Source: Moorella thermoacetica (GTDB taxonomy: Bacteria > Bacillota > DSM-521 > Neomoorellales > Neomoorellaceae). From it: 64,000 nucleotides of DNA. Below are positions 1-64,000 of the stretch, one piece after another. The stretch lies in assembly GCF_001267405.1 (NCBI RefSeq), contig NZ_CP012369.1:1762001-1826000 (forward strand). The letters are read 5' to 3'. The translations under genes were made by a program, and so were the position numbers. The notes under the pieces are model-generated. The model had not been told where the DNA came from. It saw only the letters and a program-made list of their open reading frames with translations, and did not search any database. Within the stretch, counting starts at the first letter, position 1; each line of letters opens with the position of its first letter.

Positions 1-2
1 TG

Positions 3-902
3 TACGAAACCTATGACCAGCATTCCCGCATCTTTTGCTACGATGTCTACCGTGAAGACTACCAGAATCGTTTAGCAGGTACAGCCAGGTTAGCTGTAGG
101 CCGGGCGCAGGTCACCTCCCAGATTACCCAGGAGTCGATCAAGATTAGTTATGGCGCCGTTACTTTAGGTAACCATAATGTTAGTGGCGGTGTCCAGGTT
201 TACACCAATGACGATTCCTACCAGCGAATGGTACAGGAATTAACCGGTGCCTTCGACCGGGCCGATTTCAATGAGGTCATCAGGCTCCTGGATCAACACT
301 TTGCAGGGGCCACCTATTCCTTAAGGCAGCTTTTCCGGGACAAACAGCGGATGGTACTGGATATCATCCTGGAGTCCACCCTGGCGGAAGCGGCGGAAGA
401 TTACCGGCGCATTTACGATCGTCATGCTCCTTTAATGCGGTTCTTAAAGGATTTAAATATCCCCCAGCCCCGGGCCCTGCAAGCCGCTGCCGAGTTCGTC
501 TTGAACACCAGCCTCCGCCAGGCTTTCGCAGGTGACAATCTGGACCTGGAACACATAAAAGCGCTCTTGGGGGAAGCCGAGATGGCCGGTGTTCCCCTCG
601 ACGGCGAAGGTCTGGGGTATGTCCTGGAACAGACCCTGAAACAGATGGCTGAGAAACTGCTAGGCCAACCTGACGACCAGGTCTTCATCGGGCGTTTGGA
701 CGCGGTGATCAGCCTGGTGCGCTCGTTACCCTTTGAAGTAAACCTCTGGAAAGTCCAAAACGCTTATTACCGTCTGTTGCAGACAGTTTACCCCGGATAC
801 CGGGAGAAAGCCCGGCAGGGGGATGGGGAAGCCCGGGCGTGGCTTGACCTGTTCAACTCCCTGGGTGACAAACTGCAGGTACGGAGAGGCAAAAATGGCT
901 AG
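3..902 (+). CDS. GH57-family DUF3536 protein, C-terminal part (5' end outside window)
   Basis: The reading frame is open from the first base of the window, so the 299 residues seen are only the C-terminal part of a larger protein. The stretch opening with YETYDQHSRIFCYDV, followed by an all-helical tail ending near LPFEVNLWKVQNAYY, is typical of the DUF3536 tail of GH57-type alpha-amylase/alpha-mannosidase-like proteins. The catalytic GH57 domain would lie upstream and is not visible, so the exact substrate cannot be judged. The stop codon overlaps the treY start by 8 bases, which indicates one operon and probable translational coupling. The context suggests action on alpha-glucans or maltooligosaccharides feeding trehalose formation. 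An internal ATG at 228 is not the real start because homology runs upstream of it. Confidence 0.8.
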   Translation, partial: YETYDQHSRIFCYDVYREDYQNRLAGTARLAVGRAQVTSQITQESIKISYGAVTLGNHNVSGGVQVYTNDDSYQRMVQELTGAFDRADFNEVIRLLDQHFAGATYSLRQLFRDKQRMVLDIILESTLAEAAEDYRRIYDRHAPLMRFLKDLNIPQPRALQAAAEFVLNTSLRQAFAGDNLDLEHIKALLGEAEMAGVPLDGEGLGYVLEQTLKQMAEKLLGQPDDQVFIGRLDAVISLVRSLPFEVNLWKVQNAYYRLLQTVYPGYREKARQGDGEARAWLDLFNSLGDKLQVRRGKNG

Positions 903-3762
903 CCCGCACATTCCCACCGCTACCTACCGGCTGCAGTTTAACCGGCAGTTTGGCTTCATCGAAGCACGCGAGGTGGTACCGTACCTGCAGGCGCTGGGTA
1001 TTACCGATATTTATGCCTCCCCCCTGCTGAAAGCGAGGAAGGATAGCCCCCACGGGTACGACGTGACTGACCCTGGGCAGTTAAACCCGGAACTGGGAAG
1101 CAGGGAGGATTTTACCTCCCTGGCTGACACCCTGAAGCAGCATGGGATGGGGCTGTTGCTGGACGTCGTGCCCAACCACATGGCAGCCAGCGTTGATAAT
1201 CCGTGGTGGCGGGACGTCCTCCGCCATGGGCGCGCTTCTACTTACGCAGCTTACTTTGATATTGACTGGCAACCAGCCAGGCCGGGGCTGGTAAACAAAG
1301 TCCTCCTGCCAGTCCTGGGTGAACCCTTCGGGAAAGTATTGGAAAACCAGCAACTGGCCCTGAAACTGGCAGAAGATGGGTTCCGAGTCTGCTACTATGA
1401 AAAGGAATTCCCTCTTAGTCCCTTTTCTTCCCGCCGGATTCTAGGCGGCTGGGCGCAAACCCTGGCCGAAGACGGGGGTGCTGCCGAACAGGCGCTATCA
1501 CAATTGCGGGACCTGCTTGCTTCCCTCTCGGCGCTCCCTCTCCCCCGGGCTGGCGAGCTGTCGACTCCCTGGCAACAGGCCTGGAAAAGCTTCTGGCATC
1601 TATACAATACCAACCCAGCGGTAAAAGCATTTATTGACAGGAACCTGCGCAAATTAAATGGTAAAAAAGGTGACCCGCAAAGTTTCAATCAACTGGAGGG
1701 TATCCTGGCGGAACAGGCCTACCGGCTCGCCTACTGGCGGGTGGCCAATGAAGAAATCAATTACCGGCGCTTCTTTGACGTTAGCGACCTGGTAGCTATC
1801 CGCATGGAAGACAAAAGGGTTTTTGAGGCGGTGCACGCCCTGATTTTTCAATTGGTCGGGGCTGGGCAAGTTACCGGCCTCAGAATCGACCATATTGATG
1901 GCCTGTATGACCCCCAGGAGTACCTCAACAGGCTGCAGGAACACCTTTCTGCAGCAGGAAGTTCTCCCGGTTTTTACGTGGTAGCAGAGAAAATACTAAG
2001 CGACGGGGAGGAACTGCCGGCAACCTGGCGTACTCAGGGAACAACGGGCTACGATTTTTTAAATTCGTTGAACGGACTCTTCGTTGACGAAGAAGGGCTC
2101 GCCGCCCTGGAAGAGTTTTATGCCAGGTACAGCGGCGCCGAAACCGACTTTACCAGGGTGGTCTATAACCAGAAGAAGCTGGTAATGACCAGGTTGTTCG
2201 CCAGCGAGGTGCGTAACCTGGTAGGGGAGCTGGGACGCCTGGCTGAAGAGGATCGCCTGGGCCACGACCTTATCTTAGCAGAGCTGGAAGAGGCCCTGGT
2301 CGCAGTCACTGCCAGCCTGGGTATATACCGGACCTACATCCACGACTTCACGGTAGCGCCGCAGGACCGGCATTACATCGAAACTGCCATAGCCGAGGCC
2401 GTCCGGAGGTGCCCGGCCGCCGGCCCGGCCTGTCGTTTCCTGCGCCAGGTGCTGTTGCTGGATTTTCCCGTCTCCCTGCCCCCCGAACAACGGCAGGCCT
2501 GGCTGCGTTTCGTAATGCGCTGGCAACAGTTTACGGGACCGGTTATGGCCAAGGGTTACGAGGATACCTCCCTCTACATCTACAACCCTTTGGTTTCCCT
2601 CAATGAGGTAGGTAGCAGTCCCCGGACCAGGTGCATATCGGTGGCTGAGTTCCACCGCCGCAATAAAACCCGGCAGGAGCGCTGGCCCCATACCCTCAAC
2701 GCCACGTCCACCCATGATACCAAGCGCAGTGAGGATGTCCGGGCGCGGATTAATGTTCTAACGGAAATCCCTAACGCCTGGGTAGAGAGGGTTGAGCGCT
2801 GGCGTCGCTGGAATGGGCCCAAAAAGTTAAATATAAAAGGCGAGCCTGTACCTGATGGCAATATGGAGCTATTTATCTACCAGACGCTAATCGGCGCCTG
2901 GCCCCTTTTAGAAGAAGAAATACCCGCTTTTAAGGAACGGCTCCGGACTTATATGGTCAAGGCGGCCCGGGAGGCCAAAACCCGGACCAGCTGGCTTGAC
3001 CCTGATACCGATTACGAAAACGCCCTGATAGAGTTTGTACTCTCTATTTTAACGCCGGAGCCAGGAAACCGGTTTCTGCCGGACTTCCTCAGCTTTCAAA
3101 AAGTCGTTGCTTTTTATGGTGCCTGGAACTCGTTAGCCCAGATACTGCTGAAGATAACGAGTCCGGGGGTGCCTGATTTCTACCAGGGTACAGAACTGTG
3201 GAACCTCAGCCTGGTTGATCCTGACAACCGGCGTCCGGTTGACTTTAAAACCAGGGCCAGGCTTTTACAAAGGCTCAAAGAAGAAGAGACAAAAGGCCAG
3301 CTGGCTCTGGTGAGAAACCTTTTGACCAGCTGGCAGGATGGCCGGGTAAAGCTCTACCTGACTTATAAATCCCTTCACTTTCGCTGCGACCACCGGGAAT
3401 TATTTGCGACGGGTGAATATATCCCCCTGGCAGTCACCGGGTCCAGCTCGGGACACGCCTGCGCCTTCGCCAGGCATCTGGGCAGGGAGTGGGCTCTGGT
3501 GGTCGTTCCCCGCCTACCGGCCCGGATGCTGACGGGCAAGGTAATACCAGCAAATGGTGGGTTGCCGGCCCCCGGGTTTCTCCCAGGGGAAACTCTATGG
3601 CAAGGAACAAACCTTGTGCTACCTGAACAGGCCCCGGGCAACTGGCATAATATCTTAACAGGAGAGGTTCTGGCTTCTATCCCTTCGCCTGAAGGTAAAG
3701 TTCTTACCCTGGCCGACACCTGGCGCAATTTTCCAGTTGCTTTACTGACCGAAGACCAATAA
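895..3762 (+). CDS. treY: Maltooligosyl trehalose synthase
   Basis: This GH13 enzyme (955 residues) isomerises the reducing-end alpha-1,4 bond of maltodextrins to an alpha,alpha-1,1 bond, giving maltooligosyl-trehalose in the cytoplasm. Start ATG 895 is preferred: it has a GGAG site just upstream, overlaps the preceding stop (ATGGCTAG), and gives the family N-terminus PTATYRLQFNRQFGF. The four GH13 regions are visible: DVVPNHMA (about residue 90), RIDHIDGL with the nucleophile Asp (about 330), VVAEKIL with the acid/base Glu (about 363) and THDTKRSEDVRARI with the third acid (about 605). Length fits the family. The usual partner treZ is not in the window; instead a GH57 protein lies upstream and treT downstream. 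Confidence 0.96.
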   Translation: MASPHIPTATYRLQFNRQFGFIEAREVVPYLQALGITDIYASPLLKARKDSPHGYDVTDPGQLNPELGSREDFTSLADTLKQHGMGLLLDVVPNHMAASVDNPWWRDVLRHGRASTYAAYFDIDWQPARPGLVNKVLLPVLGEPFGKVLENQQLALKLAEDGFRVCYYEKEFPLSPFSSRRILGGWAQTLAEDGGAAEQALSQLRDLLASLSALPLPRAGELSTPWQQAWKSFWHLYNTNPAVKAFIDRNLRKLNGKKGDPQSFNQLEGILAEQAYRLAYWRVANEEINYRRFFDVSDLVAIRMEDKRVFEAVHALIFQLVGAGQVTGLRIDHIDGLYDPQEYLNRLQEHLSAAGSSPGFYVVAEKILSDGEELPATWRTQGTTGYDFLNSLNGLFVDEEGLAALEEFYARYSGAETDFTRVVYNQKKLVMTRLFASEVRNLVGELGRLAEEDRLGHDLILAELEEALVAVTASLGIYRTYIHDFTVAPQDRHYIETAIAEAVRRCPAAGPACRFLRQVLLLDFPVSLPPEQRQAWLRFVMRWQQFTGPVMAKGYEDTSLYIYNPLVSLNEVGSSPRTRCISVAEFHRRNKTRQERWPHTLNATSTHDTKRSEDVRARINVLTEIPNAWVERVERWRRWNGPKKLNIKGEPVPDGNMELFIYQTLIGAWPLLEEEIPAFKERLRTYMVKAAREAKTRTSWLDPDTDYENALIEFVLSILTPEPGNRFLPDFLSFQKVVAFYGAWNSLAQILLKITSPGVPDFYQGTELWNLSLVDPDNRRPVDFKTRARLLQRLKEEETKGQLALVRNLLTSWQDGRVKLYLTYKSLHFRCDHRELFATGEYIPLAVTGSSSGHACAFARHLGREWALVVVPRLPARMLTGKVIPANGGLPAPGFLPGETLWQGTNLVLPEQAPGNWHNILTGEVLASIPSPEGKVLTLADTWRNFPVALLTEDQ

Positions 3763-3801
3763 CCATCCTGCCTTAATGGATAAAGGAAGGAAGCATAAGC
3801 C

Positions 3802-5025
3802 ATGATTCGTCAGTTAAGCCTTAAAGATTATGAAGGCGTAGCTGGAAGCGCCCTGATTGACGAAATCCGATCCCTGGGAGAAAGTTTACAAGGCTACAAC
3901 GTCCGGCATATCAACTCCACTATTATCGGCGGCGGGGTGGCAGAAATCTTAAGCTCCCTGGTCCCCCTGATGGAAGACGTGGGACTGACCGTCAACTGGG
4001 AGGTCCTAGCCGGCACCACGGAATTTTTCCATACCACCAAGCTATTTCACAACGGTATGCATGGCCAGCCGGTAAATATCACCGGCGAGATGCTGGAGAA
4101 TTATCTGGCCATAGCCCAAAAAAATCAGAACCTCCTGGATGGAGATGCCGACCTGGTGGTAATCCATGACCAGCAACCCCTGGGGCTAACCGCCTTCCGC
4201 GGCAGGACCAGGGGCCGGTGGCTCTGGTACTGTCACGTCGACCCGCGTTATGCCGTACCAGAAGTATGGTATTTTCTGGCGCCAATGGTGGCCACCTGCG
4301 ATGCAGCCGTATTTCACCTGCCAGAATACGCCCGCGACCTGCCCGTCCTCCAGTACTTCATGCCACCGGCTATCGACCCCCTGTCTGACAAAAACAAGGA
4401 GGTGTCTCCCGCTGATTACGAAGCGGTGCTCGAAAAGCTGGGCGTAGATCCGGAAGGTCCGCCGGTAATCCTCCAGGTGTCCCGTTTCGACCGGCTTAAA
4501 GATCCTGCCGGTGTAATCGAGGCCTTTAAACTGGTCAGGAAAAATATAGCCTGCCGCCTAATCCTGGCCGGCGGGAGCGCCGATGACGACCCGGAAGGGG
4601 CTACTATCCTGGAAGAGGTGCGGGCATTGGCCGAGGGCGACCCGGACATTACCGTACTTTCGTTAAATCCCGACGCAAACCTGGAAATAAACGTTTTGCA
4701 GCGGCGTGCCGATGTGATAGTGCAAAAGTCACTACGCGAGGGTTTTGGTTTAACGGCCACCGAGGCCCTGTGGAAGGGTAAACCCCTGGTAGCTACCCCC
4801 ACCGGTGGCCTGGCCTACCAGGTGCTCGATGAGGAAACCGGACTGACTGCCCGCACGGTGGAAGAGGTGGCCTTACAGGTAGAACGCCTGCTGGTCAACC
4901 CCACCCTCGGGAGACGTCTGGGCGCTGCCGGCCGGGAACATGTCCGGCAGCGTTTTATCCTGCCGGTATATTTGTATAACTGGTTAAAACTAATAAACTT
5001 GCTCAACGGACGACGCTGCGGCTAA
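3802..5025 (+). CDS. treT: Trehalose glycosyltransferring synthase, GT4 family
   Basis: This 407-residue GT-B glycosyltransferase resembles TreT, which reversibly makes trehalose from a nucleotide-glucose (ADP- or UDP-glucose) and glucose. Visible motifs are the N-terminal glycine-rich acceptor loop TIIGGGVAEI (about residue 40), HDQQPLG and CHVDPRYA in the first Rossmann half, VSRFDRLKDP and the donor-binding EGFGLTATEALWKGKP in the second half. The N-terminal LKDYEGVAG segment is also TreT-like. A strong AAGGAAGG site precedes ATG 3802, and 39 bases separate it from treY, so it is probably the last gene of the trehalose operon. It meets the M24 peptidase gene convergently with only 7 bases between the stops, and I see no hairpin there. 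Confidence 0.88.
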   Translation: MIRQLSLKDYEGVAGSALIDEIRSLGESLQGYNVRHINSTIIGGGVAEILSSLVPLMEDVGLTVNWEVLAGTTEFFHTTKLFHNGMHGQPVNITGEMLENYLAIAQKNQNLLDGDADLVVIHDQQPLGLTAFRGRTRGRWLWYCHVDPRYAVPEVWYFLAPMVATCDAAVFHLPEYARDLPVLQYFMPPAIDPLSDKNKEVSPADYEAVLEKLGVDPEGPPVILQVSRFDRLKDPAGVIEAFKLVRKNIACRLILAGGSADDDPEGATILEEVRALAEGDPDITVLSLNPDANLEINVLQRRADVIVQKSLREGFGLTATEALWKGKPLVATPTGGLAYQVLDEETGLTARTVEEVALQVERLLVNPTLGRRLGAAGREHVRQRFILPVYLYNWLKLINLLNGRRCG

Positions 5026-5032
5026 CTGTTAC

Positions 5033-6190
5033 CTAATATGTCAACTTTTCCGCTCCCCTATCAGTAACCACATACGTATCCTCCACCCCGGCGCTGCCCA
5101 TCCCCGGGAAGACAAACTTGGGCTCCAGGGCGAAGACCATGCCCGCGGCCAGGACAGTCTTGTCCCCCCTGGCTATCACCGGCCACTCGTTCAGGTCCAG
5201 GCCGACGCCGTGACCGATGTAAGTCACCTGCCGGCCGTAGCCCATAAAGTGCTCCTGCAAACCAGCGCGGGCCGCCATGGCCACGGCCAGGTCGTAGAGG
5301 GCGCCGGCCGTTACTCCGGGCCGGGCCTCTTCCGCCACCCGGCTGGCAATCTCCATAGCCACTTCCTGGGCCTGCCGTAAGTCTTCCGGTACCCCCTTAC
5401 CAAGGTAGATCCTGGTCTGGTCGACGGTGTAGTCGCCGTAAACCCCGGCGTAGTCGATAAGGAGGGGTTCACCTTCCTCCCAGACGTGCTGGCTGGCTCC
5501 CATAGGGTAAAGGGGTGAGAGGCCCAGGCCGGCCAGAGGCAGGTTGAAGCAGGAGGTCCGGGCGGAGTTGGCCCCGGCGGCAACCAGGCCCGGAATCATG
5601 CCCTGCTCCTGACCCCGGAAGCGCTTGGCGCCCTGGTGGCCCAGGCGGCGGGCATAGCTTTCAAACTCGGCGGCAATCTCCAGCTCTGTCATACCAGGCC
5701 GGATCCTGGCAGTTATGTAACGGAAGACCTCTGCGTGTTTGGCGGCGGACCACCGCAGGGCCTCCAGTTCGGCCGGCGATTTGACCATTCGTTGCCGTCG
5801 CAGGACCTGGCCGATGTCGGCCCACTGAACGCCGGGCAAGAGGGCCTCGTAGCGCCGGAAAAGGCTTAAGGGAATGACGTCCAGCTCCAGTCCCAGGCGC
5901 CGCAGCCCGGTCAACCCGGCCTCCGCCAGGAGACCTGGGATATCCTTAAAACTACCCAGGGGCCTGACCTGCCAGGCGGATTCCTCCCGTGCCCGCTCAA
6001 AATCCCGGTAGGCCAGGAGGAGGGGCTCCCCGGCAGCCGGAACGAAAAGGTGGCAGCTCTGGGCCGTTCCTGTCAGGTAGTACAGGTCGGCGGCCTGGTA
6101 GACCAGGGCCCCGTCCAGGTCCAGAGCTTGCAGGGACTCCTGGAAACGCCTCAGGCGATTCTTATATTCTATGTATTCCAGCTTTGCCAT
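5033..6190 (-). CDS. M24-family Xaa-Pro aminopeptidase-like protein
   Basis: A 385-residue creatinase/aminopeptidase-P type protein. The N-terminal creatinase-like domain spans about residues 1-130, then the pita-bread metallopeptidase fold. Metal ligands can be followed: the two Asp of IDYAGVYGDYTVDQTR, His in YIGHGVGLDLNE, Glu in FALEPKFVFPG and Glu in SAGVEDTYVV. The family removes N-terminal residues preceding proline in the cytoplasm using two Mn or Co ions; some members have other hydrolase roles, so substrate is inferred. ATG 6190 is chosen because AAAGGTGG lies 8 bases upstream; a GTG four codons earlier lies inside that ribosome-binding site. It stands alone, divergent from the YmaF gene. 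Confidence 0.88.
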   Translation of the reverse strand: MAKLEYIEYKNRLRRFQESLQALDLDGALVYQAADLYYLTGTAQSCHLFVPAAGEPLLLAYRDFERAREESAWQVRPLGSFKDIPGLLAEAGLTGLRRLGLELDVIPLSLFRRYEALLPGVQWADIGQVLRRQRMVKSPAELEALRWSAAKHAEVFRYITARIRPGMTELEIAAEFESYARRLGHQGAKRFRGQEQGMIPGLVAAGANSARTSCFNLPLAGLGLSPLYPMGASQHVWEEGEPLLIDYAGVYGDYTVDQTRIYLGKGVPEDLRQAQEVAMEIASRVAEEARPGVTAGALYDLAVAMAARAGLQEHFMGYGRQVTYIGHGVGLDLNEWPVIARGDKTVLAAGMVFALEPKFVFPGMGSAGVEDTYVVTDRGAEKLTY

Positions 6191-6297
6191 ATAAACAACC
6201 ACCTTTATCTAAACTCGTTATTGCACACAAGAGTTACCAGCCCCATATTATATTACCAAGATTATTCCATCTAGGTAAATACTGTGAGGAGACTTAA

Positions 6298-6633
6298 ATG
6301 CCAGTTCCCGAAGCCACCGTCTTGTGCAATAATTTTAATTATCATCAGCATGTCCATGACCACAGCGGCAAGACCAGTTGCGAACTGGGCCATGCCCATA
6401 TGCATCCCGGCGTAACTGGTTTACCCCGACCGGTCAATAACAGCCATGACCATATCCTTCAAGGTATTACCACCTTCGATCATGGGCACACTCACTCCTA
6501 TTATACGATAACCGGCCCGGCCATCGACCTGCCGGGGGGCATGCATACCCACTATGTCTACTTTGAAACCAATGAAGTTGACGGCCATCGTCACCGGGTA
6601 CAGGGCTTTGTCGTCCCTGCGGCAATGGGGTAG
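6298..6633 (+). CDS. YmaF-family protein
   Basis: A 111-residue histidine-rich protein of the YmaF family (Bacillus YmaF type), function unknown. It contains repeated His motifs such as HQHVHDH, HAHMHPG, SHDHI, FDHGHTHSYY and MHTHYVYF, which would suit metal binding; that is an inference from composition only. There is no signal peptide or membrane segment. An AGGAG site lies at the proper distance from ATG 6298. It is monocistronic, followed by a strong hairpin terminator shared with the tRNA operon running the other way. Confidence 0.8.
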   Translation: MPVPEATVLCNNFNYHQHVHDHSGKTSCELGHAHMHPGVTGLPRPVNNSHDHILQGITTFDHGHTHSYYTITGPAIDLPGGMHTHYVYFETNEVDGHRHRVQGFVVPAAMG

Positions 6634-6653
6634 GGTTACATGTGAAAAGATAT

Positions 6654-6695
6654 AAAAAAACTCCTTCCTGATTCCCGCCCAGGAAGGAGTTTTTT
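6654..6695. terminator. Bidirectional terminator between ymaF-type gene and tRNA operon
   Basis: The arms AAAAAAACTCCTTCCT and AGGAAGGAGTTTTTT enclose a loop of about ten bases. A T tract follows the stem on both strands, so it can end the YmaF transcript (+) and the Phe-Asp-Val tRNA transcript (-). Confidence 0.9.
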
Positions 6696-6697
6696 GC

Positions 6698-6773
<76 letters not shown>

Positions 6774-6778
6774 ATAAA

Positions 6779-6855
6779 TGGCGGAGCCGACGGGATTTGA
6801 ACCCGCGATCTTCGGCGTGACAGGCCGACATGTTAAACCGCTACACTACGGCTCC
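6779..6855 (-). tRNA. tRNA-Asp (GTC)
   Basis: A 77-base cloverleaf with encoded CCA. The acceptor GGAGCCG pairs with CGGCTCC, the anticodon is GTC in the loop CTGTCAC, and the T-arm GGGTTTGAATCCC is intact. It is separated by five bases from tRNA-Phe and tRNA-Val. Confidence 0.97.
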
Positions 6856-6860
6856 ATTTA

Positions 6861-6935
6861 TGGTGGGCAGTGGCAGGTTTGAACTGCCGACCCCCTGCTT
6901 GTAAGGCAGGTGCTCTCCCGCTGAGCTAACCGCCC
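6861..6935 (-). tRNA. tRNA-Val (TAC)
   Basis: A 75-base cloverleaf with encoded CCA. The acceptor GGGCGGT pairs with ACTGCCC, the anticodon is TAC, and the T-arm GGCAGTTCAAACCTGCC is intact. It is the promoter-proximal tRNA of the operon. Confidence 0.97.
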
Positions 6936-6957
6936 CTGTGTACCTGCCGCGTTAGAT

Positions 6958-6987
6958 ATTATAGCATGGTACCTGGGGCGAAGTCAA
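6958..6987 (-). promoter_or_regulatory. Sigma-A promoter of the Val-Asp-Phe tRNA operon
   Basis: On the minus strand TTGACT and TATAAT are separated by 18 bases. The -10 box lies 23 bases before the first base of tRNA-Val. Confidence 0.85.
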
Positions 6988-7063
6988 ATATTTTTTGCTC
7001 CCGGGCCCGGCAGGGGGCGCTCCTTTCACCGGCGTAATTACCGGCGGTAAAAACCGGCTGCGG

Positions 7064-7954
7064 TCAGGCCTGGTCGTTTTTCCCTCCCCAGGCCAGAATG
7101 GCCTCGCGGAGAATCTTGGCCGCCAGGATAGCGGTAATGTCGCTCTGGTCGTAGGCCGGGCAGACCTCCACCAGGTCAAAGGCGACTACATTGGCCCCCT
7201 GCAGGATCTGGATGGCTTTAAAGATCTCCCCCGGCGGGCAGCCCCCCGGTTCGGGGGTACCGGTACCGGGGGCAAAGGCCGGGTCGACCACGTCGATATC
7301 TATGGTCACATACAAGGGGCGCCGGACCAGTTCCGGTACCAGTTTGGCCAGGGGCGGGGTAATCACGTCCATAAAAAAATTGGTTTCTTCCTGGCCGTAG
7401 GCGAATTCGCCCCAGGTACCGGACCGGATGCCAAACTGGTAGAGGCGATCGGGGCCGATCTCCTCCGCCACCAGACGCATGACGGTGGCATGGGAGAACC
7501 TTTCCCCCAGGTAATCCTCCCGCAGGTCGGCATGGGCGTCGAAATGGAGAACGGCCAGATCGGGATAGTGCCGGTAGGCAGCCCGGATGAGGGGATAGCT
7601 CACCAGGTGCTCCCCCCCCATAAAAAATGGGATCCTGGCGGCGGCAAAAATAGCGTCGGCCGCCGCCTCCATTCGTTCTAAACTGGCCTCCACCCTGCCC
7701 GGCGGGAGGTCGAGGTCTCCCGCGTCGTAAAAGGGAACTCCCGTCAGCTCCCGCTGCAGGTAGGGGCTGTATTCCTCCAGGACTTCTGATACGGAACGGA
7801 TGGCCCGGGGGCCCCAGCGGGTGCCGGGACGAAAGCTGGTGGTGGCATCAAAGGGAATGCCGGCCAGGACAGCACGGGCCCCGGCAAAATCGTCGCTGCT
7901 GGCCAGGAATCCCTGGCCCCTGGTAAAGCCTTCTAAGATAGCGGAGTTATTCAT
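7064..7954 (-). CDS. speB: Agmatinase (ureohydrolase family)
   Basis: A 296-residue ureohydrolase that should convert agmatine to putrescine and urea in the cytoplasm using two Mn ions. The metal-binding motifs are complete: GGEHL (about residue 112), FDAHADLR (about 136), SHATVM, and TIDIDVVDPAFAPGTGTPEP (about 220), which has the agmatinase-type DxDxxDP core. A GGAGGG site precedes ATG 7954. It lies 62 bases downstream of speE on the same strand, so both form a polyamine operon: agmatine to putrescine to spermidine. No arginine decarboxylase is in the window. Confidence 0.93.
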   Translation of the reverse strand: MNNSAILEGFTRGQGFLASSDDFAGARAVLAGIPFDATTSFRPGTRWGPRAIRSVSEVLEEYSPYLQRELTGVPFYDAGDLDLPPGRVEASLERMEAAADAIFAAARIPFFMGGEHLVSYPLIRAAYRHYPDLAVLHFDAHADLREDYLGERFSHATVMRLVAEEIGPDRLYQFGIRSGTWGEFAYGQEETNFFMDVITPPLAKLVPELVRRPLYVTIDIDVVDPAFAPGTGTPEPGGCPPGEIFKAIQILQGANVVAFDLVEVCPAYDQSDITAILAAKILREAILAWGGKNDQA

Positions 7955-8016
7955 GGGAATTTAACACTCCCTCCCCGAACTATGGAGCCGTTCCTGGCGC
8001 CCCAAAATCGCCGCTG

Positions 8017-8874
8017 CTAAAACTCTTCTTCCTCCGGGGCCTCCAGGAACTCCTGGACAAATGGGGGAAGGGAAAAGGCGGCCTGGTGAATGGCCGGGGT
8101 ATAATAACGGGTCGCAATCTTGGGGGCCTGTCTCCAATCGACCTCCAGAGGGTCATACTTCTTGCTCCCCAGGCTGAAGGCCCAAAGACCACCCGGATAG
8201 GTGGGCACCGTGGTCAGGTATAGCCTGGCTATGGGGAAGATCTCCTTGAGGTCGCGCTGGATCCGGCGGATAAGCCTGCTGTTAAAGATAGGGGATTCCG
8301 TCTGGGCGACGAATACACCATCGGCTTTTAAAGCCCGGTAGACGTTACGGTAAAACTCAGCGCTGAAGAGGCCCACTGCCGGCCCGATGGGGTCGGTAGA
8401 GTCGACGATAATTACGTCATAAGTATTCTCCCGCTGGCGGACGTGCTCGATGCCGTCTTCAAAGCGGATCTCCACCCGGGCGTCGTCTAAGCCGCAGGCG
8501 ATCTCCGGCAGGTACTCGCGGGCATTGGCCACCACCCGGGCGTCAATCTCCACCAGGGTAACCTTCTCAATTGAAGGGTGTTTGACAATTTCCCGGACCA
8601 CGCCGCCGTCGCCGCCACCGATAACCAGGGCGGTCCTGGGGTTGGGATGGGTATTCAAGGGCACGTGGGCGATCATCTCATGATAGAAGAACTCGTCCTT
8701 AACGGTCGTCTGGATAATATTGTCCAGAAGGAGCATGCGGCCGTAGGCTTCCGTATCCACCACGGCCAGCTCCTGGTAGGGGGTTTTTTCATGATGCAGG
8801 GTTTGGTTCAGACGAACGGAAATCGCCAGGTCCGGTGTCTGTAGTTCTGAAAACCAAATACCGCGCAAAGCCAA
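8017..8874 (-). CDS. speE: Spermidine synthase (polyamine aminopropyltransferase)
   Basis: A 285-residue enzyme that transfers the aminopropyl group of decarboxylated S-adenosylmethionine to putrescine. The Rossmann SAM motif [13 protein letters not shown] (about residue 83), the acidic VEIDARVV and the catalytic [10 protein letters not shown] (about 155) are all present, as is the N-terminal beta-strand domain. The start is TTG at 8874, supported by AAAGGAGA six bases upstream; no ATG fits. A plausible promoter lies just upstream at 8896-8924. Co-transcribed with speB. Confidence 0.95.
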
Positions 8875-8895
8875 TCTCTCCTTTCTTCAGGGTGT

Positions 8896-8924
8896 AGTTT
8901 AACAAAAATCGCCCGTCGCCACAA
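8896..8924 (-). promoter_or_regulatory. Probable promoter of speE-speB
   Basis: On the minus strand TTGTGG and TAAACT are spaced by 17 bases, with the -10 box 22 bases before the TTG start of speE. Three -35 bases and four -10 bases match consensus best, so this is moderate support. Confidence 0.5.
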
Positions 8925-8943
8925 GTTATTTTCCGCCAGGGGT

Positions 8944-9456
8944 TTAAATAATACCCATCACTGCCTGGGCTATGCTGACGTTATGGATGTTCAGGCGCAG
9001 GAGGTGGTTAATGAGCTCCATATGGACGGAGGTGGTTTCCAGGCTGAGACGATTCTCCCGCTGCAGGCGCTGGAAATGGGAGTAGCGCAGATTCTTCTCC
9101 AGCCGCAGGATCTCCGGGTGGCCGCGGATGACCCGGGCGGCCAGGGCCTGGTCATCACTGGCGAAGGCCTGGATGGCGGAGGTGAAGTTCTCTTTAACCC
9201 TTGTAAACATCTCCTGGAGTTCAGCCTGCCCCTCAGGGGAAAACTCTATGCCACTGGTTTCGATCTTGCGCCACTGGCGGGCCATCTCCACAGTCACGTC
9301 ACCGATATGCTCCAGGTCATTGGCAATGTAAAGCAGCCTGGTCTGGGCCACCATCTGTTCCTCACTCAAGTTATCATGGTTCATATTGGCCAGGTACCGG
9401 GCGATGGCCTTGTAGAGGTAGTCGAGGGTACCGTCCAGGCGGCGCAGTTTCTCCAA
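8944..9456 (-). CDS. PhoU-like domain, severed C-terminal part of the Na/Pi cotransporter
   Basis: An all-helical 170-residue piece matching the cytoplasmic PhoU-like tail of NptA/PNaS-type cotransporters (for example ANDLEHIGDVTVEMARQW, typical of PhoU helices). It is in exactly the same frame as the transporter upstream and is separated from it only by one TGA (9484-9486) and nine codons. Residue spacing across the TGA matches intact homologues as I remember them, so this is most likely one gene cut by a nonsense change. The TTG at 9456 has GGGAGG eight bases upstream, so a separate PhoU-like protein may still be translated. Treating it as an independent gene is the alternative. Confidence 0.7.
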   Translation of the reverse strand: MEKLRRLDGTLDYLYKAIARYLANMNHDNLSEEQMVAQTRLLYIANDLEHIGDVTVEMARQWRKIETSGIEFSPEGQAELQEMFTRVKENFTSAIQAFASDDQALAARVIRGHPEILRLEKNLRYSHFQRLQRENRLSLETTSVHMELINHLLRLNIHNVSIAQAVMGII

Positions 9457-9483
9457 CAGGTCAACCTCCCGTTCGGCCAGGGG

Positions 9484-10551
9484 TCACATGACCCGGGGGA
9501 ACATCTCCTCCCTGATAATCCCGGCCATGCGCAGAAGTTCCCGGGTCACCCCTGCCAGGGCCAGTTCCGGCACGTTCAGAAGGGAGGTGTCCAGATACTT
9601 GGCTACCTTTTCCTCCTCGGGAGCATCGGGCAGGAGCCTTTCCATCAGGCGGCCTACCATGGGCGTAAAGGGAATAAAGACCAGCATGTTTATAATGTTA
9701 AACAGGGTATGGCCGTTGGCCACCTGGCGGGCAACGTCCGTGGAAGTAAGGCGGGACAGGCCGGCATAGAGGCCCAGGAAGGGTAAAAAGAGGAGAACGC
9801 CCGCGAGTTTAAAAAAGAAATGGGCCAGGGCTACTCGCTTGGCCTCCCGGGAAAGGGCGATGCTGGAGATAAAGGCCGTGGCTGTGGTCCCCAGGTTGGC
9901 GCCCAGGACCAGGGCCAGGGCCGGTTCCAGGGCCAGGCCGCCCTGGGCCGCCAGGGTCATGGCCACCACCACCGGGGCGGCGCTGCCCTGGACAATGGCC
10001 GTAAAGAGGGTGGCCGCCAGCATCATCATCCAGGGATGGGCCGCCAGGCGCTGCAGGACGGCGGTAAAACCGGGTATGGTGCTAAAGGGCGCTATAGCCG
10101 TACCCATGAGGGCGGCACCATAAAAAATAAGGCCAAACCCGAGGATGGCCTGGCCAAGGTAACGCCAGCGCAGGCGCCGGGCGGCGAGATATGGGATGAG
10201 ACCGGCAACCACCGCCCAGAGGGAATAGTCGCTGAGGCGAAAGGCAATGAGCTGGGCCGTAAGGGTGGAGCCGATAGCCGCACCCAGGATGACCCCCAGG
10301 GCCTGGCCCAGGCTCATGAGGCCGGCGCTAACGAAGCCTACCAGAAGCACGGTGGTGACGGCGCTGGTTTGCAGGAAGATGGTAACCACCAGCCCGGCCA
10401 GCATGCCGTAGAAACGATTCCTGGTCACCGTCCCCAGGAGTTGCTGCACCTGGCGGGCGGCCGCCTTTTGCAAGCCGGTGCTGATGAGGTTCATGCCATA
10501 AAGGAAGAAGGCCAGGCCTCCCAGCAGCCCGGTCGCAACGGTAAAAAGCAT
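9484..10551 (-). CDS. Na/Pi cotransporter, membrane part (truncated by in-frame TGA)
   Basis: A 355-residue hydrophobic protein of the sodium-dependent phosphate cotransporter family. The two inverted repeats are recognisable: LQTSAVTTVLLVGFVSAG (about residue 61) and IVQGSAAPVVVAMTLAA (about 187), with GANLGTTATAFISS between further membrane helices. In most bacterial members a PhoU-like cytoplasmic domain follows in the same chain; here the chain stops at TGA 9484-9486 and the PhoU part continues in the same frame. ATG 10551 is chosen because of the GGAGG seven bases upstream; a GTG lies one codon earlier. It is 21 bases downstream of phoU, so these genes form one transcript. It would move phosphate (or a similar anion) across the membrane. 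Confidence 0.85.
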   Translation of the reverse strand: MLFTVATGLLGGLAFFLYGMNLISTGLQKAAARQVQQLLGTVTRNRFYGMLAGLVVTIFLQTSAVTTVLLVGFVSAGLMSLGQALGVILGAAIGSTLTAQLIAFRLSDYSLWAVVAGLIPYLAARRLRWRYLGQAILGFGLIFYGAALMGTAIAPFSTIPGFTAVLQRLAAHPWMMMLAATLFTAIVQGSAAPVVVAMTLAAQGGLALEPALALVLGANLGTTATAFISSIALSREAKRVALAHFFFKLAGVLLFLPFLGLYAGLSRLTSTDVARQVANGHTLFNIINMLVFIPFTPMVGRLMERLLPDAPEEEKVAKYLDTSLLNVPELALAGVTRELLRMAGIIREEMFPRVM

Positions 10552-10572
10552 CACTGACCTCCATTACCTATT

Positions 10573-11265
10573 CTACGGGGCTTTTTTTTGCGGGCCCTGC
10601 CGGTCCTTAAAGGCCCGGCGCTGGCCAGTCTCCCGGTAAACAACCATTTCGGCGACGTTGACGGCGTGGTCGGCGATGCGCTCCAGATAACGGGCCACCA
10701 GAGCCAGGTAACTGGCCTGGTCGACGTACTCCGGACCCCTTTTCATATAACCCACCAGTTCATCATAAAGGGCCTCAAAGAGACGATCGACGGCGTCATC
10801 GGCCTCCACCACCTCCCGGGCAAGATCCAGGTTGCGGTCCACCAGAGCCTCAAGGCTCCTCTGCAACATGGCCCGGGCAAGGTCGCTCATCCGGGGAATA
10901 TCCGCCAGGGGCTTGAAGTATGGCCCCAGTTCGGCCAGGCGTTCAGCCGCCTCAGCGATGTTGACGGCATAATCGCTAATGCGCTCCAATTCTCTGCTGA
11001 CGCGCAAGACTGTAGCCAGGGTACGCAGGTCCTCGCCGGAGGGTTGCTGCAGGGAGAATAGATCCAGGGCGGACATTTCGATATTATGATCCAGGTCATC
11101 GGTAGCATCGTCACCCATGATGACCTGGCGCGCCATTTTGACGTCCTGGGTCTTCAGGGCCGCCAGGGCCTGGTCCAGCTGGCCGACAACGTAATCCCCC
11201 ATATGCAGGAGGTTCTGCTGCAACTCCAAGAGTGCCCGGTCGTAGGCATTGAGAATTCGGCCCAT
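10573..11265 (-). CDS. phoU: PhoU phosphate signalling/transport accessory protein
   Basis: A 230-residue protein with two PhoU helical-bundle repeats. The repeat signatures are SRELERISDYAVNIAEAAER (about residue 90) and ARYLERIADHAVNVAEMVVY (about 190), with the E-R-I-x-D metal-binding motif in both. PhoU proteins restrain phosphate uptake and couple it to PhoR signalling; here the neighbour is a Na/Pi cotransporter rather than pstSCAB, so it probably controls that carrier. It is the first gene of the transcript and has its own promoter. Confidence 0.92.
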   Translation of the reverse strand: MGRILNAYDRALLELQQNLLHMGDYVVGQLDQALAALKTQDVKMARQVIMGDDATDDLDHNIEMSALDLFSLQQPSGEDLRTLATVLRVSRELERISDYAVNIAEAAERLAELGPYFKPLADIPRMSDLARAMLQRSLEALVDRNLDLAREVVEADDAVDRLFEALYDELVGYMKRGPEYVDQASYLALVARYLERIADHAVNVAEMVVYRETGQRRAFKDRQGPQKKAP

Positions 11266-11294
11266 CCTCTGACCCCCCCACGTTTTTACATATT

Positions 11295-11323
11295 ATTATA
11301 TGTATACTGCTCCGAGGGGTAAA
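11295..11323 (-). promoter_or_regulatory. Promoter of phoU operon
   Basis: On the minus strand TTTACC and TATAAT are spaced by 17 bases, 30 bases before the phoU ATG. No clear Pho box (direct repeats) was seen. Confidence 0.6.
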
Positions 11324-11417
11324 GGGTCAGCAGATTATGTCGGGCCTTCTGAAAGCCCGGGGTGCAGTTCGGGCGTTCATCGCTCGGCAGGAAAGCCCGT
11401 CGTGCCGGCAGGCTGGT

Positions 11418-11954
11418 TTAGCGGCTCCCCGGCCGCACCAGGCCCGCCGGTGCCAGGACCCTGGCCTCAATCAAGTCCACCAGGCCGGCAGCGTCATCAA
11501 GGTCATAGCAGGGAGCGTCTATGTCCAGGGGCTCATCGGTGGCCACGGCCAGGAGTTCTTCCGGCCCGCAGAGGAGTTCGCCGCCGACGGCCGCCCGGTG
11601 AACCTCGATCTTGGGCTTATCCCCGCGCTTATACCCCTCGGTAATGATGAGATCGACGTTTTGAATCCGTTCGGCTATGGCGTCCAGGGGCATTTCCCTT
11701 TCTACCTTTTCGATGAGGGCCATCTTCGTAGGCGAAGAAATGGCCACCACATCGGCGCCGGCCTCGGCATGGCGCCAGGTATCTTTACCGGGCCGGTCGA
11801 TGTCAAAGCCGTGGGTATCATGCTTGATGGTTGCCACCCGGTAACCCCGCCGTTTCAATTCCGGCAGAAGCTTGATCAGCAGGGTCGTCTTGCCGGCGTC
11901 CGACTTACCGACAACAGAGATAACCGGGATCCGCTTATCTTTGGAATCGCTCAT
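11418..11954 (-). CDS. mobB: Molybdopterin-guanine dinucleotide biosynthesis protein MobB
   Basis: A 178-residue P-loop GTPase that assists guanylation of molybdenum cofactor. The Walker A GKSDAGKTTL is at about residue 16, followed by ATIKHDTHGFDID and the switch-like region ending LIITEGYKRGDKPKIEVHR, both typical of MobB. An AGGGGGT site precedes ATG 11954. It follows moeA by 50 bases and closes the molybdenum operon. Its normal partner MobA is damaged in this locus (see 13275-13595). GC-rich inverted repeats (GCCCG/CGGGC) follow the stop at about 11345-11400 and may end the transcript. Confidence 0.94.
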   Translation of the reverse strand: MSDSKDKRIPVISVVGKSDAGKTTLLIKLLPELKRRGYRVATIKHDTHGFDIDRPGKDTWRHAEAGADVVAISSPTKMALIEKVEREMPLDAIAERIQNVDLIITEGYKRGDKPKIEVHRAAVGGELLCGPEELLAVATDEPLDIDAPCYDLDDAAGLVDLIEARVLAPAGLVRPGSR

Positions 11955-12004
11955 GATTGTACCCCCTAAGACTATCAGGCAATCTACTTATTATCAGGCA
12001 GGCC

Positions 12005-13312
12005 TTATTGTGAACCCCGGGCAGTAAGCAGCACCACCCTTACCTCTTCCCCGGCTCCAGGAGCCGGGCCGGCGGGGAGGTCAATGAGGGCGTTGGCCCC
12101 AATAGCGGCGCGGATACCCCCCGGGCGACGCGGCAGGGGCGCTACCTGCCAGCCGGTCGTACCGGGCCAGGCCCGGGCCCAGATAAAGGCCCGTTCGGGC
12201 CTCGGTTTATCTATGGCCGCCGTCAGTACCGCCGGGAAGGTTGCCGGTAGGACTTCCCTCCCCCCCAGGGCGCGAATCACCGGTGCCGCCAGGAGGTAGT
12301 AAGCCACCAGCGCTGCCGGTGGATTGCCCGGCAGGCCCAGGAGTAATTTATCCCCCCGGCGGGCGGCTATCACCCGCCGGCCCGGGCGCATCCGGATTGT
12401 CGTAAAGAGGATTTCTCCCCCGGCACCGGTAAAGGCCGCCGCCGTCAGGTCACGGATGCTACCGCCGGCTCCACCGGTAGTTAGAAGTACATCGCCCTCC
12501 TCCAGGGCTTTCCGGTAAGCCTCTACCTGTTCCTCCAGTTCATCGGCCAGCGGCCCGAGGGGGATTACCCGAGCGCCATCGCGGCTGGCGGCTGCCGCCA
12601 GCGCATAGAAATTACTATTATAAATGCGGGGCCCGAGTGCTCGAACCTGGCTGGCAACAGGGCTTATCGCCTCGCCACCTGCCTGCCGGCCGCCGGGGCA
12701 GCCTCCCCGGAGGCCAGGCAATTCCACCAGTTCGCTGCCGCTGGACGCCAGGACCGCCCTGGGACTACGGTAGACGGTTATTTCCGTAAGGCCCAGGGCG
12801 GCCAGGAGGCCGATTTCCGCCGGTCCCAGTTCAGTGCCGGCGGCCAGGACCCTTTCCCCGGCCGCCACCTCCGATCCGGCAGCTTCCATGAACCTGCCCC
12901 CCGGGGGCAGCTCCGGCACTATGACCAGGTCCCCCTGGCGCTCCGCCAGTTCTCTGGGAATAACGGTTATTGTGCCTTCCGGGAGCCGGGCGCCGGTGAA
13001 AATAGCCGCCGCCGTACCCGGTCCCAGGGTGACAGCCGGGCAGCTACCTGCCGCTACTGTAGCCACCAGCCGGTAGATTTTTCCCGATGCCCCGCCGGCG
13101 GCCGGGGGCAGTCCCAGGGCGTAACCGTCCACCCGGGAACGCGGGAAAGGCGGGAAGGAGCACGGCGCCACCACCGGTTCCGCCAGGATGCGGCCCGGGG
13201 CCTCAGCCAGTTTTATTTTCACCCTTCCCGTCGGTTTTAACCCGGCCAGGAGGAGTTCCCGCCCTTCCTCCAGGCTAAAGGAAGCGTTTACTCCAGCCAC
13301 GGCTGTTTCCAT
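12005..13312 (-). CDS. moeA: Molybdopterin molybdenumtransferase MoeA
   Basis: A protein of about 435 residues that inserts molybdate into adenylated molybdopterin. Evidence is the domain order and motifs: PPFPRSRVDGYAL near the N-terminus, IFTGARLPEGTITVIP, TTGGAGGSIRDL in the MogA-like domain, LLGLPGNPPAALVAYY, and a beta-barrel C-terminal domain (domain IV). The start is uncertain: ATG 13312 lies inside the mobA relic and gives the sequence METAVAGVNASFSLEEG; a TTG at 13354 would add 14 residues. The gene overlaps the mobA relic by 38 bases, so the relic may persist for translational coupling. Confidence 0.92.
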   Translation of the reverse strand: METAVAGVNASFSLEEGRELLLAGLKPTGRVKIKLAEAPGRILAEPVVAPCSFPPFPRSRVDGYALGLPPAAGGASGKIYRLVATVAAGSCPAVTLGPGTAAAIFTGARLPEGTITVIPRELAERQGDLVIVPELPPGGRFMEAAGSEVAAGERVLAAGTELGPAEIGLLAALGLTEITVYRSPRAVLASSGSELVELPGLRGGCPGGRQAGGEAISPVASQVRALGPRIYNSNFYALAAAASRDGARVIPLGPLADELEEQVEAYRKALEEGDVLLTTGGAGGSIRDLTAAAFTGAGGEILFTTIRMRPGRRVIAARRGDKLLLGLPGNPPAALVAYYLLAAPVIRALGGREVLPATFPAVLTAAIDKPRPERAFIWARAWPGTTGWQVAPLPRRPGGIRAAIGANALIDLPAGPAPGAGEEVRVVLLTARGSQ

Positions 13313-13595
13313 CCTTAAATATGTACTGCGCCCTGACGCCGGGGTAAAAGGCAAAGGCCTGGTATTCTTGCCTTAGCAGGCAGGCTTCGAAGGCTGCCAG
13401 ACGGTATACATCAGGGGTATTGGCTACTACGATTATCTCGTTAAATAGCGGCCGCAGGACGGTTACCATCGTGGCCAGGAGAGATTTTTCCCGCAGGGGC
13501 AGCAGGGCTTTGTTGGTGCCCATGGGGGTACTCTTCCCCCCGGCCAGGACGATCCCCCCCGCCGGTGGCAGGTTAGCAGGCACTTTCCCAGTCAT
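13275..13595 (-). pseudogene. mobA: mobA relic with internal in-frame deletion
   Basis: The first part is a clear MobA nucleotidyltransferase N-terminus: GGIVLAGGKSTPMGTNKALL (GTP-binding loop; the usual SxRMG is STPMG) and NEIIVVANTPDVY. The sequence then jumps to FEACLLRQEYQAFAFYPGVR, which resembles the C-terminal part of MobA (the FYPxVRVRYI region). Roughly the middle half of a normal protein of about 200 residues is missing, including the GPL-G substrate loop and DMP metal site, while the frame is kept. The encoded 106-residue product should be inactive as molybdenum cofactor guanylyltransferase. ATG 13595 starts it. An assembly collapse cannot be excluded. Confidence 0.7.
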
Positions 13596-13787
13596 CCCTT
13601 TTCCAGTTCTAACTGCTTTTCATGCTGTGATTATACTTAATCTCCGCCGGGAGTACAAGGCACCCATACTGCTACTAAGGCCCCATCCATGGATGAAAAT
13701 AGAGCCTCCAGGCTCCAGCTATAGGACGCCCCCCCGCAAGGACGGCGGGGAGAGGAGGGGAGCAAAACGACGGAGGAAGAACCGGAA
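13596..13787 (-). other. Intergenic region modC-mobA relic
   Basis: About 190 bases without a gene. On the minus strand it holds short stems (AGCCTGGAGGCT, CCATCCATGGATGG and a CCCCGC/GCGGGG pair) but no T tract and no convincing promoter. I assign no function; they could mark RNA processing in the mod-moe transcript. Confidence 0.4.
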
Positions 13788-14912
13788 TTATTCTGGCAAC
13801 ACATGCAGGGCTTCTTTCTTTAAAGAAACCATTATGCGATCCCCGGGGGTTATTTTTTCCCTCTGATAGACATGCCGTGGCAGCAGCATTTCGATATCGT
13901 AGGTTTTGCCCTGCTCCAGCCGTAGAAAGACGCGGCAGGTATGGACTTCGGGTACTACGGCCGTCACTTCTACCTGAAAAACATTCTCCCGCACCGGCCG
14001 GCTTAAGATCCGCCCCGGGCGGATGAGCATAACGTCCTCCGGCCGGATGCCAAAGGCCACCCGCCGGCCGGGCTCCAGGGGAGCATAGGGCAGCTGGGCT
14101 TGGAATTTCTCCCCGGCCACCCGGAGGGTATCTCCTTCCCTGTCGGCGGCCAGGACCCGGCCGGTCCAGATATTGCGAAAGCCGACAAACCGGGCCACCC
14201 GGCGGTTGGCAGGATGGTAAAAGACTTCCTCCCGGCTGCCGATTTGGAGTAACCGCCCGTTATCCATGACGGCTATCCGGTCGCCCAGCATATAGGCTTC
14301 TTCCAGGTCATGGGTCACCAGGATCATAGGGACGCGGAAGGAGCGGCGCACGTTTAGCAGGTCATAGCGCAGCCTGGCCCGGATGAGGTTGTCCAGGGCG
14401 GCAAAAGGCTCATCCAAAAGGAGTATCCGCGGCCGGCTGAAAAGGGCCCGCGCCAGGGCTACCCGCTGCTGCTGGCCGCCGGAGAGCTCGCCGGGCCGGC
14501 GATGCTCCAACCCCTCAAGGCGCAGGAGCGCCAGAAGTTCCTGCAGGCGCGTCTCCCTCTCCCGCGGGTTCATGCCGGCTGGCGCCCCGTAAGTTATATT
14601 ACCACTTACATCCAGGTGGGGAAAGAGGCCGGGGTGCTGCAGGCAGTAACCGGTGCCCCGGCGGTAGGGCGGCAAGTTGACCCGCTTCTGCCCCTTTTCG
14701 TGGCAGAAAAAAACCGTATCCCGGCAGATTATGCTGCCGCCGTCGGGGGTTACCAGGCCGGCAATCATATTCAGGATGGTTGACTTGCCGGCTCCGGAAG
14801 GCCCCAGGATGACCAGGACCTCTTCGCCCATAGTTAAAGCGACCTGGAGTTTAAAATCACCCCGGGTTTTGTGGACATTAAGGGTAAGGATGGCCGTCAC
14901 CTCCCCGGGCAA
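13788..14912 (-). CDS. modC: Molybdate ABC transporter ATP-binding protein
   Basis: A 374-residue ABC ATPase driving molybdate (possibly tungstate) import. Walker A GPSGAGKST is at about residue 37, the Q-loop is in YCLQHPGLFPHLDV, the signature is LSGGQQQRVALARAL, Walker B is ILLLDEPFAALD, and the switch His is in VTHDLEEAY. A C-terminal TOBE-like regulatory region follows from about residue 250. The TTG at 14912 overlaps modB by 35 bases; GTG 14900 is another possible start because a GGGGAGG lies between, so the start is uncertain. Confidence 0.9.
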   Translation of the reverse strand: MPGEVTAILTLNVHKTRGDFKLQVALTMGEEVLVILGPSGAGKSTILNMIAGLVTPDGGSIICRDTVFFCHEKGQKRVNLPPYRRGTGYCLQHPGLFPHLDVSGNITYGAPAGMNPRERETRLQELLALLRLEGLEHRRPGELSGGQQQRVALARALFSRPRILLLDEPFAALDNLIRARLRYDLLNVRRSFRVPMILVTHDLEEAYMLGDRIAVMDNGRLLQIGSREEVFYHPANRRVARFVGFRNIWTGRVLAADREGDTLRVAGEKFQAQLPYAPLEPGRRVAFGIRPEDVMLIRPGRILSRPVRENVFQVEVTAVVPEVHTCRVFLRLEQGKTYDIEMLLPRHVYQREKITPGDRIMVSLKKEALHVLPE

Positions 14913-15669
14913 CTTTCTTTACCGCCAGGAGCACGGCAAAGGAAACCAGGACCAGGAGAGCAGCCATTACCAGGGCCGCCTCCATGTTGCTGTCCATGGC
15001 CATATAAATGGCCAGGGGCAGGGTCTGGGTAACCCCCGGCATATTGCCGGCGAACATGATAGTGGCACCGAATTCCCCCAGGGCGCGGGCCCAGGTCATA
15101 ATGGCTCCGTTGAACAGGGCCGGGAAGGCCAGGGGCAGGGTCACCCGAAAAAAGGTCTGGAGGGGCGTTTTGCCGAGGGTCAGGGAAATGGCCTCCAGGG
15201 AAGTATCCACCGCGGCGAAACCATTCCTGGCCGTCTTCAGGAAGAAGGGGGCGCCGACAAAAACCTGAGCCAGGATAACGGCCACGGTGGTAAAGGGCAG
15301 AGAGATCCCCCACCCGGCCAGTAGTGCCCCCAGGAGACCGCGCCGGCCGAAGGCCATGAGGAGAGCCACCCCGGCCACAGCCGGGGGCAGCACCAGGGGC
15401 AGGTCCAGGAGGGTATCGATAACCTCCCTGCCGGGAAAGCTGCGCCGGGCCAGGAAGTAGGCCAGGGGCGTACCCAGGATGATGGTTACGGCCGTGGCTA
15501 CCAGGGTCGTCAGGCCACTGAGTTGCAGGGCCTGTAAAACCACCGGCATCCTGATGGTGGTACTTAACCGGGGCCAGTTAATGTTCAGGAAGATGCTGAC
15601 CACCGGCAGGACAATATAAAGTATGAAAACAAGGCCGGCCAGGGCCGGCAGGAAGGTCAGGCGTTTCAC
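14878..15669 (-). CDS. modB: Molybdate ABC transporter permease
   Basis: A 263-residue inner-membrane permease with about five to six transmembrane helices. The EAA loop is visible as AISLTLGKTPLQTFFRVTLP (about residue 160), and the ending RALGEFGATIMFAGNMPG is a hallmark of ModB/CysT-type permeases. It sits 23 bases after modA and overlaps modC, so ModABC are made together. Confidence 0.93.
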   Translation of the reverse strand: MKRLTFLPALAGLVFILYIVLPVVSIFLNINWPRLSTTIRMPVVLQALQLSGLTTLVATAVTIILGTPLAYFLARRSFPGREVIDTLLDLPLVLPPAVAGVALLMAFGRRGLLGALLAGWGISLPFTTVAVILAQVFVGAPFFLKTARNGFAAVDTSLEAISLTLGKTPLQTFFRVTLPLAFPALFNGAIMTWARALGEFGATIMFAGNMPGVTQTLPLAIYMAMDSNMEAALVMAALLVLVSFAVLLAVKKVARGGDGHPYP

Positions 15670-15692
15670 GGGGCTCCTCCGGAAATCGGGTT

Positions 15693-16520
15693 CTAACTTC
15701 CCTCTTTAACAGGCAAAAAGCCATACTTGGCCAGAATTTTCTGGCCGTCGGGGCTTAAGATCAGGTTTACCAGTTCCCGGGCCAGTCCGGCCTGTTTGGA
15801 ATCCTTGACTACTGCTATGGGGTAGGTGGCCCGGACATTAGCCTCTTGAGGAAAGGGTATGGTATCCAGCTTATCCCGGTAGGAAGAATTGATGTCGGTG
15901 ACATAGACGATACCGGCATCGGCTTCCCCCAGGGCCACCTTGGCCACCACCTGGCGTACGGTAGTTTCCTGGGAGACCACCCTTTTTTCCACCTGTTTGG
16001 GGTAATCGGACCCGTAGAGGGTGGCCAGCTTCTCCAGGGCCTGGCGGCTGTATTTGCCTATGGGGACGTCCGGTGCTGCCAGGACGAGTTTCCCTTTGTT
16101 AGCCAGGTCGGCGGCGCTTTTAATACCGGCCGGGTTATTTTTAGGCACGATGACGGTCAGGGTGTTGGCGGTGAAATCCCGGGGTGGTTCCACCAGGCCT
16201 TTAGCAACAAGTTCCTGCATGTATTTTTGGTTGGCCGAGGCAAAGACGTCGGCGCTCATGCCCTGCTCGATCTGGGTCCGCAGTTGCTGGGAGCCGCCGA
16301 AATTAAATTTGACCGTAACGCCCGGGTGGGACTTCTCGAAGGCCCGGCCGATCTCGCCAAAAGCGTCCGTCAGGGAGGCCGCGGCAAAGACTACCAGTTG
16401 CCCCCCGGGCTGTTGCCCCTGTTGCCGGGGCTGCGGTGTTGCAACCTGGCGGCAGCCGGCCAGGGCCAGGGCGGCAATCAGGGTACTCGCTATTAATATT
16501 GATGCGCGCCGTAATTTCAT
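15693..16520 (-). CDS. modA: Molybdate-binding lipoprotein
   Basis: A 275-residue periplasmic-type binding protein anchored as a lipoprotein. The signal peptide MKLRRASILIAS... ends in the lipobox LALAGC (Cys at about residue 22). The family motifs VVFAAASLTDAFGEIG, FNFGGSQQLRTQIEQG, DVFASANQKYM and DAGIVYVTD line the oxyanion site. ATG 16520 is chosen over an upstream ATG at 16580 because GGGAGGAG lies at the right distance and it gives a proper signal peptide. It is the first gene behind the Moco-type riboswitch. Confidence 0.95.
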   Translation of the reverse strand: MKLRRASILIASTLIAALALAGCRQVATPQPRQQGQQPGGQLVVFAAASLTDAFGEIGRAFEKSHPGVTVKFNFGGSQQLRTQIEQGMSADVFASANQKYMQELVAKGLVEPPRDFTANTLTVIVPKNNPAGIKSAADLANKGKLVLAAPDVPIGKYSRQALEKLATLYGSDYPKQVEKRVVSQETTVRQVVAKVALGEADAGIVYVTDINSSYRDKLDTIPFPQEANVRATYPIAVVKDSKQAGLARELVNLILSPDGQKILAKYGFLPVKEGS

Positions 16521-16662
16521 ACTCTTGGGCTCCTCCCAAAATATACTTCTGGCAAAATGGTCCTCAGCCCACATTTTCATTCTTCACTGGCGGGGGCGTC
16601 AGCCACTGTGAGGCCCTATCCGCCTTAAATTGCCATTACGGCCCCCTGGCGCCGCCGGAATA

Positions 16663-16698
16663 AATAAAAAAGCCCGGCTCGCAAAGGATACCGGGACT
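16663..16698 (-). terminator. Riboswitch expression-platform terminator upstream of modA
   Basis: On the minus strand AGTCCCGG and CCGGGCT pair around a loop of about 12 bases, followed by TTTTTTATTTATT. It lies 23 bases after the aptamer and 140 bases before modA, so it should stop the mod-moe transcript when formed. Confidence 0.8.
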
Positions 16699-16721
16699 CC
16701 GTTGTCCAGAAGCCATGGGGA

Positions 16722-16833
16722 ATCTCCTTTCCGAGCAAAGGGAGGCAGGCCCGTTTCCCGACCTACCCCGTGGGTACGAAACCCAGGCCGGTGTTCCATA
16801 GGCGACAGCCCTTAGGAGCACCGGCTCGGAGAT
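16722..16833 (-). promoter_or_regulatory. Moco-type riboswitch aptamer upstream of modABC
   Basis: The 112-base leader closes with ATCTCC/GGAGAT and GAGC/GCTC pairs. Inside are GCCGGTG/CACCGGC-type pairing, GGGTTTCGTACCC as a hairpin, and the segment GCCTGCCTCCC followed by CTCGGAAAGGAG, which matches my memory of the conserved GCCTCCC...GGAAAGG core of Moco RNA elements such as the one before E. coli moaA. Position before modA, a promoter just upstream and a terminator just downstream fit transcriptional control by molybdenum (or tungsten) cofactor. The class assignment rests on pattern memory, not on a covariance search. Confidence 0.75.
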
Positions 16834-16844
16834 GACTATTCAAT

Positions 16845-16860
16845 TTAAATTTTAATTTAA
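16845..16860. promoter_or_regulatory. AT-rich inverted repeat at the modA transcription start
   Basis: TTAAAT-TTTA-ATTTAA is a perfect inverted repeat with 6-base arms. It begins five bases after the -10 box and so covers the expected start site. It could be a repressor operator in addition to the riboswitch. Confidence 0.4.
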
Positions 16861-16864
16861 GTTA

Positions 16865-16893
16865 ATAATACCTGTTTCCCGTCCTGGCGTCAA
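16865..16893 (-). promoter_or_regulatory. Promoter of the mod-moe operon
   Basis: On the minus strand TTGACG and TATTAT are spaced by 17 bases. The -35 box overlaps the stop codon of the LysR gene, and transcription would start about 25 bases before the riboswitch aptamer. Confidence 0.8.
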
Positions 16894-17798
16894 GATACCA
16901 GCGGCCGGGGCTGGTGGTCGGCCGCGAAATTGACAAAGGCTTCAGCAGCCGGGCTTAAAGGTTGACGGCGCCGGACCAGGTACAGGTCCCTTTTTAAGTC
17001 TACGCCCTGCAGGGTGACGACTGCTAGGCGTCCCAGCTTGACGCTCTTTTCCACCGCCCAGGAGGTAACCAGGGAGATGCCCAGGCCGGCCTCCACGGCG
17101 CTGACAATGGCTTCCGTACTGCTCAGTTCCATAACGATTTGCTCTGGATCGACGGTAAAACCCGCCGCCGCCAGGCGCTCCTCTACCACCCTGCGGGTCC
17201 CGGAACCGGATTCCCGCCAGACCAGCGGTTCTTCCTTGAGCTCCCCGGGGGATATGGCCGTTGCCCCGGCCAGGCGGTGCCCCGGCGGGACGATAAGTAC
17301 CAGTTCATCCCCCGCCAGGCGGCTGTAAGAAAGATTCTTTCCCCGGCCGCCGGCAGCGCCGACCACCCCCAGATCAATCTCGCCCTCCTGGAGGCGCTGC
17401 ACCACTTCCTGGGTGTCGGCGATTGTCAAGATAACCTCCACCCTGGGGTATTCCCGGCGAAAGGCACCTATCAGCCGGGGCAAGATATACTGCCCGGGGG
17501 TGGTACTGGCCCCCAGGAGGAGGCGGCCCCGCACCAGCTGGGTTAGCTCCGCCAGTTCCCGCCGGGTTTGGTTTAGATGGCTGGCGATTATCCTGGCATG
17601 GCGGTAGCAGATCTCCCCGGCGGCCGTCAGCCGCACTTCCCGGCCGCGGCGCTCCAGGAGGCGCAGACCGAAGTAGTCTTCCAGGGCCTGGAGTTGCTTG
17701 CTCACCGCCGGCTGGGTCAGGTGCAGTTCTTCGGCCGCCGCCGACAGGGTTCCCTTTTCGACGGTTGTAATGAAAGTAATTAAATGGTTGATATTCAT
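16890..17798 (-). CDS. LysR-family transcriptional regulator
   Basis: A 302-residue LysR protein. The winged HTH is at residues 1-60 (SAAAEELHLTQPAVSKQLQALE) and the effector domain follows from about residue 90 with VWRESGSGTRRVVEE in the co-inducer pocket. Sequence style is that of the CysB/CysL/selenium-metabolism group, but the ligand is not known. ATG 17798 has GGAG nine bases upstream; a TTG seven codons earlier is less likely. It is read in the same direction as modA, whose promoter lies over its stop codon, so it may or may not act on the mod operon. Confidence 0.87.
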   Translation of the reverse strand: MNINHLITFITTVEKGTLSAAAEELHLTQPAVSKQLQALEDYFGLRLLERRGREVRLTAAGEICYRHARIIASHLNQTRRELAELTQLVRGRLLLGASTTPGQYILPRLIGAFRREYPRVEVILTIADTQEVVQRLQEGEIDLGVVGAAGGRGKNLSYSRLAGDELVLIVPPGHRLAGATAISPGELKEEPLVWRESGSGTRRVVEERLAAAGFTVDPEQIVMELSSTEAIVSAVEAGLGISLVTSWAVEKSVKLGRLAVVTLQGVDLKRDLYLVRRRQPLSPAAEAFVNFAADHQPRPLVS

Positions 17799-17931
17799 TG
17801 CTCCTGGCTCCGTTTGCAAAAAATAGTTCCAGGACTTAGCCGCATAAACCGCTGGGCGGACTCTTAAGCCCCGAAATTAGATTGGACAATCTTCCAAATT
17901 CATGAGACTATAAGGTCAGGAGGTTGTTCAA

Positions 17932-18273
17932 GTGGAACGTCGGAAATTTACCCTAGAGTTCAAGCGCCAGGTCGTCGAACAGGCCATCGCTGCCGGAAAT
18001 AATTCCGTCGTTGCTCGGAAGTATGATATCCGGCCGAATATTGTCAGCCGATGGGTTCGTCAGTACAAAGCCGGCCAACCCATGCAAGGCAGTAGCCCAA
18101 AGGGAAACGCCACCCACGTTACTCAGCAGGAACACGCCCGACTCGTTGCAGAGAACCGTGAGTTAGACAAACAAAATACCCATCTAAAGCAACTTCTGGG
18201 CGAAAAAGACCTTGAAATTGCTATATTGCGTGACCTATTAAAAAAAGCCAACCCTCACTTGCAGATAAAGTAG
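17932..18273 (+). CDS. IS3-family transposase OrfA
   Basis: A 113-residue protein with an HTH (RRKFTLEFKRQVVEQAIAAG ... VVARKYDIRPNIVSRWVRQY) and a leucine-zipper-like coiled coil (LVAENRELDKQNTHLKQLLG). The frame reaches TTA AAA AAA GCC at 18238-18249, an A AAA AAA slippery heptamer (18240-18246) where a -1 shift would fuse it to OrfB. A good GGAGG site lies upstream. It binds the element ends. Confidence 0.93.
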   Translation: MERRKFTLEFKRQVVEQAIAAGNNSVVARKYDIRPNIVSRWVRQYKAGQPMQGSSPKGNATHVTQQEHARLVAENRELDKQNTHLKQLLGEKDLEIAILRDLLKKANPHLQIK

Positions 18274-18317
18274 CCATTGCGCACAAGTGGATCACAGCCG
18301 GGTACAACGCTACTCTC

Positions 18318-19202
18318 GTGCTGCGCATAGTGGGGGTTTCTCGATCCACCTATTATTATCAATTAACACATGAACCCAAGCCGCATACCACGACGGGTAG
18401 ACGTCCGTTTCCTGGTCATTCACTGACTGTGGGCGGCCGCAAGGTCAGTGATGAACAGATTAAGGAATGGATTATGGAGTCTATTTCCGGTGATGGTTAC
18501 GCCTACGGGTACCGTAAGCTCACTCATATGCTTCGACAAGATCATGAGCTGGTGGTGAACGAGAAAAAGGTATACCGCTTGTGTAAGGAACTGGATATTC
18601 TGCGGCCACAACGGAACCTCCGTCGGAAACACCCGCGGAATTTGGCCCAGAACCGCACTATCACAGCGCCAAACCAGCTCTGGGAGGTCGATGTCAAGTA
18701 CGGATACATTGCAGGAGAAGACCGGTTTTTCTTTGTGCTGTCGTACATTGACGTCTATGACAGGCAGATTGTGGGCTATCATATTGGTCTAACCTGTGAA
18801 GCCAGACATGCCGTTGAAACTTTTCGAGCAGCATTGTGGAAACGTCAGATTCTTCAAAGGAATTTACCATTACCCATCATCCGTTCGGATAATGGACCCC
18901 AGTTTGTAAGCCATCTGTTTGAATCGGAATGTGAGCGATGGAATGTCCTACACGAGAGAATACCGCCCAAGACACCGAATATGAACGCATATATCGAATC
19001 GTACCATCGGCTTCTTGAGGATGAATGCTTGTCGATGGGCGAGTTTGGGACCTACGCGGAGGCATATCAGGCGGTCGTGGAATTCGTTAGCCGTTATAAC
19101 AACCGCCGATTGCACTCTAGTTTACACTACCTGTCGCCGGCCAAGTTTTACCGTCGTCATATCGAGACAGGATTGCAGCCCAGATATCCCGTGAGGGTGT
19201 GA
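18318..19202 (+). CDS. IS3-family transposase OrfB (DDE integrase domain)
   Basis: The catalytic part of the transposase, 294 residues from GTG 18318. Its frame is open upstream to the slippery site, so the real product is probably an OrfAB fusion covering 17932-19202 made by a -1 shift; the bridge reads ...LADKVAIAHKWITAGYN. DDE residues are visible: Asp in WEVDVKYGYI, Asp in IIRSDNGPQF, and Glu in NAYIESYHRLLEDE. HTH_21 (SGDGYAYGYRKLTHML) precedes the catalytic domain. All frames are intact, so the element may be active. Confidence 0.93.
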   Translation: MLRIVGVSRSTYYYQLTHEPKPHTTTGRRPFPGHSLTVGGRKVSDEQIKEWIMESISGDGYAYGYRKLTHMLRQDHELVVNEKKVYRLCKELDILRPQRNLRRKHPRNLAQNRTITAPNQLWEVDVKYGYIAGEDRFFFVLSYIDVYDRQIVGYHIGLTCEARHAVETFRAALWKRQILQRNLPLPIIRSDNGPQFVSHLFESECERWNVLHERIPPKTPNMNAYIESYHRLLEDECLSMGEFGTYAEAYQAVVEFVSRYNNRRLHSSLHYLSPAKFYRRHIETGLQPRYPVRV

Positions 19203-19343
19203 CGTAAATTGGTGCGTATCCGGAAGCCTTTGCCCCTTAAAAGCTTGAAGAAAAATTGCAAGAGAGCTTAATGTCGGGTGCATATGTCCAATCTGCGGGG
19301 GTTAATCCGCGGAGACCAAGAATAAGGGGGAGGTGGTTTTATT

Positions 19344-20297
19344 ATGGGTTTGCAGGGTCCGGCCAAGGTAGCCATTATTGGCACCGGCTATGTAGGTTCA
19401 AGTACGGCCTTTGCCCTCCTTTTCAGCCCCCTGGTCAAGGAAATGGTACTGGTGGACGTAAACCATGCCAAAGCCGAAGGGGAAGCCATGGACCTCGCCC
19501 ATGCGGCGACCCTGATCCGGCCGGTAGAGGTTTATGCCGGCCGTCCTGCCGACTGTGCCGGTTCCAGGATTGTTATCTTCACGGCCGGTGCCAACCAGCA
19601 GCCAGGGCAGACTCGCCTGGACCTGATCCACCGCAATACAGCCATTGTCCGCCAGGCACTGCCCGAGATTCTGCACTACTGTCCTGAGGCCCTCGTTCTC
19701 ATGGTGGCCAATCCGGTAGACATCCTTACCTATGTAGCCTGGAAGATCTCCGGTCTGCCGGAGAATAGAGTCCTGGGCTCGGGCACCGTCCTTGACAGCG
19801 CCCGCTTCCGTCACCTCCTGAGCCGCCATTACCGTGTAGATCCCCGCAATATCCACGCATACGTTATCGGCGAGCACGGCGACACCGAGGTGCCGGTCTG
19901 GAGCCTGGCCAATGTGGCCGGCGTCGATCTGGAGGAGTTCTACCTTATGGACGGCATGCGGGAAGAAGAAGCCTTCCGGGTAGAGATCAGCCATCAGGTC
20001 AGGGAGGCGGCTTATGAGATTATCGAGCGAAAAGGGGTTACTTCCTACGGGGTAGCCCTCGCCCTGAGCCGGATTATTGAGTGCATCCTCCGTAACGAGC
20101 ACAGTGTCCTCACCATATCGAGCGTCATTCGTGACCTCTACGGTATCGACGGCGAGGTAGCCCTGAGCCTGCCCTGCCTGGTAGGGAACGAGGGCCGGGA
20201 AAAGGTCCTGGCCATTCCCCTGGTGGCCAGGGAAAAGGCGGCCCTGAAACACTCGGCAACCACCCTGCAGCAACTAATCGCCCAGCTAAGCCTTTAG
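19344..20297 (+). CDS. ldh: L-lactate dehydrogenase
   Basis: A 317-residue NAD-dependent 2-hydroxyacid dehydrogenase. The Rossmann motif GTGYVGSS is at about residue 13 and the NADH-selective Asp in VLVDVNHAK. The substrate loop AGANQQPGQTRLDL carries Gln at the position that separates lactate from malate dehydrogenases (Arg in MDH), so lactate/pyruvate is favoured. The catalytic His is in IGEHGDTEVPVWS and Arg in NPVDILTYVAW context. GGGGGAGG precedes ATG 19344. The IS3 element ends 53 bases upstream, so its native promoter is probably displaced. It converges on the XRE gene with a 4-base stop overlap. Confidence 0.9.
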   Translation: MGLQGPAKVAIIGTGYVGSSTAFALLFSPLVKEMVLVDVNHAKAEGEAMDLAHAATLIRPVEVYAGRPADCAGSRIVIFTAGANQQPGQTRLDLIHRNTAIVRQALPEILHYCPEALVLMVANPVDILTYVAWKISGLPENRVLGSGTVLDSARFRHLLSRHYRVDPRNIHAYVIGEHGDTEVPVWSLANVAGVDLEEFYLMDGMREEEAFRVEISHQVREAAYEIIERKGVTSYGVALALSRIIECILRNEHSVLTISSVIRDLYGIDGEVALSLPCLVGNEGREKVLAIPLVAREKAALKHSATTLQQLIAQLSL

Positions 20298-21052
20298 TGG
20301 CTGCGCTTATAGAGCTGGATAAAGTTGAGGATAAATCGCAGTTCGGACTCGTTACAGTTGCAGATCAGCCGCAGTACGGACTGGACCTGGGGTTCGATAA
20401 GCAACTGGCGTAACTCGGGGCTCATCTGGTTTAATACCTCGTCAACTCCGGCATCATCGGCGATAAAGTAACAGGGTGAAATATCCAACACCGCCCCCAC
20501 CCTTTCCAGGGTTTTTAAGGAGGGCTGTACTTTACCCTGTTCGATCTGGCCAATAAGCCCGGCGGAGACGCCGGCAGCCCTGGCTAACTCGGCTTGGGTA
20601 AGGCCCCTTTCTTCCCTGGCCTGGCGTAATTTGTGGCCCAGGGAACCACCGGTACCGATAACCGAGCTTAAAGGAACCTCCAGGGCAGCGGTGATTTTTT
20701 TCAGGGTATCAATAGCGGGGTAAACATTGCCCCGCTCAATTTCACTTAAGTAGGAAACGGAGATACCGGCAGCCTCGGCCAGGGTATTCAGGTTTTTGCC
20801 AGCCCGCTCCCGCAGGAGACGGATCCTCTCACCCGGTGCCAGCCCGCCTTCACCACCGGTTTCTATGAGTTGTTCCCGGGGGAGGTTCAGGGCCCGGGCT
20901 ACTTTATCCAGGGTTTTTAAGGAGGGCCTTTTGGCCCCCCGTTCAATTTCGCTCAAGTAAGATACCGAAACCCCCGCCCGCTGCGCCAGGTCCTGCAGGG
21001 AATAACCGCGTTCCTCCCGCAGTTCCCGGATACGTTTACCACATACGCGCAT
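20294..21052 (-). CDS. Transcriptional regulator with three tandem XRE-type HTH domains
   Basis: A 252-residue protein with three Cro/CI-type HTH domains in a row: residues about 7-60 (RIRELREERGYSLQDLAQRA), 75-128 (RIRLLRERAGKNLNTLAEAA) and 139-192 (KLRQAREERGLTQAELARAA), each with a YLSEIERG- or LIGQIEQG-type recognition helix. A C-terminal tail of about 50 residues (ending ILNFIQLYKRSH) has no recognised domain. An AGGAG site precedes ATG 21052. Single or double HTH proteins are usual, so three copies are uncommon. Its targets are unknown; the promoter contains a palindrome at the -10 box that suggests autoregulation. Confidence 0.88.
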   Translation of the reverse strand: MRVCGKRIRELREERGYSLQDLAQRAGVSVSYLSEIERGAKRPSLKTLDKVARALNLPREQLIETGGEGGLAPGERIRLLRERAGKNLNTLAEAAGISVSYLSEIERGNVYPAIDTLKKITAALEVPLSSVIGTGGSLGHKLRQAREERGLTQAELARAAGVSAGLIGQIEQGKVQPSLKTLERVGAVLDISPCYFIADDAGVDEVLNQMSPELRQLLIEPQVQSVLRLICNCNESELRFILNFIQLYKRSH

Positions 21053-21088
21053 TTTTTTCGCTCCTCTGGGCCATGGCTTAAGTCTACT

Positions 21089-21117
21089 ATAGTATTTCTA
21101 AATCGAGTATAAGTTAA
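21089..21117 (-). promoter_or_regulatory. Promoter of the triple-HTH regulator with overlapping palindrome
   Basis: On the minus strand TTAACT and TACTAT are spaced by 17 bases. The -10 box is part of the perfect 10-base palindrome TACTATAGTA (21085-21094), a possible operator. Confidence 0.55.
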
Positions 21118-21215
21118 AAGGTCCTGCCCTGTCAAGTTTCACACTTTCTTAACATTATCACCATAATTTTATGATATCCCGGGGTTAAACTAGAAGCTGA
21201 AAGGAGGTGGCGCAG

Positions 21216-21620
21216 GTGAAGAAAAAAATCGCTATCGTCCTCGCCGCAGTTTTAATGCTGGTGGTGCTGGCGCCGGCGGCCTTTGCAGCCATGACGGACC
21301 AGCAGAAGGCGGACATAAACGCCCTCTACCAGCAAATCGCCCAGTTGCGTCAGCAGATCATCGACAAGTATGTGGAGAGCGGCCAGCTGACCAAAGAGCA
21401 GGGTGACCTGATGAAGCAGCACATCCAGCAAATGGAGAAATATCGGGAAGAAAATGGCTTTGGTCCAGGTTTCGGACCCGGTTTTTGCGGTGGACATGGC
21501 GCCGGCTACGGTATGATGGGTGGCTGGGGCATCGGTGGTGCCGGCTCTAACCCGGGCCAGGGGAATCAAAATTCTGCCTATTACCGCCCTGGCATGATGC
21601 GCGGCTACATCGGTATTTAA
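21216..21620 (+). CDS. Exported DUF2680 protein, glycine- and methionine-rich tail
   Basis: A 134-residue secreted protein. The signal peptide KKKIAIVLAAVLMLVVLAP ends at AFA-AM (cleavage about residue 24). A helical DUF2680-like segment follows (TDQQKADINALYQQIAQLRQ ... LTKEQGDLMKQ), then a tail rich in Gly, Met, Pro and Tyr. GTG 21216 is the start because AAGGAGG lies eight bases upstream; a GTG three codons earlier would sit on that site. Function is unknown. It is monocistronic with a strong terminator. Confidence 0.85.
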   Translation: MKKKIAIVLAAVLMLVVLAPAAFAAMTDQQKADINALYQQIAQLRQQIIDKYVESGQLTKEQGDLMKQHIQQMEKYREENGFGPGFGPGFCGGHGAGYGMMGGWGIGGAGSNPGQGNQNSAYYRPGMMRGYIGI

Positions 21621-21670
21621 AAAAGCCGTTTAATCCCGCCAATTACGACGGTCGTAGCGGCCAGGAGGTC

Positions 21671-21705
21671 ACCGGCAGGAACGAAGGTCCCTGCCGGTTT
21701 TATTT
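21671..21705 (+). terminator. Terminator downstream of the DUF2680 gene
   Basis: ACCGGCAGG and CCTGCCGGT form a 9-base stem around a 9-base loop, followed by TTTTATTTAT. Confidence 0.88.
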
Positions 21706-21713
21706 ATACACAT

Positions 21714-22217
21714 TTAGATAATGTCCTGCAGCAGGCGGTCCAGTTCGCCCGGGCCCAGGGGACCCTTCTTGACGCGGCGCAGGCGGCCCTGGCGATCAAT
21801 GATAAAGGTGGTGTGTATGCCGCTTACCCCATATGCATCTGCCACCTTACTGCCCCGGTCCAGGAGGACCAGGTAATTATGTCTTTTTTCCCCCAGGAAG
21901 GCACGGATACCCTGGATTGTCTCCCGCTGCATGATATTAACGGCCAGGACCTTTACTCCCCGGGGTGCCAGCCTCCCGGCAGCGGCATCCAGTTCCTCCA
22001 TTTCCGCTACGCAATAGGGGCACCAGGTGGCCCAGAAGTTTAAGACCACCACCTGGCCCTGCAACCTCTTTAGATCCACCTGGTTACCATCCAGGGCCGG
22101 CAGAGTAAAGTCCGGCGCACGTACCTGGTCGCCCCGGTGCGGCAGGAAAAAGGCAAGGGCCAGGACGGCAACCATGAGCAGGATAATCAGCAATGGCACC
22201 CGCCATTTAGGTTGCAT
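21714..22217 (-). CDS. TlpA/ResA-type membrane-anchored thioredoxin
   Basis: A 167-residue thiol:disulfide oxidoreductase. The N-terminal membrane anchor spans about residues 7-25, and the thioredoxin fold follows with the active site WATWCPYC (about residue 69) and a cis-Pro region near GIHTTFIID. It should reduce disulfides outside the membrane, for example for cytochrome c maturation. It is 18 bases downstream of a CcdA homologue, which supplies electrons from the cytoplasm, so the two form one system. Confidence 0.92.
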   Translation of the reverse strand: MQPKWRVPLLIILLMVAVLALAFFLPHRGDQVRAPDFTLPALDGNQVDLKRLQGQVVVLNFWATWCPYCVAEMEELDAAAGRLAPRGVKVLAVNIMQRETIQGIRAFLGEKRHNYLVLLDRGSKVADAYGVSGIHTTFIIDRQGRLRRVKKGPLGPGELDRLLQDII

Positions 22218-22235
22218 AGTGACATTCCTCCAGTC

Positions 22236-22919
22236 TTAAATAAAGGTGTTCAAACGGCCCAAAAAGACCAGAACCCCCATAACGACAAGAATAATACCGC
22301 TTATCAGGGATATTTGCGGCAAATAACGGGAAAACTTCCGCAGGGAGTATAAAACCGGTCCCAGGAACAGGGCAGCCAGCAGGAAGGGTACGGCCAGGCC
22401 CAGGGAATAGACCGCCAGGAGCAGCATTCCCCGGAGAAGGGTGGCCTGGCTGCCGGCATAAATTAAAATAGAGCCCAGGACCGGGCCAATGCAGGGAGTC
22501 CAGCCGGCGGCGAAGGCCATCCCCAGGAGAAAGGAAGCTGCCGCCCCGGGGGTGCGGGGCCTGAGCTCCCACTTTTTCTCCCGGGCCAGGAAGGGTATAC
22601 GCCCAATTCCGGCCACCTGCATACCGAATATTATTATTAAAATTCCACCGAGACGGTTCAGCACCGGCCGGTAGGCCTGGAGAACGTAACCCAGGCCCCC
22701 TGCCGAGGCCCCCAGGAGAATAAAAATCAGGGCAAAACCGGCCGTAAAAAGGGCCGCCCGCCCGGCTAAGAAGGAGCGGCCCAGGTCCTGTACCTGGCCG
22801 CTGGCTACAGCCGAACCGCCGAGATAAGTAAAGTATGCCGGTAAGAGGGGTATAATGCAGGGAGAAAAGAAGGAGAGCAAGCCGGCACCGAAGGCTATGA
22901 CCAGGGATACGTCGACCAC
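22236..22919 (-). CDS. ccdA: Cytochrome c biogenesis protein CcdA-type electron transporter
   Basis: A 227-residue protein with six transmembrane helices, which passes electrons from cytoplasmic thioredoxin to extracytoplasmic TlpA/ResA proteins. The two redox Cys lie in the repeated motifs LLSFFSPCIIPLLPAY (about residue 20) and FAAGWTPCIGPVLGS (about 140). Start GTG 22919 is preferred because AAAAGAGG lies eight bases upstream; the GTG three codons earlier abuts that site. It is the first gene of the ccdA-tlpA pair. Confidence 0.92.
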   Translation of the reverse strand: MVDVSLVIAFGAGLLSFFSPCIIPLLPAYFTYLGGSAVASGQVQDLGRSFLAGRAALFTAGFALIFILLGASAGGLGYVLQAYRPVLNRLGGILIIIFGMQVAGIGRIPFLAREKKWELRPRTPGAAASFLLGMAFAAGWTPCIGPVLGSILIYAGSQATLLRGMLLLAVYSLGLAVPFLLAALFLGPVLYSLRKFSRYLPQISLISGIILVVMGVLVFLGRLNTFI

Positions 22920-23087
22920 AGGAAACACCTCTTTTTGATTATACTATTTTTATAATTTCGCCGTCAATATAATACAGCCATCAAGAGGACCAGGCGCTTA
23001 GAACCAGCAATAGCGACCTGAAGGCCGTAAATCAACTTCCTGGTGTCGTAATAAGGCCTCCGGTCCTTGTACCGTTACTCCAACCAA

Positions 23088-23116
23088 TTGGTGGAAGCCG
23101 GTACCGATGTTATAAT
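23088..23116 (+). promoter_or_regulatory. Promoter of the GT2 glycosyltransferase gene
   Basis: TTGGTG and TATAAT are spaced by 17 bases, and the -10 box ends 38 bases before ATG 23155. Confidence 0.7.
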
Positions 23117-23154
23117 TGGATGCGGTATTGAATACCCTGATTGGGGGAACAAAT

Positions 23155-24576
23155 ATGGATTGGGAAACGATAAGTCCAGCGCAAATCCTTTATTTAATTA
23201 CCGTGGGGTTCTACCTGCTTTTTTTCGGCCTCTTCCTGAGATATTTCTATTGGAAATGGTATGCCGTCAAGTATCACTGGCGTAAACGCCTGCCCCTTGA
23301 TGCTGAAAAGGTAAAGGCCCTGGCCGCCGCGAAGGGCCTGGAGATCCCTTTCTTTACCATTATGGTACCGGCCCGCAACGAGTCCGAGGTTATAGCCAAC
23401 ACCATCGAACACCTGGCCTCCTTAAACTACCCCAATGATCGTTATGAGATCCTGGTAATCACCGATGAAAAGGAAGCCCTGGCCAAGGCCGAAGGCCAGG
23501 GCGAGGGGCCTACCACCATGGAAGTGGTCGAGGCCAAGATCCGTGAGTTTGCAGCGCGCCCGGGTATGCCCCAGCTGAAGCATTGTACCGTTCCCTACGA
23601 TTTTGACGGCCGCTTCCGGGGTTCACGGCGGGGGCACAGCATCCCTTCCACCAAGGGCCGGGCCCTGAACTACGGCCTGGAGTTTGTCGACCCGCGGACG
23701 ACTATTTGTGGTTTCTATGACGCCGAGAGCCATCCAGAGGCTGATGTTCTCCTTTACATAGCCTGGTCCTGGCTCCATGACCCGCGGGAGCGTATCTGGC
23801 AGGGTCCCGTCTTCCAGGTGCGTAATTTCTACCAGCTGGGTATTATTACAAAGATCGCCGCCATCTACCAGGCCATCTCCCATGAGATCTACCTGCCCAT
23901 ACTAATGAAGAAGCTGCCCTTCGTAGGGGGCACCAATCTCTTCGTCGGCCGGCGCCTCCTGGAGCGTATCGGGGGTTATGATCACCGCGCCCTGACGGAA
24001 GACCTCGAGCTGGGGGTGCGGGCCTTCCTGGAGACAGGGGTGTGGGCCGAGTATTTCCCTTATTTCAGCACCGAACAAACGCCGGCCACCCTGTACGCCT
24101 TTTTCCGGCAGCGCTTGCGCTGGGGTAGCGGTCACCTCCAGGTCTGTGATAAATTCCGTTATGCCTACCAGTATTCCTGGGATAAGAGGGGCCCACTACT
24201 CCACAACCTCTTCTGGAAGGGCCAGGGCGAGTGGCTCCTCTATCAGGGCGCGGTACTGGTGCCTTTATCCATTGTCATCCTGGGGCTGAACGGCGGGCTT
24301 GATCTCTCGATCGTCCCTTTTAAAATCCGCGTGGTCCTCCATTACCTGGTTTTCATCTACTTTGCCTTTACCTTTTATGCTTACGGCCACTTCCACCGCT
24401 TGATGGCGCCGGTTAACTGGTGGCAGCAGTTTATCGGGTTCCTGCAGCTCCTGGCCCTGCCCTTTGCCAGTTTCTTTTTGCCCCTGCCATATACGGCGGC
24501 TTCCATCATGAAGGCCCTGAACCGCCAGCCCCAGACGTGGGTTAAAACTCCACGGACCAAAGAGGCGACCCGCTAG
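23155..24576 (+). CDS. Membrane GT2-family processive-type glycosyltransferase
   Basis: A 473-residue membrane enzyme. One transmembrane helix lies at about residues 10-30, then a cytoplasmic GT-A domain with IMVPARNESEVI (nucleotide-sugar site), FYDAESHPE (metal/donor Asp), GGTNLFVGRRLLERIGGYD, LTEDLELG (catalytic base region) and RQRLRWGSG (QxxRW-like acceptor motif). Three or four C-terminal helices follow. This arrangement is that of cellulose/hyaluronan-synthase-like enzymes that polymerise and export a beta-glycan. The product cannot be told from sequence. ATG 23155 follows GGGGGAAC. The stop lies 67 bases before a ferredoxin gene, which may be on the same transcript. Confidence 0.85.
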   Translation: MDWETISPAQILYLITVGFYLLFFGLFLRYFYWKWYAVKYHWRKRLPLDAEKVKALAAAKGLEIPFFTIMVPARNESEVIANTIEHLASLNYPNDRYEILVITDEKEALAKAEGQGEGPTTMEVVEAKIREFAARPGMPQLKHCTVPYDFDGRFRGSRRGHSIPSTKGRALNYGLEFVDPRTTICGFYDAESHPEADVLLYIAWSWLHDPRERIWQGPVFQVRNFYQLGIITKIAAIYQAISHEIYLPILMKKLPFVGGTNLFVGRRLLERIGGYDHRALTEDLELGVRAFLETGVWAEYFPYFSTEQTPATLYAFFRQRLRWGSGHLQVCDKFRYAYQYSWDKRGPLLHNLFWKGQGEWLLYQGAVLVPLSIVILGLNGGLDLSIVPFKIRVVLHYLVFIYFAFTFYAYGHFHRLMAPVNWWQQFIGFLQLLALPFASFFLPLPYTAASIMKALNRQPQTWVKTPRTKEATR

Positions 24577-24643
24577 TATGAAATGGCGTCTGGCGGTAAA
24601 AAATAGCTAATACTTTGGGGAGACAAGATATGGAGGGAAGAAT

Positions 24644-24832
24644 ATGAAAGTCACCGTTGACCAGGATCTCTGCATTGCCTGCGGTACCTGCATCGACCTG
24701 TGTCCTAGCGTTTTTGACTGGGATGATGAAGGGCTTTCCCACGTTATTGTAGATGAGGTACCTGAAGGTGCCGAGGATTGCGCCCGGGAATCCGTTAATT
24801 CCTGCCCCACCGAGGCCATTAAAGAAGTCTAG
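24644..24832 (+). CDS. Single-cluster [4Fe-4S] ferredoxin
   Basis: A 62-residue electron carrier. Three ligands are in CIACGTCIDLCP and the fourth is in SCPTEAI near the C-terminus. The second cluster motif of 2[4Fe-4S] ferredoxins is absent; extra Cys at about residues 20 and 47 could form a disulfide, as in other one-cluster ferredoxins. AGGGAAG precedes ATG 24644. A long hairpin terminator follows. Confidence 0.94.
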   Translation: MKVTVDQDLCIACGTCIDLCPSVFDWDDEGLSHVIVDEVPEGAEDCARESVNSCPTEAIKEV

Positions 24833-24851
24833 GAAGTACGCCAGAACGACA

Positions 24852-24893
24852 GTACACTAAAAAGGGAGCCTTAAGGTTCCCTTTTTAGTGTAC
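24852..24893. terminator. Long bidirectional terminator between ferredoxin and DUF3243 genes
   Basis: GTACACTAAAAAGGGA and TCCCTTTTTAGTGTAC form a perfect 16-base stem around a 10-base loop. An internal T tract in each arm lets it act on both converging transcripts. The DUF3243 stop codon (24885-24887) lies inside the right arm. Confidence 0.85.
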
Positions 24894-25160
24894 CATATTC
24901 TCCTGCCGGCGGCCGTCGCTCACCATCCTGGTAACCAGGGCGGCCAGCACCTGGCGTTCATCCTCATGGGCTACATCCCAGAGTTCCTTGAGAAGCCGCT
25001 GCTCCCGGTTCATAGGGTCGATATGGTCGGCCAACCAGTTCCCCAGACGCAGGGCTATCCGATCCATGGTCTTTTCTTCCAAACCAATTTTATTGCCCAG
25101 GTTTACTACCAGGGATAGGGTATCCTTCCACTTCTCCCAGGTGTTTTCTCCCGGTGGCAT
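24885..25160 (-). CDS. DUF3243-family small protein
   Basis: A 91-residue soluble helical protein resembling the DUF3243 (YmfJ-like) family of Firmicutes; the characteristic run is LGNWLADHIDPMNREQRLLK. No catalytic motif is seen and the function is unknown. GGAGG precedes ATG 25160. It converges on the ferredoxin gene and shares its terminator. Confidence 0.8.
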   Translation of the reverse strand: MPPGENTWEKWKDTLSLVVNLGNKIGLEEKTMDRIALRLGNWLADHIDPMNREQRLLKELWDVAHEDERQVLAALVTRMVSDGRRQENMVH

Positions 25161-25320
25161 CCCGTCACCTCCATTCAGCTAGCATTTGGCAACCCTTTAT
25201 TTCCTTCAGAGTTTAGTTTAAGATTTCCGGGACTGCTTTATGTGCCGGGGTGTTCTTGACAAGAGCTAGCAAAAGGTGAAAAATATACCTTAAGAAAATG
25301 TAAATAAGGAGATGAGCAAC

Positions 25321-25893
25321 TTGGAACTGTACGAAGCCATCAAGACGCGGCGGAGCATCCGCAAGTTTAAACCCGACCCGGTGCCCAGGGAAGTAATAAC
25401 GAAAATCCTGGAGATGGCCACCTGGGCTCCCTCGGGCCTCAACTGGCAGCAATGGCACTTCCTGGTCGTCACCGGCCCCAAGAAGGACGAGGTGGCCCGG
25501 AGTTACGGCCGGATCGTTGAATTCGGTATGCCTCCGGCGGGCCAGCGTAGCCCCCAGCAGGAAGGCTTTTTGCAGTGGGCCAAAACCCTGGGCGGGGCGC
25601 CGGTGGTCATTGTAGCCCTGAGCCCGACCCACGGCCATCCTGCTCTCCGCAAAATGAACCTGGAAAGCGTGGCCGCCTCCTTCAGCCACCTGCTGCTGGC
25701 CGCCACCAGCGAGGGGCTGGGTACCTGCTGGATGACCGGACCCCTGAATAATGAGGCCGAGTTGCGCAAAGTCCTGGCCATTCCCGATGACAAGGAAATC
25801 GTCGCCATCACCCCCCTGGGTTACCCGGCTGAAAGCCCGGTAGCCGCACCCCGTAAAAAGCTGGATGAAGTGGTTACCTGGATCGGATTTTAA
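25321..25893 (+). CDS. Nitroreductase-family FMN flavoprotein
   Basis: A 190-residue nitroreductase-like protein. The N-terminus YEAIKTRRSIRKFKPDPVP carries the FMN phosphate-binding Arg residues, WAPSGLNWQQWHFLVV is the second FMN region, and GLGTCWMTGP and the end ITPLGYP are family hallmarks. The family reduces nitro-compounds, quinones or enones with NAD(P)H; some members have anabolic roles, so the substrate is open. TTG 25321 is preferred because AAGGAG lies nine bases upstream; an ATG at 25312 directly abuts that site. Confidence 0.88.
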   Translation: MELYEAIKTRRSIRKFKPDPVPREVITKILEMATWAPSGLNWQQWHFLVVTGPKKDEVARSYGRIVEFGMPPAGQRSPQQEGFLQWAKTLGGAPVVIVALSPTHGHPALRKMNLESVAASFSHLLLAATSEGLGTCWMTGPLNNEAELRKVLAIPDDKEIVAITPLGYPAESPVAAPRKKLDEVVTWIGF

Positions 25894-25919
25894 AAAAGGC
25901 GCCTAGCGGCGCCTTTTTT
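25892..25919 (+). terminator. Terminator downstream of nitroreductase gene
   Basis: AAAAAAGGCGCC-TAGC-GGCGCCTTTTTT is a perfect stem with a 4-base loop and T tract, directly after the stop codon. Confidence 0.92.
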
Positions 25920-26036
25920 GTTGCCCGGAAGTTCCACTGGCCTCTGTCATGTTACTCTTCCCCTTTTCTGCCGGTAGTTTTTAGGCGGCAGGCAAATTTG
26001 CGCCGGGCCCTGCCCGCAGGCGAGAACGGGTAAAGA

Positions 26037-27176
26037 TCAATAGACTACCTGGAGGAGCCAGTAGATGGTCCCGCTCTTCCAACCCATGTCCCAGGGGACA
26101 TGGTAACGGTCGGCCGTATGGCTGTCGACCAGGACATATCCGGCCGAGTCCCGGCCTACAACCACCGAGACATGGCTTAACTCGCCCCCTTCTTCATAAC
26201 CGATGATGTCACCCGGTTGCAGGGCGTTGACCGCCCCGTAGGGGTAATTAGAAGTGGACCGGGTTACTTCCTGGAAATCACCTCTTGCCAGGCGCACCGC
26301 CAGGCCGCTGTCCAGGAGGTAATAGACCAGGGCGGCTGCCTGGGCCCAGGCCTGGCTGCCCTCGCCGTTATGGTAATTCCAAACCCAGTCCCGGGGTATG
26401 CCGCCGGCTTCTTTGTCGCTCAAGACCTGGGAGGCAAAGCTGGCACAATCGCCGCCCAGGCCGGTAAAGTCACGGTAATTCCGGTTGTAGCGGCCGTCCC
26501 CGGGACCCAGGCGCACGCCGCTGTAGCGGTCGGCATAGACCACCGCCGCCTCACGGCGGTATTTACCCTTTACCGGCGGCGGCAGCGCCTTGCATACAGC
26601 CGTGCCGGGGGCGATTTCTGGTTTCAGGTCGTCGGTTTCAAAAGGGTCCCAGTACCAGTCGCGGTTGATCAGCCAGCGGCCGTCCCGCTTGACCAGCTCC
26701 ACCCAGTGGAGGGTACGAAACCCCATCCGGTTGACTGTTTCTTGCGGCTCCCCCTGGTGCCGGTAACTGAGGATCAGATGCTGGGATACCGAGGCCCAGC
26801 CCTTATCCCCTTCGCTACCGCTGTCGACAACGGCCAGGTCCAGGTGACTGCCAGTCAAGGTTACCTGGCGTTTTTGCAACCATTCCTGGACGTATTTAAT
26901 GCGGCCGATTTCATGGTTCAGGGCAAACCGGCCGCTGGTCGTCGTGGCATCATAAAAAGCCTCCAGCCCTTCATAATTACCGTTGACCAGGGCCCTGGCC
27001 CGGGCCGTAAAAATGGTTGTCAGGTGCTCCGTCAACTCCCCCGGGGCGGAAGGCGCTATTACCGGCAGGCCTTTCTGATTAAGCAGGAAAAAGACCATGC
27101 CGGCCAAGAGGATGACGCCTGAACCCGCCAGCTTCATCCACCGCCGGCGCAAGAATAAAACCCGGACCACCTTCAT
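26037..27176 (-). CDS. Membrane-anchored amidase-domain protein (NlpC-like fold)
   Basis: About 379 residues. A transmembrane anchor at residues 17-33 is followed by an extracytoplasmic domain and, from about residue 210, a putative amidase domain (Amidase_6 type): AAVVYADRYSGVRLG, then GGDCASFASQVL with the likely catalytic Cys, ELSHVSVVVG with the likely His, and a closing IYWLLQ. Such proteins are thought to act on cell-wall peptides, often during sporulation. The start is uncertain: ATG 27176 abuts GAGGGGG, while GTG 27167 would have a better spacing and ATG 27194 would add six residues. Confidence 0.8.
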   Translation of the reverse strand: MKVVRVLFLRRRWMKLAGSGVILLAGMVFFLLNQKGLPVIAPSAPGELTEHLTTIFTARARALVNGNYEGLEAFYDATTTSGRFALNHEIGRIKYVQEWLQKRQVTLTGSHLDLAVVDSGSEGDKGWASVSQHLILSYRHQGEPQETVNRMGFRTLHWVELVKRDGRWLINRDWYWDPFETDDLKPEIAPGTAVCKALPPPVKGKYRREAAVVYADRYSGVRLGPGDGRYNRNYRDFTGLGGDCASFASQVLSDKEAGGIPRDWVWNYHNGEGSQAWAQAAALVYYLLDSGLAVRLARGDFQEVTRSTSNYPYGAVNALQPGDIIGYEEGGELSHVSVVVGRDSAGYVLVDSHTADRYHVPWDMGWKSGTIYWLLQVVY

Positions 27177-27339
27177 CCCCCTCGCGATCAACATCGTTAA
27201 TGTATATTCATCAAGGGAAAAAGATAAGACCCCTGCACGGGGTCATTGAAAACGGTGGTACCGGGTTTTACCATTGTTGTAGCGGGCCTCCAAGGGGATA
27301 TCAACAGTCTTTACAGGAAGCATTTCCCCGAAAAATAGT

Positions 27340-27384
27340 AAATCCTCCTTAAAACTGTACGCCACAGTTTTAAGGAGGATTTTT
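27340..27384. terminator. Terminator of tRNA-Leu(GAG)
   Basis: AAATCCTCCTTAAAACTGT and ACAGTTTTAAGGAGGATTT form a perfect 19-base stem with a 5-base loop. T-rich runs follow on both strands; it lies 45 bases downstream of the tRNA on the minus strand. Confidence 0.85.
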
Positions 27385-27428
27385 GTTAGGCGCATGGTGC
27401 CGATCAGGCACCCCTTTGCAATCAATAC

Positions 27429-27513
27429 TGGTGCGGCGAGCGGGACTTGAACCCGCACGGGTGTACCCATACGCCCCTCAAACGTACGCGTCTGCCGGTT
27501 CCGCCATCGCCGC
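27429..27513 (-). tRNA. tRNA-Leu (GAG)
   Basis: An 85-base class II tRNA with encoded CCA. The acceptor GCGGCGA pairs with TCGCCGC, the anticodon loop TTTGAGG holds GAG, a long variable arm (GCGTATGGGTACACCCGT region) is present and the T-arm GCGGGTTCAAGTCCCGC is intact. Confidence 0.96.
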
Positions 27514-27527
27514 ATTTGGCAAGGTTT

Positions 27528-27556
27528 ATTATAAACTCTCCTGCTGTTCCTGTCAA
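27528..27556 (-). promoter_or_regulatory. Perfect consensus promoter of tRNA-Leu(GAG)
   Basis: On the minus strand TTGACA and TATAAT are spaced by exactly 17 bases, 14 bases before the mature 5' end of the tRNA. Confidence 0.92.
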
Positions 27557-27595
27557 GTAATTGCCGGGTTTATATCCCCTGCCGGCCCGCCGGAG

Positions 27596-28636
27596 CTATT
27601 TCAACTGCACCAGCCGGGGATTGGGAATGATCCCCGGCAGGCGGCCGCGTTTGGCCACCGGGCGGCCGTCGACCTCCTTTAAGTCCATGGTCATATCAAT
27701 GGGGGCCGCGCCGGAAATATAGCTGCCCACGCCGAAGGCGTCGGCCCCGGCTTCGATAAGGGTCCGGATACGTTCCGGCGTCAGGCCTCCGGAGACAAAA
27801 ATCCCCACATGGTTAAAGCCGGCCATATCCAGGCGATAGCGCACTTCCCGGACCAGTTCCGGGGTGACGCCGCCTCGCTCGCTGGGGGTATCCAAACGTA
27901 CCCCGGCCAGGGCCGGCCCCAGGGCACTGGCTACCCGCAGGGCCTCTTCAGCCTCATCTTTAAAGGTGTCGATCAGGATGGTCCGCTTGGCGTCAGGGGG
28001 CATGAGGCGGTCGTAGGCCAGGGCCCCCTCGACTGTATCGCCGATGATCAGGAATACCGCATGGGGTACCGTTCCCTGGGGCTCCCGGCCGGCCAGTTTG
28101 GCCGCCAGGATGCAACTCGCCCCGTCGGCGCCGCCGACAATGGCCGCCCGCTCCATGACCGGCGCCACCGCCGGGTGAACGTGGCGCGCCCCGAAGCAGA
28201 CAAAGGGATGTTCACCAGCCGCTTCCCTGATTTCCCGGGCCGCCGTAGCCCAGCCGCTGGAGCTGGCCAGCATTCCCAGCAAGGTAGTTTCAAAGAGGCC
28301 AAACTCGCTATAGGGACCCTGGATGCGCATGACCACCTCTTTCGGCTCAAAGGGGCTCCCCTCCGGCAGGCCGTAAACGGTCACCTTTTTGTCCCGCAAA
28401 AGCTCCAGGACCTCATTGACCCCGCAGAGGATCCCGGCCCGGCGGGGAAAGATCTCGGCCGTAACTACCGTGTCGACCTTGCCCAGGCTTTTAAGAATCT
28501 CATAGGTGCGGACAAAATAAATATCCGTAGTCGCCCCGCTGGCAATCTCCCCGTGCTCGGCCGAATAGAACCGCCGGTCCGGTTTGACCTCTAATTGTTG
28601 TACCTGCTCCAGGGAAGTGATGACCTCGGTCCCCAT
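27596..28636 (-). CDS. Nicotinate phosphoribosyltransferase
   Basis: A 346-residue type II phosphoribosyltransferase making nicotinate mononucleotide from nicotinate and PRPP in NAD salvage. Motifs are TDIYFVRTYEIL near the N-terminus, GARHVHPAVAPVMERAA, IDTFKDEAEEAL and VRLDTPSERGG, with FVSGGLTPERI and FGVGSYIS closing the barrel. This is the shorter form known from archaea and thermophilic bacteria. ATG 28636 is preferred because GAGGAG lies nine bases upstream; an ATG 10 codons earlier lacks a site. It stands alone between the lytic transglycosylase gene and tRNA-Leu. Confidence 0.9.
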   Translation of the reverse strand: MGTEVITSLEQVQQLEVKPDRRFYSAEHGEIASGATTDIYFVRTYEILKSLGKVDTVVTAEIFPRRAGILCGVNEVLELLRDKKVTVYGLPEGSPFEPKEVVMRIQGPYSEFGLFETTLLGMLASSSGWATAAREIREAAGEHPFVCFGARHVHPAVAPVMERAAIVGGADGASCILAAKLAGREPQGTVPHAVFLIIGDTVEGALAYDRLMPPDAKRTILIDTFKDEAEEALRVASALGPALAGVRLDTPSERGGVTPELVREVRYRLDMAGFNHVGIFVSGGLTPERIRTLIEAGADAFGVGSYISGAAPIDMTMDLKEVDGRPVAKRGRLPGIIPNPRLVQLK

Positions 28637-28715
28637 TAGTATCCACTCCTCGACGCCAGAATTCATTTTACCAGAGGTTTCCCTATATTATTCGGCCTCC
28701 GGCGGCGATTCCCTG

Positions 28716-29264
28716 CTAGCGAACGTCAGAATATAAAAATCGATAGATACGGTAATCCCGCAGGACCTTGCGGACGAACTCCCGGGTTTCGGGAAAGGGT
28801 ATCTGCCGCAGGTTGCCGTAACTCCCGTCCCAGACGCCGCTATCCAGCCACTCATGGACGTGGCCGCGGCCGCCGTTATAGGCCGCCAGGGCCGGGTTGA
28901 CATCGCCAAATTCATCCAGAAGGCGGGCCAGGTACCAGCTGCCCAGGCGCAGGTTGTAGTCCGGCTCGTAGAGCCTGTCCGGTGCAAAGGGCATACCCAG
29001 GTGTCCCGCCGCCAGCCGGGCGGTTTCCGGCATGAGCTGCATCAAACCCATGGCCCCCTGTTCGGACCTGGCCCGGGGGTCGAACTTGCTTTCCACCCTG
29101 GCTACGGCAGCCACCAACAGTGGGTCCAGCCCTTCCCGGTGGGCGTAGGTCGTAATACTATCGCGGTAGGGTAAAGGATAAAGTAACCGGCCGGCCCGGG
29201 GCAGGAGAAAAGCGAGAAGGGCCAGCAAAAAAAGCAGCCACAGTAAACGCCTTCCTAAACCCAT
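28716..29264 (-). CDS. Membrane-anchored lytic transglycosylase (SLT domain)
   Basis: A 182-residue GH23-type enzyme cleaving peptidoglycan glycan strands outside the cell. The N-terminal membrane anchor is residues 6-24. Catalytic motif I is ARVESKFDP with the essential Glu (about residue 58), motif II is GAMGLMQLMPETA and motif III is ALAAYNGG. The start overlaps coaE by 10 bases and GGAGG precedes ATG 29264, so it ends the polA-mutM-ytaF-coaE transcript. Confidence 0.92.
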   Translation of the reverse strand: MGLGRRLLWLLFLLALLAFLLPRAGRLLYPLPYRDSITTYAHREGLDPLLVAAVARVESKFDPRARSEQGAMGLMQLMPETARLAAGHLGMPFAPDRLYEPDYNLRLGSWYLARLLDEFGDVNPALAAYNGGRGHVHEWLDSGVWDGSYGNLRQIPFPETREFVRKVLRDYRIYRFLYSDVR

Positions 29265-29893
29265 GGGGCACCTCCGGGCTCTGGATCATCTGCCAGGTGG
29301 CGCTGCAGTTCCTGCCAGGCCGCCCGGACGGAAGCCCGGGTAGCCTCCAGGTCACCGCCGGTGGGAATCACCCTGGTGGCCCGGCGCAACCTGGCTGTCT
29401 CTTCACCTTGAGCCCGGAGGCGGCTCTCTGCCTCAGCCAGGGAGAGCTTGTCCCTGGCCATCAACCTCTTTAAGCGCACCGGAGCCGGGGCGGTGACTGC
29501 CCAGACGGCATCCACCATCCCCTCCATCCCGGCTTCAAACAACAGGGGCGCCTCAATCACCACTATTGCTTCCGGGTTGGCCCGGCGCAAATCTTCCAAA
29601 CGCTTCTGGACCAGCTCCCGGATCCTGGGGTGGGTGATGGCATTTAATAGTTCCCTGGCGGTAGCGTCATTAAAAATAATCCGAGCTAAGGCCGGCCTGT
29701 CCAGCTGGCCGTCAGGTCGCAGGACCCGGGGGCCAAAGGCGGCCACAATCTCCCGGTAGGCGGGGCGGCCGGGGGCCACTACCTCCCTGGCTACCCGGTC
29801 GGTATCGATTATAATTGCTCCCAGGTCCTTGAGAATACCGGCTACGGTACTCTTGCCGCTGGCAATACCACCGGTAAGACCGATAATAAACAT
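29255..29893 (-). CDS. coaE: Dephospho-CoA kinase
   Basis: A 212-residue kinase performing the last step of coenzyme A synthesis. The P-loop GLTGGIASGKST is at residue 6, DTDRVAREVV follows, then the HPRI lid region and VIEAPLLFEAGMEG. ATG 29893 is chosen because the family begins MFIIGLTGG and a GGAGTGCGAGGG site precedes it. It lies 11 bases after ytaF. Confidence 0.95.
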   Translation of the reverse strand: MFIIGLTGGIASGKSTVAGILKDLGAIIIDTDRVAREVVAPGRPAYREIVAAFGPRVLRPDGQLDRPALARIIFNDATARELLNAITHPRIRELVQKRLEDLRRANPEAIVVIEAPLLFEAGMEGMVDAVWAVTAPAPVRLKRLMARDKLSLAEAESRLRAQGEETARLRRATRVIPTGGDLEATRASVRAAWQELQRHLADDPEPGGAPWV

Positions 29894-29904
29894 CCCTCGC
29901 ACTC

Positions 29905-30528
29905 CTATAATCGCCAGAGGCCAATGGCGATTAAGATTAAACCCGGTATAGCCGCTCCCCGCCAGCCGAGATTCTCCAGCCCCCAGTATTCCCCCAGGAA
30001 GAGCCCCGCTCGCACCAGGAGTAGCTGGCACAGGCCTATACACAGGGGGGCCAGAAAGAGGGAAAAGCCGGCGGCTGCGGCGCCGATGCCTGTTCCCAGG
30101 GCGTCCAGAGCCAGGGCCAGGCCCAGGGTCAAAGCCTCCTGGCTGCTGATGCTCCCGGAAAGGTCGCGGTCGGCCCGGGATGGTTCTTTTAAGATTTGAA
30201 TCACCAGGCCCAGCCGGGGCAGGCGGAAGCGCAGCAGGGTCTGTTCCTCCGCGCCGGCCCCTTCCCTTTTCAGGTAGGCCTCTAAGATAATAACTAAACC
30301 CAGGGTTAATAATATACCCGCCCCCAGGCGCCCGGCAAGGACCGGATTAAATACCATGGTTATCAAGTGCCCGGCTGCCATAGAAAGGAAGCTGGCAACT
30401 ACAGAAACCATGGCTACCAGGACCAGGGAAAGCCAGGGTAACTTGATCTTTCTGAGACCGTAAGCCAACCCTACACCCAGGCCATCCAGGCTAATGGCAA
30501 GGGCCAGGAATATCGTTGCCAGAAACAT
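29905..30528 (-). CDS. ytaF: Sporulation-associated membrane protein YtaF
   Basis: A 207-residue polytopic membrane protein related to the MntP/YtaF family. It has two halves of three helices each, with the conserved acidic motifs LAISLDGLGVGLAYG at the start and LALALDALGTGIG at residue 145. MntP members export manganese; YtaF function is not established but is linked to sporulation by genome context. The block mutM-ytaF-coaE is a common Firmicute arrangement. Confidence 0.87.
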   Translation of the reverse strand: MFLATIFLALAISLDGLGVGLAYGLRKIKLPWLSLVLVAMVSVVASFLSMAAGHLITMVFNPVLAGRLGAGILLTLGLVIILEAYLKREGAGAEEQTLLRFRLPRLGLVIQILKEPSRADRDLSGSISSQEALTLGLALALDALGTGIGAAAAGFSLFLAPLCIGLCQLLLVRAGLFLGEYWGLENLGWRGAAIPGLILIAIGLWRL

Positions 30529-30681
30529 GGTAAATTATCCCACCCTTTACCCTGTTGTTCCCTAAACAATATACGCACTCAGGTGGGATTCGTGCCTGTC
30601 ATGTTCTGGCCACGGCCCCTGCCCTTTTTCTTGTACCAGGAGCAGGGCAGGTCTCCCCGGGCGCCGGTCAACTGCCAGGGG

Positions 30682-31506
30682 TTATACCTGGCAGCGGGGG
30701 CAAAAATGGGTGCTGCGGCCGCCGAGGCGCACCCTCTCCAGGGGTTGCCCGCAGCGGGGGCATGGTCGGCCTGTCCGGCCATAAACCTGGAGGTGCTCCT
30801 GGTTGCTCCCCTGGCGGCCGCTGCCGTCAACATAATCCCTGATTGAGGTGCCACGGTTGGCAATCCCCTGCTCCAGGACCCTTTGCATAGCCCCGCGCAG
30901 GCGAGCCACCTCCTCATGATTCAGGGAGGCCGCCGGGCGCCGGGGGTCGATGCCGGCGGCAAAAAGCATCTCATCGGCATAGATATTGCCGATCCCGGCC
31001 ACCAGGCGCTGGTCCAGGAGGACCTGTTTAATTGGCCTGCGCCGGCCGGCTAGAATAGCCGCCAGGGCCAGGGCGTCAAAGGCCGGGTCCAGGGGCTCCG
31101 GCCCCAGGTCCCGCAAGCCGGGCAGCGTTTCTACCTCCGCCTTCGCGGCCAGGTAGAGACGGCCGAAGCGGCGGGTGTCTACAAAGCGTAAAGAAGGTCC
31201 CCCAGCCAGGCTAAAAACGACGTGGGTATGGGGAGCCAGGGGGGCTGCCCCTTCAGTAAAAACCAGGCGCCCGGTCATGCGCAGGTGAACCACCAAACAG
31301 TATTCTCCTGAAAGATGCACCAGTAGGTACTTGCCCCGCCGGTCCAGGCCGGTAATAATCCTGCCGGCCAGTAACCGGCTGAAGGTCTCCGGGTCGGGGG
31401 CAGCAATAACGCCAGGGTGGTAGACCTCCACCCTGGCGATTTTTTGCTCCCGTAAGCAGGGAGTCAGTGTCCGTTTAATGGTTTCTACTTCGGGTAGTTC
31501 GGGCAT
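30682..31506 (-). CDS. mutM: Formamidopyrimidine-DNA glycosylase (Fpg)
   Basis: A 274-residue bifunctional base-excision repair enzyme removing 8-oxoguanine and formamidopyrimidines. The N-terminal PELPEVETI supplies the catalytic Pro and Glu, RRGKYLLVHL the Lys, QRLVAGIGNIYADEML the helix-two-turn-helix, and CPRCGQPL ... FCPRCQ the C-terminal zinc finger. ATG 31506 is required so that Pro follows Met. It begins seven bases after the polA stop. Confidence 0.97.
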   Translation of the reverse strand: MPELPEVETIKRTLTPCLREQKIARVEVYHPGVIAAPDPETFSRLLAGRIITGLDRRGKYLLVHLSGEYCLVVHLRMTGRLVFTEGAAPLAPHTHVVFSLAGGPSLRFVDTRRFGRLYLAAKAEVETLPGLRDLGPEPLDPAFDALALAAILAGRRRPIKQVLLDQRLVAGIGNIYADEMLFAAGIDPRRPAASLNHEEVARLRGAMQRVLEQGIANRGTSIRDYVDGSGRQGSNQEHLQVYGRTGRPCPRCGQPLERVRLGGRSTHFCPRCQV

Positions 31507-31513
31507 TTTCCTT

Positions 31514-34171
31514 TTACTCCTTATACGGCTCCAGGTCATACCAGTTGGGCCCGGCCTTTAAATCTACCTGGAGGGGGACCTGGAGTTCCAGGGTATGCTC
31601 CATGGTATCCTTGACCAGGCCGGCCACGGCCGGCAGGTCGTCATCCGGGACATCAAAGATGAGTTCGTCGTGGACCTGGAGGATCATACGCGCGGCCGGG
31701 TATTGTGCCTCCAGGAGGCGAAAGATTTTCACCATGGCCATCTTGATGATGTCGGCGGCCGTGCCCTGGATAGGCGTATTCATGGCCGTGCGCTCGCCAA
31801 AGCTGCGGACATTGCGGTTGGAGCTAAAGAGGTCCGGCAGATAACGGCGGCGGCCCAGGAGGGTGGTGACATAGCCCTCCTGCCGCGCCCGGGCTACGAT
31901 CTCCTCCAGATAGGCCTTGACGCCCCGGTAACGCCGAAAGTAACGTTCGATATAATCGTGGGCTTCGCTGCGGCTTATCCCCAGATCCCGGCTCAGGCCG
32001 TAGTCGCTGATGCCGTAGACAATACCGAAGTTCACCGCCTTGGCGCTGCGGCGCATAGCCGGCGTCACTTCACCAAGGGGGACGCCGAAGACCTCGGCCG
32101 CAGTCCGGGCGTGGATATCCTCCCCCCGGCGAAAGGCTGCAATCATGGCTTCATCGCCGGAAATATGGGCCAGGATGCGCAGCTCGATCTGGGAGTAGTC
32201 GGCGGCCAGGAGCAACCGGCCGGGACCGTGGGGTACAAAGGCCTTGCGCAGGCGCCGGCCCAGTTCCAGGCGCACCGGGATATTCTGGAGATTGGGCTCG
32301 CTGCTGGAGAGGCGGCCGGTGGCCGTCACCGTCTGGTTAAAGCTGGTATGCAGGCTCCCCGTGCGGGGATTGACCAGGGGTTTAAGACCATCCACATAGG
32401 TCGATTTCAGTTTGGCCAGCTGGCGGTACTCGACCAGTTTGGCGGCTATGGGGTGCCTGCAGGCCAGTTCCTCCAGGACGGCGGCATCGGTAGAAAAACC
32501 GGTCTTGGTACGCTTTACCGGCGGCAGTCCGAGCTTTTCAAAGAGTATAACGGCCAGCTGCTTGGGGGAATTCAGGTTAAACTCTTCCCCGGCCAGCTCG
32601 TAGATGGCCTCTGTGAGGGCGGCCAGCCCACCCTCCAGCTCTATTCCCATGAGATCCAGGGTTTCCATGTTGACGGCCACGCCGTAGCTTTCCATGGCCC
32701 CTAGGACCCGGGTCAGGGGCAACTCCACCCGCCGGTAGAGGTTCTCCATCCCGGCAACCTGGAGTTTACTGGCCAGTTCCCGGTGGAGCAACCTGATGAC
32801 AGCGGCCCGCCGGGCCGCTGCCAGTTGCGGGGAATCCCCCTCCACCAGGGCCAGGTTCAAGTGTTCCAGGCAGAGTTCGGGCAGGTCATGGCGCGAGGCC
32901 GAGGGGTTTAAGAGATAACCGGCCACCATAGTATCGCCGCCGGGGTCGGCAACCCCCGCCCCGGCATTGCTGAACCAGACCAGGGCCCTTTTGGCGTCGT
33001 GGAAGATGGGGTTGACCCGGAGCAATGGTTCCAGGGTACCGGCCAGGGCGGCAGGCTCTATCCCGGCTGTACCCAGAACCGCCACCCCATCCTCCCAGGC
33101 CAGCCCTACGGCGACGGCTGCGGCCTCCAGGTAGCTGGGATTATTAAGAATCAATTCCAGGGCCACATCCGTCTTCCCGACCAACCTGGCCACCAGTTCC
33201 GCCAGTTCTTCCAGGCTGTCCAGGGTGAGTGGGTCCGGCAGCGACAGTCCCCGGACAGCAGTCGTTTCTTGCGAGGCCTTCTTGCCTTCCTGTTCCATGG
33301 CCCTGAGGACGTCCTTGACCAGACTGTGGAACTCCAGTTCTTTATAAAGGGCCAGGACGGCCTCGTAGTCCGGCGACTGGTTGCAGCACCCTGCCAGGTC
33401 GAGGGTCACAGGAGCCTGGCAGTCAATTGTGGCCAGGCGCCGGGCCAGGCGCGCCTGGTCGGCGAAGGTCACCAGGTTCTCCGCTACCCGGCGTCCTTTT
33501 ATCTCCCCGCTGTGGGCCAGGACTCCTTCCAGGTCGCCGTACTGGCGGACGAGCTGGACGGCCGTTTTCTCCCCCACCCCCGGTACGCCGGGAATATTAT
33601 CCGAGGCGTCGCCCATCAGGGCCTTGACGTCAATGAGCTGCTCCGGTTCCAGGCCATAGTTTTTCTTGATTGCTTCCCGGTCGATGACCTCTACCTGGGA
33701 AAGGCCGCGCCGCATAAGGAGGACCTTCACCCGTTCTCCCACTAGTTGCAGGGCGTCGCGGTCCCCGGTGAGGATGAGGACTTCCAGGCCCGTGGCGGCG
33801 CCCTGGCGGCTTAAGGTGCCGATAAGGTCGTCGGCTTCGTAGCCCTCAACCTCACAACTGGCCAGGTTCCAGGCTGCCAGGAGGCGTTTGACCAGGGCAA
33901 ACTGGGGCCTGAGCTCAGGGTCGGTCTCCGGCCGGGTTCCTTTATATTCATCGTACAGTTCGTTACGAAAGGTAACCTTACTATGGTCAAAGGCGACAAT
34001 AATATAATCGGGTTTAAACATCTCCCTGGCCTTTTGCAACATGGTTGCAAAGCCGTAGACGGCATTGGTGCGAATACCTTCCCTGGTCTGCAGGGGGGGC
34101 AGGGCATGAAAAGCCCGGTGAATGACGCTGTTGCCGTCGACCAGGAGAAGTCTAGCGGTTTTGGTGGGCAT
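31514..34171 (-). CDS. polA: DNA polymerase I
   Basis: An 885-residue polymerase for Okazaki fragment processing and repair. Residues 1-290 form the 5'-3' exonuclease (LLLVDGNSVIHRAFHALP, GDRDALQLVG, GVGEKTAVQLV). The middle domain lacks the DxE metal ligands of the proofreading exonuclease: the expected site reads VALELILNNPSY, so 3'-5' activity is probably absent, as in Bacillus/Geobacillus and Thermus enzymes. Polymerase motifs are AADYSQIELRILAHISGDE (A), RRSAKAVNFGIVYGISDYGL (B) and QVHDELIFDVP (C). AGAAGGGTG precedes ATG 34171. It heads the polA-mutM-ytaF-coaE-slt transcript. Confidence 0.97.
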   Translation of the reverse strand: MPTKTARLLLVDGNSVIHRAFHALPPLQTREGIRTNAVYGFATMLQKAREMFKPDYIIVAFDHSKVTFRNELYDEYKGTRPETDPELRPQFALVKRLLAAWNLASCEVEGYEADDLIGTLSRQGAATGLEVLILTGDRDALQLVGERVKVLLMRRGLSQVEVIDREAIKKNYGLEPEQLIDVKALMGDASDNIPGVPGVGEKTAVQLVRQYGDLEGVLAHSGEIKGRRVAENLVTFADQARLARRLATIDCQAPVTLDLAGCCNQSPDYEAVLALYKELEFHSLVKDVLRAMEQEGKKASQETTAVRGLSLPDPLTLDSLEELAELVARLVGKTDVALELILNNPSYLEAAAVAVGLAWEDGVAVLGTAGIEPAALAGTLEPLLRVNPIFHDAKRALVWFSNAGAGVADPGGDTMVAGYLLNPSASRHDLPELCLEHLNLALVEGDSPQLAAARRAAVIRLLHRELASKLQVAGMENLYRRVELPLTRVLGAMESYGVAVNMETLDLMGIELEGGLAALTEAIYELAGEEFNLNSPKQLAVILFEKLGLPPVKRTKTGFSTDAAVLEELACRHPIAAKLVEYRQLAKLKSTYVDGLKPLVNPRTGSLHTSFNQTVTATGRLSSSEPNLQNIPVRLELGRRLRKAFVPHGPGRLLLAADYSQIELRILAHISGDEAMIAAFRRGEDIHARTAAEVFGVPLGEVTPAMRRSAKAVNFGIVYGISDYGLSRDLGISRSEAHDYIERYFRRYRGVKAYLEEIVARARQEGYVTTLLGRRRYLPDLFSSNRNVRSFGERTAMNTPIQGTAADIIKMAMVKIFRLLEAQYPAARMILQVHDELIFDVPDDDLPAVAGLVKDTMEHTLELQVPLQVDLKAGPNWYDLEPYKE

Positions 34172-34204
34172 TAATCACCCTTCTTTTAGCTTAGAACTGC
34201 TTAT

Positions 34205-34233
34205 ATTTTATCTTTTTCCCCTGCCGGAAGCAA
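34205..34233 (-). promoter_or_regulatory. Promoter of polA operon
   Basis: On the minus strand TTGCTT and TAAAAT are spaced by 17 bases, 33 bases before the polA ATG. Confidence 0.65.
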
Positions 34234-34262
34234 TTAACTGGCGGGGATCAGCAAACAGAAAT

Positions 34263-34294
34263 TTTAAAACCGCCCTCAAGGCGAGGGCGGTTTA
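34263..34294 (-). terminator. Terminator overlapping the 3' end of the anti-sigma gene
   Basis: On the minus strand AAACCGCCCTC-GCCTT-GAGGGCGGTTTTAAAATTT. The 5' arm encodes the last residues of the anti-sigma protein and its TGA lies at the loop, so translation runs into the stem. Confidence 0.85.
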
Positions 34295-35286
34295 GGGATA
34301 GTTGCCGGGGCAACAGGTGCGGGGGGTGGCTGGGTAAGAGTCCGGTTTTGCAGGTCGCTATCCGGAGACGCTGCCGAGTTTTGCCGCCCAACCCCTGGCG
34401 TCAGGTCCTGGAGCGTTGCCTTCCCACCGGCCGGTGGTAAAGGTGGGACCTCTTTCCCATCACCGGCCGGGGTCTTGACGGTTCCCGGCCCATCGCCAGC
34501 AATGGTTGACGTTCCCCCTGCCACCCCCTCGCCAGCCCTCGGGGTAACTTCTTTCTTCCCTGCTTCCAGTACAGTACGGGATTGACCCGGCCCCTTCTCC
34601 TTTCCCTTATCTTTATCCTGGTCCGGCTGACCCTTTCCTGATTGTCCCCCGGTCTGCTGCTCCGGAGCTGCTCGCTCTGCTCTGCCCCGGGAATTGAGGT
34701 TGAAGGTCCCTCCAGGGACTATTTTCCTTTGCTGTTGTTCCGGATCGGGGTGGGAACTCTCCAGATTCCTCACTGCAGATCGTACCGAGGTAGTAGCTGC
34801 TTTTACCTTTACTTTCGGTGCTGATTGCTGCGGGGCATCCGTTGAGGTAACCGGTGGTAGAGCCTTGAGGGGAGTCACCTGCTGGTCTCCCCGGGTCATG
34901 GCCAATTCCTGCACCTGTTTCTCATGGGGGACAGCGATTTGCCTGGAGGAACCCAGGTGGAGGTAATCCGCCCGGGCCGTAATTGCTACCACCATGATAG
35001 TGGCCGCCGCTGCCGCCAGGGAAAGCCAGTTCCGGGAGAGGCGTCGGTACCACGGCTGCCGGCACTCCTCCAGGCGTGAGCGCAGGCGTTCCTCAAAACC
35101 GGGTGGCAGGTCGAGTTCTTCTTCGGACCAGGCACGGATAATCTCGATTGTCTGCCCCATAGCCTCCAGTTCTTCCCGGCAGGCCGGGCAGGAGTTAAGG
35201 TGGTTCTCCAGGGCCCGTTGTATTGTTTCGCTCAAGACTCCATCCAGGTATGGTGATATGAGTTCCCGGCACTGACTGCAATTCAA
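34276..35286 (-). CDS. Zinc-finger anti-sigma factor with long proline-rich extracytoplasmic tail
   Basis: A 336-residue membrane protein. The N-terminal ZAS/zf-HC2 domain has HLNSCPAC (the HxxxCxxC zinc motif, residues 29-36) and should bind the sigma factor. One transmembrane helix lies at about residues 86-104. The remaining 230 residues outside are low complexity, rich in Pro, Gly, Ser, Gln and Lys, probably unstructured and wall-spanning. It overlaps the ECF sigma gene by four bases (ATGA), as is usual for sigma/anti-sigma pairs. What signal it senses is unknown. Confidence 0.88.
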   Translation of the reverse strand: MNCSQCRELISPYLDGVLSETIQRALENHLNSCPACREELEAMGQTIEIIRAWSEEELDLPPGFEERLRSRLEECRQPWYRRLSRNWLSLAAAAATIMVVAITARADYLHLGSSRQIAVPHEKQVQELAMTRGDQQVTPLKALPPVTSTDAPQQSAPKVKVKAATTSVRSAVRNLESSHPDPEQQQRKIVPGGTFNLNSRGRAERAAPEQQTGGQSGKGQPDQDKDKGKEKGPGQSRTVLEAGKKEVTPRAGEGVAGGTSTIAGDGPGTVKTPAGDGKEVPPLPPAGGKATLQDLTPGVGRQNSAASPDSDLQNRTLTQPPPAPVAPATIPKPPSP

Positions 35287-35897
35287 CGCCCCTCACCCCC
35301 TTTAGCCATATAGACGCCGAGACCGGCTACATGTTCCCGTTCCTGTACCAGGTGCTGCCGTAGAAAATGGCGCGCCCGGCTAAGGCGGGATTTTACGGTC
35401 CCCACGGGGCAACCCAGGTGGCTGGCTATCTCTTCGTAACTGAAACCCTGGAGGTCTCTCATAATAACAACCACCCGATATTCCGGCGTCAGGGCTTGGA
35501 TAAGTCTATGTAACCGGTCCTCCCCTTCCCTGGTCAAGAAAACCTCTTCCGGCGAGGTAACCTTGCCAGCTGATAGTTCCCGGAACCCACCGCCGGTTTC
35601 CAGGAGGTTGTCTAAGGAAAGGGTGGGTCGCCGTTTCAGGCGGCGCAGCTCATCGCGGCAGACATTGGCGATAATGTGCTGTAACCAGGTCTTAAAGGAA
35701 CACTGGCCGCGAAAGGCCGCCAGGTTTTTAAAGGCGCGCACCAAGGCTTCCTGGGCCGCGTCGCCGGCATCCTCGGTATTGCCCAGGAAACGGTAGGCTA
35801 TGGTAAAGAGCATCCGCTGGTAGCGTTCCACCAGGAGGGCAAAGGCCTCAGCGTCACCGTCCCTGCTGCGGGCCAGCAACTCCTCATCGGATGGCAT
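35283..35897 (-). CDS. ECF-type RNA polymerase sigma factor
   Basis: A 204-residue sigma-70 family ECF protein. Region 2 spans residues 15-80 (YRFLGNTEDAGDAAQEALVR and FKTWLQHIIANVCRDELRR) and region 4 residues 130-185 (VVVIMRDLQGFSYEEIASHL, GTVKSRLSRARHFL). It resembles SigW/RpoE types. AAAGGAG precedes ATG 35897. Coupled to the anti-sigma gene downstream. Its target promoter was not identified in this window. Confidence 0.92.
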   Translation of the reverse strand: MPSDEELLARSRDGDAEAFALLVERYQRMLFTIAYRFLGNTEDAGDAAQEALVRAFKNLAAFRGQCSFKTWLQHIIANVCRDELRRLKRRPTLSLDNLLETGGGFRELSAGKVTSPEEVFLTREGEDRLHRLIQALTPEYRVVVIMRDLQGFSYEEIASHLGCPVGTVKSRLSRARHFLRQHLVQEREHVAGLGVYMAKGGEGR

Positions 35898-35961
35898 GGC
35901 GTACCCGCTCCTTTCCAGTACTTTTCCTATTCGACACCCCCTGACCTTTATCCTTTAGGCC

Positions 35962-35990
35962 TTGCAAGAATATAAAGCCTGTGTTAAAAT
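35962..35990 (+). promoter_or_regulatory. Promoter of tRNA-Leu(CAA)
   Basis: TTGCAA and TAAAAT are spaced by 17 bases, and the -10 box ends 14 bases before the tRNA. Confidence 0.8.
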
Positions 35991-36003
35991 GAAAGCACGA
36001 TAT

Positions 36004-36090
36004 GCCGAAGTGGTGGAATTGGCAGACGCGCCGGACTCAAAATCCGGTGGCCGCGAGGCCGTGCGGGTTCGACCCCCGCCTTCGGCACCA
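36004..36090 (+). tRNA. tRNA-Leu (CAA)
   Basis: An 87-base class II tRNA with encoded CCA. The acceptor GCCGAAG pairs with CTTCGGC, the anticodon CAA lies in loop CTCAAAA, the long variable arm is TGGCCGCGAGGCCGT and the T-arm is GCGGGTTCGACCCCCGC. Confidence 0.97.
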
Positions 36091-36146
36091 GAGAGCCGCA
36101 GCCTCCCGGCACGGGAGGCTGCCATAAATGGTTAGGCGCCGAAAAT

Positions 36147-36200
36147 AAAACCCCTGCCCGTTTCAGGAGCCAACCTGAGGGGAGGGGTTTTATATTTTTT
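36147..36200 (+). terminator. Terminator of tRNA-Leu(CAA)
   Basis: AAAACCCCTGCCC and TTTCAGG on the left pair with CCTGA and GGGGAGGGGTTTT on the right, followed by ATATTTTTT. A first GC-rich hairpin without T tract (GCAGCCTCCCG/CGGGAGGCTGC, 36098-36122) lies directly after the tRNA. Confidence 0.82.
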
Positions 36201-36299
36201 AGAGGCACTCACCATCACGGTGAACCGGTAGGCATGGCCCGGAACCGGTGCCCAGGCCCGGGAAGCCGGGGTTCTGGCGAAGCCGGAAGGGAAATGGGT

Positions 36300-37382
36300 T
36301 CACCGGTTAACCTGCCCTGCCTCGTAGTAGCGCAAAATATGATATTCATTATCGCGCTGGGCGGGCCGGAAACCGGCCGCCTGGATGCAGCGAAGGATCT
36401 CCTCCCGATCGGCACGGAAGGAAGCACCAGCCGCCCGGACTACGTTTTCCTCCAGCATGGTGGAACCGAAATCGTTGGCGCCAAAGAAAAGGGCCGCCTG
36501 AGCCACCTTGGTTCCCTGGGTTACCCAGGAGACCTGGATATTGGGGATATTATCCAGGTAAAGCCGGGAAAGGGCCAGGAGTTTCAGGTATTCGGTGGTG
36601 CTAGCTTCCACGCCGCCAAGTTCGGTATTGCCTGGCTGGAAACTCCAGGGGATGAAGGCTGTAAAACCTCCCGTTTCATCCTGGAGCTGCCGGATAGCCT
36701 CCAGGTGAGCGATCCGCTCAGCCATAGTTTCCCCCAACCCGAAAACCATGGTGGCGGTTGATTTCATCCCCAGGGCATGGGCGGCGCGCATCACTTCCAG
36801 CCAGCGGGCCGCACCGGTCTTTTTGGGGCTAACCCGGCCGCGAACCCTGTCGACCAGGATCTCCGCCCCACCGCCCGGCAGGGAATCGAGGCCTGCTTTC
36901 TTCAGCCGCCGCAAAACCTCTATCACCGGCAGCCCTTCCTTCCGGGCCAGGTCATCGATTTCTACCGGAGATAGGGAATGAAGGGTGACCGGATAGCGGG
37001 ATTTAATCCAGGAGAAGAGGTCCTCAAACCAGGCCAGGTCTAGATCGGGATGCAGGCCCCCCTGCATCAGGATCTGGGTTCCCCCTGCAGCCAGGGTCGC
37101 CTCGATTTTACGGCCGATTTCCTCCCGGCTGAGGAGGTAGCCTTCCGGATCCCCGGGCAGGCGATAAAAGGCACAGAAACGGCAGGCATTGACGCAAATA
37201 TTGGTATAGTTGATATTCCGGTCCACGACAAAGGTGACCGTCCCTTCGGGGTGCAGCTTCTGGCGGACCAGGTTGGCCAGGTAACCCAGTTCCAGCAGGC
37301 CGGCCTCCTGATAAAGACGCTCCGCTTCGTGAAAACTCAAACGCTCACCGTCAAGCACTTTGCAGGCGATAGTTTCTTTCAT
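36300..37382 (-). CDS. mqnC: Cyclic dehypoxanthinyl futalosine synthase (radical SAM)
   Basis: A 360-residue radical-SAM enzyme that cyclises dehypoxanthine futalosine in the futalosine route to menaquinone. The [4Fe-4S] site is NICVNACRFCAFYR (CxxxCxxC, about residue 62). Further family motifs are LMQGGLHPDL, SLPGGGAEIL and IPWSFQPGNTELGG; the QPGNT version distinguishes MqnC from MqnE. The start ATG 37382 lies 32 bases inside mqnA, so expression is coupled. Confidence 0.93.
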   Translation of the reverse strand: MKETIACKVLDGERLSFHEAERLYQEAGLLELGYLANLVRQKLHPEGTVTFVVDRNINYTNICVNACRFCAFYRLPGDPEGYLLSREEIGRKIEATLAAGGTQILMQGGLHPDLDLAWFEDLFSWIKSRYPVTLHSLSPVEIDDLARKEGLPVIEVLRRLKKAGLDSLPGGGAEILVDRVRGRVSPKKTGAARWLEVMRAAHALGMKSTATMVFGLGETMAERIAHLEAIRQLQDETGGFTAFIPWSFQPGNTELGGVEASTTEYLKLLALSRLYLDNIPNIQVSWVTQGTKVAQAALFFGANDFGSTMLEENVVRAAGASFRADREEILRCIQAAGFRPAQRDNEYHILRYYEAGQVNR

Positions 37383-38211
37383 TGTCTACCCCCCAGATCT
37401 CCAGAGCCACCGGATGGGCGAGGAATCCTTCCCCATGGGCCAGGCCGTAAAAGGTTAAAAGCCCCTCCAGGTGCGGCCAATCCAGGTCATAGTTTAAAAG
37501 GGCGAAATAATCCTCGATAAATTCCGGCTCCACTCCAAGGTGCCGGGCTCCTGTCGCTGCCAGGGTGCCCGGGTGGCCTTTTCCCCAGGCCTTGGCCTCC
37601 TGTAAGGCCCGCCAGATTGCGGCCAGCTTTTCCGGGTGGGCAGCAGCAAAATCTTTCCTGGCCACCCAGAGGGCAAAGACCATAGGCTTGCCGGTTAACC
37701 GGTACCACTCTTCACCCAGGTCGTAGACGAAAGGATAACAGCCTGTCCGGACGACCTGCAGGGCTTCATCCCCGATGGTAAGCAGGGCTTCCGGTCGCCC
37801 CCAATCCGGGGGGCTGCCGGTCGGGCGGGTAAAAAAGTCCGGCGCAACATGATAAAGCCGTTGCAGAAGGATACGCAACAAAACCACGCTGGTGGCCGAA
37901 TAGGGAGTGAGGGAAAGGGGGCGGCCCCCGAGTTCCTTTGCCGGAACCCGGCTTAAAAGGAATACGCTGCCAACCCTGCCGCGGCAGGAGATAGATAATC
38001 CCGGCAGGACCAGGGCGTCTTCCGCAAACTGCCCGTAAGCCAGGGAAGAGACAGCCGTGACCTCTAATTCCCCCTGCCGGAAGGCCTTATTTAAAACCGC
38101 AGGGTGGTCGGCAACTATTCTGGCCGGTAATTTTACCCGCCCTGTCTCCAGGGGGTAAAACAGGGGCAGGCAGTTCAGGTAACCCACCCGTCCCAGCCGG
38201 GGCCAGTCCAT
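37351..38211 (-). CDS. mqnA: Chorismate dehydratase
   Basis: A 286-residue enzyme of the MqnA/MqnD solute-binding-like fold which converts chorismate to 3-enolpyruvoyl-benzoate, the first futalosine step. Motifs are GRVGYLNCLPLFYPLE at the N-terminus, VTAVSSLAYGQ, LTPYSATSVVLLRI and TIGDEALQ. It overlaps mqnC and follows mqnE by 14 bases on the same strand. Confidence 0.92.
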   Translation of the reverse strand: MDWPRLGRVGYLNCLPLFYPLETGRVKLPARIVADHPAVLNKAFRQGELEVTAVSSLAYGQFAEDALVLPGLSISCRGRVGSVFLLSRVPAKELGGRPLSLTPYSATSVVLLRILLQRLYHVAPDFFTRPTGSPPDWGRPEALLTIGDEALQVVRTGCYPFVYDLGEEWYRLTGKPMVFALWVARKDFAAAHPEKLAAIWRALQEAKAWGKGHPGTLAATGARHLGVEPEFIEDYFALLNYDLDWPHLEGLLTFYGLAHGEGFLAHPVALEIWGVDNERNYRLQSA

Positions 38212-38225
38212 AGCTATCCTCCTTT

Positions 38226-39368
38226 TCAGGCATAGCGGCGGATTTCCCGGTATAAAGTATCCCTTTCCACCGGGATCCGGCCGGCCGCCCGGATACTCTG
38301 TAAAAAGCTTTCAGCAGGCTGGTACTGGGGCGTTTCAGCCCCGGCGTCGTGAAAGATATGCTCTTCCCGGACGGTACCGTCCAGGTCGTTTACCCCAAAA
38401 TGCAGGGCCACCTGGGCTAACTTCGGCCCAATCATAATCCAGAAGGCTTTGATGTGACGGAAGTTGTCCAGAAGCAGGCGGCTGATGGCCAACATCTTCA
38501 AGTCATCTACGCCGGTGGTTCCCGGCAGGTTGCTGAAGGCCGTGTTGGCCGGGTGAAAGGCCAGGGGAATAAAAGCCAGGAAGCCCCCTGTCCGGTCCTG
38601 GAGTTCCCGGAGGGCCAGGAGGTGATCCACCCGGTCGGCTGCCGTCTCCAGGTGGCCGTAGAGCATGGTAGCGTTGGTGGGTATGCCCAGCCGGTGGGCC
38701 GTCTCGTGGATCTGGAGCCATCGCTGTCCATCGATCTTTTTGGCGCAAAGGCGCCGGCGCACCTCCGGGGCAAAAACTTCGGCCCCACCCCCGGGAAGGG
38801 AGTCCAGGCCCGCCTGCCGGAGTTCCTGGAGGACGTCAGCTACGGGGCGCCCGGCCCGGGAGGCTATAAAGTCAATTTCCACAGCGTCAAAGGCCTGGAT
38901 GCAGGCCCCGGGTGCCGCCCGGCGCACGGTTCGGATTAGTTCCAGGTAGTAATCATAGGGTAATTCCGGATTCAGGCCGCCGACAATATGGATCTCGGTG
39001 ACACCTGCGGCAGCCGCCGCCCTGGCCTTCGCTTCAATCTCCGCCAGGGTGAGGGTATAAGCCCCCGGAGTACCTGTCTGTCTCCCAAAGGCACATAAAT
39101 CGCAGAGATTTTGACAGATATTGGTATAATTGATGTGGGCATTATTAATAAAATATACGGTATCACCGCAGGTCCGCTGCCGGGCCAGGTCGGCCAGGTA
39201 GCCAATACCAAGGAGGTCCTGACTCTCCCAGAGACGTATACCGTCCTCCCGGGTCAGCCTTTCCCCGGCATATACCCTGGCAGCTATGTCCGCCAGTTCC
39301 CCCCGGGAGAGCTCCCGGCGTATAAATTCTGCCGTGGTGGTGGGCAAGGCCTTTCCCACTCCTTTCAT
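38226..39368 (-). CDS. mqnE: Aminofutalosine synthase (radical SAM)
   Basis: A 380-residue radical-SAM enzyme joining 3-enolpyruvoyl-benzoate to the adenosyl group of SAM, giving aminofutalosine. The cluster site is NICQNLCDLCAFGR (about residue 87). HIVGGLNPELPYDYY, SLPGGGAEVFAPEVRR and FIPLAFHPANTAFSN (HPANT instead of QPGNT) mark MqnE. ATG 39368 overlaps the stop of the upstream phosphorylase gene (TTATGA), which supports it although it lacks a good Shine-Dalgarno; a TTG seven codons on is the alternative. Confidence 0.93.
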   Translation of the reverse strand: MKGVGKALPTTTAEFIRRELSRGELADIAARVYAGERLTREDGIRLWESQDLLGIGYLADLARQRTCGDTVYFINNAHINYTNICQNLCDLCAFGRQTGTPGAYTLTLAEIEAKARAAAAAGVTEIHIVGGLNPELPYDYYLELIRTVRRAAPGACIQAFDAVEIDFIASRAGRPVADVLQELRQAGLDSLPGGGAEVFAPEVRRRLCAKKIDGQRWLQIHETAHRLGIPTNATMLYGHLETAADRVDHLLALRELQDRTGGFLAFIPLAFHPANTAFSNLPGTTGVDDLKMLAISRLLLDNFRHIKAFWIMIGPKLAQVALHFGVNDLDGTVREEHIFHDAGAETPQYQPAESFLQSIRAAGRIPVERDTLYREIRRYA

Positions 39369-40216
39369 AAGGGGTGCTTGCCGATATTTTCCGGGCGTAA
39401 AAGAGTCGGCTTGCGCAGGTCGGCGCAGCCGCAATCGCTGTCCAGGGATACCCGTCCCAGGGCTTTCAGGATGATGCGGCCGAAGTCAGGGGCGGCCTCA
39501 AAAAAGAGCTCCTTCAACTCCCTGTGCTCCCAGGGTTTCACCACACCCTCCCCGTAATTTACAACCAGATAGATGCCGGCATAACAGGCCCCCATTTCCC
39601 TCGCCAGGTAGACTTCGGGGCAGAGGGTTTGGCCCACTACGTCCGCCCCCCACTGGCGGAAGAGGCTTACCTCGGCTGCGCTCTCAAAGTGGCGCCCATC
39701 CGTCACCAGGTAAACGCCGCGGTCAAAGACCCGGCCGAGGGGAGACTCTCTAGCCGTTTCTACCAGGGTCCTGTGCAGGGAAGGGCAGATAGGCCGGCGC
39801 ATTATCGACAGATAGCCCTCCTGGAGCCCCACATCCCGGCGCAGGGAAAAATCAATGTAGTCGGTGACCACAACAATGTCCCGGAGGTCCAGGAGGTGAT
39901 TTATGCTCCCCACCCCGCCTTCAGCGATAATCTTCCGCACATTAGCCTGCATAAAGGCGTGGAACAGGCGCTGCGAACTCTCGCCCCAGGAGACGCCGGG
40001 AATCCTCCCATGCATTTTGGCCGCCAGCACGCGCCGGGGCGGGTCGCCGGTTGTAAAAAGAGTTAGAGGTGCACTGGGACCCCAGGGGGTGGTAAAAACC
40101 ACCTCCCGGGCCAGCACCTCCGTCCCGGGATCCCTTAAGGCGTCAGGAAAGTTCAGGCTGAAGGTGCCCGAGCCGCCGATAAAGCCGATGTCTGCCTGGA
40201 TCTTTTCTTCAAGCAT
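39365..40216 (-). CDS. MTAP-family purine nucleoside phosphorylase
   Basis: A 283-residue phosphorylase of the methylthioadenosine phosphorylase/PNP family. Motifs are FIGGSGTF at residue 12 (phosphate loop), TTPWGPSAPL, HGRIPGVSWGESSQR and GQTLCPEVYLAREMGACYA. In this operon it most likely removes the base from aminofutalosine, taking the place of MqnB or MTA nucleosidase; plain MTA phosphorolysis is the alternative. ATG 40216 has GGGAG nine bases upstream and overlaps the TetR gene by eight bases. A cysteine pair (DCGCAD) occurs near the C-terminus. Confidence 0.85.
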   Translation of the reverse strand: MLEEKIQADIGFIGGSGTFSLNFPDALRDPGTEVLAREVVFTTPWGPSAPLTLFTTGDPPRRVLAAKMHGRIPGVSWGESSQRLFHAFMQANVRKIIAEGGVGSINHLLDLRDIVVVTDYIDFSLRRDVGLQEGYLSIMRRPICPSLHRTLVETARESPLGRVFDRGVYLVTDGRHFESAAEVSLFRQWGADVVGQTLCPEVYLAREMGACYAGIYLVVNYGEGVVKPWEHRELKELFFEAAPDFGRIILKALGRVSLDSDCGCADLRKPTLLRPENIGKHPL

Positions 40217-40841
40217 TCTCAATTACTCCCTCCACTGGGTAACCCAAACCGCGCAGGTTATAGGCTATCAGCTCTTTGCCGACCGCCGTCAGGTCGGCCG
40301 GGATACCCTCCTTGAGCCAGCTGATGACTACCTGGTAAAAGGTACCTACAAAGGCCAGGGCCGCGACATGGGCATCCTGGGGCGGTAGTTCCCCTCTCTC
40401 GATCTCCTCCAGCACGTCTTCCTCCACCAGCCTGGCCAGACGGCGCAGCAAATCGTAGAGTTGTTCCGCCACTGCCGGGTGGCCCGCCGGCGATTGGACA
40501 AGCATTACCCGCGCCAGGTCGCGGTTCTCCTGTAAGACCGCCAGGGCCGCCTCCATAGAGGCCCGGAGCTTTTGCTTCCCGCCGGTAGCGTTTTTGCGGG
40601 CCCGGGCAATACGGTCCAGGACCATTTCATAGGCTTCGTTGACCAGGGCGGCAAAGAGGGCTTCTTTATTACGCAGGTATAAATAAATCGTACCGATGCC
40701 CACCCCCGCCCGGCGGGCGATATCTTTAATCGAGGTTCCGTAGAAACCGTTCCGGGCGAATTCTTCCCGCGCCGCCTGCATAATGGCCTGCAGGCGCGCT
40801 TCCAATTTTTGATCCACCTTTTTTGTCCGCCGGTAAACCAA
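40209..40841 (-). CDS. TetR/AcrR-family regulator
   Basis: A 210-residue TetR-type repressor. The HTH is residues about 12-58 (FARNGFYGTSIKDIARRAG, GIGTIYLYLRNKEALFAALV); the helical ligand domain follows. TTG 40841 is chosen because GGAGG lies eight bases upstream. It is the first gene of the transcript that continues into the phosphorylase and mqnE-mqnA-mqnC, so it may control menaquinone genes and itself; it is also divergent from the EamA transporter gene. The ligand is unknown. Confidence 0.88.
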   Translation of the reverse strand: MVYRRTKKVDQKLEARLQAIMQAAREEFARNGFYGTSIKDIARRAGVGIGTIYLYLRNKEALFAALVNEAYEMVLDRIARARKNATGGKQKLRASMEAALAVLQENRDLARVMLVQSPAGHPAVAEQLYDLLRRLARLVEEDVLEEIERGELPPQDAHVAALAFVGTFYQVVISWLKEGIPADLTAVGKELIAYNLRGLGYPVEGVIENA

Positions 40842-41134
40842 AAGTTCTTCCTCCAATTTTCAAACAATGAACGGTAATTCAATTCTTCAACAGCGATTTT
40901 AAACCTTTTGGGGGACGACGTCAATGTCTTCCGGGAACAATAGGTTATCCTTGGTTGGCAAAAGTGCTAAACGTCCGCCTCGGGCTGCCCCTGATAAAGG
41001 TTTTTCCAGCCAGGCATTTGTTCCGGGCGTTTTTTCGCCCCAAACCCATCCCAGGTAGCTTTGCTAGCCGTCCGTCCACGGTGCTAAGCTTTTAGAGGAC
41101 GTTGCTATTTACCATTTATGGGAGGATTAATTAA
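40842..41134. other. Divergent intergenic region between tetR and the EamA gene
   Basis: About 290 bases with no ORF of interest. It includes the hairpin GGGCG-TTTTTT-CGCCC (about 41027-41042) and a CGTCC/GGACG pairing with an enclosed AAGCTT (about 41073-41101) ahead of the EamA gene. I could not match it to a riboswitch class and no clear TetR operator was recognised. Confidence 0.4.
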
Positions 41135-42094
41135 ATGGCTATCAAAGAAGCAGCAATTCGGCCAATTACCTCCGGATGTGCCGCCGGAGCTGACCGCAGG
41201 TTGGGTTATATTGCCATTATCCTGGCCAGCCTCCTTTACGGGGGTAACGTCATCGCCGGCCGGGTGATCGCTCCCCTGGTACCGCCTCTGGCCCTGGCGG
41301 CGGCCAGGGGGTTGCTGGGCCTGCCGGTGCTGCTGCTATTTGCTTTGAAGGCCGGGGGTAAGCCGCGCCTGGCAGACCTCCCTTACATGGCCCTGATGGG
41401 TTTCCTGGGCATTAGCATCGCTTACGATACCTTCTCCTGGTCCATGCAGAACAGCCCGGCCGTCAATGCCGCCATTATCTTCGCTACCTTTCCCGCTGTT
41501 ACCCTGGTCCTACTGGCCATCGGCTGGCACGTTAAACCCTCCCGTTACCAGGTAGCGGGCATCATTATGGCCTTCATCGGCCTGGCTCTGGTCTCAACCC
41601 GGGGCTCCCTGGCCCAGCTCCTTGCCATGCGCTTCCAGCCGGTGGACCTGGTCCTCCTGGCGAATGTCACAGCAGCTTCCCTCTACAACATCCTGGGGCA
41701 ACGCATGGTGGAACGTTATTCGCCTATTGTTACCAGCACCTATTCCTTGTTCTTCGGTACCCTCTTCCTGCTGCCCGCCGGTTTCTGGGAGGTTAGCCGC
41801 CAGGGCTGGTACCTGCCCCCCTCCGGATGGCTGCTCCTCATCTACATGGGTTGTATCATCGCCGGGCTGGCGGTTTTACTTACCTTCGAGGCCGTCGAAC
41901 GTATAGGGTGTGGGCCGGTAGCCATGTTTAATAACTTGAACCCCCTTTTTGCCATTGCCCTGGCAGCCTTGTTCCTGGGAGAAAAACTGAGCTGGTACCA
42001 CTGGGCCGGCATTATCCTGGTCCTGGGCGGGGTATGCATTTCCCTGCGGCAGCAACCGGGGCGACAGCAGGGGCAAAAACAAGGGCAGCAGTAA
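41135..42094 (+). CDS. EamA-family (DMT superfamily) transporter
   Basis: A 319-residue protein with ten predicted membrane helices in two EamA repeats (residues about 24-152 and 172-305); the second repeat ends GEKLSWYHWAGIILVLGGV. Such carriers usually export amino acids or other small metabolites; substrate unknown. GGGAGG precedes ATG 41135. The C-terminus is Gln-rich (QPGRQQGQKQGQQ), encoded in part by the left arm of a 21-base terminator stem. Confidence 0.87.
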   Translation: MAIKEAAIRPITSGCAAGADRRLGYIAIILASLLYGGNVIAGRVIAPLVPPLALAAARGLLGLPVLLLFALKAGGKPRLADLPYMALMGFLGISIAYDTFSWSMQNSPAVNAAIIFATFPAVTLVLLAIGWHVKPSRYQVAGIIMAFIGLALVSTRGSLAQLLAMRFQPVDLVLLANVTAASLYNILGQRMVERYSPIVTSTYSLFFGTLFLLPAGFWEVSRQGWYLPPSGWLLLIYMGCIIAGLAVLLTFEAVERIGCGPVAMFNNLNPLFAIALAALFLGEKLSWYHWAGIILVLGGVCISLRQQPGRQQGQKQGQQ

Positions 42095-42128
42095 GGGCTT
42101 CCCTGAAGGGAAGCCCTTACTGCTGCCC
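42083..42128. terminator. 21-base perfect inverted repeat between EamA and malQ genes
   Basis: The left arm 42083-42103 (GGGCAGCAGTAAGGGCTTCCC) and right arm 42108-42128 are perfect complements around TGAA. The left arm contains the EamA stop codon. A T-rich stretch (TTGTTTTTG) follows only on the minus strand, so it mainly ends the malQ transcript. Confidence 0.8.
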
Positions 42129-42133
42129 TGCCC

Positions 42134-44206
42134 TTATTTAGCTGTACCTCGCCAGTAGTTAACCTCCCGCAGGAGAGCCACTACTCCTGGCTGCCGGCTG
42201 AACTCCTCCAGGCTGTAGCGGGCCTTACGCCGCCAGTTGGGGTACTCGGTGCTTGTGCCGGGGATATTCTGGGGTTCCGTCTCCAGCCACAGATCCTCCA
42301 GGTTTACCAGCAACAAACGCGCCGGGCTGGCGGCCAGGTACGCCAGGCAGCCCCTTAGAAGGCTTCTGGTCGCCGTCGTTGGCACTTCCAGGCGACCCCG
42401 GTTATAAAGGAAGACAGGCAGGGCCGCCAGCTGGCGGCTGTTCTTTTTCCTTTCCCGCCAGAAGGCAGCAAAGGGCGGCATGTCGTGGGTATTCAGGCCG
42501 GCCAGGCTCTCTGGGGGCACCGGTCCCAGGGCCCGGCCCGTTTTCCCGGTATACTCTACGGCCAAGATATACATGCGGCTGATATTGTGCCTGGTCATGG
42601 CCCGGCGCACGTAAGCTGGCACCGTCCCCAGGTCTTCCCCCACCAGGAGGGCCCCGTGGCGCCGGGATTCCAGGGACAGGATGGCGTAAAATTCCCCGGC
42701 GTGATAGCGCACATAAACCCCCTCCGTGGCCGCCAGGCCGCGGGGTATCCAGTAGAGGTGGTGCAACCCCATGACGTGATCCAGGCGCAGGATGCCGGCG
42801 TGGCGCAGGTGATGGCGCAGGCAGGCGATGTAATAGTGATAACCGTCTTCCCGGATTCCCTCAGGGTGGAAGGGGGGAAACCCCCAGTCCTGACCCCGGC
42901 GGAAGAGGGCATCCGGTGGGGCCCCGCTGCTGGCCGCCAGGGCGAAGGCCCGGCGATGACGCCAGACATCATAACCCTCCCGGTGGACTCCCAGGGGCAG
43001 GTCCAGGTATAAACCCGGACCGGAGCGCCGGGCGCGGGCTGCCAGGGCCTGCACCTGTCGGTGGGCCTGCCACTGGACGTACAGGTGGTACTGCATGGCT
43101 TCCGGATCGTAATCTCCCTCGCCGAGGTTACCATCCCGCATCGGGGCCGGCCACTCCGGCCAGGTGGCGTGCTGTTTCTCGACGGCGGCCCGGAAGCGGG
43201 CGTAGTCCCGGGCCGCCGGGTTGCCGGCCAGCCAGGCCGCCATCTCTTCCCTCCGGCCGGGAGCACCGGTAAAAAAGGTACGGGCGCAGAGAGCTAACAG
43301 GCGTCTTTTCAGGGCCATCCCCCGGCGGTAGTCTACCAGGGGAGCGGCCCGTAAAGCGGCTATCTCCTTCTGCACCGCCGCCGAGTTTAGAAAATCCCGG
43401 GCTTCCCGGCACTGCTGCACCTCTTCCAGACGGGAAATATCCAGGTAAAACTCATTCCAGAAGAGGCGGCTAACCGGCTGATAGGGACTGGGGGCAAAGG
43501 GCTCGTCCAGGAAGGCCGCCAGGAAGGGCAGGGTGCCGGTAAAACTGCCCCCCATGCTGTTGACCCAGAGGGATAGAGCCTCCAGGTCGCCAAAATCCCC
43601 GGCCCCCAGGCTACGGTGGGAATGGAGGGCATAGAGGGGTAAAAAACACCCCCAGAGGTGTTCCCCCTGGCCTGTTAGCGGGGCACCGGCCCGGGAGGGG
43701 GCGGCAATAAGCAATACCTCCCGGGTAAGGCCCGGCAGGCGCAGATGGAGGTGATGGTAGCCCCAGGGCAGCCTGGCGGGAAGGGTGAGCTGCCTGGCCT
43801 CAAAGGCTACCCCTTCCACAACGGTAGTCCGGAGAAGGGGCAGGCTACCCGGATCGATTACCATCCGCCATACCCGGCCGTCTTCCAGCCGCAGCCGGCA
43901 CTCCAGGGGCCCGGTTGCCCGACCGGCCGGGAGACGCAGTTCCATATGCGACAACCGGCCGGCCCAGGCTACGGCTACCGGCTCACAACAGCGCCGCCAG
44001 TATTGCTGCCGCCGCTCCCGGAGGGCACCGGGAAGGTCAGCCAGGCCTGCCACCGGTGCCCCCAGGGCCCGCAATACCGCCAGCAACGACTCCGGCCCGG
44101 CCCTCCTGAGTTTACCCTCCCCATCGCGATAGGCAGGCTCCACGCCGTACCACCGGCATAGTCGGTGCAAAAGACGCAACTCTTTATCTGACAAGGTTCC
44201 ATCCAT
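42134..44206 (-). CDS. malQ: 4-alpha-glucanotransferase (amylomaltase)
   Basis: A 690-residue GH77 enzyme transferring maltodextrin segments between chains. An N-terminal beta-rich extension of about 190 residues precedes the barrel. Catalytic regions are ILRLDHVMGLHHLYWIPRG (nucleophile Asp), LLVGEDLGTVPAYV (acid/base Glu) and LNTHDMPPFAAFW (third Asp). The frame is open far upstream; ATG 44206 (MDGTLSDKEL) is chosen because homologous sequence begins there, with GCGAGG just before it; a TTG four codons earlier is possible. It lies 28 bases after the CBS gene and ends the glycogen operon. Confidence 0.92.
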   Translation of the reverse strand: MDGTLSDKELRLLHRLCRWYGVEPAYRDGEGKLRRAGPESLLAVLRALGAPVAGLADLPGALRERRQQYWRRCCEPVAVAWAGRLSHMELRLPAGRATGPLECRLRLEDGRVWRMVIDPGSLPLLRTTVVEGVAFEARQLTLPARLPWGYHHLHLRLPGLTREVLLIAAPSRAGAPLTGQGEHLWGCFLPLYALHSHRSLGAGDFGDLEALSLWVNSMGGSFTGTLPFLAAFLDEPFAPSPYQPVSRLFWNEFYLDISRLEEVQQCREARDFLNSAAVQKEIAALRAAPLVDYRRGMALKRRLLALCARTFFTGAPGRREEMAAWLAGNPAARDYARFRAAVEKQHATWPEWPAPMRDGNLGEGDYDPEAMQYHLYVQWQAHRQVQALAARARRSGPGLYLDLPLGVHREGYDVWRHRRAFALAASSGAPPDALFRRGQDWGFPPFHPEGIREDGYHYYIACLRHHLRHAGILRLDHVMGLHHLYWIPRGLAATEGVYVRYHAGEFYAILSLESRRHGALLVGEDLGTVPAYVRRAMTRHNISRMYILAVEYTGKTGRALGPVPPESLAGLNTHDMPPFAAFWRERKKNSRQLAALPVFLYNRGRLEVPTTATRSLLRGCLAYLAASPARLLLVNLEDLWLETEPQNIPGTSTEYPNWRRKARYSLEEFSRQPGVVALLREVNYWRGTAK

Positions 44207-44234
44207 CCTCGCAGGCAAAGCCCTGTCGGTTGCC

Positions 44235-44597
44235 TTATTTATTTTCTCTGGCCATAGCGGCGACAATATCTGCCCTGCTGATAATCCCCACCAGGCGACC
44301 GTTGCTGTAAACAGGTACCCTTTTAATCCTTTTTTCGTGGAGGATGGCGGCCACCTTTTCCACGGGGTCCTCGGCATCGACGCCGATAACCGGCTGGCTC
44401 ATGATGTCACGTACCAGGTGACCATTGACCAGGCCCAGCAGGTCCGCTTCACCGACAATGCCCACTACGTGGTTATCGCCGTCGCAGACGGGCACCCCAC
44501 TGATTTGTTTCTCCGCCAGCAACCTGGTCAATTCATAAATCCTTGCCGACGGGGTAATGGTAATCACATTGGTGGTCATGATATCCCTGGCCAGCAT
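44235..44597 (-). CDS. Stand-alone two-CBS-domain protein
   Basis: A 120-residue protein consisting of two CBS domains: residues 1-55 (IMTTNVITITPSARIYEL ... VVGIVGEADLL) and 62-118 (DIMSQPVIGVDAEDPVEK ... LVGIISRADIV). CBS pairs bind AMP, ADP, ATP or SAM and regulate partners. It sits between glgP and malQ, 19 and 28 bases apart, so it may sense adenylate charge for the glycogen enzymes; that is inference from position. Confidence 0.92.
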   Translation of the reverse strand: MLARDIMTTNVITITPSARIYELTRLLAEKQISGVPVCDGDNHVVGIVGEADLLGLVNGHLVRDIMSQPVIGVDAEDPVEKVAAILHEKRIKRVPVYSNGRLVGIISRADIVAAMARENK

Positions 44598-44616
44598 AAC
44601 CTTTATCCCCCTTTCC

Positions 44617-47181
44617 CTAACCCCAAAGAATCAGGCCGCTCTGGTAGGGATGAACCTGGTCTGCATGACGCGGCAACACCCGCAGGTTGTAGCCCTGGCG
44701 TCCCCCTCGACGGCAGGGGATGACGCCGCTATACAGGTACCTTCCTTCGCCCTGATCCTGGTACTGGATCATGGTCTCCTTCTCTCCGGTCACAATTTCA
44801 CCGCCGGCGTCAACCGGGCCGTAATAGAGTTCTACCGTCACATCCTCCGGCTGTAGGAAGCCCAAGAAAACCCGGGCCCGGACCTTCAGGCTACCACCCA
44901 CGATCAGATCCCCTTCCCTGTCGTCCTCCACCCCCTCAATCCTCACGGCCGGCCACCAGTCCCGGACCCGGCTCCGCCAGCCGGCCAACTCCTTTAACCG
45001 CTCCTGGTTGCCGGCCTGCAACCTCTGGTAAAGCCGGGCGGCAGGTTCGTAAAACTGCCGGCTGTATTCCGCCACCATCCTGTGGGTATTGAACACCGGC
45101 CCGTAGGCCCTGATGGACCTTTTCATCATCTCCACCCAGGCCGCGGGCAGGCCCCCGGCGTCTCGCTCGTAAAAGAGGGGGACTATCTCCTTCTCCAGCA
45201 AGTTATAAAGGGCCTCCCCTTCTACCGCGTCCTGGTAGCCGGTATCCTCGTAAACCGCGCCGGAACCAATGGCCCAGCCGGTATCCGGGGTCCAGGCTTC
45301 GGCCCACCAGCCATCCAGGGTGCTGGCATGGAGGGCGCCGTTCAGAACGGCCTTCATGCCGCTGGTACTGCTGGCCTCCAGGGGCCGTCGCGGGTTACCC
45401 AGCCACAAGTCGACACCCTGGACCAGATGACGGGCCACCTGCAGGCCATAATCCTCCAGGAAGATCAAACGACCACGGAAGGCCTCCTCCCTGGTAAAGG
45501 CCGTTATCTGCCGGATGAGCTCCTTCCCCTCTTCGTCCCTGGGGTGGGCCTTGCCGGCATAGATGATCTGGACCGGCCGCCGGGAGTCCCCCAGGATTCT
45601 GGCCAAACGTTCCGGGTTACGCAGGAGCAGGGCCGGCCGTTTATAGGCAGCGAAACGGCGGGCAAAACCGATGGTCAATGCCCCTGGATCGAGAACCCCT
45701 TCCAGGGCGGCTATCTCCCTGGGCCCGGCCCCCCACTCCCGGAGCTGGGCCGCCAATCGCCGCCGGGCAAAGGCCAGGAGTTCCCGCCGCTGTTCTTCGT
45801 GAACCTGCCAGAGTTCCCGGGCCGGTATGCCTGCCACCCCCGCCCAGCTGGCCGGGGAGGCCGGGTCCTCCCGCCAGGCCGTTCCCAGGTAGCGATCGTA
45901 GAGGGCGGCCATCTTTTCTCCCACCCAGGAGGTGGTATGGACACCGTTGGTAATGGCGCCAATGGGAATCTCGGCTACCGGCACTCCCGGCCAAATTACC
46001 TGCCACATCCGGCGTGCCGTCTGGCCGTGGAGCTGGCTGACGCCGTTGGCCCAGGCCGACAGGCGTAAGGCCAGTACGGCCATATTGAAGGGTTCCTGCT
46101 GGTTATTGGGGTCCTGCCGGCCCAGGGCCAGGAATTCGTGGCGGGAAAGACCCAGGGACTGGTAATATTCGGTGAAATATTTGTCCATTAGATAAGGGGG
46201 AAAGACATCGATACCGGCCGGCACCGGGGTATGGGTGGTAAAGATGTTACTGCAGGTAGCCAGTTCCCGGGCCGACGCCAGATCTAGTCCATACCGCGCC
46301 TGCAACTGCCGGATCCTTTCCAGGCCCAGGAAGGCCGAATGGCCTTCATTCAGGTGAAAGATAGTGGCGTTGATACCCAGGGCCGCCAGGGCCCGCACGC
46401 CGCCGATGCCCAGGAGGATCTCCTGCTGAATCCGTTTTTCCAGGTCGCCGCCGTAAAGCCGGTCGGTAATCAACCGGTCCGCCTCCAGGTTGCCGGGGCA
46501 ATCGCTGTCCAGGAGGTAAAGGTTGAGGCGGCCGACCCGAGCCCGCCAGACCCTGGCCCGGACCTGGCGATCCGGGTCCGGAAAGTTCACCTGCACCTCC
46601 AGGGGCGAGCCGTCGGCCCGGCGCTCCAGTTCCAGGGGTAGCTGGTAGAAATCATAGCGGGAATAAACCTCCCGTTGCTGCCCCCGGCGGTCGAGGCGCT
46701 GGCGGAAGTAACCCTCGCGATACAGGAGGCCTACCCCTACCAAGGGCAGGCCCAGGTCGCTGGCCGACTTCAGGTGGTCTCCGGCGAGGAACCCCAGCCC
46801 CCCGGCATATATGGGCAGGGCCTCGCTCAGGCCGAACTCGGCAGAAAAATAGGCAATAACCTGATTGCTTTCCAGCCCGGGAAGGTTGCCCCGGTTCACC
46901 GGGGCGCCCAGGTAGGTGCGGTACTGCTGCCACACCTGTTCCAGCCTGCCGGTATATTGAGGGTCCCTGGCGACCGCCGTTAATCTGGCCGCCAGCAGTA
47001 ACCTCAGTAAGAGTTCGGAGTTATGACCGGTCTCCTCCCAGAGGTCGGGGTCCAGGTCCCGGAAAAGGGCCGCTGTTTCCGGGTACCTGGGCCAGTAAAG
47101 ACTAGCGGCCAGATCCCGGAGGGGCTTAAGTTTTTCCGGCAAAACCGGCTGGACAAAGAAGATATGGGGTGAAGGCATCAT
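44617..47181 (-). CDS. glgP: Alpha-glucan (glycogen/maltodextrin) phosphorylase
   Basis: An 854-residue GT35 phosphorylase of the thermophile/archaeal type, releasing glucose 1-phosphate. It starts with a DUF3417-like N-terminal region (LRDLAASLYWPRYPETAALF). Substrate and PLP regions include FSAEFGLSEALPIYAGGLG, HLNEGHSAFLGLERI, GFARRFAAYKRPALLL and SSTSGMKAVLNGALHASTLD with the PLP Lys. GAAGGAGAG precedes ATG 47181. It lies 107 bases after the GT4 frame; no clear promoter was found there, so it is probably co-transcribed. Confidence 0.95.
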   Translation of the reverse strand: MMPSPHIFFVQPVLPEKLKPLRDLAASLYWPRYPETAALFRDLDPDLWEETGHNSELLLRLLLAARLTAVARDPQYTGRLEQVWQQYRTYLGAPVNRGNLPGLESNQVIAYFSAEFGLSEALPIYAGGLGFLAGDHLKSASDLGLPLVGVGLLYREGYFRQRLDRRGQQREVYSRYDFYQLPLELERRADGSPLEVQVNFPDPDRQVRARVWRARVGRLNLYLLDSDCPGNLEADRLITDRLYGGDLEKRIQQEILLGIGGVRALAALGINATIFHLNEGHSAFLGLERIRQLQARYGLDLASARELATCSNIFTTHTPVPAGIDVFPPYLMDKYFTEYYQSLGLSRHEFLALGRQDPNNQQEPFNMAVLALRLSAWANGVSQLHGQTARRMWQVIWPGVPVAEIPIGAITNGVHTTSWVGEKMAALYDRYLGTAWREDPASPASWAGVAGIPARELWQVHEEQRRELLAFARRRLAAQLREWGAGPREIAALEGVLDPGALTIGFARRFAAYKRPALLLRNPERLARILGDSRRPVQIIYAGKAHPRDEEGKELIRQITAFTREEAFRGRLIFLEDYGLQVARHLVQGVDLWLGNPRRPLEASSTSGMKAVLNGALHASTLDGWWAEAWTPDTGWAIGSGAVYEDTGYQDAVEGEALYNLLEKEIVPLFYERDAGGLPAAWVEMMKRSIRAYGPVFNTHRMVAEYSRQFYEPAARLYQRLQAGNQERLKELAGWRSRVRDWWPAVRIEGVEDDREGDLIVGGSLKVRARVFLGFLQPEDVTVELYYGPVDAGGEIVTGEKETMIQYQDQGEGRYLYSGVIPCRRGGRQGYNLRVLPRHADQVHPYQSGLILWG

Positions 47182-47288
47182 TTTCTCTCCTTCAATGCTT
47201 TTATGATAGTCACCCGGTGATGATCGGCGGCAAATGAAAGCATATGTTCTTTACCATATCGTTTATGATACCCCATGGGGCATAGATC

Positions 47289-48350
47289 CTAACTGGCGAT
47301 CAAAGAGTTCTCCCGGAGAACGCCCCGGTAAAGGGCCAGGGTTTGCCGGGCCACGGCCTCCCAGGTATAATCCCGGTAAACCCGGGCCTGGCCGCTACGG
47401 CCCAGCTCGGCGGCCAGGTCGGGGTTCTGGAAAATTGTTACCAGGCGACGCTCCAGGTCGGCGACATCTCCGGGGTTGAAGGTCAAGCCGGTACGGTTGT
47501 CTTCCACCACCTCGGCCAGGCCGCCCGTCCGGGATACGATCACCGGTATCCCGGCAGCCATGGCCTCCAGGGCGACAATACCAAAGGGCTCATAGAGGCT
47601 GGGGAACACGGCCACCCGGGACCGGGCCAGGAGCCGATTACGAACCTCCTCGGAAACAAAACCGGTAAACTCAACCCTGTCGGCCAGACCCAGGTTGTTA
47701 GCCATGGTTTGCAGTTCTCCAGCGTAGGGACCGGCCCCGGCGACGATTAACCTGGCTCCCGGGTAAAGTCGCTTAAGGCGCGCCAGGGCGGCCAGGAGGA
47801 CCTGGACCCCCTTCTCCACCACCAGGCGGCCCACAAAAAGAATGGTCTGGCTGTCCCGGCAGGGGGGAACCGGGGGTATGGGCCGGACACCATTGGGAAT
47901 CACGGTTATCTCCGACCGGGGCTGAAACAGGCGTCTGATTTCTTCTTCCATATAGCGGCTGCAGCAGATTAACCGGTCTGCACCGTTCACCAGCCCCGAC
48001 TCAATATGGTGGATGGCCTGCTGGATGCGGTTATGGAGACCGTGGTTACGGCCGGCTTCGGTGGCGTGGATGGTGGCTACCAGGGGTACCCTGGCCGACT
48101 CCTGGAGTTCCCGGGCGCCGTAGGCCACCAGCCAGTCGTGGGCATGGAGGATCCAATTCCGGCCGGGATAGGCGGCCAGCACCTCTTGGCCGGCATCGGC
48201 CAGGGCCAGGTTAAACTGCAACACCCAGGAGAGGAAATTAATTTCTTTGTCGGGCTGCTGGTAGGTGGGCACATAATGCAGGTAAACACCCTCCTGGACG
48301 GTTGAAACCCTCCGGTCGCCTGGGGCCCGGGTCAGGACGTGGACATCCAC
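47289..48350 (-). CDS. GT4 glycosyltransferase (glycogen-synthase-like), frame separated from its N-terminus
   Basis: A 353-residue piece of a GT-B family 4 transferase. It contains HAHDWLVAYGARELQE, IPNGVRPIPPVPP, ILFVGRLVVEKGVQVLLAAL and the donor site SLYEPFGIVALEAMAAGIPV. Its expected first 37 residues (ILMLSWEFPPRHVGGLG...) are encoded at the 3' end of the preceding GH57 frame, so the GTG at 48350 is not a natural start: the two frames should be joined through a one-base shift near 48363-48375. Function is probably alpha-glucan chain extension from ADP- or UDP-glucose, alone or within a GH57-GT4 fusion. Confidence 0.82.
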   Translation of the reverse strand: MDVHVLTRAPGDRRVSTVQEGVYLHYVPTYQQPDKEINFLSWVLQFNLALADAGQEVLAAYPGRNWILHAHDWLVAYGARELQESARVPLVATIHATEAGRNHGLHNRIQQAIHHIESGLVNGADRLICCSRYMEEEIRRLFQPRSEITVIPNGVRPIPPVPPCRDSQTILFVGRLVVEKGVQVLLAALARLKRLYPGARLIVAGAGPYAGELQTMANNLGLADRVEFTGFVSEEVRNRLLARSRVAVFPSLYEPFGIVALEAMAAGIPVIVSRTGGLAEVVEDNRTGLTFNPGDVADLERRLVTIFQNPDLAAELGRSGQARVYRDYTWEAVARQTLALYRGVLRENSLIAS

Positions 48351-50080
48351 CCCCTGGCGGGCCAGGGCCTGGCCCAGTCCCGGACGTGGATACCCAGGCC
48401 GCCAACATGGCGGGGTGGGAATTCCCAGCTAAGCATAAGAATTCCCGGCCTGGTTTTATTATGAACCTCGGGCCGGCAGGCTACTCCCCTTCCGGCTGGC
48501 CGGTAGAGGCGAAAATCGAGGCCGGGGAAGATATTGTCCGCCGCCTCCAGGCGGGCCAGAAAATCTTCATCCAGGCGATCTCGCTCATAATCCTGGCAGA
48601 GTTTAAAAAAAGCCCCCAGGTGTTCCCGGAGGCGACGCCGGGCATAGTCCACCGTCGTCCCGGTGGTGAGGATAAAGGACCAGTCGCTACTCTGGGCCAG
48701 GAGCAATTCCCTGGCAGCCTGGTTCAGTGCCCGCTCCTGCAGGGAGCCGGGGCGGGGATTGGCGGCAGCCAGCTTGATCATGGCCCTCTCCGCCCGGTGG
48801 AGGTGGAGATAAAGCCAGTCGTTGGCCTGGTTCAACCAGACGTGGTTATAACCCCCTTCTCCCCAGCTGGAAGGACCCATGGTCACTTCCTGGCGGGGCG
48901 GATACTGCTCCAGGTAAGCCGAAAGAGAGGTCAGGGAGACCCGGCTTTCGCCTGCCAGGCGCAGGACATCGGCCAGCCAGTCCGGCCCCTCAAACCACCA
49001 GTGGCCAAAGAGCTCGGCGTCATAGGGAGCGACGACGACAGGCTTATCCTGGGTCCTGCCGGCCCAGTAAGCCAGCTGTTTCTCCCGGTTGGCGATAAAG
49101 TCCCGGGCATGCTCCCGGGCCCGCTCCCGGGCGGCCCGGTAGTCATAGGGCTCCTTGACCCCGGTTTTACCGGTAATCCGGTAGTATTTAAAGCCGGTAT
49201 CTCCCCGGATCCCCCCCACCAGGTAGGGTGCCAGGTAATTGAAATCCAGGTCGTAACCAATATCCCGGTAGAACTCGCGGTACACCGGATCTCCGGGATA
49301 ACCCTCGGTCCGGCTCCAAACCTGGTGGGAAGTCTCCCAGTCCCGCCCGAAGACAGCCACGCCGCCCACCCTGACCGGAGCATAAACAGCCGATTTTACC
49401 ACGGGGGTGGCATTTAACATGCCGTGGCTGGCGACGATGAAATACTTAATCCCCTCGGACCGGAGGATTTTTTCAATCCCTGGGGTATAGCCGCACTCCG
49501 GCAGCCAGAGCCCGTCCGGGACAAAGCCCATGGTCATGCCGAAAAGATCCAGGGCTGCCCGCACCTGGGCTCGCCTGGCCTCATCGGTAAGCATCAGGGG
49601 AAGGTAACCATGGGTAGCCGCGGTGGTTATCAGTTCCAGGCGACCCTGTTCCCGCAGCCTTTTTATAGGCGCCAGTAAATTCCCCCGGTAGGTTTCTTTG
49701 AAGGCCCGGTCGACGAGAGTCAGGCGCCGGTGATAAAACTCCGCCAGGGGGGCGAAAGTCGGGTCACCCCTGGTCCGCTCAATTTCCCGGCCGGCCAGTT
49801 CCCTGAGGTTATCCAGGTAACGACCGTAGCGCTCCCCCAGGGCAGGTTCCATCAACATGCTGATGAGGGGCGGCGACAGGGAGAGGGTGAGGTGAAAGTC
49901 TAACCCCTCGCCGGCCAGCTCCTCCCAGCTCAGGATCAAGGGCAGGTAGGACTCCGTCAGGGCTTCGAAAAGCCATTTCTCTTCCAGGCTGACATAGGGC
50001 TCCCGGTTATGGACAAAGGGCAGATGAGCATGGAGCACCAGCGACAGATAACCTAGGTTATCACCCGACCGGGTAACCAT
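48332..50080 (-). CDS. GH57 alpha-glucan branching enzyme (DUF1957), frame-shifted into a GT4 domain
   Basis: The first 540 or so residues form a GH57 1,4-alpha-glucan branching enzyme: LHAHLPFVHNREPYVSLEE at the start, DGLWLPECGYTPGIE with the nucleophile Glu, APYDAELFGHWWFEGP with the catalytic Asp, then the DUF1957 helical domain (GEGGYNHVWLNQANDWLYL). From about residue 545 the chain continues as the N-terminus of a GT4 transferase (GILMLSWEFPPRHVGGLG), then runs out of frame into ARPWPARGWMSTS and stops. GGAGG precedes ATG 50080. It makes alpha-1,6 branches in glycogen; whether the transferase part is made depends on the frameshift being real. Confidence 0.88.
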   Translation of the reverse strand: MVTRSGDNLGYLSLVLHAHLPFVHNREPYVSLEEKWLFEALTESYLPLILSWEELAGEGLDFHLTLSLSPPLISMLMEPALGERYGRYLDNLRELAGREIERTRGDPTFAPLAEFYHRRLTLVDRAFKETYRGNLLAPIKRLREQGRLELITTAATHGYLPLMLTDEARRAQVRAALDLFGMTMGFVPDGLWLPECGYTPGIEKILRSEGIKYFIVASHGMLNATPVVKSAVYAPVRVGGVAVFGRDWETSHQVWSRTEGYPGDPVYREFYRDIGYDLDFNYLAPYLVGGIRGDTGFKYYRITGKTGVKEPYDYRAARERAREHARDFIANREKQLAYWAGRTQDKPVVVAPYDAELFGHWWFEGPDWLADVLRLAGESRVSLTSLSAYLEQYPPRQEVTMGPSSWGEGGYNHVWLNQANDWLYLHLHRAERAMIKLAAANPRPGSLQERALNQAARELLLAQSSDWSFILTTGTTVDYARRRLREHLGAFFKLCQDYERDRLDEDFLARLEAADNIFPGLDFRLYRPAGRGVACRPEVHNKTRPGILMLSWEFPPRHVGGLGIHVRDWARPWPARGWMSTS

Positions 50081-50168
50081 AAAGTATCAGACCTCCAAAA
50101 TAATAGCTCCTAACGTGGTAAGACCGTCGAGTGTAATAGCTACCCTCAGGACGAAAGTCTTTTTCAAC

Positions 50169-50618
50169 TCAGGACCAGCTAAAGTTACTCCCGGACTGTT
50201 GGCCCTCCGGGGGGATTGTCCAATCAGGGTTCAGACCCGGAGGTAATTGCCGGGCCCCGGCAGGTTCTACCGTCCGGCCGGGCTGGATCTGGAAAACCGG
50301 GGTCCGGGAAAAGAGGACGAATTCCCCCTCCGGGCTCTGGGCGCCGAGTTCTAGGTGATAAGCGGCACGATCGTCGAGGTTGGAAAAGTAACGCCAGCCG
50401 GGCTCCAGGCTTTCCAGGGTCAACTGCTGCTCCGGCAGGGGGCAATCCTGGCGGCAGAGACGCAGGGTCAGTTCCATCTCCGGCCGCACATGGTGGAAAA
50501 AGTCTACCAGGATCCGGATTCGGGCGGGGGTAAAATCCCAGTAAACATAGAGGGTGTGTAAATCCTGGGGCAGGCATATCAGGGCGTTCTGGTGGTAGCC
50601 ATGGGCCAGATCAAGCAC
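50169..50618 (-). CDS. DUF4912-family protein
   Basis: A 149-residue soluble protein of the DUF4912 type, with DLHTLYVYWDFTPARI near the N-terminus and AYHLELGAQSPEGEFVLF further on. These proteins often sit next to GH57 and glycogen genes and look like small beta-sandwich modules; function unknown. GTG 50618 has GAGGGG six bases upstream. It heads the glycogen transcript, 88 bases before the GH57 gene. Confidence 0.82.
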   Translation of the reverse strand: MLDLAHGYHQNALICLPQDLHTLYVYWDFTPARIRILVDFFHHVRPEMELTLRLCRQDCPLPEQQLTLESLEPGWRYFSNLDDRAAYHLELGAQSPEGEFVLFSRTPVFQIQPGRTVEPAGARQLPPGLNPDWTIPPEGQQSGSNFSWS

Positions 50619-50740
50619 CGTTTTCCCCTCTTAACTTAGTCTTAATATTTTTGGCTACCTTTAAATAATAATTATAACCATATAACTTATATAAATAGGA
50701 TTTACCATATTCTTTAATGCCAGTCGAACCGTCTCCACCC

Positions 50741-50769
50741 TTGCTTTTTGTTAAATTCTGGTCCATAAT
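50741..50769 (+). promoter_or_regulatory. Probable promoter of the GH13 gene
   Basis: TTGCTT and CATAAT are spaced by 17 bases, 29 bases before ATG 50799. The region 50640-50720 is AT-rich and holds a TATAAT on the minus strand that may serve the DUF4912 operon. Confidence 0.5.
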
Positions 50770-50798
50770 AAACTCTACGGGTTTAACCTGCTATTTCC

Positions 50799-52721
50799 AT
50801 GGTTTTTATAAACTTTAATACCTCCCTCCCCGCCGGCGGCCGCCAGAAAATCCATGTCTATTTTATGAGACCCACTGCCCCGGCAGAACCGCCCCGCCAA
50901 AAACTTCGTAATTTAGGTCAGGTACGTCTATACTATAATAGAGAAGAGGGGGTTTTGCCTTTGCTCCACCATCGCCCGGGAATCCGTTTCTGCCAGCCCC
51001 TGGCACCCGACCGGCTCCTCCTGCGCTTAAAAATTGGCCGCCGGGAACAGCAAAGCTGCCAGGTAATCTATGAAGACCGGGGCCTTAAAACGGCCCCCAT
51101 GCATGCCTATGCCCGAACACCCCGTTACCTTTATTACCAGGCTGAGATCAGCCTCTCCCGTCCCTGGCGCTGCCGTTATTTTTTCCGGCTGCGGGAAGGG
51201 GATGGGGATGACCGCTATATCTTTGCCGGTGGTACCGGCCAACAGGGCCGCCCCTTTACCTATCAGTGGACCCCGGCAGATATCTTTACCGTTCCCGACT
51301 GGATCTACGACGCCGTTTCCTATCAAATATTTCCCGATCGCTTTTACAACGGCAACCCGGCCAACGACCCGCCGGGAACCAGGCCCTGGAGCGAAGCCCC
51401 TACCAGGGAAAACTTCTTCGGCGGCGACCTGGAGGGTATCCAGGCGAAGATACCCTATCTAAAGTTTCTGGGGGTCAATGTCCTGTGGCTCAACCCCATT
51501 TTTGCCGCCTCCTCCAACCATCGCTATAACACCCGCGATTACCTGGCCGTGGACCCGGCCCTGGGAGATACCGATACCCTGCGCCGCCTGGTGGCATCCC
51601 TCCATGGCGCCGGCATACGCATCATCCTGGATGGTGTCTTCAACCATACGGGGACCGATTTCTTTGCTTTTAAAGACGTGGTCGCCCGGGGAGCCGGTTC
51701 CCCGTATAAGGACTGGTACTACTTCTATGACTTCCCGGTACGGAGTGAACCCCGGGCCAATTATGCCTGCTGGTGGGATATCCCCAGCCTGCCCAAGCTC
51801 AACGTCAGAAACCCCGAGGTTCGTAATTACCTTCTTCACGTGGCGACCTACTGGCTGTGGGATGCCGGTACCGACGGCTGGCGCCTTGACGTGCCCAATG
51901 AGATCGAGCCGCCCTTCTGGCGGGAGTTTTACCAGCAGGTTAAAGGGACCAATCCGGAAGCCTACATTGTCGGCGAGATCTGGCGCGACGCCCGTTTCTG
52001 GCTGAACGGCCGTTACTTTGACGGGGTGATGAATTACCTCTTCCGGGACCTGGTCCTTGCATACTTCGCCCGGAGGCTTTTTCCCATTTCCACCCTGGAT
52101 ATGCTCCTGGGCCTGGTGCGCCTGCGCTACCCTGAGGCGGCCAATTTCGCCCTGTTAAACCTCCTGGGCAGCCATGACACGGCGCGAATTATCACCGCCT
52201 TCCAGGAAGGGTTGGCCGGCGTTCCCGGACACTCCGGCAGCTACGCCGAGGCCGTAGCCCACCTGCGACCGGCCCTCATCCTGCAGCTCACCTATCCCGG
52301 TGCGCCCCTGATCTACTACGGCGACGAGGTAGGCCTCACCGGCGGCCCGGACCCCGACTGCCGCCGGACCATGCCCTGGGAACCCCGGGACTGGGACCGG
52401 GATCTCCTGAACTTTTACCGGTGCCTGATAAGGTTGCGGCACCAGTTGCGGCCTTTGCGACGGGGATTTTTCCAGCCCCTTTTTACCGACGACCAGGCCG
52501 AGGTCTACGCCTATGCCCGGCGCCTGGAGGGAGAGAAGGTAATTATAATTCTCAATGCCAGCGACCTCCCCCAGACGGTTACCCTGGCGGCAGCCGTCGC
52601 GGGACTGGCTGAGGATAGTACCTGGCGGGACGGCCTGAGCAACCGCCTCCTGGAGGTGAAGGGCGGCCAGATCAGCCTGCCCCTGGACGCCAATTCCGGG
52701 GCCGTTCTCTACCAGGAGTAA
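50799..52721 (+). CDS. GH13 neopullulanase/cyclomaltodextrinase-like alpha-glucosidic hydrolase
   Basis: A 640-residue GH13 enzyme with an N-terminal CBM34-like domain (residues about 30-165), then the barrel beginning WIYDAVSYQIFPDRF. Catalytic regions are DGVFNHTGTDFFAF (I), GWRLDVPNEI with the nucleophile Asp (II), IVGEIWRDARFW with the Glu (III) and LLGSHDTARII with the Asp (IV). It should hydrolyse maltodextrins, cyclodextrins or pullulan inside the cell, as no signal peptide is seen. The start ATG 50799 lacks a good ribosome-binding site; ATG 50865 is another option. It is divergent from the glycogen operon. Confidence 0.92.
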   Translation: MVFINFNTSLPAGGRQKIHVYFMRPTAPAEPPRQKLRNLGQVRLYYNREEGVLPLLHHRPGIRFCQPLAPDRLLLRLKIGRREQQSCQVIYEDRGLKTAPMHAYARTPRYLYYQAEISLSRPWRCRYFFRLREGDGDDRYIFAGGTGQQGRPFTYQWTPADIFTVPDWIYDAVSYQIFPDRFYNGNPANDPPGTRPWSEAPTRENFFGGDLEGIQAKIPYLKFLGVNVLWLNPIFAASSNHRYNTRDYLAVDPALGDTDTLRRLVASLHGAGIRIILDGVFNHTGTDFFAFKDVVARGAGSPYKDWYYFYDFPVRSEPRANYACWWDIPSLPKLNVRNPEVRNYLLHVATYWLWDAGTDGWRLDVPNEIEPPFWREFYQQVKGTNPEAYIVGEIWRDARFWLNGRYFDGVMNYLFRDLVLAYFARRLFPISTLDMLLGLVRLRYPEAANFALLNLLGSHDTARIITAFQEGLAGVPGHSGSYAEAVAHLRPALILQLTYPGAPLIYYGDEVGLTGGPDPDCRRTMPWEPRDWDRDLLNFYRCLIRLRHQLRPLRRGFFQPLFTDDQAEVYAYARRLEGEKVIIILNASDLPQTVTLAAAVAGLAEDSTWRDGLSNRLLEVKGGQISLPLDANSGAVLYQE

Positions 52722-52740
52722 ACAGGTATAACTGCCCGGC

Positions 52741-52773
52741 AAAACAAAAGGGACCACCTTTACAGGTGATCCC
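52741..52773 (-). terminator. Terminator of the stalk-domain gene
   Basis: On the minus strand GGGATCACCT-GTAA-AGGTGGTCCC (one mismatch) is followed by TTTTGTTTTG. It lies between converging genes. Confidence 0.75.
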
Positions 52774-52803
52774 TCCTATTTGGTAGGAGCCGGGATTCCC
52801 CGG

Positions 52804-53448
52804 TTAGGCCCCGGTAGCGGGGGCGATGTCGACTATAGCTCCCTCATCGGCCCCCTGCTGGTAATTGACCTTCTCCCCTAACGCCTGGCTCACAAAACGC
52901 AGGGGTACGAAAGTTGCGTTGCTGATTAGCTGGGCCGGGACATCAAGTACCTGTTCCTGGCCGTTAACGGTGAAAACCCGGCTGTCCAGGGCAAGCTTTA
53001 CTACCGTATCACCCCTGGTTATAGTAATGGTCCTGGTATCCTGGTCCCAATCCACCGCGGCCCCCAGGCCGTTACACAGGGCCCGTACCGGCACCAGGGT
53101 ACGTCCCCCTTTGATAACTGGAGGAACCGCCCAGTCAACCTCCTGGCCGTGGAGGCGAACATGAACCCGCGCCTTGACCTGCAATTTCAGGTCCAGGCCG
53201 TTATTCCCCGTGGCGTTGTATACCTGCTGGCAGACGCTATTCCCATCCAGGCAACTACCATCCCGCAGGCGCTCCCAGTCCTGTTCCCGGTTGGCCTCTT
53301 GCTGGCGGTCGCCCCCGGCCGGTTGTTCCTGGTGCCCGGCCTTTTGACCATTGGCCCCGGCCCAATCAGGTGGTGCCGCCATGGCCGCGAGGCCACCGGC
53401 AAGGGTTAAAACCAGTACTAAAGCTACTAGCCTTGCTCTTTTAAGCAT
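52804..53448 (-). CDS. Exported copper amine oxidase N-terminal (stalk) domain protein
   Basis: A 214-residue secreted protein. The signal peptide (LVALVLVLTLAGGLAAMA) is cleaved at about residue 24. A charged, Gln-rich spacer to residue 65 is followed by the stalk domain: VPPVIKGGRTLVPVRALCNG, AAVDWDQDTRTITITRG and ISNATFVPLRFVSQALG, each a typical Cu_amine_oxidN1 strand pair. Such domains are common wall-associated modules in Moorella-like Firmicutes and need not bind copper. Two Cys in CLDGNSVCQ could pair. Function unknown. Confidence 0.85.
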   Translation of the reverse strand: MLKRARLVALVLVLTLAGGLAAMAAPPDWAGANGQKAGHQEQPAGGDRQQEANREQDWERLRDGSCLDGNSVCQQVYNATGNNGLDLKLQVKARVHVRLHGQEVDWAVPPVIKGGRTLVPVRALCNGLGAAVDWDQDTRTITITRGDTVVKLALDSRVFTVNGQEQVLDVPAQLISNATFVPLRFVSQALGEKVNYQQGADEGAIVDIAPATGA

Positions 53449-53643
53449 AATATTCCCCTTTCCTTTTTCTCCCGGCCAGGAGCTTTTACTATATAGATCG
53501 GCCGGTTAAAGATTTTTTCAGGGGTAGTTTCCGTAGCGGAGCCTTTGTGCTAAACTTATTCTCAAGTAAAGTTTCGCTGGCAGCCAGACGGCTATCAACG
53601 TTCCCAATTTTAATTAAATACTTTTCCCCGGGAGGGTTCGATC

Positions 53644-54687
53644 TTGCCCAAAAAAGCCGCTGCCATTATTGCTTTAGTCCTGCTCCTGTCATTGTCATTT
53701 ACATATGTCCAAATATCTTCCCGCCTGAACCGGAGCCCGGCTGCTACCACTGCCGCTAGCAGCGATAACGTGAACCAGCCCGCCCCTGCCCAACTGGCTA
53801 CCGCCACTCCCCATCAAAACGGGCAGGCCCAGCTGGCCGGGGTACAGTCCAATGAAGTTTACTACCAGAATAAGATCGTCGTCCTTATCTATCACCATAT
53901 TGATGTTAAAGAAGAACCGGGGTTAGTTATCTCCCCGGAACGTTTCGCCAGCGAACTGGATATGCTCCTAGCCAGGGGTTACCACGTCATCAGCCTGGAC
54001 CAGTTGCGCGACTTCTTAAATGGCGGTTCAGTACCCGATAATGCCGTCCTCATCACCTTTGACGACGGTTATGAGAGTGTCCACCAGTATGCCTTGCCGG
54101 AATTACAGAAAAGGCATATGCCTGCTGTAGCCTTTGCCATTGTGAAATACGTCGGGCAAAAGCGGGGCAACCTCCAGTACTATAGCTGGGACGGGGCCAG
54201 GGAGATGGCCGCCGCTGGCTTTACCACCCAGTCCCACACCTATAATCTCCATGACTTCGGCCCCCTGGCCAGCGGCAAAAACGGGCCTCTCCTCAACGGC
54301 CCCCTCAAGGGCCAGAGTTTGAGCGACTATAGAAATATGGTCTACCAGGACCTGAAGCGTTCCCGGGAAGAAATAGAAAGCCATCTCCAGCAGCCGGTCT
54401 ATGCCCTGGCCCTGCCCTTCGGTGCCGGCGGCCAGACGGCCATCCAGGCCGCTGTTGATGCCGGTTTTAAAATCGTCTTTACCACCCATTATGGGGTCGT
54501 TACCCGTCAGAGTAACCCCCTGGCCCTGCCCCGGGTCAACGCCGGCGGCCCGGCTATTACGCCGGCTAAACTAGATGCCCTCATCCGGGCTACTGCCGGG
54601 GCAAGCACCTCTCCCAAGGGGCAACCCAAAAAGCCACCTACTCCCCAATCCAGAGTAGTGACCAGTAAAAAGGCGAACCGCATTTAG
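53644..54687 (+). CDS. Polysaccharide deacetylase (CE4, NodB domain), membrane anchored
   Basis: A 347-residue extracytoplasmic enzyme. An N-terminal anchor or uncleaved signal lies at residues 4-24, then a low-complexity linker to about 75. The NodB domain shows VVLIYHHIDVKEE, VLITFDDGYESVHQYALPE (catalytic Asp pair, about residue 140), FTTQSHTYNLHD (metal His pair) and YALALPFGAGG. It probably removes acetyl groups from a surface glycan or peptidoglycan. TTG 53644 is the start, with GGGAGGG seven bases upstream. The C-terminal tail is Lys/Pro-rich. Confidence 0.92.
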   Translation: MPKKAAAIIALVLLLSLSFTYVQISSRLNRSPAATTAASSDNVNQPAPAQLATATPHQNGQAQLAGVQSNEVYYQNKIVVLIYHHIDVKEEPGLVISPERFASELDMLLARGYHVISLDQLRDFLNGGSVPDNAVLITFDDGYESVHQYALPELQKRHMPAVAFAIVKYVGQKRGNLQYYSWDGAREMAAAGFTTQSHTYNLHDFGPLASGKNGPLLNGPLKGQSLSDYRNMVYQDLKRSREEIESHLQQPVYALALPFGAGGQTAIQAAVDAGFKIVFTTHYGVVTRQSNPLALPRVNAGGPAITPAKLDALIRATAGASTSPKGQPKKPPTPQSRVVTSKKANRI

Positions 54688-54769
54688 CCACCATAAACAT
54701 TCTCGCCAGCTGCCAATTCTTTACTAGTAATCCTGTCATGCTATAAGAATTAGCTTTGTTTTTGAGGCT

Positions 54770-54840
54770 ACTAGGATTTGTTCTGTGGTCCGCCTGCCCA
54801 CTCCGGGAATGGTTTCCAGAAGGGCAGCTCTTCTTCTAAC
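54770..54840 (-). pseudogene. Fragment resembling an IS110-type transposase
   Basis: On the minus strand a short run translates as RRAALLETIPGVGRRTTEQI, which resembles the IPGVG motif of the C-terminal domain of IS110-family transposases. It has no start and is cut on both sides, so it is debris. The assignment rests on one motif. Confidence 0.4.
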
Positions 54841-54846
54841 GGTATC

Positions 54847-54998
54847 TTACCGGCTCTCGTAGTTCCCATTGTTCCCGGCTGTGGCTTGTTCAATCACAAA
54901 CACCCTGCGGGACTCTTTGGCACTCAAAAAGATTTCTCCTCTCATAGTGACATTTTCTCAGTCCGCTTACAGGGTGACAATATCACAGTCCGGTGACA
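54847..54998 (-). mobile_element. Terminal fragment of an insertion sequence with repeated ends
   Basis: On the minus strand, from 54998, TGTCAC and GGACTG recur with a 27-base period (GTGACA at 54947, 54974, 54993; CAGTCCG at 54959 and 54986 on the plus strand), like the multiple end repeats of some IS elements. A 32-codon frame follows (54945-54847; core LSAKESRRVFVIEQATAG), resembling the N-terminus of an ISNCY/integrase-type transposase that then breaks off. It is a relic. Confidence 0.5.
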
Positions 54999-55015
54999 TA
55001 ATAGCGGCGTACGTG

Positions 55016-55044
55016 TTGACATTGATGTATACATGCTATACAAT
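55016..55044 (+). promoter_or_regulatory. Promoter of the marR gene (probable leaderless transcript)
   Basis: TTGACA and TACAAT are spaced by 17 bases. The -10 box ends only seven bases before ATG 55052, so the transcript should begin at or next to the start codon. No Shine-Dalgarno is present. Confidence 0.8.
55026..55042. promoter_or_regulatory. MarR operator 1 (between -35 and -10)
   Basis: TGTATA-CATGC-TATACA is an inverted repeat with 6-base arms. It fills the promoter spacer of marR and shares the same TGTATA-N5-TATACA form with the site before the MFS gene. Confidence 0.65.
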
Positions 55045-55051
55045 AGTAAAT

Positions 55052-55498
55052 ATGAAAAATGATATAGAGAGGATTTGCGAACTGCTTTTGGAGATGATAT
55101 GTGAGTTTTATGAAAACGACAGTAAGGCCCGTACTTTCGGTACTGACACGGAGCTTTACCATTCCGAAATACACATGCTCCAGTGCATCAAGGATAATCC
55201 GGATCTTCATATTTCTGCTATTGCACGCAAATTAGGTATCACAAGGGGTGCGGCGTCACAAACTGTGAAAAGACTTGAGCGCAAGCAAATGATTGTAAAA
55301 GAGGTAAAACAAACCAGAGGATCTAAAGTCGTCATGCGCCTCACTCCCAAAGGGGAAACAGCTTGTTTCAACCACAAGTGCGCCCACGAAAGGTACAACA
55401 CAATCATATCCGAAATCTTAACCGACTCGGACAAAGATCAATTAAAGTTCCTGATAGACTTTCTCTTACAGTTTAAAAAGGCGTTAAAAGAAAGCTGA
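55052..55498 (+). CDS. MarR-family regulator
   Basis: A 148-residue winged-helix repressor. The wHTH runs from about residue 35 to 100: LHISAIARKLGITRGAASQTVKRLERKQMI with the wing TRGSKVVMRLTPKGE. ATG 55052 is chosen because the promoter lies directly upstream; longer readings would run through the promoter and the IS relic. Base composition is visibly AT-richer than the neighbours, as in the MFS gene 58 bases downstream, suggesting the two were acquired together. Two TGTATA-N5-TATACA sites suggest that it represses itself and the transporter. Confidence 0.9.
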   Translation: MKNDIERICELLLEMICEFYENDSKARTFGTDTELYHSEIHMLQCIKDNPDLHISAIARKLGITRGAASQTVKRLERKQMIVKEVKQTRGSKVVMRLTPKGETACFNHKCAHERYNTIISEILTDSDKDQLKFLIDFLLQFKKALKES

Positions 55499-55515
55499 TT
55501 TTTTTATACATAGAG

Positions 55516-55532
55516 TGTATAGTACCTATACA
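55516..55532. promoter_or_regulatory. MarR operator 2 (before the MFS gene)
   Basis: TGTATAG-TAC-CTATACA is an inverted repeat with 7-base arms, 24 bases before the MFS start and 18 bases after the marR stop. It matches operator 1 in both outer arms. Confidence 0.65.
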
Positions 55533-55555
55533 AATACTCATAGGGGGTTCTAAGA

Positions 55556-56767
55556 TTGAACAGTAAACTCAAGGAAAAACAATTTATTATGACAAGATCG
55601 TTTATATTGTTGATGGCGGTTGTCTGTGGCGTTTCCGTCGCAAACCTTTATTACATACAACCGCTGGAGGGGCAGATTTCGACTACTTTTCATGTCTCAC
55701 AGAGCGCGGCAGGTATTGCAGCCATGCTCACACAGGTGGGTTATGCGTTTGGCCTGTTGTTATTTGTTCCACTGGGAGACATGTGTGAACGCCGCTCCCT
55801 TATTCTGCATATGCTGCTTTTGGTTGCTATATCACTGCTCACAGCTGGTTTATCACCGTGCTATCCTGTGCTGCTAATTGCGATGTTTGCCGTTGGGATT
55901 ACAACAATCGTGCCACAACTTATCGTTCCCTATGCAGCCCATCTTTCACGTCCGGAAGAGCAGGGGGAAATTATTGGCTATGTCATGAGCGGTCTGCTTA
56001 TCGGAATTTTGCTGTCCCGGACATTCAGTGGCCTTGTGGGCGCGGCTTTGAATTGGCGAGCAGTTTACCTTTTTGCAGCCGGATTTATCATTATTTTATT
56101 GGTTCTAATCAGGTGTTTTTTTCCGGAAAGCCAGCCGTCTTCAAAGATTTCATATCAAGAGCTACTCAAATCAATACCTGGTCTCGTTAAGAGAGAACGC
56201 CCTCTGCGTGAAGCGGCCCTCAATGGTTTTTTCATGTTTGGTTCGTTCAGCGCGTTCTGGACTTCTCTGATTTTCCTTCTTGAAACACCGATCTATCGTA
56301 TGAGTACAAGAGAAGCAGGTTTGTTCGGGTTAGCAGGAGTAGCCGGTGCGCTCGCAGCACCTCTGATTGGGAAAGCAGCTGACACAAAAAGCCCGCGTTT
56401 TACAGTAGGTATTGGCGTCATCCTATCGACTCTTGCCTATCTATGCTTTAGCCTGTTCGGGTATAATATTTGGGGCCTTATCATCGGCGTTATCGTGCTT
56501 GATCTTGGCAATCAGTGTGGACAAGTTTCCAATCAGGCAAGGGTCCAAGCACTTGGTGACTCAACACGGAGTCGCAATAACACCGTGTTCATGTTTTCAT
56601 ATTTTATCGGTGGAGCAGCAGGCTCTTTCCTTGGCACCTTTTGTTGGCAGCATTATGGATGGTACGGTGTTTGCATGGTAGGGCTTGCGTTCCAATTTGC
56701 TGCGTTAATTACTCATTTTTTGATTTACAGAAAGCAAAAATTTGATAATGCGCTGCTGAGTCGTTAG
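55556..56767 (+). CDS. Major facilitator superfamily transporter
   Basis: A 403-residue carrier with 12 predicted membrane helices. The loop 2-3 signature is present as PLGDMCERRSLI, and the first half contains VSVANLYYIQPLEGQI, common in drug/metabolite efflux MFS proteins related to YgaY. TTG 55556 follows AGGGGG. Substrate is not deducible; the MarR neighbour and operator suggest inducible efflux of a toxic compound. AT-richer than flanking genes. Confidence 0.88.
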   Translation: MNSKLKEKQFIMTRSFILLMAVVCGVSVANLYYIQPLEGQISTTFHVSQSAAGIAAMLTQVGYAFGLLLFVPLGDMCERRSLILHMLLLVAISLLTAGLSPCYPVLLIAMFAVGITTIVPQLIVPYAAHLSRPEEQGEIIGYVMSGLLIGILLSRTFSGLVGAALNWRAVYLFAAGFIIILLVLIRCFFPESQPSSKISYQELLKSIPGLVKRERPLREAALNGFFMFGSFSAFWTSLIFLLETPIYRMSTREAGLFGLAGVAGALAAPLIGKAADTKSPRFTVGIGVILSTLAYLCFSLFGYNIWGLIIGVIVLDLGNQCGQVSNQARVQALGDSTRSRNNTVFMFSYFIGGAAGSFLGTFCWQHYGWYGVCMVGLAFQFAALITHFLIYRKQKFDNALLSR

Positions 56768-56866
56768 TGTAAAATTACAGTATGCAGGAGGAAAAAGGAG
56801 CAAAAAAAGAGAAAAGAGACCTCACAGGAAGAAAAACACCGTAAAAGGAGTGAGGTCTGTCTCTTT

Positions 56867-57043
56867 ATGGTAAACGGTAGTACCAGTACCGCTACCATCT
56901 TTAGTTTATTAGATGGTAGCGAGAATTTCAACACTCTGGAAGAAGTTATCCTGCAAATAGCCAGGCGGTTATTGGTAGCCGTACTGGAGGCCTTAGATGA
57001 TGCCATTATACCGGCAAAACCCAAGGGGTATAAGGATAGCTAG
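56867..57043 (+). pseudogene. N-terminal remnant resembling an ISLre2/UPF0236 transposase
   Basis: A 58-codon frame whose product contains FNTLEEVILQIARRLLVAVL and EALDDAIIPAKPKGYKDS, resembling the N-terminus of ISLre2-family (UPF0236) transposases, which normally exceed 400 residues. It stops before the conserved GEV-x-RRxY region. An imperfect inverted repeat (AGAGACCTCAC / GTGAGGTCTGTCTCT, 56815-56865) precedes it. The relic borders the marR-MFS cassette on the right. Confidence 0.5.
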
Positions 57044-57146
57044 GTTCCGCTACCGCACAATCACTTGCCTGTACGGGGATATAACCTTTAAGCGCCGGCT
57101 ATATCTCAAAGCAACGCGCCTTAACAATAATTAAGCAGTCCGGCAC

Positions 57147-57959
57147 TCAATGGGCGTGGAGGTGGAAGTAGCCCTGGTGATGGTGCTCGTGGAAGGCTTC
57201 GTCAATAAGGTTGACCCTGAGGAGGAGTTCCCGGTCGGCTAGAACCTCCAGGGGCGAGCCCTCACCGGCCAGGCGGTGGTCCTCACCCAGGACGAAAACC
57301 CGGTCCGCTATCACCGGGACGATGGCCAGGTCGTGGGTGGCCGTGATAATGGTCTTCCCGGCCTGGTTTAATTTAACCAGCATTTCCACCAGCCAGCGCT
57401 GGCTGCGGGGGTCCAGCCCGGCCGTAGGCTCATCGAGGATAAGGACCTCGGGATTGCTGGCCAGGACGGCCCCGAGGGCCACCTTTTTCCTCTCCCCGCC
57501 GCTCAGCTTATGGGGGGGCCGGTCGGCCAGGTCTTCCAGTTCAAACAGCTCCAGGAGCGAATCCACCCGGGCGTTAACTTCGGCGGCTGAGAGTCCCAGT
57601 TGCAGGGGGCCGAAGGCCAGTTCCTCCCGGACGCTGGGGTTGAAGAGCTGGGCTTCAGAATTCTGGAAGACAAAACCCACCCGGCGACGAAAAGCCAGAA
57701 AGAAATCCTCGTCCTCCAGGTTCTCCTCGGTCAATTCTTTCCCGGCAAACCGCACCGTCCCCTGCTGGGGAAAGATAAGCCCGTCCAGGATCCGTTGCAG
57801 GGTAGATTTGCCCGAGCCGTTGGCCCCCAGGAGGACCACTTTTTCCCCGATGTCAATGGTCAGGCTGATACCATCTAAAACCGGCCGCCCCTCTTCGTAG
57901 GCATAGCTGACATCCTGCAGATCGTATAAAATCTTACCACCCAAGATAGTGATCCCCAC
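57147..57959 (-). CDS. cbiO: Cobalt/nickel ECF transporter ATPase
   Basis: A 270-residue ABC ATPase energising the Cbi/Nik ECF importer. Walker A GANGSGKST, Q-loop FVFQNSEAQLFNPSVREE, signature LSGGERKKVALGAVLA, Walker B VLILDEPTAGLDP and switch THDLAIV are complete. The C-terminus is His-rich (EAFHEHHHQGYFHLHAH), suited to metal binding. The GTG 57959 overlaps cbiQ by 26 bases; a start up to ten codons later cannot be excluded. Confidence 0.93.
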   Translation of the reverse strand: MGITILGGKILYDLQDVSYAYEEGRPVLDGISLTIDIGEKVVLLGANGSGKSTLQRILDGLIFPQQGTVRFAGKELTEENLEDEDFFLAFRRRVGFVFQNSEAQLFNPSVREELAFGPLQLGLSAAEVNARVDSLLELFELEDLADRPPHKLSGGERKKVALGAVLASNPEVLILDEPTAGLDPRSQRWLVEMLVKLNQAGKTIITATHDLAIVPVIADRVFVLGEDHRLAGEGSPLEVLADRELLLRVNLIDEAFHEHHHQGYFHLHAH

Positions 57960-58878
57960 CCAGCAAAATTATTCCCGCCAGGATAATCCCTGCTGCCCGC
58001 CGGTAATCCGGCAGGGTAAGGCGCCAATCTTCCTTCGTCCGCACCTCACCTTTAAAACCCCGGGCCAGCATGGCCTGGTAAACCTCTTCGCTTAGAAAGT
58101 AGGCCCTGGCCAGCAGGTTACCCATGGAACCGGCCAGGAAACGATAATTCATCCGCCTGTCCATCCGGCCCACCAGCCGGCTCTGGCGGGCCACAAACAT
58201 CTCTTCCGTCAACTTGAGCAGGAGAAAGATATAGCGGTAGGTTAGAGTCAGGGTCAGGATGAAGATCCTGGGTACCCGCAAAACCCGTAGGGCTCGCAGC
58301 AGGACGGCCCAGCGAGTGGTCAGGGTAACCAGCAGGCCCAAGGAAACCGCCACCCCCACCCGCAAGATGAGCATACCGGCACCGGCTAACCCCTGGCGGG
58401 TAATGGCCAGCAGCGCCGGGACCTGCCAGGGACCCAGGCGGAGGGGCGCTGGGAGGCGAAAAAGGACCACCAGGGGATCACCCTGGTGGACCCAGTTAAA
58501 TAGGGAAGGCAAAACCATAATGCCGGTAAACAGGGGTACAAAGAGCCACACCCGTTTCAGGAAAGGTCCCGCGGGCACCCGGGATTGGACGGCGAGGAGG
58601 ATGACCCCCAGGTAGATGACGATTAAAGTCAGGGGATGGCGGGCCAGCCCGGCCACCACCATTAGCCATAGCAGAGACAGGAGTTTACAACGAGGGTCCA
58701 GGTCCTGCAACCAGCCCCTGCGACCGGCCAGTTCCTCCGAGAAAAGGACCTCCTGCCCCAGGTGGGCCAGGTCCCGGAGGGTTTTTTCCGCAAAACCCGG
58801 CCGTCTCTTTCTCCCCCCGGGACGCACAGGCGAATATTCCTCCGCCAGGAGCCAGGCCGGCAGGCTTTTATTTGCCAT
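57934..58878 (-). CDS. cbiQ: Cobalt/nickel ECF transporter T component
   Basis: A 314-residue energy-coupling membrane protein with about five to six helices. The N-terminal part is longer than usual (about 60 residues before LDPRCKLLSLLWLMV). The coupling motifs are present as QSRLVGRMD and YQAMLARGFKG. AGGAG precedes ATG 58878; it overlaps cbiM by 11 bases. Confidence 0.9.
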   Translation of the reverse strand: MANKSLPAWLLAEEYSPVRPGGRKRRPGFAEKTLRDLAHLGQEVLFSEELAGRRGWLQDLDPRCKLLSLLWLMVVAGLARHPLTLIVIYLGVILLAVQSRVPAGPFLKRVWLFVPLFTGIMVLPSLFNWVHQGDPLVVLFRLPAPLRLGPWQVPALLAITRQGLAGAGMLILRVGVAVSLGLLVTLTTRWAVLLRALRVLRVPRIFILTLTLTYRYIFLLLKLTEEMFVARQSRLVGRMDRRMNYRFLAGSMGNLLARAYFLSEEVYQAMLARGFKGEVRTKEDWRLTLPDYRRAAGIILAGIILLGGDHYLGW

Positions 58879-59926
58879 GATAATCGGCTCCTGTCTTCCC
58901 CGGCCGGGCCAGGAGCCGGTTAAAAGCCAGGAAGATAAGGAAGATTATGCCCAGCCCAACCATGGCGGTGATGATATAACCCAGGGCCTGGGCCCAAAAG
59001 CTCCCCTCCAGGCCCGGGACGGTATAATCCGGGAAAAGGGCATGAGTCCAGGTGGTAGCCAGGCGGGCCAGACCCGGGGGAACGAAACCGAGGATTTGTT
59101 GCAGGTCTTCCGGTGACCACTCGCCCCAGGCGGTACCGGCAGCCAGCAACCCCAGGGGGGATAACAGGACGAGGATAACCAACCCCCAGGCCAGTTTCTT
59201 AAGGCTGGCACCGTCACCCGTCGCTTGAGCTGCCACCACAGCTCCTGTCGCCGGGTAAACCCGCAGCAGACCGGAATTAACCCGCTGCAGGTAGCGAATA
59301 ACCAGGCCGGTGACTATTCCTTCGGCCGGCCCGGCTATCAGGACGTGGGCCAGGGCCATGGCCGGGACGGCTAAGGCCAGGGGGTAGGGGCTGTAGAGGG
59401 GAACACCGCTGGCCGTATGGAAGAGGAGGGGTTGCAGGCCGAATTCCACCGCTGCGGCCAGGGCGGCCAGGTTAAGGCCGACAAACCCGGCGATGGCGGC
59501 CGCCACGGCCCGCCAGCCGGAGTGCAGGCTTGTCCGGCCGGATAAGAGGCGATAGATGTAGTAACTGGCGAAGGGAAGGATAAAGGCCATATTAAAGGCA
59601 TTGGCGCCGAAGGCCAGGATGCCGCCGTCGCCGAAGAAAAGGGCCTGGATGGCCAGGGCGATAGAGATGCCGATAGCCGCCGCCCACGGGCCCAGGAGGA
59701 TGGCTAATAGGGCGCCGCCGGTGGCGTGGGCCGTCGTCCCGTCGGGGATGGGGATATTATACATCATGATAGTGAAGGAAAAAGCGGCGCCGATGGCCAG
59801 GAGGGGAGCCTGCCTGGCCTTCAGGGTGGCTTTGACCTTGCGGGCGGCCGTGCCCCACACAGGCACCATGGCCGCACCCAGTACCGCACAGGTCTGGGGA
59901 CTTAAGTAACCGTCGGGAATATGCAC
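58868..59926 (-). CDS. cbiM: Cobalt/nickel ECF transporter substrate component, CbiM-PDGLE fusion
   Basis: A 352-residue membrane protein. The first 215 or so residues are CbiM/NikM, starting MHIPDGYLSP, where Met1/His2 and later His residues (DGTTAHATGGAL) bind the metal. After a helix (about residues 245-265) a PDGLE-type domain follows (FPDYTVPGLEGSFW) with a last helix, replacing separate CbiN/NikN. This fusion is common; whether cobalt or nickel is carried cannot be decided. GTG 59926 is the start, preceded by AAGGAGG. Confidence 0.9.
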   Translation of the reverse strand: MHIPDGYLSPQTCAVLGAAMVPVWGTAARKVKATLKARQAPLLAIGAAFSFTIMMYNIPIPDGTTAHATGGALLAILLGPWAAAIGISIALAIQALFFGDGGILAFGANAFNMAFILPFASYYIYRLLSGRTSLHSGWRAVAAAIAGFVGLNLAALAAAVEFGLQPLLFHTASGVPLYSPYPLALAVPAMALAHVLIAGPAEGIVTGLVIRYLQRVNSGLLRVYPATGAVVAAQATGDGASLKKLAWGLVILVLLSPLGLLAAGTAWGEWSPEDLQQILGFVPPGLARLATTWTHALFPDYTVPGLEGSFWAQALGYIITAMVGLGIIFLIFLAFNRLLARPGKTGADYHGK

Positions 59927-60046
59927 TATCTCCTACCTCCTTGAGGTCCCCCATGGCCAATGGAAAAGGCCATGAGGCTACTAACCCGCTTCCTAGCGGG
60001 CCAGAAGGCCTTCATGGCCTACCTGTTCCAAAAATAACTCTTACCT
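59927..60046 (-). promoter_or_regulatory. Structured leader of the cbiMQO operon with alternative pairings
   Basis: On the minus strand the leader contains GGCCATGA (about 60020), GCCCGCTAGGAAGCGGGT as a hairpin, TCATGGCC (about 59973) and then GGCCATGG (about 59955). The middle CATGGCC can pair with either flanking GGCCATG. ACCTCAAGGAGGT next to the GTG start can hide the ribosome-binding site. This looks like a metal- or corrinoid-responsive switch; I could not match cobalamin or NiCo riboswitch consensus. Confidence 0.45.
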
Positions 60047-60052
60047 AAGGTA

Positions 60053-60081
60053 ATTATACCTGTTCCGGCGCCGTGGCACAA
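60053..60081 (-). promoter_or_regulatory. Promoter of cbiMQO operon
   Basis: On the minus strand TTGTGC and TATAAT are spaced by 17 bases. The inverted repeat TTACC-TTA-GGTAA (60041-60053) covers the expected start site and may be an operator. Confidence 0.7.
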
Positions 60082-60278
60082 GTAAAAATTCGCACGCTTC
60101 GTCGCGGCCGAACCCGGCCCCCGGGGCGTGCAACTTTGGCCGCGCCTTTTCCCGGGCCTGTTCCCCACTAAACTTCCGGGAGCCTGCCCCTCCTCGGCCC
60201 AACATCCATTTCCTTGGTCGATGGAACTGGCCGCCATGAAGGAGTTCCCCGGATTCTAGAACGAAACCACCGCGGCCT
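60082..60278. other. Intergenic region upstream of cbiM promoter
   Basis: About 200 bases after the 606-residue gene. GC-rich inverted stretches (for example GGCCCGGG and CCCCGGGGG) occur, but no T tract, tRNA or convincing coding frame; a frame of 85 codons on the minus strand lacks a ribosome-binding site and is probably spurious. Confidence 0.4.
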
Positions 60279-62099
60279 TTAATTTTGTTCCCGGACATAA
60301 ATCTGATTCTCAGCCATGTTGGCCGTAGTCGTCAGGTACAGCCACTCTCCTTCCTGGCGCCAGGACAGATTGCGACCGAGAACCCGGTAACGCCTGGCGC
60401 CGACATAAAGGGCCACGGTAATATCCTCCAGGCCGGCCCGGTTGGCCAGCCTCACCTGCCATCCGGCCGGCCCGTGGCTAAAGGTGGCTTCAGTCTGCTC
60501 ATAGCGGTTTAAAAAGGTTGCGAAACGGCTCATAGGCCATACGAGCAGGCGGCCTTCATCCTGGTCGCGGGCGGCCCGCCCCGCCAGGTGGGACAAAGCC
60601 TCCAGGGCATACTCCTTCCTGTTGGCGTGGGTATAGATGAGGCGAATAACGCGTTCTTCCTCGATGAAGTCCAGGAGGTTATCCAGCCAACCCTCGACTT
60701 CCGCCAGGGGCACCCCGGCGGCTATGAGTTCTTCCAGGGCCGCGTATTGCCCGTAAGGGGTAATGGGAAAGGACCACAGGCTGCCGCTGACCTGGCGACC
60801 CTGGAAGATACTGCGGGTAGGCGCCGAACCGGTATCCCCGGGGCTATAATAGGCCAGGATGCCGTGCTGCTGCAGCCATTCGTTGACAAAAGGGGGATGG
60901 TTGCCCACCGGGGCGCTGTATTCCCGTACCGGCTTCCCGGTGATGGCCGCCAGGGTGTCGCAGTTTAAAGCCAGGTACCGCCATACCTCCTGGCGCGGGA
61001 ATTTCTCCAGATTGGCGGCAAAGTAATTATGGATCCAGCCGCCGTGGGAGCCGATAGCCCCGTATTTCTGGAGTACCTCGACCCATGGTCTCCCTTTTAC
61101 GGGTGAAGGAGCGTCAAAGCCCAGGCCGTCCCCCGGGCGGTAGGTGTCGGGACCGGCGGTAATATGGATGGAGTATTGCAAGTCCGGCCGGAAGATGCCC
61201 CGCTGGATCATGGCCCGCAGGGGCAGGATATGGGCGTTGCTATCCAGGTGAAAATTGAGAACCAGGCCGCCCTTACCCCCGGGCGTGTTGACCAGGCGCG
61301 GCAGGCGGGCGTACTTAATCAGAAAGGTTCTAAGGACGGAACGCATGGCCAGGTCGTCGGACATCTGCTTGTAGAAGGCCAGGGGCAGGTTGACATAAAC
61401 TACAGCTCCCCCGGAGGGGTAGAGTTTATCGGTGATCACCGGGTTCCAGCCACCCCTGGTGTCAAAGGCTATGGCCCGGGCGTCCAGGAGTCTGGCCCGG
61501 ACGTGCCGGTAGTTTAGCCGTCCATAACCGTAACTGCTAACGGCATTACCCCGGGAAAGCTTCCCCGGCGTAATTCCCCAGGCTAAGGCTTCCCGGAGCG
61601 AAGAAAACTGCCAGTAACCGCTGTAGCTCTCCCCACCCGGGTCCGGCAGGCCGTAGTTTACCCCGGCCAGGCGGGCCAGGACCGTTTCGGCCAGCCTGCC
61701 GCCACCGGCGGCCCTGATACCGGGGTCGTAGACCAGTAAAACATTACCACCGGCCAGGACGTAGTCACTTAACAGGCGGGGGACCTCCGGCGGCAGAGCT
61801 TGGTTTAAACCCTCCGGCAGGATCAGGGCGGGGTAACGAGCTACCAGTTCCCCCGGAGACAGGTTTAAATCGTCTGGATTGATCCGTGCTACCGGGAAGC
61901 CCTCCTCCTTTAAGACTGCCTGGTAAGCCGCCAGGATATCCGAAGAGTTTTCATCATCTGCTGCCAGTAGGCCTACCCGAACCTGGTGGTAGACCCGGAC
62001 CGGTTGTAACCAGCCAGGGCCATAAGCCACAAGTAAAAGTATACCCCCGGTAAAAATAGTAATAAGAAAGCCGATTTTAAGGCTTTTAGTCCTCGCCAT
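60279..62099 (-). CDS. Large membrane-anchored protein with amidotransferase-like and deacetylase-like domains
   Basis: A 606-residue protein, family name not recognised. A transmembrane anchor lies at residues 9-26. Residues about 40-130 look like a class I amidotransferase/DUF4350-like Rossmann domain (VGLLAADDENSSDILAAYQA, YPALILPEGLNQALPP, GGNVLLVYDPGI). From about residue 275 it resembles a polysaccharide-deacetylase fold: LVLNFHLDSNAHILPLR, GSHGGWIHNYFA, EYSAPVGNHPPFVNEWL and IRLIYTHANRKE, giving Asp and His where NodB metal ligands lie. The end is a small beta domain. It probably acts on a surface polysaccharide. GGAG precedes ATG 62099. Confidence 0.65.
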   Translation of the reverse strand: MARTKSLKIGFLITIFTGGILLLVAYGPGWLQPVRVYHQVRVGLLAADDENSSDILAAYQAVLKEEGFPVARINPDDLNLSPGELVARYPALILPEGLNQALPPEVPRLLSDYVLAGGNVLLVYDPGIRAAGGGRLAETVLARLAGVNYGLPDPGGESYSGYWQFSSLREALAWGITPGKLSRGNAVSSYGYGRLNYRHVRARLLDARAIAFDTRGGWNPVITDKLYPSGGAVVYVNLPLAFYKQMSDDLAMRSVLRTFLIKYARLPRLVNTPGGKGGLVLNFHLDSNAHILPLRAMIQRGIFRPDLQYSIHITAGPDTYRPGDGLGFDAPSPVKGRPWVEVLQKYGAIGSHGGWIHNYFAANLEKFPRQEVWRYLALNCDTLAAITGKPVREYSAPVGNHPPFVNEWLQQHGILAYYSPGDTGSAPTRSIFQGRQVSGSLWSFPITPYGQYAALEELIAAGVPLAEVEGWLDNLLDFIEEERVIRLIYTHANRKEYALEALSHLAGRAARDQDEGRLLVWPMSRFATFLNRYEQTEATFSHGPAGWQVRLANRAGLEDITVALYVGARRYRVLGRNLSWRQEGEWLYLTTTANMAENQIYVREQN

Positions 62100-62344
62100 T
62101 AGAGTTTCACTCCACAGTAGGACCTTGCCCGGCGGCAGTCGGGTAGCCGGGCAAAGGCTTGTTGGAATGGCAATCGGTTTGACGGCAATCGCCCGGGAAC
62201 GGCAAATTCGGGAAAGTTTTTGCCTTCAGCAGGAAAAACGGCCCTTTAAGGCGAATCTTTCCAGCAAAATAGAATTTATGCCGAAACATCCCGGGTGACC
62301 GTCCCACCCGTGGAGAACGGATATGCCAGGAAGGAGAAGCTATT
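62100..62344. other. Divergent intergenic region between the 606-residue gene and minC
   Basis: Contains a 9-base inverted repeat TTGCCCGGC / GCCGGGCAA (62126-62156) with a 12-base loop and a second stem GGCAAA/TTTGCC (62201-62223). No T tract follows either, so they are not obvious terminators. No clear promoter was found. Confidence 0.4.
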
Positions 62345-63001
62345 ATGGCCCAGGATTGTATTACTATAAAGGGAACCCGTGGAGGCCTGCTTATTTTGCT
62401 TGATGCCAGCAGGGATTTTAATGAAATCAAGGCCAACCTGGCCGCGAAATTTGCCGCTGCCAGGGGCTTCTTCCGGGGGGCAGCCTTTGCCCTCGTGCCG
62501 ACTTCCCCTTTAAATAGTCAGGAAACGGCGGAATTAGAAGCTATCTGTCGGGAACATGGCCTTGTCCCGGGAAATAATATTACCCTACCCTCCCGCCGTC
62601 GCCCGGGCGGGAATCAGGCTGCGCATCCGGATCCGGTGGCGTTGACTAGCACCGGACTGCCGACTCTGCTGGATGAGGGCAACCTGCGTAACGGTCAGGA
62701 AATAAACTACCCAGGCCACGTCATGTGGCTGGGTGATGTCCACCAGGGGGCGACCATCAGGGCCGGGGGTAATATCCTGATCATGGGTACCCTGAAGGGC
62801 AACGCCCATGCCGGGAGCCAGGGAGACAGAAGCGCAGCAATTGTGGCCTATCGCATGGAACCGGAACAACTCGGTATTGCCGGGATCATCGCCCGCTCCC
62901 CGGAACAAAAAACCAGGCATCCCTATCCGGAGATAGCCCGCCTGGTTGGTACAAGAATCGTCATTGACCCCTATCTGAGCCCGAAAAGTAGCCGCAATTA
63001 G
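62345..63001 (+). CDS. minC: Septum site-determining protein MinC
   Basis: A 218-residue inhibitor of FtsZ assembly. The N-terminal domain spans about residues 1-100 (ITIKGTRGGLLILLD). The C-terminal beta-helix is clear: GQEINYPGHVMWLGDVHQGA, IRAGGNILIMGTLKGNAHAG, IVAYRMEPEQLGIAGIIAR. AAGGAG precedes ATG 62345. The gene is away from minD/mreBCD, which are its usual neighbours. It converges on the DUF169 gene with two bases between the stops. Confidence 0.92.
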   Translation: MAQDCITIKGTRGGLLILLDASRDFNEIKANLAAKFAAARGFFRGAAFALVPTSPLNSQETAELEAICREHGLVPGNNITLPSRRRPGGNQAAHPDPVALTSTGLPTLLDEGNLRNGQEINYPGHVMWLGDVHQGATIRAGGNILIMGTLKGNAHAGSQGDRSAAIVAYRMEPEQLGIAGIIARSPEQKTRHPYPEIARLVGTRIVIDPYLSPKSSRN

Positions 63002-63003
63002 GG

Positions 63004-63780
63004 CTATTTCTCTTCCAGATCCTCCGGCTGCATGGTATAAGATTGGACCATCACTGGAGTGAAGTTATTAAAGGGGGCCACGGGATACAACTGGCCCGTG
63101 CTCATGAGCAGGCTCTCCATATTCTCTACCAGGGTTCCTAGCATATTGTAAGGTGTCACGAAAACAAGTTCATCCTTCTGGGTACCCCCGAAGGTGCGGT
63201 CGCCGCCACAGGGGAAGCCGATGATGGGCTTTTGTTCTTTTACGGCAAAACCGATGGAGGAACAGAGGGCGGCCTCGGCCACCGTATCGGCTTTGACGGG
63301 TTCCCCGGTCTCGTGAAGGCAGCAGTGGATCAGGCGCATCATCTGGGCCGGGTTGGCGTAGATGACCACTGCGTCGGGGTCTTCTGTTTTATAGCTCTCA
63401 AGGGGGGCGATGTAAATGGCGTCGTAGACCTTACCATTGTCCCCCAGTTTGTAGGTGTTGGCCATGAAACGCCTGCCGGCTTCGACGTCGGCCACATAAC
63501 GCCCCAGGGCGGCTTTACCGCTGGTGAAGCGCTCCGGGGTCTTGATTAGCCCGGTATAGGCGGCGCCGATGGCGCAGACCATGAGGTCCGGGGTGCCGGA
63601 ACTGGCTTTACCCTGGTAACGGGCGGCCGATACCAGCTGGCAGATGTTGACCTTCCAGTTATAAGGCCGGCGGGGCAGGTCTTTCCTGTCCCGGTAGAGC
63701 TTGATCCCCACGATGCCCGTATCCAGGTGGAGAACTTCCGTCAACCTTTTGACCATGAGGGACTTGTCTAAATCAGCCAT
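63004..63780 (-). CDS. DUF169-family protein
   Basis: A 258-residue protein of the DUF169 type, found in anaerobes, function unknown. Typical features are DTGIVGIKLYRDRKDLP near the N-terminus, Cys residues in NICQLVSAARY and DLMVCAIGAA, ADTVAEAALCSSIGFA and GFPCGGDRTFGGTQKDE. Conserved Cys might bind a metal or act in redox chemistry. GGAGGAG precedes ATG 63780, 27 bases after the pyruvate kinase stop on the same strand. Confidence 0.85.
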   Translation of the reverse strand: MADLDKSLMVKRLTEVLHLDTGIVGIKLYRDRKDLPRRPYNWKVNICQLVSAARYQGKASSGTPDLMVCAIGAAYTGLIKTPERFTSGKAALGRYVADVEAGRRFMANTYKLGDNGKVYDAIYIAPLESYKTEDPDAVVIYANPAQMMRLIHCCLHETGEPVKADTVAEAALCSSIGFAVKEQKPIIGFPCGGDRTFGGTQKDELVFVTPYNMLGTLVENMESLLMSTGQLYPVAPFNNFTPVMVQSYTMQPEDLEEK

Positions 63781-63807
63781 TGTTTCTCCTCCTCCAAGTT
63801 TTTTGCC

Positions 63808-64000
63808 TCACAACACCCGCGTCTGACCGCGGTAGACCAGGCCGCGGACAACGTCTATGGTTACGACCAGATCATCGGTTAGCTTTTCAGTGGCCCCCTT
63901 TGCCCCGACGACTACCGGTATACCCAGGCTCAGGCCGGTTACCGCGGCATGGGAACTCAGCCCCCCGGTTTCCGTAATTACTGCTGCCGCCCTTTCCATA
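63808..64000 (-). CDS. pyk: Pyruvate kinase, C-terminal PEP-utilising domain (5' end outside window)
   Basis: The last 64 or so residues of a longer protein. The sequence [20 protein letters not shown] contains the swivelling-domain His of PEP-utilising enzymes, and [17 protein letters not shown] with the end [12 protein letters not shown] resembles the extra C-terminal domain of Firmicute pyruvate kinases. Because the frame is open to the window edge, the ATG at 63999 is internal. PEP synthase or a stand-alone mobile domain are less likely alternatives. Confidence 0.75.

Follow-up and report, generated by a model that had tools for sequence, protein, structure and literature searches.

The locus examined here lies within a 64,000-nucleotide stretch of the Moorella thermoacetica DSM 521 genome (the window; positions 1,762,001 to 1,826,000 of contig NZ_CP012369.1), and centres on two minus-strand ORFs that encode, in order of transcription, a GH57 and a GT4 protein and that overlap by 19 bases. 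The features of the locus are as follows, in window coordinates:

44617–47181, minus strand: alpha-glucan phosphorylase gene (PF00343 plus DUF3417), the downstream neighbour on the same strand
47289–48350, minus strand: GT4 half, read from a GTG start to give 353 aa; approximately 31 residues at the start of the GT4 domain are missing, among them those of the GGLG loop
48332–50080, minus strand: putative GH57 branching-enzyme half, 582 aa, running on into approximately 24 N-terminal residues of the GT4 domain and from there into 15 out-of-frame residues before a stop
48359–48375, no strand: perfect 8-bp inverted repeat (48359–48366 and 48368–48375) with a 1-nt spacer
48376–48378, minus strand: site of a missing base, seen as a gap against all 12 intact fusions
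50169–50618, minus strand: DUF4912 ORF, upstream of the fusion
50799–52721, plus strand: divergent GH13 gene of the maltogenic amylase/cyclomaltodextrinase type

Since the neighbouring genes include one for a phosphorylase and, in divergent orientation, a GH13 gene of the amylase type, the locus can be placed in alpha-glucan metabolism. The genome additionally holds, at other positions, a GlgA-type gene of family GT5 and, each as a gene of its own, a GT4 and a GH57; a search of the genome returned no GlgE, and no GlgC above the cut-off. The best GlgC-like match, located outside the window (1894029–1895024), is an 824-aa open frame which scores far below the GlgC cut-off.

The upstream ORF matches PF03065 (GH57; 119.9 bits, residues 14–400) and PF09210 (BE_C; 126.7 bits, residues 426–526), both above the cut-off, indicating that the GH57 barrel and the BE_C domain are complete. 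The motifs WLPEC (from 49507) and PYDAELFGHWW (from 49027), which we take to contain the nucleophile Glu and the acid/base Asp, respectively, are retained and are invariant in 12 relatives, while the nearest solved structure is 2b5d (E 3.5e-131). By family membership this half is predicted to be a branching enzyme. Its frame reads through GH57 and BE_C into GILMLSWEFPPRHVGGLGIHVRD, then runs out of frame and terminates at a TGA (48334–48332), so that the two domains of this gene do not share one ORF. The downstream ORF matches the GT4 families PF00534 (150.3 bits) and PF13439 (71.1 bits), the latter match beginning only at profile position 21, which shows that the N-terminus of the GT4 half is missing. 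The C-terminal motifs E-x7-E (YEPFGIVALE, from 47594) and GRLVVEKG (from 47831) are intact, and the 353-aa product does not comprise a complete GT-B fold with its N-terminal GGLG loop.

When joined across the break, the two products form a protein of 930 aa which aligns with its relatives end to end. The two ORFs are thus the halves of one gene from which a single base is missing, as the preliminary description of this DNA had proposed in postulating a GH57-GT4 fusion of about 930 residues broken by a one-base frameshift: the halves are contiguous, and the frame of 12 relatives is open across the site. Chance is excluded as an explanation: the two halves adjoin one another within a single conserved protein, and at the site of the break the alignment columns (H, V, D, L, A, L) are identical throughout the 12 fusions.

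A nucleotide alignment with these 12 one-frame relatives places a gap, present in the window alone, between 48378 and 48377, and in a BLAST comparison with DSM 21394 its position is 48377. The lesion accordingly falls one to three bases outside the interval of 48363–48375 to which it had initially been assigned. The inverted repeat directly abuts it, with a DNA fold of −16.5 kcal/mol (z −2.4). The earlier view of the site as a GC-rich stretch prone to error or slippage holds in part: the adjacent hairpin is in its favour, but there is no homopolymer at the lesion and no recognisable slippery heptamer (X-XXY-YYZ) near it. Among the 161 loci compared, those with the exact sequence flanking the break all belong to the genome of the window itself.

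The closest relative, DSM 21394 (ANIm of 94% to M. thermoacetica and regarded as a separate species; PMC6978639), encodes the fusion in one open 958-aa frame with 95% nucleotide identity. A scan of genome contigs for other M. thermoacetica strains gave only DSM 21394 under that name, and plasmid records yielded no match. Of 398 genomes sampled from the phylum, at least 36 had full-length fusions (37 rows of full length), as did 24 of the 80 loci of a second collection; among the genera represented are Brevibacillus, Paenibacillus, Alicyclobacillus, Heliophilum, Pelotomaculum and Desulfotruncus. The intact fusions of DSM 21394, M. mulderi, Desulfotruncus arcticus and Pelotomaculum propionicicum, and likewise those of Heliophilum fasciatum, Paenibacillus, Alicyclobacillus montanus and Lihuaxuella thermophila, agree with the window gene in their two domains, in domain order and in full length, but have one ORF without a frameshift, whereas the window gene is broken. 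As in the window, the intact fusions of Moorella have an alpha-glucan phosphorylase downstream, and in most Moorella relatives the ORF after the fusion has the same C-terminal residues as the phosphorylase. One Moorella genome possesses two intact GH57-GT4 copies, which are 73–74% identical to the GH57 half of the window.

A tree of GT4 sequences (94 rows) puts the window GT4 inside a group that comprises 13 fused sequences of Neomoorellaceae (support 99). Because the window GT4 nests within this fused clade, and because the gene is intact in DSM 21394 and fused in genomes across the phylum, the fusion represents the ancestral condition and its break is derived. An ancestry of split genes was consequently rejected, close relatives being fused wherever the gene is intact. 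The preliminary description had suggested a search for intact fusions in relatives, which has now yielded them, and had regarded relatives with two separate genes as evidence against a broken fusion; no such arrangement was encountered among the close relatives. Over the whole tree at least two changes between the fused and separate states are needed, and a single origin of the fusion is compatible with the well-supported branches. Four loci of Syntrophomonadaceae-type genomes carry a separate GT4 with a divergent, separate GH57 directly after it, the reverse of the domain order of the fusion, and these separate GT4s group with the fused clade of Moorella (support 92).

With regard to family assignment, the solved GH57 branching enzymes (2b5d, 3n8t, 5wu7 and 1ufa/3p0b) share with the window protein the whole GH57 and BE_C domains and the catalytic motifs, but are devoid of a GT4 module, and the window protein does not reach the cut-offs set in NCBIfam for the Thermococcales and Thermus GH57 equivalogs. 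The fused GT4 falls below the cut-off of every curated NCBIfam model shown, its best curated match being TIGR02149 ('glgA_Coryne'; 127.7 bits against a cut-off of 302.4), with whose members it shares the GT4 domain. For this reason, the name 'glycogen synthase' originally given to this half is unproven; the genome also has its separate GT5 GlgA. The mycobacterial GlgM-type GT4 (6tvp) has the GT4 domain in common with the window GT4 and is the second-best solved structure for it, but a GlgM/GlgE role is unlikely given the lack of GlgE in the genome. Mycobacterial Rv3031 (GH57) and Rv3032 (GT4) presumably belong to the same pair of families and act on alpha-1,4-glucan; they are, however, separate proteins, whereas the GH57-GT4 of the Moorella relatives is one polypeptide.

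As to the consequences for the proteins, the predicted course of events is that an ancestral GH57-GT4 fusion gene with a role in alpha-glucan metabolism has recently been shortened by one base at 48376–48378. Translation from the normal start would then yield 582 residues, with the GH57 branching-enzyme module complete, while a functional GT4 module would not be made: in the product from the GTG at 48350, the GT-B fold would be without its first strand and its GGLG loop. Judging from the architecture of that fold, the GT4 half started at this GTG is probably inactive because some 31 residues, the loop among them, are missing. Further glucan enzymes encoded in the genome (the GT5 GlgA, the lone GT4 and the lone GH57) may render such a loss tolerable. 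It could be argued that reinitiation or coupling at the GTG yields two working proteins, and the 19-base overlap is an arrangement that permits coupling, but we regard this as highly improbable: the separate GT4 would have an N-terminal domain without the near-invariant VGGLG...H.RDL region, the purine run touches the start codon with zero spacing, and no close relative is split like the window gene. Equally improbable is a ribosomal −1 slip, such as one on the G run spanning 48350–48354, by which some full-length fusion would be produced. A tRNA slipping on GGG within this G5 run would indeed reach the GT4 frame before the stop; against this, an X-XXY-YYZ heptamer is absent, the hairpin lies upstream rather than downstream of the G run, and the relatives are in frame and hence have no conserved frameshift signal. 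Homopolymer-driven or programmed slippage was rejected on these grounds.

The main choice is between a mutation and an error in the assembly, and we consider a real, recent one-base loss in the lineage of this strain the better explanation, with a probability of roughly 0.6. Indels outside homopolymers are rare in Illumina data. The DSM 521T genome (CP012369; 2,527,564 bp) was assembled from MiSeq reads at 382x coverage, with gaps closed by PCR and Sanger sequencing (PMC4599090), and this depth, together with the position of the lesion outside any homopolymer, favours a real mutation. Across approximately 23 kb aligned with DSM 21394, the lesion is the sole uncompensated indel interior to a long ORF; the others (40846; 44199 and 44248; 63008–63012) fall at the ends of ORFs, where the start site or the limit of the alignment is uncertain, and the assembly therefore does not appear to be generally frame-damaged. 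The abutting hairpin, as the usual context of small deletions, also counts for a mutation, as does decay of the gene elsewhere in the genus: the copy in one congener (G002; 8432–10475 of its locus) is clearly a pseudogene, with two frameshifts and a deletion joining the middle of GT4 to the downstream phosphorylase, and only a separate GH57 was recovered from two others (G001 and G004), which indicates that the gene is dispensable. Relative to DSM 21394, dN/dS is 0.22 for the GH57 half and 0.14 for the GT4 half; the latter shows no relaxed selection, and the lesion is thus either recent or an assembly error. An error, which would leave the organism with an ordinary intact fusion of about 930 codons, is the less probable reading, yet it accounts equally for the low dN/dS and lack of decay in both halves and for the presence of one lesion without a second, and the hairpin could have given rise to Sanger compression, provided that the site fell in one of the PCR-closed gaps. 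On balance, we infer that the mutation is real in the organism and that GT4 activity has been lost.

The frameshift in itself is an ordinary event, and the fusion family, widespread in Bacillota, is of modest interest. Our search of the open-access literature found no characterisation of GH57-GT4 fusions, and no useful literature on Moorella GH57, Moorella glycogen genes or Moth_ locus tags. It is possible, though we propose it tentatively, that the intact fusion represents an undescribed bifunctional enzyme which both elongates and branches alpha-glucan, and which in DSM 521 has been naturally cut back to its branching module. An enzyme combining extension and branching could matter for alpha-glucan synthesis in Moorella, given the complement of glucan genes in this genome, and, if the mutation is confirmed, the strain would constitute a natural comparison without the GT4 half.
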